Assembly (NCBI RefSeq): GCF_003313395.1
Contig: NZ_QNFZ01000291.1
Coordinates: 1-49,531 of the forward strand
Origin: Nonomuraea lactucae
GTDB taxonomy: Bacteria > Actinomycetota > Actinomycetes > Streptosporangiales > Streptosporangiaceae
DNA: 49,531 nt
Direction of reading: 5' to 3'
The position numbers and the translations under genes are program-made. Shown here piece after piece: positions 1 to 49,531 of this stretch (position 1 is the stretch's first letter; every line of letters begins with the position of its first letter). Below the pieces are notes generated by a model. It was not told the origin of the DNA. It worked only from the letters and a program-made list of their open reading frames with translations, and ran no database searches.

Positions 1-66
1 GGCGGGGGCGGGGGCGGGGGCGAGGGCGGCGGCGGCGGCAGATGGTGGATCGAGGCAAGACGACAT
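1..66 (-). CDS. N-terminal start of the next cluster gene, truncated by the window edge
   Basis: An ATG at 64-66 on the minus strand follows a GGGAG ribosome-binding site about 7 bases upstream. It opens 22 codons without a stop up to the edge: MSSCLDPP, then an Ala run, then Ala-Pro repeats. It lies downstream of the methyltransferase on the same strand, so it is probably the next gene of the indolocarbazole operon. An Ala/Pro-rich leader gives no function. In the staurosporine cluster, as I recall it, a deoxysugar gene (staJ) follows here, but that is inference. The G-rich tract at 1-40 is the antisense of the Ala-Pro codons. Confidence 0.45.
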   Translation of the reverse strand, partial: MSSCLDPPSAAAAALAPAPAPA

Positions 67-124
67 CGAAGAACTCCCTGTCTGCGGGGCATCGGAGCGG
101 AACGGTGTCCGCCCGGCCGTCGGG

Positions 125-952
125 TCAGGACCGCTGCGCGGTGATCAGGACGTAGCCGGTGTGCGGGTGCTTCCCGAATGCCTCCATCAGGTCGGCCGCC
201 GCGGTGATCTGCTCAGCAGCGGGGGCGTCGAGGGAAGCGGCGAGTTCCCGGAAGGCGGCCGAGGCGTGCCCGTAGCTGGCGCGGACCCGTTCGCCGATGT
301 CCGACAGCTCCAGCAGCCGCCAGCCTGCCTCCGCCAGGCGTGCGCGGTGCTCGTCGGGCGTGTTGATCCCGGCGATCTCATACATGTGCAGCATGCCGTC
401 CAGCAGGGTCCTGCCGTCGCCGGTGAACGGCTCCCGCTGGCACAGGTCGGCGATGACCAGACGGCCGCCGGGGCGGACGACGCGATGGATCTCCGCCAGG
501 GCGGCGGCCTGGTCGGGCATGTGCAGCAGCGACTCGATCGCCCAGGCCCCGTCGAAGGAACCGTCGTCGAAGGGGAGATTCATGGCGTCCGCGAACAGGA
601 AGGAGGCCCGGCCGCGGGCGTCGGAACCATTCGCCAGCTCCGACGCCTGGGTGAGCTGCTGCCGGCTGACGGTGATGCCGGTCACGCGTACACCGTGCGC
701 TCCCGCGATGCGCAGGGCCGGGACGCCGTTGCCGCAGCCCACGTCCAGAAGCTCCTGATCCGGCCGGAGGGCGAGGTGGCCGGCGACGAGGTCGGTGAGG
801 TGGTCGGTGGCCTCGGTCATCGGGACGTCCTGGTCGTCGTCCCAGTAGCCCACGTGGATGTTGCCTCCCAGGGCGGCTGTGGCGCCGACGTCGGTGAACA
901 CGTCGTATGCCTGGCCGACGGAGCCGGGGGTGGTGTCGGACTGCTGCGTCAT
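125..952 (-). CDS. staMA: RebM/StaMA-like SAM-dependent methyltransferase
   Basis: A 275-residue class I methyltransferase. The SAM-binding glycine motif LLDVGCGNGVPAL lies near residue 70, followed by VTGITVSRQQLTQA, FADAMNLPFDDGSFDGAWAI and a RPGGRLVIADL segment. The order and wording resemble RebM, the rebeccamycin sugar 4'-O-methyltransferase, and its relatives. Beside staP the staurosporine cluster has the N-methyltransferase StaMA, so the likely job is methylating the sugar of the glycosylated indolocarbazole. O- versus N-methylation cannot be told from sequence. I chose the ATG at 952 because GAAGAGAAGG precedes it. An upstream in-frame ATG at 997 would overlap the end of the P450 gene by 14 bases. 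Last complete gene of the minus-strand operon. Confidence 0.85.
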   Translation of the reverse strand: MTQQSDTTPGSVGQAYDVFTDVGATAALGGNIHVGYWDDDQDVPMTEATDHLTDLVAGHLALRPDQELLDVGCGNGVPALRIAGAHGVRVTGITVSRQQLTQASELANGSDARGRASFLFADAMNLPFDDGSFDGAWAIESLLHMPDQAAALAEIHRVVRPGGRLVIADLCQREPFTGDGRTLLDGMLHMYEIAGINTPDEHRARLAEAGWRLLELSDIGERVRASYGHASAAFRELAASLDAPAAEQITAAADLMEAFGKHPHTGYVLITAQRS

Positions 953-983
953 GGTTGCCTTCTCTTCGTGCGGGGTCGGTGTG

Positions 984-2249
984 TCACTGCGGGTCACGAG
1001 GGCCGGACATGGTGAGCACCAGACGTGTCGGCCCGTGGAAGACCATGTCGTCGGCGTAGTCGACCTGCTGACCGCCGCGGCCCAGCCCGGGAATGCCGTC
1101 CAGCAGCGTCCGGAGGCCGATCTCGGCCTCGGCGCGGGCCAGCGTCGCGCCGAGGCAGTAGTGGATGCCCAGCCCGAAGCCCAGGTTCCGGTCGGCGGGG
1201 CGACGCACGTCCAGAGTGTCGGGGCGCGAGAAGCGCGCGGGGTCCCGGTTCGCCGAGCCCAGCAGGGCTACCACCCGGCTGCCGCGTGGCACCTCGTGCC
1301 GGCCGAGGCGGGTGTCCTCGTACGCCCATCGCGTCACCGCCTGCACCGGCGGGTCATAGCGCAAGAGCTCCTCGACCGCCCCCGGCGTCAGCTCGGGAGT
1401 GCCGCGCAGCTCGTCGAGGACCTGTGGGTGCGCCCGCAGCGCCAGCACCGCCTTCGCCAGGAAGTTGGTGGTGGTCTCGTGTCCGGCGGTGAGCAGGTGG
1501 ACGCAGGTCCCCACGATCCCGTCCACGCTCAGCGGCGCACCGCCGTCCCGGGCGCGGACGAGGATCGTGAGCAGGTCGCCGCGTTCGTCCCCGTGCCGCT
1601 GGCGCACCTCCCGCCGGAAGTAGCGGGCGAACGCCCGGGAGGCCGCCTCGGCCCGTGCGTAGCCGCCCCTGCCGTTGCGCGATCGGGTGGTGCTGGCCTC
1701 TTGCAGGGCCACCGCGTTGGCGCGGAGCCATCCGTGGTGCTCCTTCGGAATGCCGAGCAGTTCGGAGATGACGAGGATGGGGAACGGCGCCGCGAAGCCC
1801 GCGACGAGGTCGGCCTCCCGGTGCCGTCCGAGCCGCTCCAGGAGCTCGTGCGCGATCTGCCCGATGCGAGGCCGCAGACCGGCGACGATCGAGGGCGAGA
1901 ACTCCTTGCTGAGCAGGGAGCGCAGCTCGGTGTGGCGCGGCGGGTCCAGGAACACCAGCCAGTTCTCGATGATGGCCCGCAGGGCCTGGTACTCGGCGGG
2001 GATCGGGACGGACACCGCGTCGGCGTCGGCGGACGCCACGCGCGCGTCCCGGCCGAAACGCCGGCTCGACAGCACCTGGACGACCTCGTCGTAGGAGAAG
2101 ACGTAGAAGGTGTCCGGCTTGCCCGCGCCCGACGCCCCGCGATGGACCGGCGCGCTCTCCCGGTAGCGCCGGTACACCGGGTACGGGTGGGCGATGTCCT
2201 TCCTGTCCCAGCCCTTGAGGTCGAACCGCGGCAGCGTCGCGGATGGCAT
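984..2249 (-). CDS. staP: Cytochrome P450, StaP-like aryl-aryl coupling of chromopyrrolic acid
   Basis: A 421-residue P450. The oxygen-activation helix has AGHETTTN near residue 253, the ELLRYDPP segment follows, and the haem loop is [15 protein letters not shown] with ligand Cys365. StaP and RebP oxidise chromopyrrolic acid to couple the two indole rings and, with StaC/RebC, give the aglycone. The assignment rests on position directly after a StaD homologue, which matches sta and reb clusters as I recall them. The start ATG at 2249 has GAAGGAGA just upstream. Genes before and after lie 59 and 31 bases away, so this is one operon. No StaC/RebC flavoenzyme is present in the window; it would be needed to fix the aglycone oxidation state. 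Confidence 0.88.
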
Positions 2250-2308
2250 GCGGTCTCCTTCGGTTGGCAGTGTGGCGTCGCCGCTTCGTGCGCGCCGCCG
2301 GGGGCGCC

Positions 2309-5300
2309 CTATCGGCGCGGTGGCCGGAAGTGGTCGGCCCAGAACGCGCTCATCTCCCCCACGCGAGCGGGCACCATGGGGTGCTTGCCGCATGCCGCCG
2401 CGAGGTGGTCGAGGCGCAGCGCGATGCCGCGCCTCGCCACGTCCGGACGGGAAACGGGCGCGGGCTGCTCCGCCAGCTCGAACGACGGCCCGGCGGTCAT
2501 GCCCCGTCGCCCCGACGGCAGGGTCACCAGCAGTTCCGCCAGCGGGCGCATCAGGCCCGTCATCATGTCGATCGCCGCGTTCATCAGGTCGGACCGCCGA
2601 AGGCTCTCGTCCGGGCGCTCACCGAAGTGCTGGACCATGAGCTGCAGCGCCATGAAGTAGGAACGGTTGAACAGCCGCATGACCGACCTGGCGTCAGGAT
2701 CGGTCACCGTCTCCATGGCCGGGTTTCCCTCCCCGAGGGTCGGGTTCCGCACGACGGGATAGGCCGGGCTCCACCGTTCGCCGCCCGGGCGCGTCCCCGC
2801 GGCCGGTGCCCCGCGGAGCAGATCGGAGATCCGGAGGAACGAGGCGTAATGTGACCTCTCGGCGGTTCGCGGGCCGAGCACCCCTCCCTCTCCCTGCTCG
2901 GTGATGACGTCGATCGCGAACAACGCGCTGGAGAGGTCGTCGACCTCCAGCTGGTAGTCGGGGTGGTGCCGGTTGAGCGACTCCCGCAGGAAGAGGTGGT
3001 GCTCCCCGCCTCCCCTGCCCCTGTCCACCAGGAAGAGATCCGGGACGCGTTGCAGGCCCTCCCGGATGTCCGCGTACAGTTCGCTCAGCGAGGCGTAGGG
3101 GTGCCTGTCGTCGAAGGACGCGGGGGCCGCCGTGTCGCCCCGCCGCACCTCGCCGACGAGGTCTTCCGGCCGCTCGATCTGCACGAACCGCTCGACGCTG
3201 CCGGGTCCCAGCCTCTCGAGGGAGAAGTCCAGCGGCACGGGCAGCTCGTGGTTGACGGTGCCGAAGTCGATCCGGGGCACGTGGAACGGCTCACCCACCG
3301 CGGTGATGATGTTGTTGACGAGGAGGAAGTGGATCATCTCCTCGCGGGCGATGTTCAGCAGCATGCTGCGGATGCCCTCGTCGAGGGTCTCTCCGCCGTC
3401 GCCGCAGGCGAGCCGGAGCTGCTCCGGCGTCCACGCGCCCCGCCGCACGTACTCCAGACCGGCGCCGTGGGTGGGCACCGAGTAGGCCGCGTACAGGTAC
3501 TGGAGCATGACGGCCAGCTCGATCGCGGCGGCGTCGCGCAGCACCTTGACCAGCGAGCCGCGGCTGGTGATCCTCCCGCTCCGGCGGCCGGCCGCAGGAA
3601 CCGTCAGGAGGACCTCGTCCGGCGCCTGCTGGGCCCGCAGGAACTTCAGCAGGAGCCGCGCCTTCGGCTCGGACAGATCCCGCGTCGGCGGCATATAGTA
3701 GGTCTTCGCCTTGTTGCGCGGGTCGCACATCTGCCAGATCAGTTTCGCGTACGTCTCCACCTTGCACCGATCCGCCAGGCTGAACACCTCGGCCTTCATG
3801 AAGGAGTACAGGTGCTCGTAGAACGCGAAGACCTCCGTGTACACCAGGTCGAAGGTCGCCTCGTCCTGGCCGATCCCGGCCAGCCGCCAGTCGTCGGGAA
3901 GCACCCGCACCGCCAGGTACCCGGCGCCGGGCCAGTAGCCGAGCGCGTCGTCGTGGTCGTAGCCGAGGGCAGCGGAGCCGGGGAGGTCCACGTCGCACGG
4001 CAGGTCACCGGCGCCGGCTGACAGCAGGACACGGGCCGTACCGGCCGCCGCGCCCCGCATGGTGAACCACCCGCGGCCCGCGAGGTCCGTGTCCAGGACA
4101 CAGGTGCTAGACCACGCGCCGGAACCGTCCCGCCGGCCCGCGCGCAGCCGGACGATGTCGACGTCGGAGCAGCGCGCCTCGGGAGAACGCGCGGACGGGT
4201 CGCGCGGGAGGGCCCTGGGATTGAAGAACTGCCGTACGCCGATCTCGCCGACAGCGCCTGGACGGCCCCGCACATAGGACCGCACGAGCACCTCGACGTC
4301 GTGGTCCGCGTCGTCCGGGTCCCGGGGATGCTCCAGGAAGTGGCACGCGTCGTCGACCTGGACGTTGATCTCCTTTTCGCGCAGGAGCACCACCGGGCCG
4401 CCGGGGCCGGTGCCGACCAGGTGCAGCGCCTCCTCAGCCGCGGCGTTCGCCGGTATCTCGCTGGGAACCGTCACCAGGCCGCCGGCCAGGACGTACTCCT
4501 CCCCGAGGTACGCCCGCCGGGGCACCCTGGCCACCAGCCGGCCGCTGTCCGCCGTGCGCAGTTCGAGATCGCCGACGTCGACCAGCGCGGGGAGACCGGC
4601 CGCGGCCCCGGACCGATGGTCTCGCACCGGACCGGAGGCGGGCACCGCGGTGATCATGTTGAGGGTGACGTGCTCGTCCGTCAGCTCGACGGAGAGGTTG
4701 TGCAGCCCGCCGGGGGCCCGGCCGGATGCGCGGCGGTCCGGGACGAGCAGGCGCCCCGCCGGGTACGTGCGCGGCTCGTGCGGGCGCCAGGGGGCGATCG
4801 TTCCGCGCAGCTGCCAACGGCTCGGCTGGTCGGGCGCGAGCGGAGCGGACATGTGGCTGAGCGCGAACTGCACCACCAGGCCGCCGGCCTCCTCGGAGGC
4901 CGCCGTGGCACGCAGTCGCCGCACGGCCGGAGAGACCGCCGCCTCGTCGAGCCAGGTCAGTTCCTCATGCTCGGGCACGACGAACTGGTAGACCACCGAC
5001 CGGCGCAGCCGGCTCGCCAGCCAGTGATCGCCGACGTCGCTGACGTGCTCGGCGTTGTGCCACCTCGGGGGGTGGAAGCCGCGGACGGCTCCGGTGGCCA
5101 TGTACCCGACGTCGTGGGAGCGTCCGTCGCGCCCGAAGCAGAACTGTCCGACCATGAGCGTCGTGGTCCACTCGGAGGACGGATCGACGTCGAAGACACG
5201 GGCCCGGTTGACCGTGGTGGCGAGGTACTCGTTGTAGTGCCCCCACATGTCGACACCGCGCCCGACCACCGGGTCGGCGGTGTCGATGTCACCCGCGCGG

Positions 5301-5599
5301 CCCTCGACGCTGACGATCCGCGCGTCGATCGAGAAGTGCCCGTTGCCGGAGAAGTCCTCGCCCTTGGCGGCGCTGAAGGGCCCGTCGGGCGTCGGGCGGC
5401 CGGTGCTGTCGAACCTCGGTCCCAGCCGGTCGAGGTAGTCGTGGTACTCGACGGGCGGCCGGTGCGCCGGGAAGGGCTGCCCGTCATCGGTGAGCGCCGT
5501 GCTCGTCGCCAGATCGACGAGACCGTTGCGCGCGCCGGTGGGCAGGTGTGTCGTCGCCACTCCGCGGAAGTGCAGCCGAGGCAGGTCGAAGACGCTCAC
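2309..5599 (-). CDS. staD: Chromopyrrolic acid synthase (StaD/RebD/VioB family)
   Basis: A 1096-residue protein, the size expected for the family. The N-terminus [12 protein letters not shown] and the following [12 protein letters not shown] stretch are typical of RebD/StaD/VioB. The C-terminal third, about residues 680-1020, is the ferritin-like iminophenyl-pyruvate dimer synthase domain, with [17 protein letters not shown] and [14 protein letters not shown]. RebD couples two indole-pyruvate imine units to make chromopyrrolic acid, the first committed intermediate. The GTG start at 5599 overlaps the TGA of staO (GTGA), which suggests translational coupling of the oxidase with the dimerising enzyme. 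Antisense open frames across this gene are GC-rich shadows. Confidence 0.93.
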
Positions 5600-7110
5600 A
5601 CCGACCCGTCCGAGGGGCTCGGCCTGGAGGCGGCGAACACGCGGTTCGCCCGCGGCTCGTACCACTCGATCTCGTGCGCGGCGTCGATCGCCGACTCGAT
5701 CGCGCCCTCGATCCAAGCGGGCTTCGACGAGCAGTGCTCGCCGGCGAAGAAGAGCCCTTTCTGCGGACGGGTCGCCTCCCGCCGCTCCGCCTCGCGGAGA
5801 GCGGCTTCCTGAACCCAGCGGACCGTGGCCGCCCCCCAGGACCATCGGTGCGAGCCCCAGGCCCGTCCTGCCACGCCGAGGAGCATGCCCGGTCGGCGCA
5901 GCTCGGGGTGCATCACGCTCAGTTCCCTGGTGACGACCGCGGTCCTCTCCGCCTCGCTCAGCCGGCTGAGCGCGTCGGCGTCCGGCCCGATGGCGTAGCT
6001 CGCGAGCAGCACCGCGCCGAGCGCCGGATCGCCGTCGGCGGGCGGGTAGTAGGTCTGCCGCACGAGCCCGCCGGTGAAGGAGGCACCCCCGCTGATCCCG
6101 TCCTTCTCCCAGAAGGGCTCGCGGCAGTGGAAGGCTATCTTCGTCGCCGGCCAGTATTTCGTCTGATGGACGATGTCCAGCTTGTCCTGGTCGAAGCCGG
6201 TCAGCCGCATCCTCCTGAGCACCGTGAACGGAACGGTGCACACCACGTAGTCGCAGGTCTTGGTGAGGGTTCTGAAGCCCTGGCGGATCCGCAGGATCAC
6301 CGCCTCGTCCCGGACGTCGATGCCCACCACCTCCTGGCCGGTCGAGATCTCTCCCCGGATCCGCGAGGCGAGCCGCCTGGGGAGCTCGTCCATCCCGTTG
6401 CGCAGCCGCACAATGGTGGAGCTGGTCTCGTCCAGCACGTCGTCGAGAAAACGCTCAAGGCGTGGCGGGCAGAACGACCGCACCTGGGGATGGTCGGCGA
6501 AGAAGGCGTGCAGGTCGATCCTGTTCCCCGCGCTGCCGCGCCGGTATGGCGTCAGGTCGATGTGATCGACGAGGTTCAGCAGTTCCACGCCTATCTCGTC
6601 GTGCAGCGCGTCGTAGAACTTACGGGGGGCGATGGCCCTGATGCTGGCGTCCAGCCAGGCGCCGAACAGCAGGGTGTTCTCCCGGTAGTGCCGGTTCGGC
6701 AATCCGGCGGCGAAGTCGTTGACAAGGGTTTCACGCGCGTCGCGCACCCGAAGGTATCCGGAGGAACTGGGCAGGTAGGCGGCGTCGTCGGAGAACAGCG
6801 TCCGGAACTCGCGGACCTGGTTCTGCAGACCGAGTTCGGCGATGTAGTGCATGGTCAGCCGGTGCCCGGCGGGGATCCGCATCGCGCCCAGCTCGGCGAA
6901 CGGCCCGGCCCGGCCGCCGCCGGGAAAGCGATGGGTGTGAATGCGTCCGCCGATCTCGCGGCTTCCTTCGATGATTTGGACGTGATGTCCGAGGCGCTCC
7001 AGTTCGTATGCCGCCACCAAGCCGGCGATGCCGGCGCCGATGACGGTGACCTTCTTCGGTCCACCGATGGCGCCGTCCGGCCCGTCAATCTCCTGCAAAG
7101 GTGCCGTCAC
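5596..7110 (-). CDS. staO: FAD-dependent L-tryptophan oxidase (StaO/RebO family)
   Basis: A 504-residue flavin amine oxidase. The N-terminal FAD-binding motif is VIGAGIAGLVAAYELE (Gly25, Gly27, Gly30), then REIGGRIHTHRFPGGG. The C-terminal FAD motif is GLFFAGEHCSSKPAWIEGAIESA in two adjoining parts. RebO and StaO oxidise L-tryptophan (chlorinated in the rebeccamycin route) to the imine used by RebD/StaD. The GTG start at 7110 has GGAGGAAATCT just before it. The open frame extends far upstream, but that part overlaps the divergent staG gene and is not coding. First gene of the minus-strand operon, probably transcribed from the 7111-7464 divergent promoter region. No halogenase is nearby, so the substrate is probably plain tryptophan. 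Confidence 0.92.
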   Translation of the reverse strand: MTAPLQEIDGPDGAIGGPKKVTVIGAGIAGLVAAYELERLGHHVQIIEGSREIGGRIHTHRFPGGGRAGPFAELGAMRIPAGHRLTMHYIAELGLQNQVREFRTLFSDDAAYLPSSSGYLRVRDARETLVNDFAAGLPNRHYRENTLLFGAWLDASIRAIAPRKFYDALHDEIGVELLNLVDHIDLTPYRRGSAGNRIDLHAFFADHPQVRSFCPPRLERFLDDVLDETSSTIVRLRNGMDELPRRLASRIRGEISTGQEVVGIDVRDEAVILRIRQGFRTLTKTCDYVVCTVPFTVLRRMRLTGFDQDKLDIVHQTKYWPATKIAFHCREPFWEKDGISGGASFTGGLVRQTYYPPADGDPALGAVLLASYAIGPDADALSRLSEAERTAVVTRELSVMHPELRRPGMLLGVAGRAWGSHRWSWGAATVRWVQEAALREAERREATRPQKGLFFAGEHCSSKPAWIEGAIESAIDAAHEIEWYEPRANRVFAASRPSPSDGSV

Positions 7111-7464
7111 AGATTTCCTCCAGTACGCGATGCCAAGGCCGGGAGCTTGTCCTGGATGAACGCCAGCGCCTTCCCAAACCCGGAAAGGGCGATGCCTGGG
7201 ATTGCTCATCGGCCATTGTTTGCGCGGTGGCGGCGCGTCCGTATCCCCCAGCGGACCTGGGCACGGATGGTTTGGCCGGCGATCCGCCGGCGCGATCGGG
7301 GCGGCGTGGCGGCGCCATCCTGCGCGAGTGTGCGGGGTTTTCCCCGCGCCGCCGTCCGGGGCGCGGAGTGGGGCGATGCTGGCGGGCGTGGCTGGACGGC
7401 CGGGTCCGTGGGTGCCTGGGCCGACCGGCGAGAACGGTGACACGAGACCCCGACGGAGGCGACG
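7111..7464. promoter_or_regulatory. Divergent promoter region between the staO and staG operons
   Basis: This 354-base gap separates the two divergent biosynthetic operons, so it should hold both promoters. A perfect 15-bp palindrome lies at 7276-7290 (CCGGCG-ATC-CGCCGG). A 6-bp hairpin with a TTTT loop lies at 7332-7347 (GCGGGG-TTTT-CCCCGC). Either could be an operator or a transcript hairpin. I found no convincing consensus -35/-10 pair. Open frames crossing it have no family resemblance. Confidence 0.6.
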
Positions 7465-8775
7465 TTGACGCGAATACTGATCGCTACCACACCGGCACCG
7501 GGACACGTCGTCAGCATGCTCGAGGTCGCACGCGAACTGGCCCTGCGCGGGCATGAGGTGCGGTGGTACACGGGTCGGGCCTTCCAGAAGCAGGTGGAGC
7601 AGGCCGGGGCGCGCTTCGAGCCCATGAGCGCCGGACTCGACTTCGGCGGCATGAGCCGGGAGGAGGCTTTCCCCAGCCACGCCGGGCTGACCGGGATCGC
7701 CGATTTCAAGATCGGTGTCCGGGACATCTTCTACCGGACCGCACCGGGCCAGATGAATGACCTGCTGGCGGTGCTCAAACGGTTTCCGGCCGACTGCCTG
7801 CTCGCCGACGACATGTGCTACGGCGCGTGCTTCGCCGGCGAGCGCACCGGGATCCCGCTGGCCTGGCTGAGCAATTCGGTCTACATCCTCGGCAGCAGGG
7901 ACACCGCCCCGCTCGGACGGGGGTTGCAGCCGAGTTCGTCGCCGCTCGGACGGGTGCGCAACGCGCTGCTCAGGTTCGTCGGGGATCAGGTGGTGATGCG
8001 GGACCTGCGCGTGGAGGCCGACCGGACACGGGCCCTGGTGAAACTGCCGCGGCTGAGGACGGGCGCCATGGAGAACATCGCGCGCCCGCCCGCCCTCTAC
8101 CTGATGGGCACCGTGCGTTCGTTCGAGTTCCCCCGCAGCGACCTGCTCCCGGGAACCCACTTCGTGGGCGGGCTCCTCGGCCTTCCCCCGGAGAACTTCG
8201 ACCCGCCCGCCTGGTGGGAGGAGCTGCACGGCGGCCGGCCGGTGGTGCTGATCACCCAGGGCACCACTTCCAACGCCGTCGACTGGCTGCTCGCCCCCGC
8301 CGTCCGGGCACTGGCCGACCAGGACGTCCTCGTCGTGGTCACCACCGGGACCACCCTCGACGTCGACCGGCTGCGACCACTGCCGGACAATGTCCGGCTG
8401 GAGCGGTTCGTCCCCTACCACCACCTGCTGCCGCACGTGGACGTGATGGTGACCAACGGGGGCTACAACGGCGTCAACGCAGCCCTTGCCCAAGGTGTGC
8501 CCCTGGTCGTCGCGCCGGGCGCCGAGGAGAAGCCCGACGTGGCGGCGCGGATCAAGTGGGCCGGGGCCGGTGTCGTCCTCAGGCGGCGGGCCGTGTCCGA
8601 ATCCAGCCTGCGCCGCGCCGTGACCACCGTGCTGAACGACGAGCGCTACCGGCGGCGGGCACGCGAACTGTCCCGGGAGCACCAGAGCTACGACGCCCCG
8701 CGACGGGCCGCCGAGCTCATCGAGTCCATGGCCGATTTCCAGGGCCAGATTCCCACCGGAGGTGTCACATGTTGA
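7465..8775 (+). CDS. staG: Indolocarbazole N-glycosyltransferase (StaG/RebG-like)
   Basis: A 436-residue GT1-type glycosyltransferase with a GT-B layout. The N-terminal nucleotide-fold start is RILIATTPAPGHVVSMLEVA. The C-terminal donor-binding part includes VLITQGTTSNAVDW, PYHHLLPHVDVMVTNGGYNG and QGVPLVVAPGAEEKPD, as in macrolide and aryl glycosyltransferases. StaG/RebG join the nucleotide-activated sugar to one indole nitrogen. The start appears to be TTG at 7465, preceded by CGGAGG five bases upstream; no ATG or GTG fits as well. Its 3' end overlaps staN by 7 bases. First gene of the plus-strand operon. Confidence 0.88.
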   Translation: MTRILIATTPAPGHVVSMLEVARELALRGHEVRWYTGRAFQKQVEQAGARFEPMSAGLDFGGMSREEAFPSHAGLTGIADFKIGVRDIFYRTAPGQMNDLLAVLKRFPADCLLADDMCYGACFAGERTGIPLAWLSNSVYILGSRDTAPLGRGLQPSSSPLGRVRNALLRFVGDQVVMRDLRVEADRTRALVKLPRLRTGAMENIARPPALYLMGTVRSFEFPRSDLLPGTHFVGGLLGLPPENFDPPAWWEELHGGRPVVLITQGTTSNAVDWLLAPAVRALADQDVLVVVTTGTTLDVDRLRPLPDNVRLERFVPYHHLLPHVDVMVTNGGYNGVNAALAQGVPLVVAPGAEEKPDVAARIKWAGAGVVLRRRAVSESSLRRAVTTVLNDERYRRRARELSREHQSYDAPRRAAELIESMADFQGQIPTGGVTC

Positions 8776-9998
8776 ACGTCACGACGAAAACCGGCCTGGT
8801 AGAAGCCCCCGAGACGAGCATGCCGACGGACCCGGGCCCCTTCGACTGCATGCCGGACCTGCTGGCGGCCGCGCGGGTGGCTCCGGTCGTCCGGATCCCC
8901 TATCTCGGCAATCACGCCTGGGTCGTGTGCGACCCGGAGCTGGTGCGGGTCGCGCTCACGCACCCCGAGCTGGCCAAGGACGTGACCTTGGTCCCCGACT
9001 GGATGCGCAAGCCGGGCCTGATGCTGGGATCGCAGCCGGATCCGGAGTACGCCCGCACCATGATCATGAGCGACGGTGAGGACCATGCGCGGATCCGGCG
9101 GCTGCACGCGTCGGTGCTGAGCCCGCGAAACACCGAGAAATGGGGCGAGCGGGTCAGCGTCAAGGTCGACGGATTCCTGGATGAGCTGGAGCAGTCCCGT
9201 TCCGGGGAGTCCGCGGAAGTCAACGTGGTCACGGCCTACACGCACCGGATCCCGCTGGCGTTCATCTCCGAGATGCTCGGCCTGCCCCTTGAGGAGGAGC
9301 GGCGGCTGCGCAGCATCACCGACGTCATCCTCTACTCCTCCGACTACCCGGCGCGCACCGAGGCGGTCGGGGCGCTGTACGGGGCGGTCGAAGGCTGGGT
9401 GCGTGACCCGGCCCCGCTGAATGACGGGGTGATCACGGGTCTGCTGGCCTCCTCCGACGGGCCGGACGCGGCGGTCACCGAGGGCGAGGTCGTCGTCTGG
9501 ACACTGGCGATGGTCATCACCGGGTACGAGACGACCGGGAGCCTGATCTCCGCATCGCTGTACGAGGCTCTGCGGCGACCGGCGGAGGAGCGGCCCCAGA
9601 CCGACGAGGACATCAAGGCGTGGGTCGAGGAGACCCTCCGGGTGCACCCGCCGTTTCCGCACCCGACCTGGCGGTTCGCCACCACGGACATCGATCTCGG
9701 CGGCTATCTGATCCCCAAGGGCGCCCCGGTGCAGGTCAACATCGCGGCGGCGAACCGGCAGCCGGACGAGGGAGCCGACAGCTTCGCCGCGGACCGGCGG
9801 GGACAGGGGCACCTCACCTTCGGCCTCGGCATGCACTACTGCATCGGCGCCTCGCTGGCCCGGCTGGAGGCGCAGATCGCGTTGCGCGGTTTCCTGCGCC
9901 GATTCCCGCTGGCGCGGCTGAGCACCGGCACCGCCGTCGAGTGGGAGTCGGAGTGGATGATACGCCGGATGAGCGTCCTGCCCGCCACGCTGGCCTGA
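8769..9998 (+). CDS. staN: Cytochrome P450, StaN-like second C-N bond formation
   Basis: A 409-residue P450 starting at an ATG inside the end of staG. The oxygen-activation motif is ITGYETTGSL, the ExxR helix is EETLRVHPPFP, and the haem loop is FGLGMHYCIGASLARLE with ligand Cys358. StaN makes the second bond between the sugar and the other indole nitrogen in staurosporine. Rebeccamycin, with one N-glycosidic bond, lacks this enzyme. A StaN-like P450 beside the glycosyltransferase therefore points to a staurosporine/K-252-type bridged product. This is inference from position and family; the substrate cannot be read from sequence. Its TGA overlaps the next ATG (TGATG). Confidence 0.85.
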   Translation: MLNVTTKTGLVEAPETSMPTDPGPFDCMPDLLAAARVAPVVRIPYLGNHAWVVCDPELVRVALTHPELAKDVTLVPDWMRKPGLMLGSQPDPEYARTMIMSDGEDHARIRRLHASVLSPRNTEKWGERVSVKVDGFLDELEQSRSGESAEVNVVTAYTHRIPLAFISEMLGLPLEEERRLRSITDVILYSSDYPARTEAVGALYGAVEGWVRDPAPLNDGVITGLLASSDGPDAAVTEGEVVVWTLAMVITGYETTGSLISASLYEALRRPAEERPQTDEDIKAWVEETLRVHPPFPHPTWRFATTDIDLGGYLIPKGAPVQVNIAAANRQPDEGADSFAADRRGQGHLTFGLGMHYCIGASLARLEAQIALRGFLRRFPLARLSTGTAVEWESEWMIRRMSVLPATLA

Positions 9999-11065
9999 TG
10001 ATGAAGGCGCTCGTGCTCGCCGGCGGGTCCGGCTCCCGGCTACGGCCGATCACGCACACCTCGGCGAAGCAGCTCGTGCCTGTCGCCAACAAGCCGGTCC
10101 TGTTCTACGGCCTCGAGTCGATCGCCGGGGCGGGTATCCGTGAGGTCGGCATCGTCGTCGGCGACACGGCCGCCGAAATCGAGTCCGCGGTCGGCGACGG
10201 CTCGCGGTTCGGCCTGGACGTCACCTACCTCCCGCAGGAGGCGCCGCTGGGCCTGGCCCACGCCGTGCACATCGCCCGGGACTACCTCGGCGACGACGAC
10301 TTCGTGATGTACCTCGGAGACAACTTCATCGTCGGCGGCATCAGCGCTCTCGTGCGGCGATTCCGGATGAACCGCCCGGACGCCCAGATCATGCTGACCC
10401 GGGTGTCGGACCCGCGCGCGTTCGGCGTGGTCGAGCTGGATCCCCGCGGCCGGGTGATCGGCCTCGAGGAGAAGCCGGAGCATCCGAAGAGCGACCTCGC
10501 CCTGGTCGGCGTCTACATGTTCACCGCCCGCGTGCACGACGCCGTGTGCCGGATCAAGCCGTCGTGGCGGGGCGAGCTGGAGATCACCGACGCGATCCAG
10601 GAGCTGATCGACGCGGGTTGCCGCGTCGATCCGACCGTCGTGTCCGGGTACTGGAAGGACACCGGCAACGTCTCCGACATGCTGGAGGTCAACCGCCTCG
10701 TCCTGGACGGCGTGGAGGCCGACTGCTCCGGTGATGTCCACTCCAGCGAGCTGATCGGCCGGGTGGTGATCGAGAAGGGCGCGACCGTCACCGGGTCGCG
10801 GATCGTCGGCCCGGCGGCAGTCGCGGCCGGCTCGCGGATCCGCGACTCCTACATCGGTCCGTTCACCTCCATCGACAGCGACTGCGCGGTGATCGACAGC
10901 GAGGTCGAGTACTCCATCGTGCTGCGCGGGGCGTCCATCGTCGGGGTACGGCGCGTCGAGCGCTCGCTGATAGGACGCGAGGTCGAGGTGACGTCGACGC
11001 CCCGGATCCTGAGAGCCCACCGCCTCGTCCTCGGCGACCACAGCAAGGTGCAGGTCGCCTCGTGA
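9998..11065 (+). CDS. staA: Glucose-1-phosphate thymidylyltransferase (long, StrD-like form)
   Basis: A 355-residue nucleotidyltransferase with LAGGSGSRLRPITHTSAKQL at the N-terminus, then VMYLGDNFI and VSGYWKDTGN. Residues beyond about 240 add a left-handed beta-helix-like tail, which marks the longer StrD-like form used in antibiotic sugar pathways. It makes dTDP-glucose from glucose-1-phosphate and dTTP, the first step to the deoxysugar. ATG at 9998 shares a base with the staN stop; a second ATG directly follows at 10001 and either could be used. Overlap with staB is 4 bases (GTGA). Confidence 0.93.
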   Translation: MMKALVLAGGSGSRLRPITHTSAKQLVPVANKPVLFYGLESIAGAGIREVGIVVGDTAAEIESAVGDGSRFGLDVTYLPQEAPLGLAHAVHIARDYLGDDDFVMYLGDNFIVGGISALVRRFRMNRPDAQIMLTRVSDPRAFGVVELDPRGRVIGLEEKPEHPKSDLALVGVYMFTARVHDAVCRIKPSWRGELEITDAIQELIDAGCRVDPTVVSGYWKDTGNVSDMLEVNRLVLDGVEADCSGDVHSSELIGRVVIEKGATVTGSRIVGPAAVAAGSRIRDSYIGPFTSIDSDCAVIDSEVEYSIVLRGASIVGVRRVERSLIGREVEVTSTPRILRAHRLVLGDHSKVQVAS

Positions 11066-12012
11066 GGATTCTCGTGACCGGCGGCGTCGGCTTCATCGGC
11101 TCGCACTTCGTGCGCTCCTCAACCGACGAGGACCAGGTGACGGTGCTCGACAAGCTGACCTACGCGGGGAACCTGGCGAACCTGGAGCCCGCCGAGGGCC
11201 GGTTCGCCTTCGTACGCGGCGACATCTGCGACGCCGAGCTGCTCAGGGAGGTGGTGCCCGGCCACGACCTCGTCGTCAACTTCGCCGCCGAGTCGCACGT
11301 CGACCGGTCGATATCCAGCGCGGGCGAGTTCGTCCACAGCAACGTCCTGGGCGTGCAGACCCTCATGCAGGCATGCCTCGACGCGGGCACCCCGAAGGTC
11401 GTCCACGTCTCCACCGACGAGGTGTACGGCAGCATCGAGGCCGGCTCCTGGGACGAGACAGCACCGCTCAGCCCGAACTCCCCCTACGCCGCGTCCAAGG
11501 CAGGCGGCGATCTGATCGCGCTCGCCTACGCGCGCACACACGAGCTGCCGGTCAGCATAACCCGCTGCGGCAACAACTACGGCCCGTACCAGTACCCGGA
11601 GAAGGTCATCCCGCTGTTTGTCACCAACCTGCTCGACGGCCTGAACGTGCCGCTGTACGGCGACGGCGGCAATGTGCGCGACTGGATCCACGTCGATGAC
11701 CACTGCCGGGCCATCCGGCTGGTCGCCGAGCGCGGCGAGGCGGGCGAGGTCTACCACGTCGCCGGAACCACCGAACTGACCAACCTGGAGCTGACCGGCC
11801 GGCTGCTCGACGCGCTCGACGCCCACTGGCAGCGCGTCGAGCGGGTGCCCGACCGCAAGGGCCACGACCGCCGCTACTCCTTGGCCGACGGCAGGCTGCG
11901 GGCACTCGGTTACGCGCCGCGGATCGCGTTCGAGCGGGGCCTCGCCGAGACCGTCGAGTGGTACGCCGCCAACCGCCAGTGGTGGGAGCCGCTGAAGAAG
12001 CGCGATCCATGA
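11062..12012 (+). CDS. staB: dTDP-glucose 4,6-dehydratase
   Basis: A 316-residue short-chain dehydrogenase-type enzyme (RmlB family). The NAD-binding motif is GGVGFIGSHF, the catalytic region has STDEVYGS, and the YxxxK pair lies in YAASKAGGD. TRCGNNYGPYQYPEKVIP is typical of the family. It converts dTDP-glucose to dTDP-4-keto-6-deoxyglucose for the indolocarbazole sugar. GTG start at 11062 overlaps the staA stop. It is the last gene of the plus-strand operon and ends only 6 bases from the convergent staR stop, with no hairpin between. Later sugar genes are not in the window. Confidence 0.93.
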   Translation: MRILVTGGVGFIGSHFVRSSTDEDQVTVLDKLTYAGNLANLEPAEGRFAFVRGDICDAELLREVVPGHDLVVNFAAESHVDRSISSAGEFVHSNVLGVQTLMQACLDAGTPKVVHVSTDEVYGSIEAGSWDETAPLSPNSPYAASKAGGDLIALAYARTHELPVSITRCGNNYGPYQYPEKVIPLFVTNLLDGLNVPLYGDGGNVRDWIHVDDHCRAIRLVAERGEAGEVYHVAGTTELTNLELTGRLLDALDAHWQRVERVPDRKGHDRRYSLADGRLRALGYAPRIAFERGLAETVEWYAANRQWWEPLKKRDP

Positions 12013-12018
12013 GCCGCG

Positions 12019-14856
12019 CTACACCTTGAGCCGGATGAGAGCCGTACGGGACCGGATCCCGAGCTTGCGGTAGATCTGCCGCAGATGAAACCCGACCGTA
12101 TGCGGGGAGATGAACAGATGGCGCGCGGCCTGCTGGTTGGTGAGCCCGCCGGCCACGAGTTCCGCCACCTTCCGTTCGGTCTTGGTGAGGCTCTCCCAGC
12201 CGGAGACCGGGCGCTGGGCGTGCGTCCAGTGCCGGCGCCGCACACCGAGCTGGCGCAGCCGGGCCCGCACGCGCGCGGCATCCCACTCGCCGCCGAGCGC
12301 GCCGTAGGCGCTCATCGCACGGTCCAGCTCGCTGATCGCGCTCTCGTGGTCGCCGCGGTCGAGCAGCAGGCCGGCGTGGTCCTCGGCCACCGCGGCCTGA
12401 GCCCACGGGTTGCGGTGCAGCCGGCCGGCCTGGGCCAAGGCATCAGCGTCTCCTTCGGCGAGCGCGCGGGCATGCATGGCCGCGGCGAGCACCGCGGGAA
12501 CGCGCCGGTTGCGCGTGCGGAGGTATTCTGCCGTGTCGACCACCCTCTGGGCGATATCCGGCATGTCCGCCGCGAGCGCACAGCGAACACACCAAGCCGC
12601 GGCGGCCGGATCTTCCAGAACGAGTTCGCGCAGCGCACCGGCATGCGCCCCGATCTCCGCCAGCGCTTCCGTCGCCGCCCGAGAGTCCGCCTGAGCCTCG
12701 GCCAACTGCGCGTTCAGCAGAAGGCGTGCGGCCCACCAGGGACTGGAGGGATGCTGCGGGAAGTCCTTCTCCAGGGTCTTGATGTGATCCTCGGCCTGGG
12801 TGAGCGCCCCCCGGCGCAGTGAGACGAGGGCCAGCACCAGCCACGCCTGCGGGGCGAGCATCGGCACGTACGGGCCCTCCATGCCCACACCGACCCTCGC
12901 CGCCTCCTCAGCCTCGTCCAGGCGTCCCTGGGCGAGATGCAGCGGTGCCCGGAGCACGGCCGAGACGGCGGCGGCCAGCGTCCTGGCCTCCGAGGCGGCC
13001 GTCCGGGCGGAGAACCGGACGACCTCCGCCGCCTCCTCGTACTCGTCGGTCCTGGTGAGGGCGAAGGCGAGGAACCAGCGCGGATCGAAGAGCTGCACGT
13101 CCTCGCCCCCGAGCGCGACGGCTTTACGCAGGGTTTGCACCGCATCGCCCGCCCGGCCGTCGCGCCACTGGCTGAACGCGTGGAAGGTCATCGCGCCGAC
13201 CTGCACGGCTTGTACGTGACGGTCGGGTGCGCTGAGGATTCTCTGCGCTCGTTCGACCGCGGTGCTGTCGCCGGTCAGGTAGGAGGCGGCGAGATAGGTG
13301 ATCACGGCCTCGCGGTGGTGGAATCCGCTTTCCTGCGCCGCGAGCGCGTCGCCCGCGGCCCGGCGTGCCATCTGCGCGTTTCCCAGCAGCAGCAGCGCGC
13401 TCGCCATCGACGCTCGCAGCGCGGCGATGTCCGCGGCGAGCACCGACCACGGGGCCGCGAACCTCGCGGCCTCGTCGATCGTGTCCCTGGCCAGGGTGAT
13501 CGCCCGTTCCAGGCTGCCCGCCCTGGTGAACGCCTCGACCGCGGTCTTGGCAAGGCGCACGCGCTCGGCCTGCCCGGGGGGCAGCAGCTCCATGCCACGG
13601 GTCGCCAGCGACGCCGCGGTCGACGGATCGGCGGCCAGCAGCCTTTGGGATCCTTCGGCGATGACGCGCAGTTCCTCCACGTTGCCGGGCTGGGCGATGT
13701 GTACCAGTTGGAGGGCGGCGCGTTCGATCCCGCCGGGACGCGACAGCAGCATCTCCGCCGCCTGTCGACGCAGCAGTGCGCACACCGGTGGCGGCACGGA
13801 GTCGAGCAGTACGCGCCAGATCGGCTCGGTGCGGAACGCGAGGTCGTGCTCACCGCAGACCAGAAGCCCCCGGTTGACCGCTTCGTCCACCGCTGCCAGC
13901 AGGCCGACCGGTGCTTCGCCGAGCATGGCCGACAGATCCTCCGGCGCGAACGGCGATCCGAGCACCGCTCCCAGCCTGAGAGCCTTCATGGTGGGCGCGG
14001 AGAGCGACCGGAGATTCTTCTGGATCATCGTGGAGAAGTGCTTCGGCACAGGCGCGGGCATGCAGACACCGCTCCCGGCGGGGTCGCTGCCGGGTGAGCC
14101 GGGCTGCAGCCGCGAGGTGCCGTCGACAACGCATAAATCGCCGTCCTCCACGAGCCCGCGCACCAGCTCGATCACCGCGCGAGGCTTGCCGTTGACGCTC
14201 CGCGCCAGGGCGAGGAGCGCTGGGTCGGGGACGGCTCCTGTGAGGTCGGCGACCAGTTGCGTCAACGCCTCGTCTGAGAGCGGACCCAGCTCCCGCACCG
14301 GTTCGACCGGGACTCTGCCCTGGAGCTTGCAGAAAGAGGTCTTCACCGGGTCGCACCTCGCGGCGTCCCTGTCCGAGGTGAGGGCGAGCAGCCAGAGGAT
14401 CGGGCGACCGCTGTGGGCCAAGACAAGGTCGCACAACGCCGTCAGGGCGGGCAGGTTCGCCAGATGCAGATCGTCGAGCACGACGATGGTGCGGGTGGGT
14501 TTCGCGTCATTGCGCAGCCATGCCCGTACCGCCTCGATCGTGGCGGACGCACTCGGGAAGTGGAACCTGTCCTCGGCCGTGCCCGGCGTGTGGGGGCGGG
14601 GACCGGCAGGCGCCAGAGCCGCCCTGGGGGTGGCATCGGGACCGCCCGAGACGCCGTTGACCACCGCGAAGCCGCTCCTGTCGGCAATGGTGGCAGCTTC
14701 CACGAGGAGGCGGGTCTTGCCCGCGCCGGGCGGCGCCTCCACCATGAGGACCTTGCTCCGCCGGGCGCTCGTCACGTTGTGCAGGCTCGCGCTTATCTGT
14801 GCCAGCTGCTGTTCGCGGCCGCGCACCGGCGGCAACGGTCGTGCGTTAGGACCCAT
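12019..14856 (-). CDS. staR: Large ATP-binding LuxR (LAL) pathway regulator
   Basis: A 945-residue regulator. An N-terminal AAA ATPase has Walker A EAPPGAGKTRLL at residues 40-51 and Walker B-like TIVVLDDLHLANLP near residue 112. A long helical repeat region follows. The C-terminus is a LuxR helix-turn-helix, LTKTERKVAELVAGGLTNQQ and then HLFISPHTVGFHLRQIYRKLG. StaR/RebR are regulators of this type, so it probably activates the cluster. I chose ATG 14856, preceded by CGGAG; a GTG at 14901 is also in frame. A TTA leucine codon at 14134-14136 (Leu241) suggests dependence on the bldA tRNA. A 24-bp tandem repeat sits about 170-220 bases upstream. Confidence 0.9.
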   Translation of the reverse strand: MGPNARPLPPVRGREQQLAQISASLHNVTSARRSKVLMVEAPPGAGKTRLLVEAATIADRSGFAVVNGVSGGPDATPRAALAPAGPRPHTPGTAEDRFHFPSASATIEAVRAWLRNDAKPTRTIVVLDDLHLANLPALTALCDLVLAHSGRPILWLLALTSDRDAARCDPVKTSFCKLQGRVPVEPVRELGPLSDEALTQLVADLTGAVPDPALLALARSVNGKPRAVIELVRGLVEDGDLCVVDGTSRLQPGSPGSDPAGSGVCMPAPVPKHFSTMIQKNLRSLSAPTMKALRLGAVLGSPFAPEDLSAMLGEAPVGLLAAVDEAVNRGLLVCGEHDLAFRTEPIWRVLLDSVPPPVCALLRRQAAEMLLSRPGGIERAALQLVHIAQPGNVEELRVIAEGSQRLLAADPSTAASLATRGMELLPPGQAERVRLAKTAVEAFTRAGSLERAITLARDTIDEAARFAAPWSVLAADIAALRASMASALLLLGNAQMARRAAGDALAAQESGFHHREAVITYLAASYLTGDSTAVERAQRILSAPDRHVQAVQVGAMTFHAFSQWRDGRAGDAVQTLRKAVALGGEDVQLFDPRWFLAFALTRTDEYEEAAEVVRFSARTAASEARTLAAAVSAVLRAPLHLAQGRLDEAEEAARVGVGMEGPYVPMLAPQAWLVLALVSLRRGALTQAEDHIKTLEKDFPQHPSSPWWAARLLLNAQLAEAQADSRAATEALAEIGAHAGALRELVLEDPAAAAWCVRCALAADMPDIAQRVVDTAEYLRTRNRRVPAVLAAAMHARALAEGDADALAQAGRLHRNPWAQAAVAEDHAGLLLDRGDHESAISELDRAMSAYGALGGEWDAARVRARLRQLGVRRRHWTHAQRPVSGWESLTKTERKVAELVAGGLTNQQAARHLFISPHTVGFHLRQIYRKLGIRSRTALIRLKV

Positions 14857-15027
14857 GATGCTCCGTATCACGATTTCGAAGGGAGGAGACGAGTGCATCA
14901 CCCCCGGCGACCTGCACGGAATAGACGGTCACGGACGCCATTGGGGCGGTGCGGAGGGCTCACCCGGACGCAGGACGAATTGTTAACCGTGCCGCCGACC
15001 CACGATGAAGCAATCCTCCACCTCGCT

Positions 15028-15075
15028 TCTAAAGGGGACTACGCTCTCATGTCTAAAGGGGACTACGCTCTCATG
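15028..15075. repeat. Perfect 24-bp tandem direct repeat upstream of staR
   Basis: Two identical 24-base copies lie head to tail, at 15028-15051 and 15052-15075. Each begins TCTAAAGGGGACTACG and ends CTCTCATG. They lie 172-219 bases upstream of the chosen staR start. Candidate regulator-binding site, or a recent duplication. Confidence 0.85.
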
Positions 15076-15804
15076 TGATCAAAGATTCCGCGGCAGAGGT
15101 GAGATGGGTCACGATGGTCGCCGACCATCCTATGGTTTGACACGCATTCTACATAGAGCAAATGTTCATGTTGAGGCCACCGCGCGAGCAATGGAGTGTG
15201 CTAATCCGGGGGCTATGGGGGTCCGGGAAGCCGGCGCGCCGAGGCGGACCCGGCGAGCGCCGACGAGGCCGTCGCCAGGCTCGTGGCGCGTGCACGCGCC
15301 ACCTCCGACGGCACTGTCAATTCAGACGCACTCGAATTCAGACAGGCCCACACTTACCCGGCCCATTACGTGAGCATTTCTCTTCTGCCCTTTCTGCCGG
15401 GAGAGCGACGGGGTGCGCGACTTTCCGGCGAAGAAATCGCCGTCCACGGTGATGCGCGCTTCATCAAGATTGGCCGGGATTCGCCTTTCAGCGCTCTCGG
15501 AAATGGTCGGCTCGATGCCTCGACACAGAGCACTCGCGCGCTCACCTGCTGTCGACAGCCCGTGGAGTCACCAGTTTCGGTTCCCACCTGCGCCTAATTT
15601 GTGTACGGGCGTATTGGACGCCGCCGTCCAGCCGCGGACGCCGAACGACGCCCCACGCGGCGAGGCCATTTAATCGCCACCTTGTTTCGGATGGGCATTG
15701 GAGTTTCCCGTGCGAATTGACCCCCGGCGGGCGCGTCCAGCCGCCCCCGTGGCCGTTTTGGGCCTTGCCCCCCGTCGCAGCTGAGACTACGATCACGCCA
15801 ACTG

Positions 15805-15821
15805 TTAGGAAACTTTACTAA
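15805..15821. promoter_or_regulatory. Inverted repeat upstream of the chitinase
   Basis: The arms TTAGGAAA and TTTACTAA match at 7 of 8 positions around a single central C. The site lies 84 bases before the chitinase ATG in an AT-rich patch. It looks like an operator for a dimeric repressor of a secreted carbohydrate-degrading enzyme. The regulator is unknown, and it does not match the DasR consensus I recall. Confidence 0.5.
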
Positions 15822-15904
15822 ACACCAGGAACCACAGACTCCCCGCCGCGACGTCGATGCCCGGTGACCCCCCACACCGGGTGATAGAAGGGTCGTAACC
15901 CCCC

Positions 15905-17443
15905 ATGAAACGAACCCCCCGCCTACTGGCGCTGGCAGTGTCCGTACTGCTGGCGGTCTTAGGAGTCCTCGTCACGCAAACGTCCGCTCAGGCCGCCAAC
16001 CTCCTCGCGAACCCGGGCTTCGAGACCGGAGCCCTTTCGCCCTGGTCCTGCACCGGTGGGCTCGGTTCGGTGGTCGGCTCCCCTGTCCGCACCGGCACGA
16101 AGGCGCTCGCCGGCGCGGCGAGCGCCTCCGACAAGGCCCAATGCACCCAGTCGGTGGCCGTCAAGCCGAGCACCGCCTACACCCTGACCGCCTGGGTGCG
16201 CGGCAACTACGTCTACCTCGGCGTGAACGGTGGCGCGTCCACCTGGACCGCGTCGGCGGCGACGTACACGCAGCTCTCTGTCTCCTTCACCACCGCCGCC
16301 GGGCAGACCACCGCCGTGATCTACCTGCACGGGTGGTACGGGCAGGGCACCTACTACGCCGACGACGTCAGCTTCGACGGCCCCGGTACCCCGCCGACGA
16401 CCACCCCGACGCCCACTCCGACACCGACACCGACTCCCACCCCGACTCCGACGCCCACACCGACGCCCACTCCCACGCCGCCGGACACCACGTGCCCGGT
16501 GAAGTCGAGGCCGACGGGCAAGGTCCTCCAGGGATACTGGGAGAACTGGGACGGCGCGTCGAACGGCGTGCACCCGCCGCTCGGCTGGATTCCGATCACC
16601 GACTCCCGCATCAAGGCCCACGGTTACAACGTGATCAACGCCGCGTTCCCGGTCATTCGCTCCGACGGGACCGTCCTGTGGGAGGACGGCATGGACGCCA
16701 CCGTCAAGGTCGCCACCCCGGCCGAGATGTGCCAGGCCAAGGCCGCCGGCCTGACGATCCTGATGTCCATCGGCGGCGCGACCGCCGGCATCGACCTGAG
16801 CTCCAGCACCGTCGCCGACCGCTTCGTCTCCACCGTCGTGCCGATCCTCAAGCGCTACAACTTCGACGGCATCGACATCGACATCGAGACCGGCCTCACG
16901 GGCAGCGGCAACATCAACCAGCTCTCCGCGTCCCAGGCCAACCTCATCCGCATCATCGACGGCGTGCTCGCCCAGATGCCGTCCAACTTCGGCCTGACGA
17001 TGGCCCCGGAGACGGCGTACGTCACCGGCGGCAGCGTCACCTACGGCTCGATCTGGGGAGCCTACCTGCCGATCATCAAGAAGTACGCCGACAACGGTCG
17101 CCTCTGGTGGCTGAACATGCAGTACTACAACGGCAGCATGTACGGCTGCTCCGGTGACTCCTACTCGGCGGGCACGGTTCAAGGGTTCACCGTCCAGACC
17201 ACCTGCCTGAACAACGGCCTGGTCATCCAGGGCACGACGATCAGGGTTCCGTACGACAAGCAGGTCCCCGGCCTGCCCGCCCAGAGTGGAGCAGGAGGCG
17301 GCTACATGTCGCCCTCCCTGGTGTCCCAGAGCTGGAACAACTTCAGCGGCAACCTCAAGGGCCTGATGACCTGGTCCATCAACTGGGACGGATCGAAGGG
17401 CTGGACCTTCGGCGACAACGTCAAGTCACTGCAGGGTCGCTAG
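15905..17443 (+). CDS. Secreted GH18 chitinase with carbohydrate-binding module
   Basis: A 512-residue secreted enzyme. A signal peptide covers residues 1-30 (MKRTPR, a hydrophobic run, AQA|AN). A carbohydrate-binding-module-like domain starts at NLLANPGFETGALSPWSC and runs to about residue 155. A Thr-Pro repeat linker covers about 162-197. The GH18 catalytic domain runs from about 205 to the end. The catalytic motif is DGIDIDIE, with the acid Glu328. It hydrolyses chitin outside the cell. A TTA leucine codon at 15959-15961 (Leu19, in the signal peptide) suggests bldA control. The stop TAG overlaps the stop of the convergent kinase gene. Confidence 0.93.
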   Translation: MKRTPRLLALAVSVLLAVLGVLVTQTSAQAANLLANPGFETGALSPWSCTGGLGSVVGSPVRTGTKALAGAASASDKAQCTQSVAVKPSTAYTLTAWVRGNYVYLGVNGGASTWTASAATYTQLSVSFTTAAGQTTAVIYLHGWYGQGTYYADDVSFDGPGTPPTTTPTPTPTPTPTPTPTPTPTPTPTPTPPDTTCPVKSRPTGKVLQGYWENWDGASNGVHPPLGWIPITDSRIKAHGYNVINAAFPVIRSDGTVLWEDGMDATVKVATPAEMCQAKAAGLTILMSIGGATAGIDLSSSTVADRFVSTVVPILKRYNFDGIDIDIETGLTGSGNINQLSASQANLIRIIDGVLAQMPSNFGLTMAPETAYVTGGSVTYGSIWGAYLPIIKKYADNGRLWWLNMQYYNGSMYGCSGDSYSAGTVQGFTVQTTCLNNGLVIQGTTIRVPYDKQVPGLPAQSGAGGGYMSPSLVSQSWNNFSGNLKGLMTWSINWDGSKGWTFGDNVKSLQGR

Positions 17444-19275
17444 CGGCCCCGCCCCGGCCGGATCGGCCGCATCGGCCGATCCGGCTGCGAACCGGCGGGC
17501 AGCCGCAGGGTGAAGACCGTTCGCGTGCCGGGCACGCTCGTCGCGGTGATCTGGCCGCCGTGGGCCTCGACGAGTTGCCTGACGATGGACAGGCCGAGGC
17601 CGCTGCCTCCGCTCCGCCTGTTGCGGGACTTCTCGGCACGCCAGAAGCGGTCGAACACCCTGGGCAGGTCCTCGGGCTCGATACCGCTGCCGGTGTCGGC
17701 GACCTGGACCTCGATCTCGTCCCCCGCCCGGTGGGCGGCGAGCGTCACCTCGCCGCCCGGCGGGCTGTGGCGTACGGCGTTGGACATCAGGTTGCCCATG
17801 GCCTGGCGGAGCCGTACCGGGTCGGCGACGACCGCCGGATCACCGGCGACGTGGGTGAGCACCGTGACGCCCGCGGCCTCCGCCCCGGCCCGGTGCGCGG
17901 CGGCGACCTGCTCGACCACGTCGCGCAGGAGCAGCCGCTCCGGGTCGAGCCGCAGCGTCCCGGCGTCGGCCGCGGCCAGGACCTGCAGGTCGTCGACGAT
18001 GTGGTTCAGCAGCAGCGCCTCCTCCTGGAGCGAGGCGATCAGGGCGGAGTCGGGCACGGCGACGCCGTCCTGCGCGGCCTCCAGCCACCCGCGGATGTTG
18101 GTCAGCGGTGTGCGCAGCTCGTGCGCGATGTCGCTGACCATGGCCCTGCGTAGCTCCTCGACGCGTTCCCGGCGCTCTGACAGGTCGTTGAAGGCGGCGG
18201 CCAGGTAGCCGACCTCGTCCTTGGTGGTGACCCGGACACGGACGTGCTGCCCGCTCGGATCCCGGGCCGCGTCGGCCAGCGCGCTCAGTGGCCGCACCAG
18301 CCGGACCGCCGTGACCGTGGTCACCGCCACCGTCACCACCAGGACCAGACCGGCTACGCCCGCGATCCGGGCGAGGTTGGCCGGGGACAGGTCGAACACG
18401 GGTGTGACGGGGCCGGAGGACGTGCCCACGAACAGGAGCGCGGGCGGGGCGACGAAGGGGGCGAGTTGCTCGCGCCGCGCCTCCTCCAGGCAGTCGTCGA
18501 CGATCACGATCTCCTTCTGGGTCCCCTTGAACGCCGCCACGAAGTCCCCGCGCAGCGACACGTCCTCGGGGTTCGGCACGGCGTGGCGCCGCGCGCAGGC
18601 CACCACGAGCTTCCGCAGCTCCTTGAGGGCACGGGCCTCTGTCTTGGTGGGATTCTCGAGGCCGCTGGGACGACACAGGACGCTGGACGGCTCAAGAGCC
18701 GAATGGGGAGCCCGGAGCCGGGGCCGCCCACTCGCTCCGGCGGCCACCTGCGCCCTGACTCCCACATTGGACAGGCACTGGAGCCGCTCACGGGCGAGAC
18801 GCTCGAGTCGCTCTCGTTCCCGGGTGGGAAGGAGGTACGGCCCGACGGCACGCGGATCGATGCGTGAGCCGGTCGAGCCGGTCGAGCCGATCTCCTGTCC
18901 CGGGCCGGCGGTCGTGTTCAGGGGGTCGATGACCGCCGAAGCGCGGGCCGGCAGCGTCGGCTGCCCCGGACCGGAGCCGGCTAGGACCCGGCGTTCCAGC
19001 GTCGTCAGGGTGATGCCGCGGCCGGTCGCCTCGGCCAGCTCCCGGACGGTCCCGCGCACCCCGTCCCAGTCCCGGTGGCGGGCCGCGTAGCCGGTCAGCG
19101 CGTCCCGGATCCTGGTGTCGTCGGCCAGGACCTGACCGCGTTCCTGCTCGATCGCCAGGGTGGTGCCGCGGAACACGAGCCAGGCGGTCGAGCCGACCGA
19201 CAGCAGCGCGATCAGGATGGAGGTGCTCAGCAGCCGCGCCAGGAGGCTGTTGCGCAGCGGGATCCTACGCGCCAC
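17440..19275 (-). CDS. Membrane sensor histidine kinase
   Basis: A 611-residue kinase. A first membrane segment lies near residues 10-32, followed by an extracytoplasmic sensor region to about residue 310 and a second membrane segment ([20 protein letters not shown]). HAMP, then HisKA with SDIAHELRTPLTN (phospho-acceptor His385), then an ATPase domain with NLMSNAVRHSP and GSGLGLSIVRQLVEAHGG. The signal is not evident. GTG start at 19275 overlaps the response regulator gene by 11 bases, so both are one transcript. The stop codon overlaps the convergent chitinase stop by 3 bases. Orientation next to an efflux operon suggests an envelope-stress or antimicrobial sensor, by inference. Confidence 0.92.
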   Translation of the reverse strand: MARRIPLRNSLLARLLSTSILIALLSVGSTAWLVFRGTTLAIEQERGQVLADDTRIRDALTGYAARHRDWDGVRGTVRELAEATGRGITLTTLERRVLAGSGPGQPTLPARASAVIDPLNTTAGPGQEIGSTGSTGSRIDPRAVGPYLLPTRERERLERLARERLQCLSNVGVRAQVAAGASGRPRLRAPHSALEPSSVLCRPSGLENPTKTEARALKELRKLVVACARRHAVPNPEDVSLRGDFVAAFKGTQKEIVIVDDCLEEARREQLAPFVAPPALLFVGTSSGPVTPVFDLSPANLARIAGVAGLVLVVTVAVTTVTAVRLVRPLSALADAARDPSGQHVRVRVTTKDEVGYLAAAFNDLSERRERVEELRRAMVSDIAHELRTPLTNIRGWLEAAQDGVAVPDSALIASLQEEALLLNHIVDDLQVLAAADAGTLRLDPERLLLRDVVEQVAAAHRAGAEAAGVTVLTHVAGDPAVVADPVRLRQAMGNLMSNAVRHSPPGGEVTLAAHRAGDEIEVQVADTGSGIEPEDLPRVFDRFWRAEKSRNRRSGGSGLGLSIVRQLVEAHGGQITATSVPGTRTVFTLRLPAGSQPDRPMRPIRPGRGR

Positions 19276-19963
19276 GGCGCCCGCCGGTCAGCTTGTAGCC
19301 GAGGCCGAACACGGTCAGCAGCAGCTCGGGGGCGCTGGGATCCGTCTCGACCTTCCTGCGCAGGTTCAGGATGTGCATGTCGACGGCGCGTTCGGTCGAG
19401 GCCCGGTCGTAGCCCTCGGTGCACTCCAGCAGCTGGCGCCGGGAGAAGACGCGGCCGGGCGCGGCGGCCATGGCCTGGAGTATCCGGAACTCGCCCGGAG
19501 TGCAGGTCACCGGCCGGTCGCGGCAGGTCACCTCATGTCTGGCCGGATCCACGACGAGAGGGCCGACGCGCAGCGCCCGCTGCCCGGAGAGGCCCGAGGG
19601 CCGGGCGCGCCGCAGCAGGGTGCGGACCCTGGCCATCAGCTCGCGTGGGCTGAACGGCTTGGTCACGTAGTCGTCCGCGCCGAGTTCGAGACCGCGCAGC
19701 AGATCGTCCTCCGTGGAGCGGGCGGTCAGCATGAGCACCGGCAGGTCGCCTTCGCCGCGCACCCGGCGGCACACCGTGGTCCCGTCCACGCCGGGCAGCA
19801 TCCAGTCGAGCAGGAGCAGGTCCGGCGGCTGCCTGAAGACCTCGTCCATGGCCGCCTGGCCGTCGTGCACCACGGTGACGGTGTGGCCTTCGAGTTCGAG
19901 GTAGCGGCGGATCAACGCGGCCTGCTTTTCGTCGTCCTCGGCGACCAGAACGTACGCGCACAT
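19265..19963 (-). CDS. OmpR-family response regulator
   Basis: A 232-residue regulator. The receiver domain has acidic residues Asp10/Asp11, phospho-acceptor Asp53 in LLLLDWMLPGVDG, and the K in VTKPFSPREL. The C-terminus is a winged helix (ILNLRRKVETDPSAPELL, FGLGYKL). It partners the overlapping histidine kinase. The divergent lipoprotein/efflux operon begins 177 bases away, and the gap has two pairs of TGAC half sites 11 bases apart, the spacing expected for OmpR-type dimers. It therefore probably controls that operon and possibly itself. Confidence 0.93.
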   Translation of the reverse strand: MCAYVLVAEDDEKQAALIRRYLELEGHTVTVVHDGQAAMDEVFRQPPDLLLLDWMLPGVDGTTVCRRVRGEGDLPVLMLTARSTEDDLLRGLELGADDYVTKPFSPRELMARVRTLLRRARPSGLSGQRALRVGPLVVDPARHEVTCRDRPVTCTPGEFRILQAMAAAPGRVFSRRQLLECTEGYDRASTERAVDMHILNLRRKVETDPSAPELLLTVFGLGYKLTGGRRGA

Positions 19964-20031
19964 GGCCTCGATGCTAGAGGCGCGACCACTGGGTCAAGGG
20001 GCGGTCGAGGAGTGAGGAGAGTCATCCCGCA

Positions 20032-20119
20032 CTCTGACGGCTCTCTGACATGCGTGTGCCTCCGGCCTCCCGGCGATACGCGAGAAACAGGTCGTCGCCG
20101 GGCTGACAACTTCATGACA
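20032..20119. promoter_or_regulatory. Direct-repeat operator candidates (TGAC, 11-bp period)
   Basis: CTCTGAC occurs at 20032-20038 and again at 20043-20049, exactly 11 bases apart. TGACA occurs at 20104-20108 and 20115-20119, again 11 bases apart. Tandem half sites one helical turn apart are typical of OmpR-family binding. The second pair ends 21 bases before the lipoprotein ATG. Confidence 0.5.
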
Positions 20120-20140
20120 TGGGCGGGCCATGGTTGCCGC

Positions 20141-20755
20141 ATGACGAAATTCGCGAACGTACTGACCGGCGCCTTCGCCGTGACGGCTCTCGTCCTCGGC
20201 ACCGGCTGCTCCGCGAGCGCGGACGGCGGGGACGCGGGCGGCACCCGAGGCGATGTGGCGTCCCTCGCGCACAAGGACGGACAGAGCAAGAAGAAGGAGT
20301 CACCCGGCCGCGCCGCCTCCGGGACGGACCGCCCCCAGATCCGCCTCGACACCTCGGAGCGGGAGAAGCTGGACATGTACCAGCCCTACCTGTCATGCCT
20401 GAAGGAGCACGGGGTGCCGGTCCAGAAGGGCGGCGGAGGGCCGGCGGGCAACAAACCGGCGCCGGACCCGTCGAAGCTGTACTACCCGAGCGTGGACGTG
20501 TCCAAGTACCCCGCCGCGGTGAAGGCGTGCGACGGGAAGATGCCCCAGCAGCCGCCGGAGCTCGACCCGAAGAAGAATCCCCGTTACCTGGACGACTTCC
20601 GCGCCTGGATCAAGTGCATGGACGGCCGGGGAGTCAAGGTCGACGCACTCCCTGACGGCAGCGGCTTCAACTGGCGCGAGGTCACCGTGTCCGACGCCGA
20701 ACGGGACCGGATCGTGGACGAGTGCGAGATGGAAGCGTTCGGTGGCCGCGACTGA
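20141..20755 (+). CDS. Putative lipoprotein of the efflux operon
   Basis: A 204-residue secreted lipoprotein. The signal peptide MTKFANVLTGAFAVTALVLGTGC ends in a lipobox, with the lipidated Cys23. A Lys/Ser/Asp-rich linker follows. The mature part has two similar short motifs, YLSCLKEHGVPV and WIKCMDGRGVKV, each with one Cys, which suggests an internal duplication with a possible disulfide. I do not recognise the family's function. Such proteins often precede HlyD/MacB-type exporters in actinomycetes. The following adaptor gene overlaps its end by 14 bases, so it is the first gene of a four-gene operon, probably under the adjacent two-component system. Confidence 0.8.
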   Translation: MTKFANVLTGAFAVTALVLGTGCSASADGGDAGGTRGDVASLAHKDGQSKKKESPGRAASGTDRPQIRLDTSEREKLDMYQPYLSCLKEHGVPVQKGGGGPAGNKPAPDPSKLYYPSVDVSKYPAAVKACDGKMPQQPPELDPKKNPRYLDDFRAWIKCMDGRGVKVDALPDGSGFNWREVTVSDAERDRIVDECEMEAFGGRD

Positions 20756-21995
20756 TCATCCTGGGCCCGGGACGGAAGGCCGCGCGGGGGACGACCGTGG
20801 CCTCCGTTCCGGGCGTCCCAGGGCCTGGGTCCTGGTCGTCACCGTGGCCGTCCTCCTGGCGGGCGGTGTCTGCGCGGCCCTGGTGGCGGCGGGCGGAGGC
20901 GGGAACAGGGGCGCCGCCCCCAAGGCCGGCCCGAAGGTCGCGAGCGTCGCCGTCACCAGGACCGATCTGTCGGACTCCAGGGAGATGGAGGGCACCCTCG
21001 GCTTCGGCGCGTCCCGAACCATCAAGGGCGCCGCCGGCGGCAGGGTCACCTGGCTGCCCCGGGTCGGCGCCACCGTGAAACGCGGCAGGCAGCTGTACCG
21101 GGTCGACGACCGGCCCGCCGTGGTCTTCTACGGCGGCACGCCCATGTACCGCAGGCTCGGCACCGCCGGCGCGGTCGGCCGGGACGTGCGGGTGGTCGCC
21201 GACAACCTCAGGGCGCTCGGCTACGACATCGGGGCCCAGCCGCCCCCGGGCACCACCGTCCGGCCGCGGGCCGCCGCTCGCCGAACCGCCCCTCCTGGTG
21301 GCTCCCCTTCCAGGACCCCCGCTCCCGGCACGCGGTCCCGCCCGGTGACGGTCAAGGGGGGCGACGGGGTTCTCACCTCCTCCCTGATCGCCGCGATCAA
21401 GCGCTGGCAGCCCACCGCCGGCATGGAACCGACCGGCGTCCTCGACGTCACCGACGTCGTGGTGACGCAGGGCGCGGTGCGGGTCGGCAAGCTCGACGCC
21501 CAGCTCGGAGACGAGGCGTCCGCCGAGCTGCTGACCCTCACCGCCACCAAGAAGACGGTGACCGTACCGGTGGACGTGCTGGACATCGGCTCGATCAGGA
21601 AGGGCCAACGGGTCAGCGTCGCCCTGCCCGGCCGGTCCACGACCCCCGGCAGGGTCACCGCGATCAGCACGATCATCCAGGGCACCGGGGACGACCGAGA
21701 CGGCGCCGCCGGGAACCCGTCCCAGCAGCTCGACGTCACCGTCTCGCTGAAGAACGCGAAGGCCGTACGCGGCGTGGACGCCGCGAACGTGAAGGTGCGG
21801 TTCGCCGCGAAGACTCGCAAGGACGTCCTCGTCGTCCCGGTGGGCGCCCTGCTCGCCCTGAGCGAGGGCGGCTACGGCGTCCGGGTGCCGGGCGGCAGGC
21901 TCGTCGCCGTCGAGACCGGGATGTTCGCCAAGGGCCTGGTGGAGGTCAGCGGCGAAGGAATCGCCGAGGGAACGAAGGTGGAGACGGCCTCATGA
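20742..21995 (+). CDS. HlyD-like membrane adaptor with peptidoglycan-binding domain
   Basis: A 417-residue protein with one membrane segment near residues 27-50 ([19 protein letters not shown]). The outer part has a lipoyl/barrel-sandwich-like stretch ([20 protein letters not shown]) and a peptidoglycan-binding-like section (LRALGYDIG ... [18 protein letters not shown]). A C-terminal beta-domain follows, with [12 protein letters not shown] and [12 protein letters not shown]. It likely links the MacB-type transporter to its cargo across the cell wall. GTG start at 20742 overlaps the lipoprotein gene, and the stop overlaps the ATPase start (ATGA). Confidence 0.85.
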
Positions 21996-22684
21996 CCCCG
22001 GTCCTCGCCGTCCGGGACGCGAGCATGGCCTACCCGGGCGGCGTACGCGCCCTCGACCAGGTCTCGCTGACCATCGAGCAAGGCGAACTGCTCGCCATCG
22101 TCGGCCCGTCCGGATCCGGAAAGTCCACGCTGCTCAACATCATGGGCACCCTGGACCGGCCCACCAGCGGCAGCGTGACGATCGGCGGCCAGGACGCCAC
22201 CGGCCTGCCCGACCGTCAGTTGTCCGCCCTGCGGGGGCGGCGGCTGGGCTTCGTCTTCCAGCAGTTCCACCTGACCGACGGGCTCACCGCCATGGAGAAC
22301 GTCGCCACCGGCCTGCTCTACGCCGGGGTGCCCAGGCGGCGCCGACGCGCGCTGGCCACCGAGGCCCTGGCGCGGGTCGGCCTGGCGCACCGGACCGGCC
22401 ATCTCCCGCACCGGCTCTCCGGTGGGGAGCGGCAGCGGGTCGCCATCGCCCGCGCACTGGTCAACGAGCCGGCGCTGGTACTCGCCGACGAGCCCACCGG
22501 GGCACTCGACACCGCGAACGGCGCCGCCGTCCTGTCCCTGCTGACCGAGTTGAACGAGGAGGGCACCACCATCGCGATCATCACGCACGACCGGGACATC
22601 GCCGCACGGCTGCCCCGCCGCGTCGAGCTCGTGGACGGCCGCCTCGTCTCGGACACCTCCGTCCCGACTGGAACCCCACGATGA
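21992..22684 (+). CDS. ABC transporter ATPase, MacB/LolD type
   Basis: A 230-residue ATPase. Walker A is GPSGSGKST at residues 38-46, the Q-loop is FVFQQFHL, the signature is [15 protein letters not shown], and Walker B is [12 protein letters not shown] with the H-loop in IITHD. The pattern matches ATPases that serve FtsX/MacB permeases and mechanically drive export of peptides, lipoproteins or drugs. It overlaps both neighbours by 4 bases (ATGA), which indicates tight co-translation with the adaptor and permease. Confidence 0.95.
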
Positions 22685-23895
22685 CCGACCTTTCCTCCCC
22701 CGTCAGGCCGGTCCGCCTGGCGCCCGCCGACCTCCTCGGCCTCGGCCTGCTGGGCATCCGCACCCGCAAGCTCCGTGCGACCCTGTCGGCGCTCGGGATC
22801 TCCATCGGCATCGCCACGATGATCGTGGTGACCGGGATCCCGGCCTCCAGCCACAACGCGCTGATGGCCGAGTTGTCCGCGCTCGGCACCAACATGCTGC
22901 GCGCGGAGCCGATCCCCGACGGGCAGTCACCCGTGCCGCTGCCCGAGCACTCGATCGGCATGGTCCGCCGCATCGGCCCGGTCACCATGGTGAGCGCGGT
23001 CGCGAACACCCACGCCGTCGTCCGCCGCTCCGACCGGATCGCCCCCAACGACTACTCCGGCCTGACCGTGCTGGCGGCCAAGCATGACCTGCTGGGCGCG
23101 GTGGGCGGTGGCGTGGCCTCGGGCCGGTTCTTCAGCCGGGCCGACGAGCGGTTCCCCACCGCGGTGCTCGGCTCCCGGGCGGCGACCCGCCTCGGCCTCG
23201 GCGAGGTCGCCCCGGGGAGGGCGGCTCCGCAGATCTACGTCAACGAACGCTGGTTCACCGTGATCGGCGTTCTCGACCCCGTCGCCCTGGCACCCGACCT
23301 CGACCAGACCGTCCTCGTGGGCTGGCCCGCCGCCCGTGAGCTGCTGAGGTTCGACGGTCACCCCACGGTGATCTACGTCCGGGCGCGAGAGTCCAAGCTG
23401 GAGGACGTCCGGGGGGTTCTGGCCGCCACGGTCCTGCCCGAGCTGCCTGGACAGGTCACGGTCAGCCGCCCCTCCGACGCGCTGGCCGCCAAGCGCGCCA
23501 CCCAGAACTCGTACTCCTCGCTCTTCCTGGGCCTCGCCGGGGTCGCGCTGCTGGTCGGCGGGATCGGCGTCGCCAACACGATGTTCATCTCGGTGCTCGA
23601 GCGCCGCCGCGAGATCGGGCTGCGCCGCGCGCTGGGGGCGAGCCGGGGGCAGATCCGGGGACAGTTCCTCATCGAGTCCGTGGCGCTGTCCGGCCTGGGC
23701 GGCCTGGCCGGAACCCTGCTGGGCGTCCTCGTCACGGTCGGCTACGCCACCTACCAGGGCTGGCCCCCGGTCGTTCCCCTCGGCTCGGTGGCAGGCGGCT
23801 GCTTCGGCGCTCTCGTGGTCGGCGTGACGGCGGGGGTCTACCCTTCCGTCCGCGCTTCCCGCCTGCCCCCGACCGAGGCCCTGTCAGCGACCTAG
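22681..23895 (+). CDS. MacB/FtsX-type ABC permease
   Basis: A 404-residue permease. The first membrane helix lies near residues 35-55 ([20 protein letters not shown]). A large extracytoplasmic MacB-like domain covers about 60-270. Three C-terminal helices form the FtsX domain, with [23 protein letters not shown] across the first helix end, then [21 protein letters not shown]. It completes the four-gene exporter operon. Cargo is unknown. Candidates are antimicrobial peptides or the lipoprotein encoded upstream. Next to an antibiotic cluster, a role in self-resistance is possible, but the operon is more likely general envelope defence. Confidence 0.92.
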
Positions 23896-23916
23896 CGCGC
23901 GGCATACGGTGCCCCC

Positions 23917-25941
23917 ATGAGCTATCGCGTCGCCATGGACATCGGGGGCACCTTCACCGACGTCGTCTGCTACGACGAGAAGACCGGGACGGTCGTGGCG
24001 GCGAAGGCGTCCACCACGCCCCACGACCTCGCGGAGGGCGTGTTCGCCGCGCTGGCCCGGGTCGTCGAGGACCCCGCGGACATCGCCTACTTCGTGCACG
24101 GCACCACCCAGGGGCTCAACGCCCTGCTGGAGCGCAAGGGGGCCCGCGTGCTGCTGCTCGCCGGCGCGGGGGCCGGGGACGTCTACCACATCGCCCGCGG
24201 CAACCGGGACCGCATGTTCGACCTGCGCTACCGCAAGCCCGAGCCGCTGGTGCCGCGCGAGGACGTCATGGAGATCGGCGGCCGCCTCGACTGGCGCGGC
24301 CACGAGCTCGTCCCCCTCGACGAACGATCCGTACGGCGGGCGGCCCGGCGCGCCCGCGACGAGGGCTTCGACGCGGTGGCCGTCTGCCTGCTGTTCGCCC
24401 ACGCCGACCCCGCCCACGAGCTGCGGGCGGGCGAGATCCTGCGCGAGGAGCTCGGCGACGAGGTCATGATCGTGCTGTCCCATCAGGTCTCGCGCGAGTG
24501 GCGCGAGTACGAGCGCACCTCCTCGGCCGTGCTCGAGGCGTACACCGGCCCGGTCGTGCGCCGCTATCTCGCCGAGGTCGAACGGCGCTTCGCAGAGCGC
24601 GGGCTGACCGTGCCCGTGCACGTCATGCAGTCGTCCGGCGGCCTGGTCAACGCCGCGTACGCCCGGCGCAGGCCGTTGCGGACCCTCCTGTCCGGTCCCG
24701 TGGGCGGCACCATGGGCGGCGTCGCCGCGGCCCGCCTCCTCGGCCGCCGCAACGTCATCTGCGTGGACATGGGAGGCACCTCGTTCGACGTCTCGCTGGT
24801 CGTCGACGGCCGTCCGGACGTGAGCGCCGAGGCGCGCATCGAGGGCCACCCCGTGCTGATGCCGATCGTGAACCTGCACACCATCGGCGCCGGCGGCGGC
24901 TCCCTCGCCTACGCCGAGGCGGGCGCGCTGCGGGTGGGCCCCGAGTCCGCCGGCGCGGTGCCCGGCCCCGCATGTTACGGCAGGGGCGGCACGCGGCCCA
25001 CCGTCACCGACGCCAACGTGGTGCTCGGCCGGGTGGACCCGGCGTGGTTCGCGGGCGGCCTGATGGACCTCGACGTGGACGCGGCCGGCGTCGCCGTCGC
25101 CGCGCTGGCCGACGAGGTCGGCCTGGATCCGCTGAGCCTCGCCGAAGGCGTCTGCGCGGTGGCCAACGCCAAGATGGCGCAGGCGATCCGCACGCTCACC
25201 GTGGAGCACGGGGTGGAGCCGCGCGACTTCGCGCTGGTGGCCTTCGGCGGGGCGGGCGCCATGCACGCCGCCTTCATCGCCAGGGAGCTCGGCGTCTCCG
25301 AGGTGGTCATCCCGCGCTTCCCCGGGGCGTTCTCCGCCTGGGGCATGCTGGAGGCCGACGTGCGGCGCGACCTGACCCACCCCTACTTCCGGCAGCAGGA
25401 CGCCCTCGACGGGGCCGACATGGCCGGCCGGTTCGCCGCGCTGGCGGCCGAGGCGCTGGACGCGCTCGCCGAGCAGGGCGTGCCAGCCGACCGGCGCCGG
25501 GTGGAGCACGCCGTGGACATGCGCTACGAGGGCCAGGACTACACCCTCACCATCCCGCTGCGCGCGGCCGGTGAGCCGGCCGGGCCGGGCTTCCTGCCGG
25601 AGATCTCGGCCCGCTTCGCCGAGGCGCACACCGGCCGGTACGGCCACGCCACCCCCGAGGCGGCGGTGGAGTTCGTGATGCTGCGCAGCACCGGCCTCGG
25701 CTCCTTCCCGCGCGCCGCGGCCGGCGTGCCGGCAGCCCACGGTGAGGCCGCGCCGGCCGTACGAGATGTGATCTTCGACGGCGCGGCGCACGCCACCCCG
25801 GTGCTGCGGCGCGCCGCCCTCGACGGCGAGCTGACCGGGCCGGCCATCGTGGTGGAGGAGACCGCCACCACGGTCATCCCGCCGGGATGCCTGGCCGTCG
25901 TCGACGACAACGGATTCCTCATCGTGAAGGTGGACCAGTGA
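23917..25941 (+). CDS. hyuA: Hydantoinase/oxoprolinase subunit A
   Basis: A 674-residue HyuA-family protein. The ATPase-like start DIGGTFTDVVCYDEKTG, HGTTQGLNALLERKGA, LLSGPVGGTMGG, DMGGTSFDVSLV and CYGRGGTRPTVTDANV are all family hallmarks. The family performs ATP-driven ring opening of hydantoins, 5-oxoproline or related amides together with subunit B. ATG start at 23917; the end overlaps hyuB by 4 bases (GTGA). The substrate cannot be read from sequence. No transporter or regulator of its own is adjacent. Confidence 0.93.
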   Translation: MSYRVAMDIGGTFTDVVCYDEKTGTVVAAKASTTPHDLAEGVFAALARVVEDPADIAYFVHGTTQGLNALLERKGARVLLLAGAGAGDVYHIARGNRDRMFDLRYRKPEPLVPREDVMEIGGRLDWRGHELVPLDERSVRRAARRARDEGFDAVAVCLLFAHADPAHELRAGEILREELGDEVMIVLSHQVSREWREYERTSSAVLEAYTGPVVRRYLAEVERRFAERGLTVPVHVMQSSGGLVNAAYARRRPLRTLLSGPVGGTMGGVAAARLLGRRNVICVDMGGTSFDVSLVVDGRPDVSAEARIEGHPVLMPIVNLHTIGAGGGSLAYAEAGALRVGPESAGAVPGPACYGRGGTRPTVTDANVVLGRVDPAWFAGGLMDLDVDAAGVAVAALADEVGLDPLSLAEGVCAVANAKMAQAIRTLTVEHGVEPRDFALVAFGGAGAMHAAFIARELGVSEVVIPRFPGAFSAWGMLEADVRRDLTHPYFRQQDALDGADMAGRFAALAAEALDALAEQGVPADRRRVEHAVDMRYEGQDYTLTIPLRAAGEPAGPGFLPEISARFAEAHTGRYGHATPEAAVEFVMLRSTGLGSFPRAAAGVPAAHGEAAPAVRDVIFDGAAHATPVLRRAALDGELTGPAIVVEETATTVIPPGCLAVVDDNGFLIVKVDQ

Positions 25942-27575
25942 TCGACCCTGTCCGTACGGAGATCATCCGCTGCGCGCTCGTCCAGGCGGCGGAGGACATG
26001 AACACCACCCTCATCCGCAGCTCCTACACCCCCGTCATCTACGAGGGCAAGGACTGTGCGGTGGCGCTGCTCGACCGCGACCACAACGTGCTCGGCCAGT
26101 CGTCCGGGCTGCCGATCTTCCTGGGCAACCTAGAGGTGTGCAGCCGGGAGACCGAGCTCCGTCACGGGCCGGACGTGTGGCGGGAGGGCGACATCTGGCT
26201 GCTCAACGACTCTTACATCGGCGGCACCCACCTCAACGACGTCACCGTCTACGGGCCCATCTTCGCCGGCGGCGAGCTGGCCGGGTTCGCCGCGTCGCGA
26301 GCGCACTGGATCGACGTGGGCTCCAAGGACCCGGGCGGTTCCATGGACTCGACGTCGATCTTCCAGGAAGGGCTGCGGCTCGGCCCGGTCAAGGCGTACG
26401 AGGGGGGCCGGCCGCTCCGCGACCTGCACGAGGTGATCGCCGCGAACGTCCGCTTCCCCCACGCCACGCTCGGCGACCTGCGCGCCCAGGTGAGCTGCGT
26501 CATGATGGGGCAGCGGCGGCTGACGGAGATCATCTCCCGCTGGGGCCTGGAGACCGTGCTGGCCGCCCGCGACGAGATCTTCGCCCAGACCGAGCGCATG
26601 GAACGGGCCGCCATCGCCGCCCTCCCCGACGGGGTGTACCAGGCCGGCGGGCACCTCGACAACGACGGCATCGACCTCGGCACCCCGCTGCCGGTCAACG
26701 TCACGATCACGGTGTCCGGCGAGTCGATGCGCGTGGACCTGACCGACTGCGCCGACCAGGCGCTCGGCCCGGTCAACTGCGGCGCCGCGCAGGCGGTCGC
26801 CGCCGTGCGGGTCGGCTACAAGCTGCTGGTGTCCGGCGACGTGCCGCTCAACGGCGGCTCCTTCCGGCCGCTGACCGTGGAGACCAGGCCGGGCTCCATG
26901 CTGGCCGCCCGGTCGCCGGCGGCCTGCCAGTACTACTACTCCCACCTCGGGCTGCTCATCGACCTGGTGGTCAAGGCGCTGGCGCCCGTCATGCCCGACC
27001 GGGTGGCCGCCGCCTCCTACGGCGACTCCATGATCGTCCAGTTCTGCGGCACCGACCCGCGTACCGGGAAGCCGTACGTCTCCCAGGAGGCCACCGTCGG
27101 CGGCTGGGGCGCCTGGGACGGCGGCGACGGCGAGACGTGCCTGATCAACAATGTCAACGGCTCGCTGCGTGACATGCCGATCGAGGTTCTGGAGACGCTG
27201 TTCCCGGTCCGGGTGACCCGCTATGAGACGCGCCACGGCAGCGGCGGCGCGGGCCGCTGGCGCGGCGGCGACGGGGTGGTCCGCGAGTACGAGTTCTGCG
27301 CCGACGTCTCGCTGTCGCTGTGGTTCGAGCGTTCGGTCACCCCCGCCTGGGGGCTGGCGGGCGGTGAGGCGGGCGCACCGCCGCGGGTGATCCTCAATCC
27401 GGGCGGTGCGGGGGAACGGCACGTGCTCAAGGTCAACGCGCTGCCGGTGAGGGCGGGGGACGTCCTGCGCTGCGAGACCGGCGGAGGGGGCGGCTACGGC
27501 CCGCCCGCGCACCACCCGGTCAGCGAGGCGGCCGGCCCCATCCCGTCGGCGCGCCACCGCGCCCCGGGAGGATGA
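25938..27575 (+). CDS. hyuB: Hydantoinase/oxoprolinase subunit B
   Basis: A 545-residue HyuB-family protein. It starts IDPVRTEIIRCALVQAAEDM and contains DIWLLNDSYIGGTHLNDVTV and GHLDNDGIDLG. The C-terminus has the typical YETRHGSGGAGRWRGGDGVV block. GTG start at 25938 overlaps the hyuA stop. Subunits A and B together form the ATP-dependent ring-opening amidohydrolase. The C-terminal GGGGGYGPP segment is normal for the family. Function on 5-oxoproline, hydantoin or another cyclic imide is undecided. Confidence 0.93.
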   Translation: MIDPVRTEIIRCALVQAAEDMNTTLIRSSYTPVIYEGKDCAVALLDRDHNVLGQSSGLPIFLGNLEVCSRETELRHGPDVWREGDIWLLNDSYIGGTHLNDVTVYGPIFAGGELAGFAASRAHWIDVGSKDPGGSMDSTSIFQEGLRLGPVKAYEGGRPLRDLHEVIAANVRFPHATLGDLRAQVSCVMMGQRRLTEIISRWGLETVLAARDEIFAQTERMERAAIAALPDGVYQAGGHLDNDGIDLGTPLPVNVTITVSGESMRVDLTDCADQALGPVNCGAAQAVAAVRVGYKLLVSGDVPLNGGSFRPLTVETRPGSMLAARSPAACQYYYSHLGLLIDLVVKALAPVMPDRVAAASYGDSMIVQFCGTDPRTGKPYVSQEATVGGWGAWDGGDGETCLINNVNGSLRDMPIEVLETLFPVRVTRYETRHGSGGAGRWRGGDGVVREYEFCADVSLSLWFERSVTPAWGLAGGEAGAPPRVILNPGGAGERHVLKVNALPVRAGDVLRCETGGGGGYGPPAHHPVSEAAGPIPSARHRAPGG

Positions 27576-27626
27576 GGCTGTCGACCGTGACGCCTCGTAT
27601 AGCCTGATTACTGTTGGTTTGGGGCA

Positions 27627-27740
27627 GGCGAGATCGCGGCCTCGCTGGTGATCGCACAGCGCACCGCGGAAAGTCACGTGGAGCACATCCTCGACAAGCT
27701 CGGCTTCACGTCAAGGCCCGACCACCACTCCTCCACTTGA
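27627..27740 (+). pseudogene. Remnant of a LuxR-type helix-turn-helix C-terminus
   Basis: The frame reads [20 protein letters not shown], then [17 protein letters not shown] and stop. This is the recognition-helix end of a LuxR-family DNA-binding domain. No start, sensor or ATPase part precedes it; only about 50 bases separate it from hyuB. It is a decayed gene end, marking a deletion or rearrangement scar between the hyu genes and the sugar-binding protein. Confidence 0.75.
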
Positions 27741-27771
27741 CACCACCGTGCCGTGCTCAGCGGCGGAGGGG

Positions 27772-28779
27772 TCAATCCCAGCAGTACTGACGGCCGAAGA
27801 AGCTGTCCTTGGACTCGATGCCGGGGGCGGGCTTGTCGGTGATGAGCCTGACGCCGGTGTCGGTGTAACCGGACACCTTCGTGCCGGACTCGGCGAACTC
27901 GACGACGGCCTGGACACCCATCTCGGCCATCTTCAGCGGGTACTGCTGCGAGGTGGCCGCGATCTGGCCGATCTCCACAGCCTGAACCCCTACACAGCCG
28001 CCGTCGACCGACACGAGGAGCACGTCCTTCTCCACGCCTGCGGCCTTCAGGGCGGCGTAGGCGCCGAAAGCGGTGGGCTCGTTGACGGTGTACACCACGT
28101 TCAGATCCGGAGCCTGCCGCAGGCACGAGTGCATCGCGATCCGGCCCTTGGTCCGGTCGGCGTACGTGTCGCGGGAGCAGACGATCGAGGGGTCGCCCTC
28201 GGGGATGCCGAAGCCGTTCAGGAACCCGTTGTGCCGGATCCGGCTGGTGGAGCTGCCCGGCGCCGTGTCCAGGGTGACGATCTTGGCCTCCTTGCCGCGC
28301 ATCATGGCCTTGGCGTACGAGCCGATCAGCTGGCCTGCCTTGAAATTGTCCGTGGCGAACAGCGCGTCGGTGGCGTTCTGCGGCTTGGTGGGCGTGTCCA
28401 GCGCGATGACCAGCACCCCGGCGGCCCGCGCCTTCCTGATGGACGGCACGATCGCCGCGGCGTCGCTCGGCGTGATCAGGATGCCCTTGACGCCCGCCCG
28501 CACCATGGACTCGACAGCGGTCGCCTGACCGGCGTTGTCGCCCTCGAACCGACCGGCCGCGGTTATCAGAGTGGCGCTCTGGGCCGTGGCCATCGCCTGC
28601 GCGCCCTGTCTCATCGTCCGGAAGAACGGGTTCGTCTCCGTCTTGGTGATCAACCCGACCTTGATCTCAGGTCTCCCCGCCTCACGAACGACGCCGGGAC
28701 CGCAGCCGGCCCGCACCGTGGCCGCGGCGACGACGACGCAGGCCGCGACCCCGACGACGGCTCGTACGGTGTGACGCAT
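27772..28779 (-). CDS. Sugar ABC transporter substrate-binding lipoprotein (RbsB-like), orphan
   Basis: A 335-residue binding protein. An N-terminal signal peptide is followed by a lipobox-like VRAGC, then GLITKTETNPFFRTMRQGA and GVKGILITPSDAAAIVPSI. LVIALDTP and NEPTAFGAYAALKAAG match the periplasmic-binding-protein 4 (ribose/fructose/autoinducer-2-like) fold. It would capture a sugar at the cell surface for an ABC importer. No permease or ATPase gene adjoins it, so it is an orphan, possibly left from a lost operon. The gene diverges from helR. Confidence 0.85.
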   Translation of the reverse strand: MRHTVRAVVGVAACVVVAAATVRAGCGPGVVREAGRPEIKVGLITKTETNPFFRTMRQGAQAMATAQSATLITAAGRFEGDNAGQATAVESMVRAGVKGILITPSDAAAIVPSIRKARAAGVLVIALDTPTKPQNATDALFATDNFKAGQLIGSYAKAMMRGKEAKIVTLDTAPGSSTSRIRHNGFLNGFGIPEGDPSIVCSRDTYADRTKGRIAMHSCLRQAPDLNVVYTVNEPTAFGAYAALKAAGVEKDVLLVSVDGGCVGVQAVEIGQIAATSQQYPLKMAEMGVQAVVEFAESGTKVSGYTDTGVRLITDKPAPGIESKDSFFGRQYCWD

Positions 28780-28934
28780 GCCAGGTTCCCAGGCCTCTCG
28801 GATGATCGGTGAGAGTGGCCATCACCCTGTGTCAGGATGAGTGACTTTCCCTGAGAAAACGTCCATTCCGCGGCAAGGACTTGGCAAAACGGGGGCGAGG
28901 AAAGGGGAGTACCCGCGCCTTTCCACTCTCACCG

Positions 28935-28940
28935 TATAGC
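28935..28940 (+). promoter_or_regulatory. Candidate -10 box of helR
   Basis: TATAGC lies 7 bases upstream of the rifamycin-associated-element-like inverted repeat and 115 bases before the helR start. No convincing -35 was seen. Confidence 0.35.
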
Positions 28941-28947
28941 GCACCGG

Positions 28948-28966
28948 GGGGCTTGCGGCAAGACCC
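28948..28966 (+). promoter_or_regulatory. Rifamycin-associated-element-like inverted repeat
   Basis: The 19 bases GGGGCTTGCGGCAAGACCC form two 9-base arms around one G, matching at 8 of 9 positions. From memory, this closely matches the rifamycin-associated element (RAE) found before rifamycin-inducible genes of actinomycetes, including helR. It sits just after a candidate -10 box and 89 bases before the helicase start, so it should confer rifamycin-inducible expression. Confidence 0.8.
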
Positions 28967-29055
28967 GGGTCGTGCCGCACAATCGTCGGCCGAGGCCGGC
29001 CACGGAGTCCACGCCAGGCGGCGTCGTCGAGCACTTTCAGATCGGAGCTGATGAC

Positions 29056-31209
29056 GTGAACCCCCTCACCACCAGTGCGTTCGACCTTCCCGATCACCTC
29101 TCGCCCAAGGCCGGCCCGACGCTGATCGCCGCCGATGAGCAGCACTTCGCGGCCATCGAGGAGAGCCTCCAGCAGTCGATCGCCGACCTGTCCGACCGCC
29201 TCGACGCCGAACGCAGGGCGCCCGGCGGCGCAGGCCGGCAGGCGATGGACCGGGACATGGAGATCCACCGGCTGACCGCTCGCCTGCGCGCCCTGCGTCG
29301 CTTCGGCTTGGACCTGTGCCTCGGGCGCATGGTCAGCGCGGACGACCCCGACCCCGTGTACGTCGGACGACTTGGCCTTGTCGACAGCGCGGGCCGTCGG
29401 CTGCTGATCGACTGGCGCTCCCCCGCGGCTGAGCCGTTCTTCGGAGCGACCCACGCCAACCCGATGGGTCTGGCGAGCCGCCGCAGGTATCGCTGGACCC
29501 GCGGCCGGATCAGCGACTACTGGGACGAGGTCTTCACAGTGGACGGGTTCGACGGGCACGCCGCGCTCGACGACCAGTCCGCCTTCATCGCCGGCCTGGG
29601 CGGCAACCGGTCGTCCCGGATGCGAGACGTGCTCGGCACCATCCAGGCCGACCAGGACGCCGTCATCCGCGCGGGATCCCGCGGCGCTCTGGTCGTCGAC
29701 GGCGGCCCGGGTACGGGGAAGACCGTCGTCGCTCTGCACCGCTCCGCCTACCTCCTCTACTCCGACCCCCGCCTCGGTCACCGCCGGGGCGGCGTGCTGT
29801 TCGTCGGCCCGCACCAGCCCTACCTGGCCTACGTCGCCGACGTCCTCCCCAGCCTCGGAGAGGAGGGCGTGCAGATCTGCACCCTGCGGGACCTCGTCGC
29901 CGAGGGAGCCGCGGCGGCGATCGAGCCCGACCCGGACGTGGCCCGGCTGAAGGCGTCCGCGAACCTGGTGAAGGCGATCGAGCCGGCCGTCAGGTTCTAC
30001 GAGAACCCGCCCACCCAGGGGATGACGGTCACGACCCACTGGTCCGACATCTGGCTGAGCGCCGACGACTGGGCCGAGGCGTTCGAAGCACCGGAACCCG
30101 GCACTCCGCACAACGAGGCGCGCGACCAGATCTGGGAGGAACTGCTCACGATCGTGGCGGACAAGCACGACGACGACGAGGACGTCTCGGCCGACATGCT
30201 CCGCGGATCGCTGCTGCGGAACGGGGAGCTGCTCACGACCTTCAACCGTGCGTGGCCGCTGCTCGAAGCGGCCGACCTCGTCGCAGACCTGTGGTCGGTG
30301 CCCGCCTACCTGCGGATGTGCGCGCCCTGGCTCGACTCCGACGACGTCCGGAAGCTGCAGCGCGGGGACGCCCAGGCCTGGACGGTGTCCGACCTGCCGC
30401 TCCTTGACGCGGCACGGCAGCGGCTCGGCGACCCGGAGGCGTCACGACGAAAGCGCCGGCACGACGCCTCCGTCGCCGCCCAACGCGAACGCATGGCGCA
30501 GGTCGTCGACAACCTGCTCGAGGCCGATGACGACGGTGAAGGTCTGGTGACGATGCTGCGCGGACAGGACATGCGGAACACCCTGGTCGACGAGACTGCA
30601 CTGCCCGGCACCGACCCGGACCGGCTCGCCGGCCCGTTCGCGCACATCGTCGTGGACGAGGCTCAGGAACTCACCGACGCGGAGTGGCAGATGCTGCTGC
30701 TCCGCTGCCCGTCCCGGAGCTTCACCATCGTCGGGGACCGTGCCCAGGCCAGGCACGGGTTCGCCGAGTCGTGGCGGGAACGGCTCGACCGGATCGGCCT
30801 CGACGAGATCAACCTGACCTCCCTGAGCATCAACTACCGGACACCGGAGGAGGTCATGGCGGAAGCCGAGCCGGTCATCCGGGCCGTGCTCCCGGACGCC
30901 AACGTGCCGACCTCCATCCGCCGCAGCGGCGTCCCCGTCGTCCACGGATCCGCTTCGGACCTGAGCTCGATCCTCGACACCTGGCACGCCGCGCACGCCG
31001 AAGGCATCGCCTGCGTCATCGGCGATCCCACATTCCAGGAGACGTCCCGCGTCCGGTCGCTGACCCCGGAGCTCGCGAAGGGGCTCGAGTTCGACCTGGT
31101 CGTCCTCATCGACCCAGAGGCGTTCGGCCGGGGCATCGAAGGAGCGGTCGACCGCTATGTCGCGATGACCCGAGCGACCCGGCAACTCGTCATCCTCACG
31201 AGCCCCTGA
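29056..31209 (+). CDS. helR: HelD-family helicase-like protein, probable HelR (rifamycin protection)
   Basis: A 717-residue superfamily 1 helicase-like protein. The N-terminal region, with DEQHFAAIEESLQQSIADL, can form the coiled coil typical of HelD proteins. Walker A is GGPGTGKTVVALHR near residues 216-229, motif II is VVDEAQELTDAEWQMLLLRC, and TIVGDRAQA and LELAKGLEF-like ELAKGLEFDLVVLID follow. HelD recycles stalled RNA polymerase. HelR relatives displace rifamycins from the polymerase. The RAE-like repeat upstream favours HelR over a DNA-repair role. The GTG at 29056 has GGAG eight bases upstream; the frame extends further up, but that would run through the regulatory element. Confidence 0.88.
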   Translation: MNPLTTSAFDLPDHLSPKAGPTLIAADEQHFAAIEESLQQSIADLSDRLDAERRAPGGAGRQAMDRDMEIHRLTARLRALRRFGLDLCLGRMVSADDPDPVYVGRLGLVDSAGRRLLIDWRSPAAEPFFGATHANPMGLASRRRYRWTRGRISDYWDEVFTVDGFDGHAALDDQSAFIAGLGGNRSSRMRDVLGTIQADQDAVIRAGSRGALVVDGGPGTGKTVVALHRSAYLLYSDPRLGHRRGGVLFVGPHQPYLAYVADVLPSLGEEGVQICTLRDLVAEGAAAAIEPDPDVARLKASANLVKAIEPAVRFYENPPTQGMTVTTHWSDIWLSADDWAEAFEAPEPGTPHNEARDQIWEELLTIVADKHDDDEDVSADMLRGSLLRNGELLTTFNRAWPLLEAADLVADLWSVPAYLRMCAPWLDSDDVRKLQRGDAQAWTVSDLPLLDAARQRLGDPEASRRKRRHDASVAAQRERMAQVVDNLLEADDDGEGLVTMLRGQDMRNTLVDETALPGTDPDRLAGPFAHIVVDEAQELTDAEWQMLLLRCPSRSFTIVGDRAQARHGFAESWRERLDRIGLDEINLTSLSINYRTPEEVMAEAEPVIRAVLPDANVPTSIRRSGVPVVHGSASDLSSILDTWHAAHAEGIACVIGDPTFQETSRVRSLTPELAKGLEFDLVVLIDPEAFGRGIEGAVDRYVAMTRATRQLVILTSP

Positions 31210-31211
31210 CT

Positions 31212-31388
31212 CTCCGCACGGCTCAGAGCGGAACGCCACCAGGCCTTGCGGTCGCATCGACGAGCCAATCGCTCGTAGCCATGTGCGACATGCAGCACTT
31301 TCACGTCCTCGACCGCCCGCAGCGCGTCGATGTAGTCGGTCGCGACCACGCCCAGGCCGCGCCGAGCCGGGAGCCGATCTGTGGACAA
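31212..31388 (-). other. Unrecognised short open frame between helR and the Lrp gene
   Basis: On the minus strand a TTG at 31388 opens a frame with protein-like composition: DRLPARRGLGVVATDY, then VEDVKVLHVAHGYERLARRC. It runs into the 3' end of helR (to 31155). It follows the Lrp-family gene by only 6 bases. I do not recognise it. It may be the remnant of a gene cut by the helR boundary, or a chance frame. Confidence 0.25.
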
Positions 31389-31394
31389 GGGTGC

Positions 31395-31877
31395 TCAGAG
31401 TTTCCGTGCGGCTTTCCGCAGTAGAGGGGCGATGCGGTAGTCGACAAGCTCACGCATGACCAGGGCGGTGTTGGTGCGCTCGACGCCGGGGATGGCAAGA
31501 ATCTGGCCGGCTATGCGATAGAGGTCGTCAGCGTCGACGGCGACCGCGTGCACAAGGAGATCGATCTGGCCGCTGATGCCGTGGACCTGCAGTACCTCGG
31601 GTATGGCCCGGAGAGCAGCCGCGACATCATCGAGCAGGCGCTGGGTGACCTGTGTGGTGATGAACGCCGTGAGCGGATAGCCAAGTGCCTCGGGAGCGAT
31701 TCGCCGTTCGAGCGATTCCAATGTCCTGTTGCCCTCGAACCTGCCAAGTCTGGCATGCGCCGTGTTGCGGGAGACGCCGACCTGCTGGGCCAAGGCGACG
31801 GTCGTCGCCTGCGGATTCTCGATGAGCGCCAAGAGCAGCGCGGCGTCGATGGCATCGACCTTGTTCGTTCTTGGCAT
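31395..31877 (-). CDS. Lrp/AsnC-family transcription regulator
   Basis: A 160-residue regulator. An N-terminal helix-turn-helix begins VDAIDAALLLALIENPQAT and continues VALAQQVGVSRNTAHARLGRFE. The C-terminal RAM domain senses small ligands, usually amino acids (TQVTQRLLDDVAAAL, VLQVHGISGQIDLLVHAVAV). The ATG at 31877 has GGAAG about 9 bases upstream. It diverges from the AceE-like gene across a 159-base gap holding a perfect 9-bp inverted repeat, so it most likely controls that gene and itself. The amino-acid or keto-acid ligand is unknown. Confidence 0.92.
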   Translation of the reverse strand: MPRTNKVDAIDAALLLALIENPQATTVALAQQVGVSRNTAHARLGRFEGNRTLESLERRIAPEALGYPLTAFITTQVTQRLLDDVAAALRAIPEVLQVHGISGQIDLLVHAVAVDADDLYRIAGQILAIPGVERTNTALVMRELVDYRIAPLLRKAARKL

Positions 31878-31939
31878 TTTGCGTACTTCCTTCAGCTCGC
31901 CAACCCGGCCGGTGTGCAGAATGCTCAAAATGCCCTGCA

Positions 31940-31995
31940 TCGATTGCGCTATCGAGCAGTTCATGATCCCCTTGGATGACATATTACGCAATCGA
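31940..31995. promoter_or_regulatory. Inverted repeat, candidate Lrp operator
   Basis: TCGATTGCG at 31940-31948 and its exact reverse complement CGCAATCGA at 31987-31995 lie 38 bases apart in the divergent gap between the Lrp gene and the AceE-like gene. Centre-to-centre spacing is 47 bases. Well-separated half sites suit Lrp-type octamers that wrap DNA. Confidence 0.6.
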
Positions 31996-32036
31996 CGGGC
32001 CGATAGCCGGAGCGCTGGGAAGGAAGGGCGCCAACC

Positions 32037-34355
32037 ATGAGTACCCCCGCACCGGCCCGCCAGACCTCAGGCGACGACCTCATCGGTGAGATCGAGGATC
32101 GGGTGCTGTGGTTGGCGACCGCGATCGTCGATCACGCGAATCGAGTGCGGCCGAACCCGTCCGGGCTCAAGGTTGGTGGACATCAGGCGTCGAGCGCGTC
32201 GATGGCGTCGATAATGACGGCACTGTGGTTCCATCACCTCCGGCCGGAAGATCGCGTTTCGGTGAAGCCGCACGCGGCGCCGGTCCTGCATGCGATCAAC
32301 TATCTGCTCGGTGAGCTTGACGAGTCCTATCTGACCCGGCTACGCGAGTTCGGAGGGATTCAGAGCTACCCGAGTCGGTCCAAGGATCCGGATCCGGTCG
32401 ACTACTCGACGGGGTCTGTCGGCATCGGGGCAACCGCGCCGATCTGGGGAGCGATCGCCAGGCGCTACGTCGACATGAGCTTCGGCGGCGCGGGCCAGGG
32501 CCGTCAGTACTCTCTGCTCGGGGACGCCGAGCTGGACGAGGGCGCGATCTGGGAGGCGATCGTCGATCCGATCGTCGCCGAACTCGGTGAGATCGTATGG
32601 ATCGTTGACCTGAATCGTCAGTCCCTGGACCGCGTTGTGCCCAACATCGCCGCCGACCGTCTGCAGGGGATGTTCGCCTCCGCCGGCTGGCAGGTCATAA
32701 CGCTGAAGTACGGCCAGTTGCTGGAAGAGCTGTTCGCCCGCCCCGGGGGCGAGGCGCTGCGCCTGCGCGTCGATGAGATGTCCAACCCGGAGTACCAGCG
32801 GCTGCTCCGTTGCGACGCGCAGGCCTTGCGAGAGCGACTGCCTGGGCAAGGCCCCCTCGCACGTGAGATCGCGACGATCATCGACGACCTGGACGACGCC
32901 ACTCTGCTGGCGGCTGTGCGAAATCTCGGGGGACATGACTTTCGCGCGATCGACCTCGCTCTCAGTTCCATTGACGACACCCGCCCTACAGTGATCTTCG
33001 CCTACACGATCAAGGGCCACCGTCTGCCGAGTCAGGGCCACCCACAGAACCACTCCTCGTTGCTGAACGCGGAGCAGATGCGTGCACTGTCGGCACAGCT
33101 CGGCGCTGACTTCGACGATCCGTGGCTCCCGTTCCCGGAGGGCAGCGCGGCCTCGCGCTTGTGCATCGACACGGCCACCCGACTGCGTCGGCACAACCAG
33201 CCCATATCCGCGCCACCCGCTGTGCCTGCCGACATCGGCCGTACTCCTTCGGGTACGGCCACCACCCAAGCGGCACTGGGCAGAGCCCTGCTGGACCTGA
33301 CTCGCGAAGCGCCGGAGGCCGCCCGCCGCGTCGTCACGGTGAGCCCTGACGTCACGTCCAGCACCAACCTCGGCGGCTGGGTCAACAAGGTCGGCATCTG
33401 GTCGCCGACAGAGCGGACCGACTGGTTCGCCGACGACACCGAAACCATCCTGCACTGGCGAGAGCGACCCAGCGGTCAACACATCGAACTGGGCATCGCC
33501 GAAACCAACCTCGTGGGCATGCTAGGAGAGCTTGGCGCGACCTGGAGCCGGTGGGGACACCCCCTGCTGCCTATTGGAGTGCTGTACGACCCTTTCGTGG
33601 AGCGCGCCCTCGAACCCTGGGCGTTCGGCATCTACGCCGGCGGACAGTCGATCCTGGTCGGAACTCCGTCAGGTGTCAGCTTGGCCCCTGAAGGCGGCGC
33701 GCACCAGTCCATCAAAACCCCGTCCATCGGCATCGAACAGCCAGGATGCATCGCATACGAACCAGCGTTCGCCATCGACACCGAGTGGACCCTGCTGGCC
33801 AGCTTGGCCAGGCTGGGCAGGCCGAACGGGTCCTCGGCCTACCTGCGCCTGTCCACCCGGCCAGTGAACCAGCTACTGGCCGCGGTACCCCCTGATCCCG
33901 CGGCCAGGGAACGGCGACGGTCGCAAGTGGTTGCGGGCGCCTATCCCTTGCGGCGCAGTGACAACGCAAGGGTCACGATCGCCGCTATGGGCGCCGTCGT
34001 TCCCGAGGCGATCGCCGCAAGTGAACAACTCGAACAACTCGGGATCGAGGCCGACGTGATCTGCGTGACCAGCCCAGGGCTGATCTTTGCCGCCATGCGC
34101 GCTCGGCAAGGCCAGGGGGAGGCCGAAACATGGATACTCGACGAGGCCTTTCCGGCCGATCGGGCGACCCCACTCGTCACCGTGCTGGACGGTCACCCCC
34201 ACGCTCTGGCCTTCCTGGCCGGAATCAACCAGGTGCCCAGCACGAACTTGGGAGTCACGGGATTCGGCCAGTCCGGCGCCCTGAACGATGTGCAGCAATA
34301 CCACGGGCTGGACGTCAACAGCATCATCTACGCCGCCCTCGACCTGGCCGAATGA
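32037..34355 (+). CDS. AceE-like (homodimeric E1) transketolase-family enzyme, short form
   Basis: A 772-residue thiamine-diphosphate enzyme resembling homodimeric pyruvate dehydrogenase E1 and transketolase. PSGLKVGGHQASSASMASIM and VDYSTGSVGIGATAPIWGA open the cofactor domain. The thiamine motif region reads GDAELDEGAIWEAI, ending in DLNRQSLDR. The second half has the pyrimidine-binding and C-terminal transketolase domains (HIELGIAETNLVGMLGELG). Canonical AceE is near 890-920 residues, so this is about 130 shorter. The reaction is probably oxidative decarboxylation of a 2-keto acid or C2 transfer. ATG at 32037 has GGAAGG upstream. It diverges from an Lrp regulator, which hints at a branched-chain or other amino-acid-derived keto acid. 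Confidence 0.82.
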   Translation: MSTPAPARQTSGDDLIGEIEDRVLWLATAIVDHANRVRPNPSGLKVGGHQASSASMASIMTALWFHHLRPEDRVSVKPHAAPVLHAINYLLGELDESYLTRLREFGGIQSYPSRSKDPDPVDYSTGSVGIGATAPIWGAIARRYVDMSFGGAGQGRQYSLLGDAELDEGAIWEAIVDPIVAELGEIVWIVDLNRQSLDRVVPNIAADRLQGMFASAGWQVITLKYGQLLEELFARPGGEALRLRVDEMSNPEYQRLLRCDAQALRERLPGQGPLAREIATIIDDLDDATLLAAVRNLGGHDFRAIDLALSSIDDTRPTVIFAYTIKGHRLPSQGHPQNHSSLLNAEQMRALSAQLGADFDDPWLPFPEGSAASRLCIDTATRLRRHNQPISAPPAVPADIGRTPSGTATTQAALGRALLDLTREAPEAARRVVTVSPDVTSSTNLGGWVNKVGIWSPTERTDWFADDTETILHWRERPSGQHIELGIAETNLVGMLGELGATWSRWGHPLLPIGVLYDPFVERALEPWAFGIYAGGQSILVGTPSGVSLAPEGGAHQSIKTPSIGIEQPGCIAYEPAFAIDTEWTLLASLARLGRPNGSSAYLRLSTRPVNQLLAAVPPDPAARERRRSQVVAGAYPLRRSDNARVTIAAMGAVVPEAIAASEQLEQLGIEADVICVTSPGLIFAAMRARQGQGEAETWILDEAFPADRATPLVTVLDGHPHALAFLAGINQVPSTNLGVTGFGQSGALNDVQQYHGLDVNSIIYAALDLAE

Positions 34356-34451
34356 GACGACTTCGAGCCGACGTCGCGCGACAGACAGTGACGCCTTTCG
34401 AGAGAACCATGGGGGGAGGCCGGGGCACGGGGATCGCAGAAGCTTCCGCGG

Positions 34452-34922
34452 TCAGCAGCAGCCGCCCGCCGCGCTGACCGACTCTGCGCTCTCCTTGTCG
34501 TCCGATGCGGTGCCGGAGTCACAGCACACCGAGGCGGTCTCCTTGTCCAGGGTGTCGGCATCGCCCTTGACCACGTACACCTCCCACGGCTCCGCGCCGG
34601 GCCCGTGGACCCAGACCTTGTCCTGGAGGGCGTAGCAGCAGGAGGTGTCGTTCTCCTCGAACGTGGCCAGCCCGGCGTCCTTGAGCCGCTGGGCGGCGGC
34701 GTTCACCTGCGCGGTCTCCTCGACCTCGACGCCGAGGTGGTCCATGCGGGTCGCCTCGCCCTCCGAGCCCTCGATCAGGACGAGCTTGAGCGGGGGGTCG
34801 GCGATGGCGAAGTTGGCGTACCCGGGGCGGCGCTTGGCCGGCTCGGTGCCGAAAAGCTTGGAGTAGAAGGTGATCGACCCTTCCAGGTCGGCGACGCGGA
34901 GGGCGAGCTGTACGCGAGACAT
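34452..34922 (-). CDS. arsI: ArsI/CadI-type C-As lyase (VOC fold)
   Basis: A 156-residue vicinal-oxygen-chelate protein. It starts MSRVQLALRVADLEGSITFY. Likely metal ligands are His62 in MDHLGVEVEE and the Glu in GAEPWEVYVV. The vicinal pair Cys95-Cys96 in NDTSCCYALQ binds the trivalent arsenical. ArsI cleaves the carbon-arsenic bond of methylarsenite and aromatic arsenicals. The C-terminal tail adds VCCDSG and a final GGCC, giving two more Cys pairs. The alternative name is cadmium-induced CadI. ATG at 34922 is chosen because the family starts there; the open frame extends 21 codons up. It diverges from arsR. Confidence 0.9.
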   Translation of the reverse strand: MSRVQLALRVADLEGSITFYSKLFGTEPAKRRPGYANFAIADPPLKLVLIEGSEGEATRMDHLGVEVEETAQVNAAAQRLKDAGLATFEENDTSCCYALQDKVWVHGPGAEPWEVYVVKGDADTLDKETASVCCDSGTASDDKESAESVSAAGGCC

Positions 34923-35012
34923 GACGACGATCTCCGATCCGTTGCTGCTTCGATGGATGTCTAAACAGCTCCGAGTTTGCGCCACTGCTTAGGGATCTGT
35001 CAAATTAGAGAC

Positions 35013-35399
35013 ATGTCGAAGCAAGAGCTGCCGCTAGTGCCGCCCTCCGGGTGCTGCGCACCGTTGGTCGCCGAGCCGGTCGCGGAAGTCGAAGCCGCTG
35101 AGCTGGCCCGGGTGTTCAAGGCCCTGGGTGACCCGATCCGGTTGCGCCTGCTGTCGCTGATCGGCGCGCACGAAGGCGGTCGCCAGGTGGGCGAAGGGGT
35201 GTGCGTGTGTGAGCTGACCGGCGCGTTCGAGGTGACCGCGCCGACGATCTCCCACCACCTCAAGGTGCTGCGCGAGGCGGGCCTGATCGACAGCGAGCGG
35301 CGCGGGACCTGGGTCTACTACTGGATCATCCCGGCCACACTCAAGCGCCTGACCGGCGTACTCGCCCTGCCGGAGGCGCTGACCGCGGACGCCCGGTGA
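35013..35399 (+). CDS. arsR: ArsR-family arsenite-responsive repressor 1
   Basis: A 128-residue winged-helix repressor. Possible arsenite ligands are the N-terminal pair Cys14-Cys15 and Cys64/Cys66 in VCVCELTGAF. This combination resembles the corynebacterial ArsR1 type (N-terminal Cys pair plus one in the helix region), as I recall. The recognition helix is PTISHHLKVLREAGL. It diverges from arsI, with 90 bases between, so it probably represses both directions. GTGA at its stop starts a broken aquaporin frame. Confidence 0.93.
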   Translation: MSKQELPLVPPSGCCAPLVAEPVAEVEAAELARVFKALGDPIRLRLLSLIGAHEGGRQVGEGVCVCELTGAFEVTAPTISHHLKVLREAGLIDSERRGTWVYYWIIPATLKRLTGVLALPEALTADAR

Positions 35400-35527
35400 G
35401 CCTGGCACGCCCGGTGAGCCTGGCACGCCGAGCACTGGCCGAATTCGGCGGCACCGCGGTGCTGGTGTGGCCGTGGTAGTCGGCACCCTGACCCTGTACG
35501 GCAGGCGAGCCGCCGCAGGCTTGCCCT
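35396..35527 (+). pseudogene. Broken aquaporin (AqpS-like) gene remnant
   Basis: A GTG overlapping the arsR stop begins MSLARPVSLARRALAEFGGT, then AVLVWPW and TAG at 35477-35479. SLARRALAEFxGTAxLV is how actinobacterial ars-operon aquaglyceroporins begin. The next frame continues VVVG, the expected sequel, before unrelated-looking residues and a TGA at 35527-35529. An 18-base unit is perfectly duplicated at 35392-35427, adding six codons at the start. About 200 residues of channel are missing. Gene order arsR, aquaporin, arsC matches known operons. Confidence 0.7.
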
Positions 35528-35544
35528 GATCAGGAGAGATCCCG

Positions 35545-36000
35545 ATGCCCGATCAGCCTGATGTGCAGCCACAGGTGTTGTTCGTGTGCGTCCACAACGC
35601 CGGCCGTTCTCAGATGGCCGCGGCCTTTCTCACCCACTTGGCGGGTGGTCGAATCCGTGTGCGCTCGGCCGGATCGGCCCCCGCCGATCAGGTGAACCCG
35701 GCCGTGGTCCAGGCGATGGCGGAAGTCGGCATCGACATCTCCGCCGAGATGCCCAAGGTGCTCACCGCCGACGCCGTCCGCTCCAGCGATGTCGTCATCA
35801 CCATGGGCTGCGGCGACGCCTGCCCGGTCTTCCCCGGCAAGCGCTATGAGGATTGGGTACTGGACGACCCGGCCGGACAGGGCGTCGAAGCCGTACGGCC
35901 CATCCGGGACACGATCGAGACCCGCGTCCGCACGCTGATCGCCGACCTCACTTCCCCTCCGGCAGACAGCACGGCCCCGCGAACGCCACCGCGAACCTGA
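35545..36000 (+). CDS. arsC: Arsenate reductase (low-molecular-weight phosphatase fold)
   Basis: A 151-residue reductase. The P-loop is VCVHNAGRSQMAAA with nucleophile Cys15. Cys89 and Cys93 in MGCGDACPVFPGKRYEDW are the relay cysteines, and DWVLDDPAG is typical of the class. It reduces arsenate to arsenite using thioredoxin or mycoredoxin. ATG at 35545 follows AGGAGAGA. The C-terminal tail after residue 140 is Pro/Thr-rich. The frame past the TGA stays open for another 34 codons, noted separately. It supplies arsenite for ArsM. Confidence 0.93.
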   Translation: MPDQPDVQPQVLFVCVHNAGRSQMAAAFLTHLAGGRIRVRSAGSAPADQVNPAVVQAMAEVGIDISAEMPKVLTADAVRSSDVVITMGCGDACPVFPGKRYEDWVLDDPAGQGVEAVRPIRDTIETRVRTLIADLTSPPADSTAPRTPPRT

Positions 36001-36105
36001 TGTGACCGCGCCGAACCGCAGATCGAGTTCGGCATCCACGAAGGCCAGGTCATGTACGAAGCCACCACCCCGACCTGGAAGGACCTCGACGCCTCCAAGC
36101 CATGA
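36001..36105 (+). pseudogene. In-frame protein-like extension after the arsC stop
   Basis: Directly after the arsC TGA, in the same frame, 34 codons read DRAEPQIEFGIHEGQVMYEA, then TTPTWKDLDASKP and TGA. The composition is protein-like. There is no start or ribosome-binding site. It is probably the C-terminal scrap of a lost gene joined here by deletion. I do not recognise the family. Confidence 0.4.
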
Positions 36106-36153
36106 GCTATGGGGCTGTTGTCTGCCGCATTAATCGTCTATCGTCGATGAACG

Positions 36154-36510
36154 ATGAATGATGCAGAGAAAGGGCCACTCGATCGCCCCACCGCTGTGGA
36201 GTACGCCTCCTGGTTCAAGGCTCTGGCCGACGCCACGCGGGTGCAGATCGTCTCGCTGCTGGCACGTCGCGGCGTGCCGATGAGTGTGGGCCAGATCGTC
36301 GAGGCGGTGGAGGTCGGCCAGTCCACGGTCTCGGCCCACCTGAAGGTCCTGTCCGAGGTGCGGTTCGTGCTGGTCGAACGCGTCGGCACCTCGGCCTTCT
36401 ACCGGATCAACACGGCGTGCGTCGAGTGCTTCCCCAGCGCCGCCGACCTCGTCATGGGCCGCCCGGCCCCCGCCCCACCCACCTGTACGCCCTCGCCCGG
36501 AGGTGCCTAA
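36154..36510 (+). CDS. arsR: ArsR-family repressor 2 (ArsM-linked)
   Basis: A 118-residue winged-helix repressor with the recognition helix STVSAHLKVLSEVRFVLVER. C-terminal Cys residues in NTACVECFPSAADLVMGR suggest an arsenite site of a different geometry from the first ArsR, matching the regulators that precede arsM genes. It ends in TAATG, overlapping the arsM start by one base, so the two are one transcript. Repeated ATCGT/ACGAT-like half sites lie just upstream (36133-36155) and could be its operator. Confidence 0.92.
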   Translation: MNDAEKGPLDRPTAVEYASWFKALADATRVQIVSLLARRGVPMSVGQIVEAVEVGQSTVSAHLKVLSEVRFVLVERVGTSAFYRINTACVECFPSAADLVMGRPAPAPPTCTPSPGGA

Positions 36511-37253
36511 TGAACGAGCCCGGAGACCGACGCGAGATCACCGTCCAGCGCTACTCCGGCCTAGCCCAACTTGCGCTGGCCGGGGGTGCGCCGCTGGACT
36601 GCGAAGCCGACGCCTTCACCGACGGCTGCTTCGGCGCTGCCGCCTACCCCGAGACCGGCGACATACCCGAGGCCGCGCTGCGCGCCAGCCTCGGTTGCGG
36701 CAACCCGCTCGCCGTGGCCGACCTGCGCGAAGGCGAAACGGTGCTGGACCTCGGCTCGGGGGGCGGCCTGGACGTGCTGCTGTCCGCCCGTCGCGTCGGC
36801 CCGACCGGTCGCGCCTACGGCCTGGACGCCAGTTCCGACATGCTCACGCTCGCACGCACCAACGCCCGGCAGGCCGGAGCGGACAACGTCGAGTTCCTGC
36901 ACGGCCACATCGAGGAGATCCCACTCGCCGACGGCGCCGTTGACGTCGTCATCTCCAACTGCGTCATCAATCTCTCGCTCGACAAGCGTCGTGTCCTCGC
37001 TGAGGCATTCCGTGTTCTTCGGCAGGGTGGTCGTCTGGGCATCAGCGACGTCATCGCCGACGACGAGACGGACCCCACCGCACGTGCCGCCGCCGAACGG
37101 CGGGTCGGCTGCGCCAACGGCACCCTGACCACGCGCGAGTACGAGCGACTGCTCCAGGGCGTCGGCTTCACCGGTATCCGGATCACGCCTACCTCCGATG
37201 CCGGCGGCGGGCTACGCTCCGCCATTGTCCAAGCCTCCAGACCGGGCACCTAA
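36510..37253 (+). CDS. arsM: Arsenite S-adenosylmethionine methyltransferase
   Basis: A 247-residue enzyme. SAM motif VLDLGSGGGLDVLLSARRVG lies near residues 78-97. Four candidate arsenic-binding cysteines are Cys31, Cys40, Cys151 (ISNCVINLS) and Cys201 (VGCANG); the last two are the conserved catalytic pair. It methylates arsenite to methylated, partly volatile products. With arsI upstream the locus can both make and cleave methylarsenicals. It overlaps arsR2 by one base. No arsenite efflux pump (Acr3 or ArsB) is in the window. Confidence 0.93.
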   Translation: MNEPGDRREITVQRYSGLAQLALAGGAPLDCEADAFTDGCFGAAAYPETGDIPEAALRASLGCGNPLAVADLREGETVLDLGSGGGLDVLLSARRVGPTGRAYGLDASSDMLTLARTNARQAGADNVEFLHGHIEEIPLADGAVDVVISNCVINLSLDKRRVLAEAFRVLRQGGRLGISDVIADDETDPTARAAAERRVGCANGTLTTREYERLLQGVGFTGIRITPTSDAGGGLRSAIVQASRPGT

Positions 37254-37305
37254 ACACCTGCAATCGACGAAACCACCGGGAGACTCCTTTTCGCCGCTGG
37301 ATGTT

Positions 37306-37337
37306 CTTGACATCTAAACTTGGACAAGAGCTATAAT
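37306..37337 (+). promoter_or_regulatory. hsp20 promoter with HAIR-like inverted repeat
   Basis: TTGACA at 37307-37312 and TATAAT at 37332-37337 are perfect -35 and -10 boxes, but the spacer is 19 bases, longer than the usual 17. Between them CTTGACA (37306) and its partial mirror TGGACAAG (to 37328) resemble the HspR HAIR operator (CTTGAGT-N7-ACTCAAG). This suggests repression at normal temperature. Confidence 0.6.
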
Positions 37338-37415
37338 TCGAGTTGTAGGTTCCTTGTGGAGGATAGGCATCCCGGGTGACCTGGAGGCCCCGGGGATCTT
37401 CGGAGGTGGGACACG

Positions 37416-37853
37416 ATGCTGCTCACGTCGATCGACCCGTTCGTGCAGGAGTTCGAGCGCCAGTTCGACCGCCTGACCCGCCAGGCCCCCCAGGCCGGCG
37501 GAGCGGTCATGCCGATGGACGGGATCCGCCGCGCCGACGATGTGATGCTGCGGTTCGACCTGCCCGGCATCGATCCCGACTCCATCGAGGTCACCGTCGA
37601 CCGCGGCGTCCTGTCGGTGACCGCGCGACGCGAGGAGGGGTTCGGCGAGGACGAGCGCGTCTTCGTCCGCGAGCGGGTGATGGGCACCTTCACCCGGCGC
37701 GTCTACCTGTCGGAGCATCTCGACGCCGACGCCATCGAAGCCGCCTACAACAACGGCGTGCTGGCCGTCCGCATCCCAGTGCTCGAGCGCGCCAAGCCGC
37801 GCAAGGTCGCCATCCAGCAGACTGGCGACACCTACAAAGCGATCAAGAGCTGA
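37416..37853 (+). CDS. Hsp20/alpha-crystallin small heat-shock protein
   Basis: A 145-residue chaperone. The alpha-crystallin domain runs from about residue 38 (DDVMLRFDLPGIDPDSIEVT) to IEAAYNNGVLAVRIPV. The C-terminal tail RKVAIQQTGDTYKAIKS lacks a clear IxI motif. It holds unfolded proteins during heat or oxidative stress. The ATG at 37416 follows CGGAGG. A strong promoter with a HAIR-like site lies 80 bases up, and a MerR-type regulator gene follows, as in hsp20-hspR pairs. Confidence 0.93.
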   Translation: MLLTSIDPFVQEFERQFDRLTRQAPQAGGAVMPMDGIRRADDVMLRFDLPGIDPDSIEVTVDRGVLSVTARREEGFGEDERVFVRERVMGTFTRRVYLSEHLDADAIEAAYNNGVLAVRIPVLERAKPRKVAIQQTGDTYKAIKS

Positions 37854-37870
37854 CACCCTCGGGACGAGGC

Positions 37871-37909
37871 GCGGCCCTGTCGCGGTGAACGGCACCGCGA
37901 CAGGGCCGC
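37871..37909 (+). terminator. 17-bp perfect hairpin after hsp20
   Basis: A 17-base arm (37871-37887), a five-base loop AACGG (37888-37892) and an exact reverse-complement arm (37893-37909) form a very stable stem. There is no U tract, as is common for actinomycete terminators. It lies 18 bases after the hsp20 stop and 43 bases before the regulator start, so it may attenuate expression of the latter. Confidence 0.7.
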
Positions 37910-37951
37910 CCGTCATTGTCCGCATCCCGCCCGGCGCCAGGAGGAACGACC

Positions 37952-38287
37952 GTGAACCTGCCCTTCGACAACGAGCACGCGGCGCTGTTCACGGTGGGTC
38001 AGGTCGCCTCGATGCTCCGAGTGCAGCAGGCGTTCCTGCGCCGCATCGACGACCACCAGGTGGTCTCGCCCCAGCGCTCGGCCGGCGGACAACGCCGCTA
38101 CAGCCGCCACGAGATCGGCCGCATCCAGCAGGTCGTGATGATGATGGACCAGGGAATGACGCTGCCGGCCATTCGCCTCATCCTCGACCTGCAGCACCAG
38201 CTCATCGAAGTCACGCGGGAGCGCGACGAGCTCGCCCGCGTGCTGACCGAGCTGAGGGCCGAGCGAGACCGCCCGGCACACCCCTGA
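37952..38287 (+). CDS. MerR-family (HspR-like) regulator
   Basis: A 111-residue protein. It starts NLPFDNEHAALFTVGQVASM, then LRVQQAFLRRIDDHQVVSPQ and RRYSRHEIGRIQQVVMMMDQ, the usual MerR winged helix, and ends in a coiled coil (LDLQHQLIEVTRERDELARVL). HspR proteins of this size repress heat-shock genes through HAIR sites. GTG at 37952 has AGGAGG six bases upstream. Position after hsp20 and a HAIR-like site in the hsp20 promoter support that role. HspR normally sits beside dnaK; this is a small hsp20-specific version. Confidence 0.85.
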   Translation: MNLPFDNEHAALFTVGQVASMLRVQQAFLRRIDDHQVVSPQRSAGGQRRYSRHEIGRIQQVVMMMDQGMTLPAIRLILDLQHQLIEVTRERDELARVLTELRAERDRPAHP

Positions 38288-38320
38288 CCCCGCACAACCC
38301 TGCGGAGCGGCGGCACGCGT

Positions 38321-38742
38321 GTGGCGCCCCTACCCGTCAAGACAGGGCGTGCGGCGGCTCGCGTCCGCGTACGCAAGAACGACTACCGCGCCCGCCAGGG
38401 CGAGGGCGACATCGATGTGCCCAACGACTACCGCGGCCGCGTCGCCGCGATCGACGCGCGCGGTCGCCCGGCGCCGAAGTCCACCTACTCTCGGCTGTGT
38501 AAGCCCGTCCGGGACCTCACGCTCACGCCGGAACAGCTCACCACGCCGTTGATGGGCATGCCGTACGACTCGCGGCATGCGGGGTCACTTGGCGGCTGTC
38601 CACGGGTGTGCCCGCGGCTCAGGTGGCCGAGTGGGCCGGGCACAGCGTGGAGGTCCCGCAACGGATCTACCACCGATGCGTGGCCGGTTATGACGAGGTG
38701 TGGATCGAGCGCATGAATCGCGCCCGGGAGGACAGCGGATGA
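38321..38742 (+). pseudogene. Frameshifted tyrosine integrase C-terminal remnant
   Basis: The first frame contains STYSRLCKPVRDLTLTPEQL and PYDSRHA, the arginine/histidine core of actinomycete tyrosine recombinases. After a frameshift near 38580 the next frame continues VTWRLSTGVPAAQVAEWAGH, SVEVPQRIYHRCVAG with the catalytic Tyr, and RAREDSG then TGA at 38740-38742. The N-terminal half is missing. It lies 130 bases from the 3' end of tRNA-Arg, a common integration site. It is the remnant of an integrative element. Confidence 0.8.
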
Positions 38743-38831
38743 TCAAGGGAACGCGTATGGCACGCGGAATTCGTCTCAACGTGCCGAACGCTGTCGCAGG
38801 ATGGCAGGTCCAGATGATCGCCGAAACAAGC

Positions 38832-38864
38832 AAAAAGCCAGGTCAGACACGGTCTGACCTGGCT
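38832..38864 (-). terminator. Rho-independent terminator of tRNA-Arg
   Basis: A perfect 13-bp stem (AGCCAGGTCAGAC and its mirror) around loop ACG lies at 38836-38864. On the minus strand it is followed by a run of U from the AAAA tract at 38832-38835. It starts 7 bases past the tRNA 3' end. Confidence 0.85.
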
Positions 38865-38871
38865 GTCGAAA

Positions 38872-38946
38872 TGGTGCCCCCTGCAGGATTCGAACCTGCG
38901 CACCCGGCTCCGGAGGCCGGTGCTCTATCCCCTGAGCTAAGGGGGC
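38872..38946 (-). tRNA. tRNA-Arg (anticodon CCG)
   Basis: The minus strand folds as a cloverleaf: acceptor GCCCCCT pairs with AGGGGGC; the D region is TAGCTCAGGGGATAGAGCA; the anticodon stem CCGGC/GCCGG surrounds loop CTCCGGA, with anticodon CCG; the T arm is GCAGG-TTCGAAT-CCTGC. The discriminator is A, and CCA is encoded (38872-38874). It reads the CGG codon. The 3' end faces an integrase remnant. Confidence 0.96.
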
Positions 38947-39059
38947 CGAACGTGTGACAAGGCTACCAGTATCCGCGCACCACTCGTCACGCGATAAACC
39001 TCTGATCACACATCCCGGAAAACCGCACGTGACCAGGCCGCTACGGGTAGGTTGCGGCC

Positions 39060-39446
39060 GTGGGTGAGGTGCTTGGCAAGGTGCTGGTGGTGGACGATGA
39101 CGAGGTCATCCGCCAATTGATCGCGGTCAACCTGAGCCTGGAGGGCTTCGAGGTCGCGACGGCCACCGATGGGGAGGACTGCCTCGAGCGCGTGCTCGAC
39201 GTCATGCCGGACGTGATCACATTAGACGTCATGATGCCCCGCCTCGACGGGTGGGTGACGGCGGAGCGGCTGCGTGCCGATGAGGCGACCAGCCACATCA
39301 AGGTGGTGCTGATCACCGCCAGGGCGCAGGACGACGACAAGAGGCGCGGCCTCGGCATCGGTGTGGACGCCTACCTCACCAAGCCGTTCGATCCGGCGGA
39401 GTTGATTCAGGTGGTCCGGGACCTGGCATCGTTGGCTCGGAACTGA
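39060..39446 (+). CDS. Stand-alone response-regulator receiver protein
   Basis: A 128-residue single receiver domain with no output domain. It starts GEVLGKVLVVDDDEVIRQLI. Acidic pocket Asp12-Asp13-Asp14, phospho-acceptor Asp56 in VITLDVMMPRLDGW, and the Lys in AYLTKPFDPAEL are present. GTG start at 39060. A TTA leucine codon at 39222-39224 encodes Leu55, just before the phospho-acceptor, so translation may depend on bldA. No kinase is adjacent. CheY-like or phosphorelay roles are open. Confidence 0.9.
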   Translation: MGEVLGKVLVVDDDEVIRQLIAVNLSLEGFEVATATDGEDCLERVLDVMPDVITLDVMMPRLDGWVTAERLRADEATSHIKVVLITARAQDDDKRRGLGIGVDAYLTKPFDPAELIQVVRDLASLARN

Positions 39447-40096
39447 TCGTCGGTCCGGCAGCGCACTCCAGTGCTCCGGAGTATGTGTCCTTCGCCCAAT
39501 GCACGGGAACCGCTCTGCGTCTTCGTCACACGGGAGCCGCTATGTGTCTTCGTCGCTCGCGGGTGTAGCGATCGGGGCGAGGGCGGCTCTCGTCGAGCCA
39601 ACCACTCTGTTGAGCGCCTGAGACCCTGCTGGGCGTCTGGTGACACCCCCGCGTTGAGTGCGTGGTGCCGCTGGTGACAGCGGGCGTGGTGCCCTGTGGC
39701 GAGGACGTGGTGCCCTCTGGTGAGGGCGGGCGTGGTGCCCTGTGGCGAGGACGTGGTGCCCTCTGGTGAGGGCGGGCGTGGTGCCCTGTGGCCAGGACGT
39801 GGTGCCCTCTGGTGAGGGCGGGCGTGGTGCCCTGCGGCGCGGACGTGGTGCCCTCTGGTGAGAGCGGGAGCCCAATGGCTCTGCGGCCGGGGAGCGCGAG
39901 GGGCCGGCAGGCCCCTCGCTCAGGGCGGAGCCCCATCAAGCAGCCCGAGCGCGAGCGAGGACCATGCCCTTGTGGGGGTGTGGGGGGCGCTGAGCCCCCC
40001 ACGAAGACGGAGCCCGAGCCGATACCGCGCGAAGCGCGCGACCGAGCGAGGACCCCGCCTCAAGCGAGGACCCCGCCCTTGGAGCCAACCCTGGTG
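39447..40096. other. 650-bp non-coding stretch with tandem repeats
   Basis: No gene is recognisable. At 39503-39553 a roughly 27-base unit (GGGAACCGCTCTGCGTCTTC) occurs twice with small changes. At 39681-39866 a 46-base unit occurs four times. The rest (39870-40096) is GC-rich, with repeated AGCGAGGACCC words. Open frames across it are low complexity. Confidence 0.7.
39681..39866. repeat. 46-bp tandem repeat, four copies, each of two 23-bp halves
   Basis: Copies begin at 39681, 39727, 39773 and 39819, exactly 46 bases apart. Each has two related 23-base halves, one starting CGGGCGTGGTGCCCTGTGG and one starting GACGTGGTGCCCTCTGG. Copies 1 and 2 are identical over most of their length; copies 3 and 4 differ by a few bases. 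There are no unique spacers, so it is not a CRISPR array. Confidence 0.9.
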
Positions 40097-42850
40097 TCAG
40101 GTCAGGAGGCCGCGTTGGTGGGCGGTGGCGGCTGCTTGGGTGCGGGTGGAGACGGTGAGCTTGGTGAGGATGTTGGAGACGTGTACGCTCACCGTCTTCT
40201 GGGCGATGAAGAGCCGGTCGGCGATCTCGCGGTTGGTGAGGCCCTCGGCCACCAGTCGCAGCACCTCGATCTCCCGGGCCGTCAGTCCCACGTCGCCAGG
40301 ACCGGCGGTGCCGGTGGTGCCGGCGAAGCGGGCTCGGCGGCCGAACTCCGACAGGGCGTGCTCCAGCGGCGCCGCCCGGAGTTTGCCCGCCGCGTCTCGG
40401 GCCAGCTCCCATTCGGCCTGGGCGGCGTCGCGGTCGCCCGCCGCCAGGAGGGCCTCGGCGAGGCGCCAGCGGGCGCGGGCCGCCTCATAGACGAACCCGT
40501 AGTCGAAGGCCTCTGCCACGCCGCGCCACAGTGACGGGTCGAGGCGGCCGTGGACGCGGTGCCATTCGGCTTCGACGCGCAGCGCCCAGGCCTGGCCCTC
40601 GGGGCCCATCTCGCCCCGCTGGCCGACCGGGCCGCTGTGGACGGCGAAGCGGGCGCGTTCGAGCATGTCGTCGGCGTCTTCCACCACACCGAGGTCGCCG
40701 AGGGCCCACAGGCCGATGGCGGCGATGCGCAGGACGCCCGGGTCGCCGGGCAGCAGGGCGTCGAGCGCGGCCCGTACGTGGGAGAGCGCCAGGGCGGGGT
40801 CGCCCTGCCAGAGGGCCTGCTCGGCGGCCAGCCCGCGCGACATGTAGGACACGAGCGCGTCGGACCAGAACGGCCGCAGCCACTCCAGCCGGCTCTCCAC
40901 GACCGGCAGCCCGCGCCCGACCTCGACGAACAGGGCGAAAGACGACACCGTCGCCTCGGGCACGGTGCCGACGCGGGCGCCGAAGGAGGCGGCCACCGCC
41001 TCGGCCTGGTCCCAGTCGCCGGCCACGTAGTGGATGAGGAGGCGCAGGAACCGCAGGTCGGTGCCGTAGGTGCTCCATTTGAGCCCGGTCTCGAACGCCA
41101 GCTGGATGCCCTCGTCGGCGACCTCGGCCGCGAAGTCGAGGTAGCCCTGCTCGTAGTGGATGCGCGCGTGGTGGAAGCGGGCGCGCAGGTCCATGGCGAG
41201 GTCGCCGGTGCCCTCGGCGGAGGCGATGGTGACGAGGTCGTGGGCCAGGTCCGTGTCGCCCTGGACCTCGGCGTGCAGGGCGAGCGTCAGCAGGGCCGAT
41301 ACCTCGGCGTCACGGGCGCCGGCGGCTCTGGCGGTCTCGAGCGCGCGGTGGGCGAGCCGCTCGCTCTCGGCGTGGCGGGGGCTCCAGGTCAGGGTGCGGG
41401 CGTGGGTGGCCAGGGCTCGGGCAAGGGCGGCGTCGTCGGCGGCAACGGAGACGGCGTGCTCGGCGGCCGAGATGGCGCCGTCCTGGTCGTCCATCTCGAA
41501 GAGGTAGTAGGCGAGCCGTTCGCTGACCTCGCAGGTCTGTGGCAGGGCGCGGAGCTGGGTCGCGGCGCGGTGGTTGTCGCCGCTGTCGGCGGCTGTGACG
41601 GCGCTGCGGAAGGCGAGCTCGGTGCGGCTCTCGCCGGCCAGCGTCTCGGCGCCGTCGACGCGTTCCCAGAGGCTGAGGGCCTGGTCGTAGTGGCTGTGCG
41701 CCTCGGCGGGCGCGCCGAGGCGCTCGGCCAGGCGCCCGGCCTCGGCGCAGGCGGCCAGGGCACCGGACAGGTCGTGGCCGGCGAGGTGGTGGTGGGCCAG
41801 CTCGGCGGGCGAGGTGAGCAGCCGGGCGAACGCGGCGTGCAGCCGGGTGCGCTCGCCGGGCAGCAGATCGGTGTAGACCGCCTCCTGCAGCAGGGCGTGG
41901 CGGAACGCGTAGCCGTAGCCGTCGACCCGGAGCAGGCCCCGGGAGACGATCTCGCGGACGGCCTCCTCGAAGTCGGCCAGCGGCAGGCCGGAGACCTCGC
42001 GCAGCAGCTCGTCCTCGACCCGCCGCCCGGCCACGGCAGCGGCCCGCAGCACCCGCTGGCCGGGCTCGGAGAGCACCTCGACCCGGGACAGGAGCAGGCT
42101 GGCGAGGCCGTCGGGCAGGCTGTCGCCCTCGGCCATGGCGGCGAAGAGCTCCTCGGCGTAGAACGGGTTGCCGTCTGCGCGGGCGACGATCATGCCTAGC
42201 CGCTGGGCATCGACGTCACCCATTGTCGCGACATAGTCGGACATGTCACCGGAGTCGAGCGGTCCAAGCTCCACCCCGGTCACCGCGGGCAGCCGCTTCA
42301 GCTCGGCCAGCACTGACCGCAGCGGATGGCGGCGGTGCAGGTCGTCGGTGCGGTAGGTGCCCACCACGCAGACCCGCTCGGCCTGCACCATGCGGCTCAG
42401 GAAGACCAGCAGGTCACGGGTCGAGCGGTCAGCCCAGTGGAGGTCCTCGATGACGAACAGCACCGGCTGGATCTCGGCGAGCAGCCCAAGCAGCGACCCG
42501 AACAGCCGCTGCTGCGTGAGCCCCGACGCCGGGGCGCTCTCCACGCCGGGCAGCAACTGGCCGAGCAGCGGATGGGCGGCAGCCGCCTCGCGCACCGCCG
42601 GCTCGGCGCCGCGCAGCGCGTCGGCGAGCGGGAGATAGGGCAGTGCGTCGCCCAGCTCGGCGCACTGCCCGACGAGCACGTGGAAGCCGCGCTCGCGGGC
42701 CCGCGCGACCAGCTCGGCCGTCAGCCGGGTCTTGCCGATGCCGGCGTCACCCCCGACCAGCGCGACGCCGGCGGTGCCCGCACCCGCCGACTCGAGCACG
42801 CGCAGGAGTCGCGCCAGCTCGGCACCGCGCCCGACCAGAAGACCCTTCAC
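40097..42850 (-). CDS. Large ATP-binding LuxR (LAL) regulator
   Basis: A 917-residue regulator. It starts VKGLLVGRGAELARLLRVLE. Walker A is VGGDAGIGKTRLTAELVARA near residues 30-50. The second motif is VLFVIEDLHWADRSTRDLLV. A TPR-like helical region fills the middle. The C-terminal LuxR helix-turn-helix is GLTAREIEVLRLVAEGLTNR and then FIAQKTVSVHVSNILTKL. The architecture is the same as StaR but the sequence differs throughout. The GTG at 42850 is preceded by an in-frame ATG at 42880. The target is unknown. The next gene upstream is a broken LysE. Confidence 0.88.
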   Translation of the reverse strand: MKGLLVGRGAELARLLRVLESAGAGTAGVALVGGDAGIGKTRLTAELVARARERGFHVLVGQCAELGDALPYLPLADALRGAEPAVREAAAAHPLLGQLLPGVESAPASGLTQQRLFGSLLGLLAEIQPVLFVIEDLHWADRSTRDLLVFLSRMVQAERVCVVGTYRTDDLHRRHPLRSVLAELKRLPAVTGVELGPLDSGDMSDYVATMGDVDAQRLGMIVARADGNPFYAEELFAAMAEGDSLPDGLASLLLSRVEVLSEPGQRVLRAAAVAGRRVEDELLREVSGLPLADFEEAVREIVSRGLLRVDGYGYAFRHALLQEAVYTDLLPGERTRLHAAFARLLTSPAELAHHHLAGHDLSGALAACAEAGRLAERLGAPAEAHSHYDQALSLWERVDGAETLAGESRTELAFRSAVTAADSGDNHRAATQLRALPQTCEVSERLAYYLFEMDDQDGAISAAEHAVSVAADDAALARALATHARTLTWSPRHAESERLAHRALETARAAGARDAEVSALLTLALHAEVQGDTDLAHDLVTIASAEGTGDLAMDLRARFHHARIHYEQGYLDFAAEVADEGIQLAFETGLKWSTYGTDLRFLRLLIHYVAGDWDQAEAVAASFGARVGTVPEATVSSFALFVEVGRGLPVVESRLEWLRPFWSDALVSYMSRGLAAEQALWQGDPALALSHVRAALDALLPGDPGVLRIAAIGLWALGDLGVVEDADDMLERARFAVHSGPVGQRGEMGPEGQAWALRVEAEWHRVHGRLDPSLWRGVAEAFDYGFVYEAARARWRLAEALLAAGDRDAAQAEWELARDAAGKLRAAPLEHALSEFGRRARFAGTTGTAGPGDVGLTAREIEVLRLVAEGLTNREIADRLFIAQKTVSVHVSNILTKLTVSTRTQAAATAHQRGLLT

Positions 42851-42952
42851 GCCAGCCACTATGCCACCCCCCACCGACATTCCATTGGCCCACGTCGACC
42901 CCCTCCGCACTGACCTACGTATCAGGACCAAGCAGCCCTAACGTGATATTTC

Positions 42953-43564
42953 ATGTTCACCTGGTCGGCTTTCACCGACTTCGTGGGGCGTCACTGGCCC
43001 TCGTGCTCCCTCGTGCTGATTCCGGGCCCCAACCACCTCAACAACAGGGCCAGCCGCGCTGGGGGTGGAGGGGGGCACGCTGGTGCACGTCGCCGCCGCA
43101 GGGCTGTCGTACGTCATCAGCCGGTCGGCGACGCTGTTCCGGATCGTCACGTGGGCGGGCGTCGCCTACCTTTTCTACCTGGGGGTCCGCGCGTTCACCC
43201 GCGAGGAGGAGGCGGGGGGCGAGGCGCTGGAGCCTCAGCCGCTGCGCAAGGTGTTCCTCGAGGGCGTGCTGGTCGACGTGCTGAACCCCAAGGTGACGCC
43301 GTCCTTCCTTGGCGGTCCTGCCGCAGTTCGTGGACGTGACCCTGCTGCTGGTCAGGCTGCTGGTCGGGCTGCTGGTCGGGCTGCTGGTTGCTGGTCGGGC
43401 TGCTGGTTGGGCTGCTTGTTGGGCTGCTGGCCGACATCGGGTACGCGTTCACGGCCGGAGGGCTCGGCCACCGGCTGGCGCGCCGGTCCAGGGCACTGCG
43501 CCACTTCAGCGGCATGGTCTACCCGGGGCTGGGCGTGGCCACGGCGTTCGCCGGGAGAAAATGA
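42953..43564 (+). pseudogene. Broken LysE-family amino-acid exporter
   Basis: The first frame reads MFTWSAFTDFV and LVLIPGPNHLNN, the LysE start, then loses about 25 residues. A second frame resumes VEGGTLVHVAAAGLSYVISR, AYLFYLGVRAFTREEE and VLVDVLNPKVTPSFLGG. A third frame holds VLPQFVDVTLLLVRLLV, a long Leu/Val-Gly repeat, then DIGYAFTAGGLGHRLARRS and MVYPGLGVATAFAGRK and stop. At least two frameshifts break it. A 12-base repeat expansion (CTGGTCGGGCTG) sits at about 43345-43435. The gene cannot make a normal LysE. Confidence 0.8.
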
Positions 43565-43568
43565 CCGC

Positions 43569-44117
43569 ATGGCGCCGAGGAAGCAGCGGGAGATCTTCGA
43601 TGCGACGCTGCGGCTGGTGGCGGAGAGAGGCTACGACGGGCTGACTGTCGAGGGGGTGGCCGAGCGGTCGGGCGTCAACAAGACGACGATCTACCGCTGG
43701 TGGCCGTCCAAGACGGCGCTGCTCGGTGCGGCTCTGGTGGAGGCGGACGCGCTGAAATCCGAGCCGCCCGACACGGGCAGCCTGCGGGGCGACCTGGTGG
43801 CGCTGGTCGAGGGCGTCGCGCGGCTGCTCACCGAGCCTCCGGCCAGGGATGTCGCGGTCGCCGCGCTGGGCGCGGCGGTGCGGCATCCCGAGCTGGACAC
43901 GCGGCGGTTCTTCGCCGACCGGTTCGCGCGGGAACGGCAGGTCTTCGAGCGGGCGGTACGGCGGGGCGAGCTGGCCGAGCCGGCCGACCCGATGCTGATC
44001 GTGGACCTGCTGGCCGGGGCGGTGTGGATGAGGACGGTGTTCAGGGGGCTGCCGCTGCCGAACGGCTTCGCGGCGAAGGCGGTCTCGGCGGTGCTCGACG
44101 GCGTCCACCGCGGTTAG
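43569..44117 (+). CDS. TetR-family transcription regulator
   Basis: A 182-residue regulator. The N-terminal helix-turn-helix is EIFDATLRLVAERGYDGLTV, then GVAERSGVNKTTIYRWWPSK. The C-terminal ligand domain holds ARLLTEPPARDVAVAALGAA. It begins 5 bases after the broken LysE gene, so it probably once regulated that exporter. ATG at 43569 fits the family start; another ATG at 43561 is out of frame. The ligand is unknown. Confidence 0.92.
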   Translation: MAPRKQREIFDATLRLVAERGYDGLTVEGVAERSGVNKTTIYRWWPSKTALLGAALVEADALKSEPPDTGSLRGDLVALVEGVARLLTEPPARDVAVAALGAAVRHPELDTRRFFADRFARERQVFERAVRRGELAEPADPMLIVDLLAGAVWMRTVFRGLPLPNGFAAKAVSAVLDGVHRG

Positions 44118-44186
44118 GTCCCAGGTCCCACTGCGGATCGCCCGGCGCCTCAGGCCCCACACCGATCAGGCCCCACGCCGGTCAGG

Positions 44187-45377
44187 TCACTGGGCCAGGG
44201 CTGCGGGGATGCGGTCGAGCACGGGGTGCGGGGCCAGCCCGTACGCGTAGAAGTCGACCGCGAGGGCCCCTGCCGCCTTCGCCGCGCGCGCCTTGGCCAC
44301 GAGCCGGTCGGTCGAGTCGCTGTCGGGGTGGCCGGGCCGCAGCACCGCGCGCACCTCGCGGTCCTTGCCGACCGAGCGCAGGTAGGCGCCCACGTCGTCG
44401 GCCACCCGGGCGGCGTCGCGGGCGTAGGCGAGCACGCCGAAGCCGGGCACCAGGTCGCCGAGCGCGACCAGGTCGACGCCGAGCTGCCAGGCGTCGTGGG
44501 CGGCGAGCCCGGGGGTGGGCAGCCCGTCGGTGTAGCCCTTCACCGCCCCCGTGGAGTCGATGAACACCAGCTTGGAGCCCTCGTCGGCCACGGCGGAGGC
44601 CACCTCGGACACCAGCGTGGTCACGGTCTCGGAGCGGGCACGGGCGTAGGCCACCACGTCGGGACCGGCGTAGGCGGTCAGCGCGGCCCGGGTCACCTCG
44701 CCCTGGGCGGGCGGGTCGCCGTCGAGGACGCGCCCCACGATGCCCGCGCACTCCTCGCGCGCCACCCCCGCGTTCACGCCCAGGTCGGTGGCGCGGGTCA
44801 TGCAGTAGTCGCAGAAGCAGAGCCCGAGCAGGTAGGCGTCCATCGGCCCGAGCGGCACGAAGGACCGTTCGGGCTTGAACGGGCTGAAGTGCAGCGTCTC
44901 GGCCACCACGCTCTCGACGCCGAGCCGGGCGACCGCGCGGGCCAGCGCAACGGCGTACGCGCGGACGTCGGGGTGGGCCGGGCACAGGTCGGCGGGCGAG
45001 CCGCGATCGCCGAAGCAGTCGCGCACGGTCACGTCGGGATGCCGGGCGCCGAGGGTGGCGTTGGACAGGAACACGGTCCATCCGTGCAGCCTGAGCCCCC
45101 GCCGCGCGCACGCCTCGCGCAGGCCGTCGAGCGCGTCCTGGTGGCCGGCGACCGGCTTGAGCCGGAGCCCGGCGAACAGGTCGGGCGGCGGGGTGAAGTG
45201 GGCGCCGTCGTGGCGGACGGTCAGCCGGGACAGCCCGTGCGGGGTGACGTCGCGGGCGGCGTGGTGAACGGCGCCCACGGTGACACCCGCCACGCCGTAC
45301 GCGCTGACCCGGTCGAGCACCCGCTCGACGCCCTCACCGCGCAGGTCCTCCACGAAGACGTAAACCGAACTGTCCAC
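44187..45377 (-). CDS. Unknown protein, possible TIM-barrel, of the D-amino-acid operon
   Basis: A 396-residue protein. SSVYVFVEDLRGEGVERVLD opens it, with VYAVAL-like DVRAYAVALARAVARLGVE and a Cys-rich patch GLCFCDYCMTRATDLG near residues 185-200. Alternating helix and strand segments suggest a glycosidase-like barrel; the spaced CxC/CxxC set suggests metal binding. I know no function for it. It follows the PLP enzyme by 39 bases on the same strand, so it is probably the third gene of the operon. GTG start at 45377. A catalytic acid is not obvious. Confidence 0.7.
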   Translation of the reverse strand: MDSSVYVFVEDLRGEGVERVLDRVSAYGVAGVTVGAVHHAARDVTPHGLSRLTVRHDGAHFTPPPDLFAGLRLKPVAGHQDALDGLREACARRGLRLHGWTVFLSNATLGARHPDVTVRDCFGDRGSPADLCPAHPDVRAYAVALARAVARLGVESVVAETLHFSPFKPERSFVPLGPMDAYLLGLCFCDYCMTRATDLGVNAGVAREECAGIVGRVLDGDPPAQGEVTRAALTAYAGPDVVAYARARSETVTTLVSEVASAVADEGSKLVFIDSTGAVKGYTDGLPTPGLAAHDAWQLGVDLVALGDLVPGFGVLAYARDAARVADDVGAYLRSVGKDREVRAVLRPGHPDSDSTDRLVAKARAAKAAGALAVDFYAYGLAPHPVLDRIPAALAQ

Positions 45378-45416
45378 GAGCCGACCTTACAGTCCTGATC
45401 GCGTGCTTCCGCGCGC

Positions 45417-46493
45417 CTAGAACCGGGTGTGGACGGTGCCGACGACCCGGTACTCGCGGTCCACCATCGGCAGCGCGCGCCACTTGTCGAACGCCGTGCA
45501 CGGGTGGGAGATGCCGAACGCGAGCAGGTCGCCCGGCCTGAGCCCGTCGGCGTGCACCAGCGTGTGCTGGTCCTGCATCTTCATCACGGTGACGCCGCCT
45601 CGCTTGGGGATGGGCAGCCCCTCGTCGTAGGGGGCGTCGCGCTTGCCCATGCCGACGACGGCCAGGCCGGGTTCGGGGGTGGACAGCACGTGCGCCCACA
45701 CCTCCAGCGCGGGCCGCAGCTCGCCCTCGATGCGGTTGAACGGCGTGCGCTCGCGGTAGAAGCCGTCGTCGTGGGTGACGTACGCGCCGCTGCGCAGCAG
45801 GATCGTGGCCTGGGTGGCGACGAGCTCGCGGCCGATCACGTCGAACCACTGGCTGCCGCCGACGGTCAGGATGGGCTGCTTGACGCGCAGGTGCTCGACG
45901 GCCTCCTGCAGCAGGCGCAGGTAGTCGCGGACCTCGCGCGCGCCGGCCAGCGATCCCTCGTAGCCCGCGACGCCGACCAGCTCGACGCCGGGCGTCTTCT
46001 GGACGTACCGCGCCACTTCGAGCAGCTCCTCCAGCGACCGGCAGCCGGCCCGCCCGCCGTGGTGCCCCAGCTCGACCAGCACCTGGTACGGCCGGGCGGG
46101 CGCGCGCCCCGCGAGGATGTCCACCCCGGTCACGGAGTCGACGAAGCTGTAGAACTCGAAGCCGGGATCGCGGGCGCACTCGGCGGCGACCCAGTCGAGC
46201 CCGGCGGCGTCGACGATCTGGTTGGCCAGCACGATCCGCCGGGCGCCGAACTCGCGCGCCGCCATGGCCTGCCGCGGCGTGGCCACGGTCAGCCCCCACG
46301 CGCCGGCCTCCAGTTGCATGGCGGCTATCTCGGGGGACATGTGCGTCTTGGCGTGCGGCGCGAGCTCCATCCCGTGGTCGCGGGCGAACGCGGCCAGGAG
46401 TGCGATGTTGTGCTGGAGCGCCTCGCGCTGCACGACCATCAGGGGGAACGAAAGGCCGCCGTCGAAGATCGACCGTCCCAGAGTCTCCCGCAT
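45417..46493 (-). CDS. D-threonine aldolase/alanine-racemase-fold PLP enzyme
   Basis: A 358-residue fold-type III PLP enzyme. The cofactor lysine is Lys49 in LAPHAKTHMSPEIAAMQLEA. VELGHHGGRAGCRSLEELLE and LTVGGSQWFDVIG follow, and the C-terminus has HPCTAFDKWRALPMVD, a metal-binding H-x-C pattern seen in D-threonine aldolase/D-serine dehydratase (DSD1) proteins. It should cleave or deaminate a D-3-hydroxy-amino acid. ATG at 46493 has AAAGAG six bases upstream; an ATG at 46499 would sit too close to it. The deacylase stop lies 19 bases upstream. Confidence 0.88.
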   Translation of the reverse strand: MRETLGRSIFDGGLSFPLMVVQREALQHNIALLAAFARDHGMELAPHAKTHMSPEIAAMQLEAGAWGLTVATPRQAMAAREFGARRIVLANQIVDAAGLDWVAAECARDPGFEFYSFVDSVTGVDILAGRAPARPYQVLVELGHHGGRAGCRSLEELLEVARYVQKTPGVELVGVAGYEGSLAGAREVRDYLRLLQEAVEHLRVKQPILTVGGSQWFDVIGRELVATQATILLRSGAYVTHDDGFYRERTPFNRIEGELRPALEVWAHVLSTPEPGLAVVGMGKRDAPYDEGLPIPKRGGVTVMKMQDQHTLVHADGLRPGDLLAFGISHPCTAFDKWRALPMVDREYRVVGTVHTRF

Positions 46494-46512
46494 GTCCATC
46501 TCTTTCACCAGT

Positions 46513-48057
46513 TCACGAAGGCCGGAGGGCCCGGCCCGGAGTCGCCCCGGTCGGCTCGCCGCCGGCCAGCACCCTCGCTCCCGACACCAGCACGTCGTCC
46601 ACTCCGGCCGCCGGCGTGCGGGGAGCGTCGTACGTCGCCTGATCCGACACCGTACCGGGGTCGAACACCACCACGTCAGCCACGAAGCCTGCCCGCAACA
46701 GCCCCCGGTCCGCCAGCCCGAAGCGGCGCGCGGGATGCGAGGCCAGGTGCACGACGGCCTGCTCCCATGTCCAGTCGCCCAGCTCGCGCACGTGACGGCC
46801 GAGGAAGCGGGCGAACGCCCCGAAGCCACGCGGGTGCGGGTGGCCGCTGACGTAGATGCCGTCGGAGCCGCCCGTCTGAGCCGGGTGGCGGAGCATCCGC
46901 CGCACCGACTCCTCCCCTTCCGGCCCCTCGTCGGGGCGGGCGGCGACGCAGCCGGCCTCCAGCCGCGTCTCGACGAGCAGGCGGCGGCAGAACTCGGCCG
47001 GCTCGACGCCCGCCCGCTCGGCCGCCTCGACCATGGTCAGTCCCTCTGCCCACTCCAGGCCGGGGGCGTGGGAGACGGTCAGCCGGGGCCAGGTCCGCGC
47101 CAGCCCTTGCCACCACGCGTCGAGCTCCCCGGAGCCGAGCATCTCCACGGCCCGGCCGGGCTCGGCGGCCGGGACCGTGGGCGGCAGCACGACCATCGCC
47201 AGGATCGTGCTGGCGCGCAGGTAGGGGTAGGTGTCGTAGGTGAGGTCGACGTCCTCGCCGAGCGCCTCCTCCACCAGGGGCAGCAGCACGTCCGCGGGGC
47301 CGTGCAGGTGGGAGACGTGTACGGCCGCGCCGGACCGCGCGGCGATCTCGACCACCTCGGACATGCCCACCCCGGCCATGAGGCCGTAGGCGCGCATGTG
47401 GGTGACGTACGGCAGGCCACCGAGCGGCTCGCAGAGGGTGGCCAGCTCGTCGGCGGTGGCGTGGCGGCCGGGCAGGTACTCGAGCCCGCTGGACAGGCCG
47501 ACCGCGCCGTCCGACAGCCCCCGCTCGACGTGGGCGAGCATGCGGGCGAGGTCGTCGCGCGTGGCCGCCGCCGGGGACGGCCCCATGACGTCGTAGCGGA
47601 TGGTGCCGTGCGGGAGCAGGTAGGCGGTGTTGACCGCGACCGCCCGGTCGTATCCGCCGAGCAGCTCCCCCACGGTCAGCGGGCCGCCGACCGCCACCCC
47701 GCGCGGGAACGGCCCGTTGACGGCCGCGAAGTAGCGGGCGGCGTAGGCGACGGTGTCCGCTGAGCCCGGCGCGAACGACAGGCCGTCCTGCCCGAGCACG
47801 AACGTGGTCACGCCCTGCCGCACCGCGGCGAGCTGCACCGACGGGTCGAAGACGGCCGCGTCGCCGTGCGCGTGGCAGTCCACGAACCCGCGGGCGACGA
47901 ACCGCCCGGTCGCGTCGATCACGGTGGCGGCGGGCACGTCGTCGAGCCGGCCCACCGCCGCGATCCGGTCGCCGGTGATCGCCAGGTCCGCGCGGCACGG
48001 CGGGGCGCCCGTCCCGTCGAGCAGCCGCCCCCCGCTGATGATCACGTCGAATGCCAC
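46513..48057 (-). CDS. N-acyl-D-amino-acid deacylase
   Basis: A 514-residue amidohydrolase. It begins AFDVIISGGRLLDGTGAPPC. The metal motif is FVDCHAHGDAAVF near residue 62. SSGLEYLPGRHATADELATL and SGHPHPRGFGAFARFLGRHV are family signatures. It removes the acyl group from N-acyl-D-amino acids. The free D-amino acid could then go to the PLP enzyme encoded next. GTG at 48057 is preferred over an in-frame ATG 33 bases upstream because the family starts at this point. First gene of the minus-strand D-amino-acid operon. Confidence 0.93.
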   Translation of the reverse strand: MAFDVIISGGRLLDGTGAPPCRADLAITGDRIAAVGRLDDVPAATVIDATGRFVARGFVDCHAHGDAAVFDPSVQLAAVRQGVTTFVLGQDGLSFAPGSADTVAYAARYFAAVNGPFPRGVAVGGPLTVGELLGGYDRAVAVNTAYLLPHGTIRYDVMGPSPAAATRDDLARMLAHVERGLSDGAVGLSSGLEYLPGRHATADELATLCEPLGGLPYVTHMRAYGLMAGVGMSEVVEIAARSGAAVHVSHLHGPADVLLPLVEEALGEDVDLTYDTYPYLRASTILAMVVLPPTVPAAEPGRAVEMLGSGELDAWWQGLARTWPRLTVSHAPGLEWAEGLTMVEAAERAGVEPAEFCRRLLVETRLEAGCVAARPDEGPEGEESVRRMLRHPAQTGGSDGIYVSGHPHPRGFGAFARFLGRHVRELGDWTWEQAVVHLASHPARRFGLADRGLLRAGFVADVVVFDPGTVSDQATYDAPRTPAAGVDDVLVSGARVLAGGEPTGATPGRALRPS

Positions 48058-48123
48058 CCAAGGATTAAACCTGATCGGGCGGCTGTCCACGCGCTTCGGG
48101 CGGACCGACGCGGGGGCGCGCGG

Positions 48124-49531
48124 TCAGTCCCGATCGCCCGGGCACTTGGCGGGCCTGCGGACGGGGTGCTTGGCGAGCAGGTCGCGGGCCTGGGACCTGG
48201 CCACGTTCCAGCCGTTCCACGGGTCGGGCCTGGCCAGCCCGTTGGCCGCCACCACATCGGCGAGCACGCAACTGCGCTGCGGCTCCGGCAGCCGGTCCAG
48301 CGCGGGCACGGCCTCGGCCCCCAGGTCGCCCAGGTAGTCCTGGTCGATGTTGGCCACGCCACGGATCTGGACCTGTGTCTGCGCCACGCGCAGGTCCGGG
48401 TTGACGACGGCGAACGCGCCCAGCCCGAGCCCGGTCACCAGCACGACCGTGCGCGGCAGCCAGCCGGAGCCGCGGCCCGCCAGCCGTACCGCGCCCGCCA
48501 GGAGCACCAGCACGAACAGCGCGCCGAGCCACCACACGGTGGCCTCCACCGAGATGCGCAGCCGGGACAGGCCGTACGCCTGGGTGTAGAGGTTCATCCG
48601 GTGCAGCGCCGAGGCCAGCACGACCATGGTGAGCGCGCACAGCAGGCCGAGCTGCCCGGCCAGCAGCCAGCGGTCGCGCCTGACCGTCTTCAGCAGCCCG
48701 CCGGCGACCGCGACGATGCCCAGCACGAACACGCTGACCACGACGAGCTGGAAGAACCCCTGCCTGGCGTACTCGGCGTAGGTGAGCCCGCGCGTCTTCA
48801 GCACCAGCGCGTGGCCGCCGAACAGCGCGGTGATCTGCACCGCCACGAACGCGGCGAACAGCAGGTTGACCGCGGTGAGGGGGAGCACCCAGACCGACCT
48901 GCTCACGCTGAACTTCACCCCGGGGCCGACCGGGTCGTTGACGGGCCGGAGCGCGACCAGCACCACCGCCGCCAGCAGCACTCCCACGAACACGAACAGG
49001 AAGACGCGCGCCGGCACCGACTCGACCCACTCGGGGGCGGCGGTCAGCCGCTCGACGTAGGCGGCGAACACCGGGTCCGCCGAGGAGAACAGCAGCCCGA
49101 ACACGAGCAGCAGCACCGCCGTGATGCCCAGCCCGATGACCATCGGCAGGACGCGCCGCCTGGCGCCCAGCCGCTTCAGCGGCTTGGCCAGGAACCACGG
49201 CACCGGTCCGAACGCGAGCAGCACCGACACGCCGCCCCTGATCACACCGAGCCACCCGAGCCCGGCCCCCGACACGGCCAGCGCACCCAGCGTGCCGCCG
49301 GCCACGAGCAGCAGGCCGACCAGCCAGTCCGCGTCCCTGACGGCCGCCATCGCGACCAGCACGACCCCGAGCAGCCCGAACACCAGCGTCCACGGCGTCA
49401 TCCGCCGTAGCACCGCGGGCAGCGCCGCCGCGCCCAGCACCATCGCGACCAGCACGATCCCGAGCCCGGCCTGCGCGTCCGGCAGCGCCACCGCCCCGAA
49501 CACGCCCGCCCCGGCCGCGGCCGGCAGCAGC
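48124..49531 (-). CDS. Multi-pass membrane protein (DUF4153/DUF4173-like), truncated by the right edge
   Basis: At least 468 residues with about ten or more membrane segments (LLPAAAGAGVFGAVALPDAQ at the edge, WTLVFGLLGVVLVAMAAV, VLPMVIGLGITAVLLLVFGL). A C-terminal soluble tail follows: VANIDQDYLGDLGAEAVPAL and CVLADVVAANGLARPDPWNG. The architecture matches DUF4153/DUF4173 proteins, whose function is unknown. The frame is open through the right edge, so the start is not in the window. It reads into the deacylase operon direction, 66 bases before the deacylase start. Confidence 0.85.
   Translation of the reverse strand, partial: LLPAAAGAGVFGAVALPDAQAGLGIVLVAMVLGAAALPAVLRRMTPWTLVFGLLGVVLVAMAAVRDADWLVGLLLVAGGTLGALAVSGAGLGWLGVIRGGVSVLLAFGPVPWFLAKPLKRLGARRRVLPMVIGLGITAVLLLVFGLLFSSADPVFAAYVERLTAAPEWVESVPARVFLFVFVGVLLAAVVLVALRPVNDPVGPGVKFSVSRSVWVLPLTAVNLLFAAFVAVQITALFGGHALVLKTRGLTYAEYARQGFFQLVVVSVFVLGIVAVAGGLLKTVRRDRWLLAGQLGLLCALTMVVLASALHRMNLYTQAYGLSRLRISVEATVWWLGALFVLVLLAGAVRLAGRGSGWLPRTVVLVTGLGLGAFAVVNPDLRVAQTQVQIRGVANIDQDYLGDLGAEAVPALDRLPEPQRSCVLADVVAANGLARPDPWNGWNVARSQARDLLAKHPVRRPAKCPGDRD

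Follow-up and report, generated by a model that had tools for sequence, protein, structure and literature searches.

The reading we favour, at a probability of roughly 0.7, is that the helR gene of the soil bacterium Nonomuraea lactucae belongs to a regulon of the rifamycin-associated element (RAE), that this element lies at the heart of two divergent promoters, and that a palindrome-binding protein serves as the drug sensor. What the sequence shows of this is the family of the gene, the RAE upstream of it and a conserved geometry around the element. The features on which the argument turns lie in a stretch of 49,531 nucleotides (contig NZ_QNFZ01000291.1, positions 1 to 49,531; hereafter the window):

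29056..31209, plus strand: helR ORF, encoding a class II HelD-type ATPase of 717 amino acids (NF041254, 1308 bits, cut-off 750)
28948..28966, no strand assigned: RAE, a 19-bp imperfect palindrome GGGGCTTGCGGCAAGACCC, exact match, with an identical 19-mer before Rox on C544
28935-28940, upstream of the RAE: TATAGC box, conserved, yet not readable as a sense -10
28953..28958, plus strand: sense -35-like TTGCGG within the RAE, 19 bp from the sense -10, as read from sequence
28978..28983, plus strand: sense -10 CACAAT of the likely helR promoter (NANNNT at 19 bp in 152/154 sites)
28956..28961, minus strand: antisense -35-like TTGCCG within the RAE, mirroring the sense -35
28931..28936, minus strand: predicted antisense -10 TACGGT (TANNNT at 19 bp in 151/154 sites)
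28899..28924, minus strand: putative hairpin GGAAAGG/CCTTTCC from the predicted antisense +1, a 7-bp stem read from sequence

The initial annotation placed a HelD-type protein downstream of the repeat and proposed that it was probably HelR; the ORF at 29056-31209 and its profile scores bear out both. The NCBIfam model motor_HelR (NF041254) scores 1308 bits against a cut-off of 750, whereas the mycobacterial HelD model HelD_MYCSM (NF041465; 377 bits, cut-off 1051) and the B. subtilis HelD model (93 bits, cut-off 419) remain below theirs, as does the HelR_2 model (421 bits, cut-off 1100). Judged by these scores, the protein does not cluster with housekeeping HelD, the outcome that had been named in advance as speaking against a HelR. 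The motifs of HelD proteins are present, with DWR at residue 119 and the Walker A sequence GGPGTGKT at residue 216, and M. smegmatis HelD is the nearest solved structure by sequence. The reading frame ends at the stop at 31209 and is open from an in-frame GTG at 28972, an alternative start; GTG 29056 appears the more likely one because a GGAG ends 8 nt upstream of it and a relative (L028) shows an identical start context. Other HelD-like genes of the genome, on C764 and C748, score less than the HelR and HelD models require, the C764 paralogue missing the cut-off of every HelD or HelR model matched, and weaker matches occur on C676 and C750.

Counted in an alignment to M. smegmatis HelD, the loop tip of the window protein carries Asp at Asp485 and Val at Glu484. 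Among 80 HelR relatives, the best 80 of 549, position 485 is acidic in 79 (D 73, E 6, A 1) and position 484 hydrophobic in 79 (V 51, I 27, T 1, L 1). This count replaces an earlier one whose search pattern itself demanded Asp and which we rejected as evidence for conservation. In M. abscessus, a double alanine mutant of both acidic tip residues loses resistance (PMC10719064). The window HelR resembles S. venezuelae SVEN_6029 and M. abscessus MAB_3189c in being of the class II HelD type, in having an acidic residue at one of the two loop-tip positions and in the RAE upstream, the likeness to the S. venezuelae protein being drawn through the family model and its description; it differs in having Val where the mycobacterial protein has the tip Glu. 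A review attributes an ATPase mechanism that releases rifamycin from RNA polymerase to proteins of three species, S. venezuelae, M. abscessus and M. smegmatis. By family, the window protein would bind RNA polymerase and press the loop that enters the primary channel towards the drug-binding pocket, so that rifamycin is released and the enzyme rescued. The sequence thus far described supports the identification of the gene as a HelR, whose predicted role is to release RNA polymerase from rifamycins.

The 19-base inverted repeat had been interpreted as an RAE ahead of a HelD-type gene, and this interpretation stands. The GGGGCTTGCGGCAAGACCC pattern, searched on both strands with at most three mismatches, occurs at a single place in the whole window (mean in shuffles 0.01) and differs from its own reverse complement at 3 positions. 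We take these letters to be those of the RAE, in keeping with their position before homologues of rifamycin-resistance genes. Published descriptions, in the portions accessible, give a 19-bp palindrome and not its letters.

Across the whole genome, the 15-base core GGGGCTTGCGGCAAG, with at most two mismatches allowed, has two exact sites, in the window and on C544, and one one-mismatch site, on C831; of 14 two-mismatch rows, 2 merely repeat the exact sites on the opposite strand. On C544, the full 19-mer is identical to the window RAE and precedes the rifampin monooxygenase Rox (NF033145, 932 bits, cut-off 800). On C831, a one-mismatch copy of the first 15 bases of the RAE precedes an Rgt-like glycosyltransferase ORF, which scores 213 bits against a cut-off of 800 and apparently falls into two reading frames in the draft assembly. 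A single rpoB was found in the genome; its rifamycin region is ordinary, with a sequence that we take to be the drug-sensitive form. The best explanation is that helR shares one rifamycin regulon with Rox and the Rgt-like gene through the same or a similar element. Rox likewise lies within the RAE regulon of S. venezuelae (PMC10719064). The presence of HelR, Rox and an Rgt-like protein behind like elements, together with an ordinary rpoB, suggests a strain that meets rifamycins and has no target-mutation immunity, and rifampicin-inducible resistance is a fair prediction for it from sequence. That we are dealing instead with a housekeeping HelD behind a chance palindrome is highly improbable: HelD and HelR are homologous, with motifs in common, and mycobacterial-type HelD may carry an RAE (5 sites), but the HelR model lies far over its cut-off here with the HelD models under theirs, and an element expected 0.01 times by chance also stands before Rox in the same genome.

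The association between the element and resistance genes extends across the class. The pattern GGGNCTTGCSGCAAGNCCC was present in 68 of 197 genomes (backward-read control, 1), and HelR exceeded its cut-off in 66 of the 197. In a set of 394 genomes that contains these 197, the RAE was found in 157 (51 of 137 genera), the backward control giving 3. Perfect sites amounted to 161 records, 84 training and 77 validation, with at least one double (L027 = L063); the validation records came from newly added genomes, and 6 further listed sites as well as unlisted ones were left out. All but 4 records precede homologues of HelR, HelD, Rox, Rph, Arr or an Rgt-like protein, and those 4, with no recognised downstream gene, were dropped (2/84 training, 2/77 validation). 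Behind the 157 oriented elements stand HelR in 75, Rox in 36, Rph in 16, Arr in 13, Rgt-like proteins in 12 (one of these records being the double) and mycobacterial-type HelD in 5, orientation being set by downstream-gene homology alone. Of the reference genes used for these labels, Rox, Rph, Arr and mycobacterial-type HelD score above the respective NCBIfam cut-offs; Rgt reaches 520 of 800 bits, hence the label ‘Rgt-like’. Three of the 82 oriented training records (L027, L037, L052) had no full flank, leaving 79, so that geometry was scored on 154 sites, 79 training and 75 validation, distinct over 99 bp, and the hairpin on 153; these counts are not independent, for the sites share descent.

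Some records in this collection merit separate mention. One of the five mycobacterial-type HelD genes behind an RAE module lies at 2619-4808 (+) of L080 (NF041465, 1412 bits, cut-off 1051). In L067, a complete module (RAE 1501-1519) precedes a DrrA-type ABC transporter ATPase at 382-1305 (-) (338 bits, cut-off 312), followed by a permease-like ORF, by sequence a possible efflux member of the rifamycin regulon. In L141, the module near 2120 precedes an ORF that begins Rgt-like (MRVLLST) and then diverges, perhaps a remnant.

By its sequence, the RAE appears to hold the -35 elements of two divergent promoters, which overlap within it. The geometry was learned on the 79 training sites, and expected frequencies were written down before new genomes were fetched. 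In 78 of the 79, an antisense TANNNT lies at a spacer of 19 from an antisense TTGCSG, and equally in 78 of 79 a sense NANNNT, mostly CANAAT or CANACT, lies at a spacer of 19 from the sense TTGCSG. The 75 new sites had the antisense hexamer at 19 bp in 73 and the sense hexamer in 74, giving 151/154 and 152/154 (the latter of CANAAT type) over all sites; the rule is broken at 4/154, namely in L064 for both hexamers, in L126 and L150 for the antisense and in L149 for the sense one. At other spacers between 10 and 30 bp, the antisense TANNNT is seen in 0/79 training and at most 1/75 validation sites, while the looser sense NANNNT also occurs at spacers of 21 and 22 (12 and 24 of 79; 11 and 13 of 75). 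A standard sigma-70 promoter and terminator scan of 28780-29100, which expects TTGACA and spacers of 16-18 bp, found none. The predicted sense start in the window, from CACAAT, falls at about 28988-28990. We also considered two apparent elaborations and rejected both: full mirror symmetry of the module is not significant past the palindrome and the -10 positions (P 0.06), and a seemingly conserved 5' hairpin on the sense strand, GGCCGAGGCC downstream of the -10, has no folding advantage over shuffled sequence (mean z -0.19).

The ‘-10-like box’ noted before the repeat is present as TATAGC and conserved, but its reading as a sense -10 fails. Position 6 of the box on the sense strand is C in 148, G in 5 and A in 1 of the 154 sites and T in none, and among the validation sites a sense TANNNT is found there in 0/75. 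On the antisense strand, the hexamer is variable at positions 3 and 4 and hardly so at positions 1, 2 and 6 (79 training sites), and the Arr sites carry antisense TANNNT in 13/13 and exact TATAGC in 0/13. The position-6 base, the fixity of the spacer and the Arr sites thus favour the box as an antisense rather than a sense -10. These observations bear on a plainer alternative, in which a factor binds the RAE as an operator and the upstream block either forms part of the binding site of that factor or is a second sense promoter, P1. Papers have proposed an unknown factor, and two sense promoters in M. smegmatis (PMC10719064 for the promoters); moreover, the upstream block ACTCTCAACNTATAGCGCA shows more conservation than a -10 by itself would require. 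We nevertheless find this account doubtful, given that a sense reading of TATAGC would lack the T of position 6 in 154/154 sites, that the antisense hexamer varies at positions 3 and 4 and hardly at 1, 2 and 6, and that 13/13 Arr sites keep TANNNT without TATAGC. A search at -45 to -25 for a conserved sense P1 found no sense TANNNT in 153 sites, and sense ANNNT was scattered there, with at most 13/154 at any one place, a pattern with which a weak, unconserved P1 is possibly compatible.

A third test of the divergent geometry used 80 HelR loci chosen independently of the RAE as the best 80 of 549 by protein similarity, some of which may share species with genomes of the earlier sets. Within 700 bp, 61 of the 80 have an RAE with at most one mismatch, and both -10s are present in 60 of these 61; a reversed control pattern gave 0. 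In the remaining 19, an rgt homologue lies upstream in 18 and the RAE module lies upstream of rgt in 17, with both -10s in 17/17. An rgt-helR gene pair is therefore recurrent (among L198-L274), the helR gene having no near RAE. Of the other two loci, L209 has a partial rgt, its 2 kb of sequence containing no RAE, and the upstream sequence of L240 is 284 bp long.

The antisense side frequently carries a further element. Over the 32 nt from the predicted antisense +1, which lies 24 bp upstream of the RAE, the mean folding z is -2.0, with z < -1.5 in 84/153 sites; five other stretches given the same fold test reach this in 9 to 16 of 153. The excess is seen in training (47/78 against 9/78 in the control) and in validation (40/75 against 5/75), where the share narrowly exceeds the ‘majority’ stated beforehand. 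A stem of at least 6 pairs anchored at the antisense +1 occurs in 100/153 sites, against 40/153 shuffled sequences and 37/153 upstream controls, and the 12 nt past the stem in those 100 sites hold on average 4.3 T and 0.8 A (control 2.7 T). The two arms covary: scored with the best of 20 end points, 7 of 7 arm positions pair in 74/153, a number that falls to 37.9 (sd 4.9) if each arm is matched with one from another site, and A-T, G-C and C-G exchanges are present. Before Arr genes the hairpin is rare (stem in 2/13). The window itself is unexceptional, its 45-nt antisense fold having z -0.62 and best pairs that differ from the GGAAAGG/CCTTTCC stem. We considered whether the hairpin might be the terminator of the upstream gene and rejected this, stems of at least 6 pairs occurring with both codirectional (57/89) and divergent (43/64) upstream ORFs, an orientation taken crudely from the longest ORF. 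At many sites the hairpin would probably end the predicted antisense RNA.

How such a module might sense rifamycin can be framed against two published systems. In M. smegmatis, the RAE overlaps the -35 of the proximal sense promoter P2, and transcription from a second sense promoter, P1, begins some 20 bp ahead of the element on its upstream side; the accessible part of PMC10719064, which describes both, makes no mention of an antisense promoter. The overlap of RAE and -35 fits our sense reading of the window element, and the published element is otherwise like it, a 19-bp palindrome before inactivation and protection genes that overlaps the proximal sense -35. However, whereas the published RAE is accompanied by two sense promoters, the conserved partner at our sites is a predicted antisense promoter, often with an antisense hairpin. 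The second system is the rifampicin alarm of B. subtilis helD and pps, which resembles ours in setting a sense promoter and a seemingly stronger antisense one before a HelD-type gene. There, the promoters converge without overlapping; here the -10s diverge and the -35s overlap around the palindrome, so that the convergent arrangement is absent. By analogy, the RAE module may be a divergent cousin of that alarm, or a parallel to it that is differently built.

In the mechanism that we propose, the palindrome would supply overlapping -35 elements on both strands. A sense promoter with a CANAAT -10, of the weaker kind, would drive helR, and the promoter with the stronger TANNNT -10 would fire upstream, often into an immediate hairpin. 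In M. smegmatis, higher transcript levels are associated with TANNNT than with VANNNT promoters (PMC6448022), from which it follows that the antisense promoter should, by sequence, be the stronger of the two. We infer from these sequences that both promoters are active and mutually exclusive, that a regulator acts on them, and that induction and resistance result. The sensor of rifamycin would most likely be a palindrome-binding protein that masks the -35s of both promoters, since the two should not be occupied together and a polymerase stalled by the drug on the antisense side should obstruct the sense promoter; by this argument we doubt that simple promoter competition alone would yield induction. 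More tentatively, and at odds that we place somewhat below even, the RAE could be the shared core of exclusive back-to-back promoters, with the antisense promoter and its hairpin as a working part of the rifamycin sensor of Actinomycetes.

The polymerase might itself be the sensor, a strong antisense promoter keeping the sense promoter empty until rifamycin disturbs the traffic, with no regulator involved. The conservation of both an antisense TANNNT and a CANAAT-type sense -10 would suit this possibility, as would the B. subtilis precedent, in which helD and pps sense rifampicin through a dominant antisense promoter (PMC12802891). Conversely, those promoters converge, and in the same paper shortening the gap between them to the point of interference abolishes induction; in an overlapping back-to-back layout, a stalled antisense polymerase would block the sense promoter and an extra clearing step would be needed; and the GGG/CCC arms of the palindrome would go unexplained. 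Hence, we regard a polymerase-only sensor as unlikely and a palindrome-binding regulator as the likelier of the two.

The helR gene and the RAE are in themselves of already known kinds. An antisense promoter or hairpin at the RAE goes unmentioned in the accessible parts of PMC10719064, PMC8655204, PMC12802891, PMC10194278, PMC7283461, PMC11077062 and PMC6448022, and we recognised no published antisense starts at the RAE in the literature searched; an earlier description of the promoter and hairpin is possible. Rifamycin sensing through the RAE in actinobacteria was still called unresolved in 2026 (PMC12802891). A conserved antisense -10 at a fixed 19-bp geometry, common to several resistance families, offers a concrete and testable handle on this sensing, and a two-way promoter layout could help account for how these bacteria perceive rifamycins.

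Two further observations concern the surroundings of helR genes. Relatives of HelR occur in 83 plasmid records (33 from Streptomyces), and in 38 of them the match spans at least 80% of the query; identity is 75-87% among the ten matches listed, one of which, H2, is probably no plasmid, given its length of 11.8 Mb. In the window, some 23 kb from helR, a VioB-like ORF with a ferritin-like domain (2309-6241, minus strand; 787 bits against the VioB cut-off of 1250) lies close to P450-like and sugar-nucleotide ORFs. The sequence of this neighbourhood is perhaps that of a bisindole cluster, and it is plausible that the strain is an indolocarbazole producer, as had been supposed at the outset.
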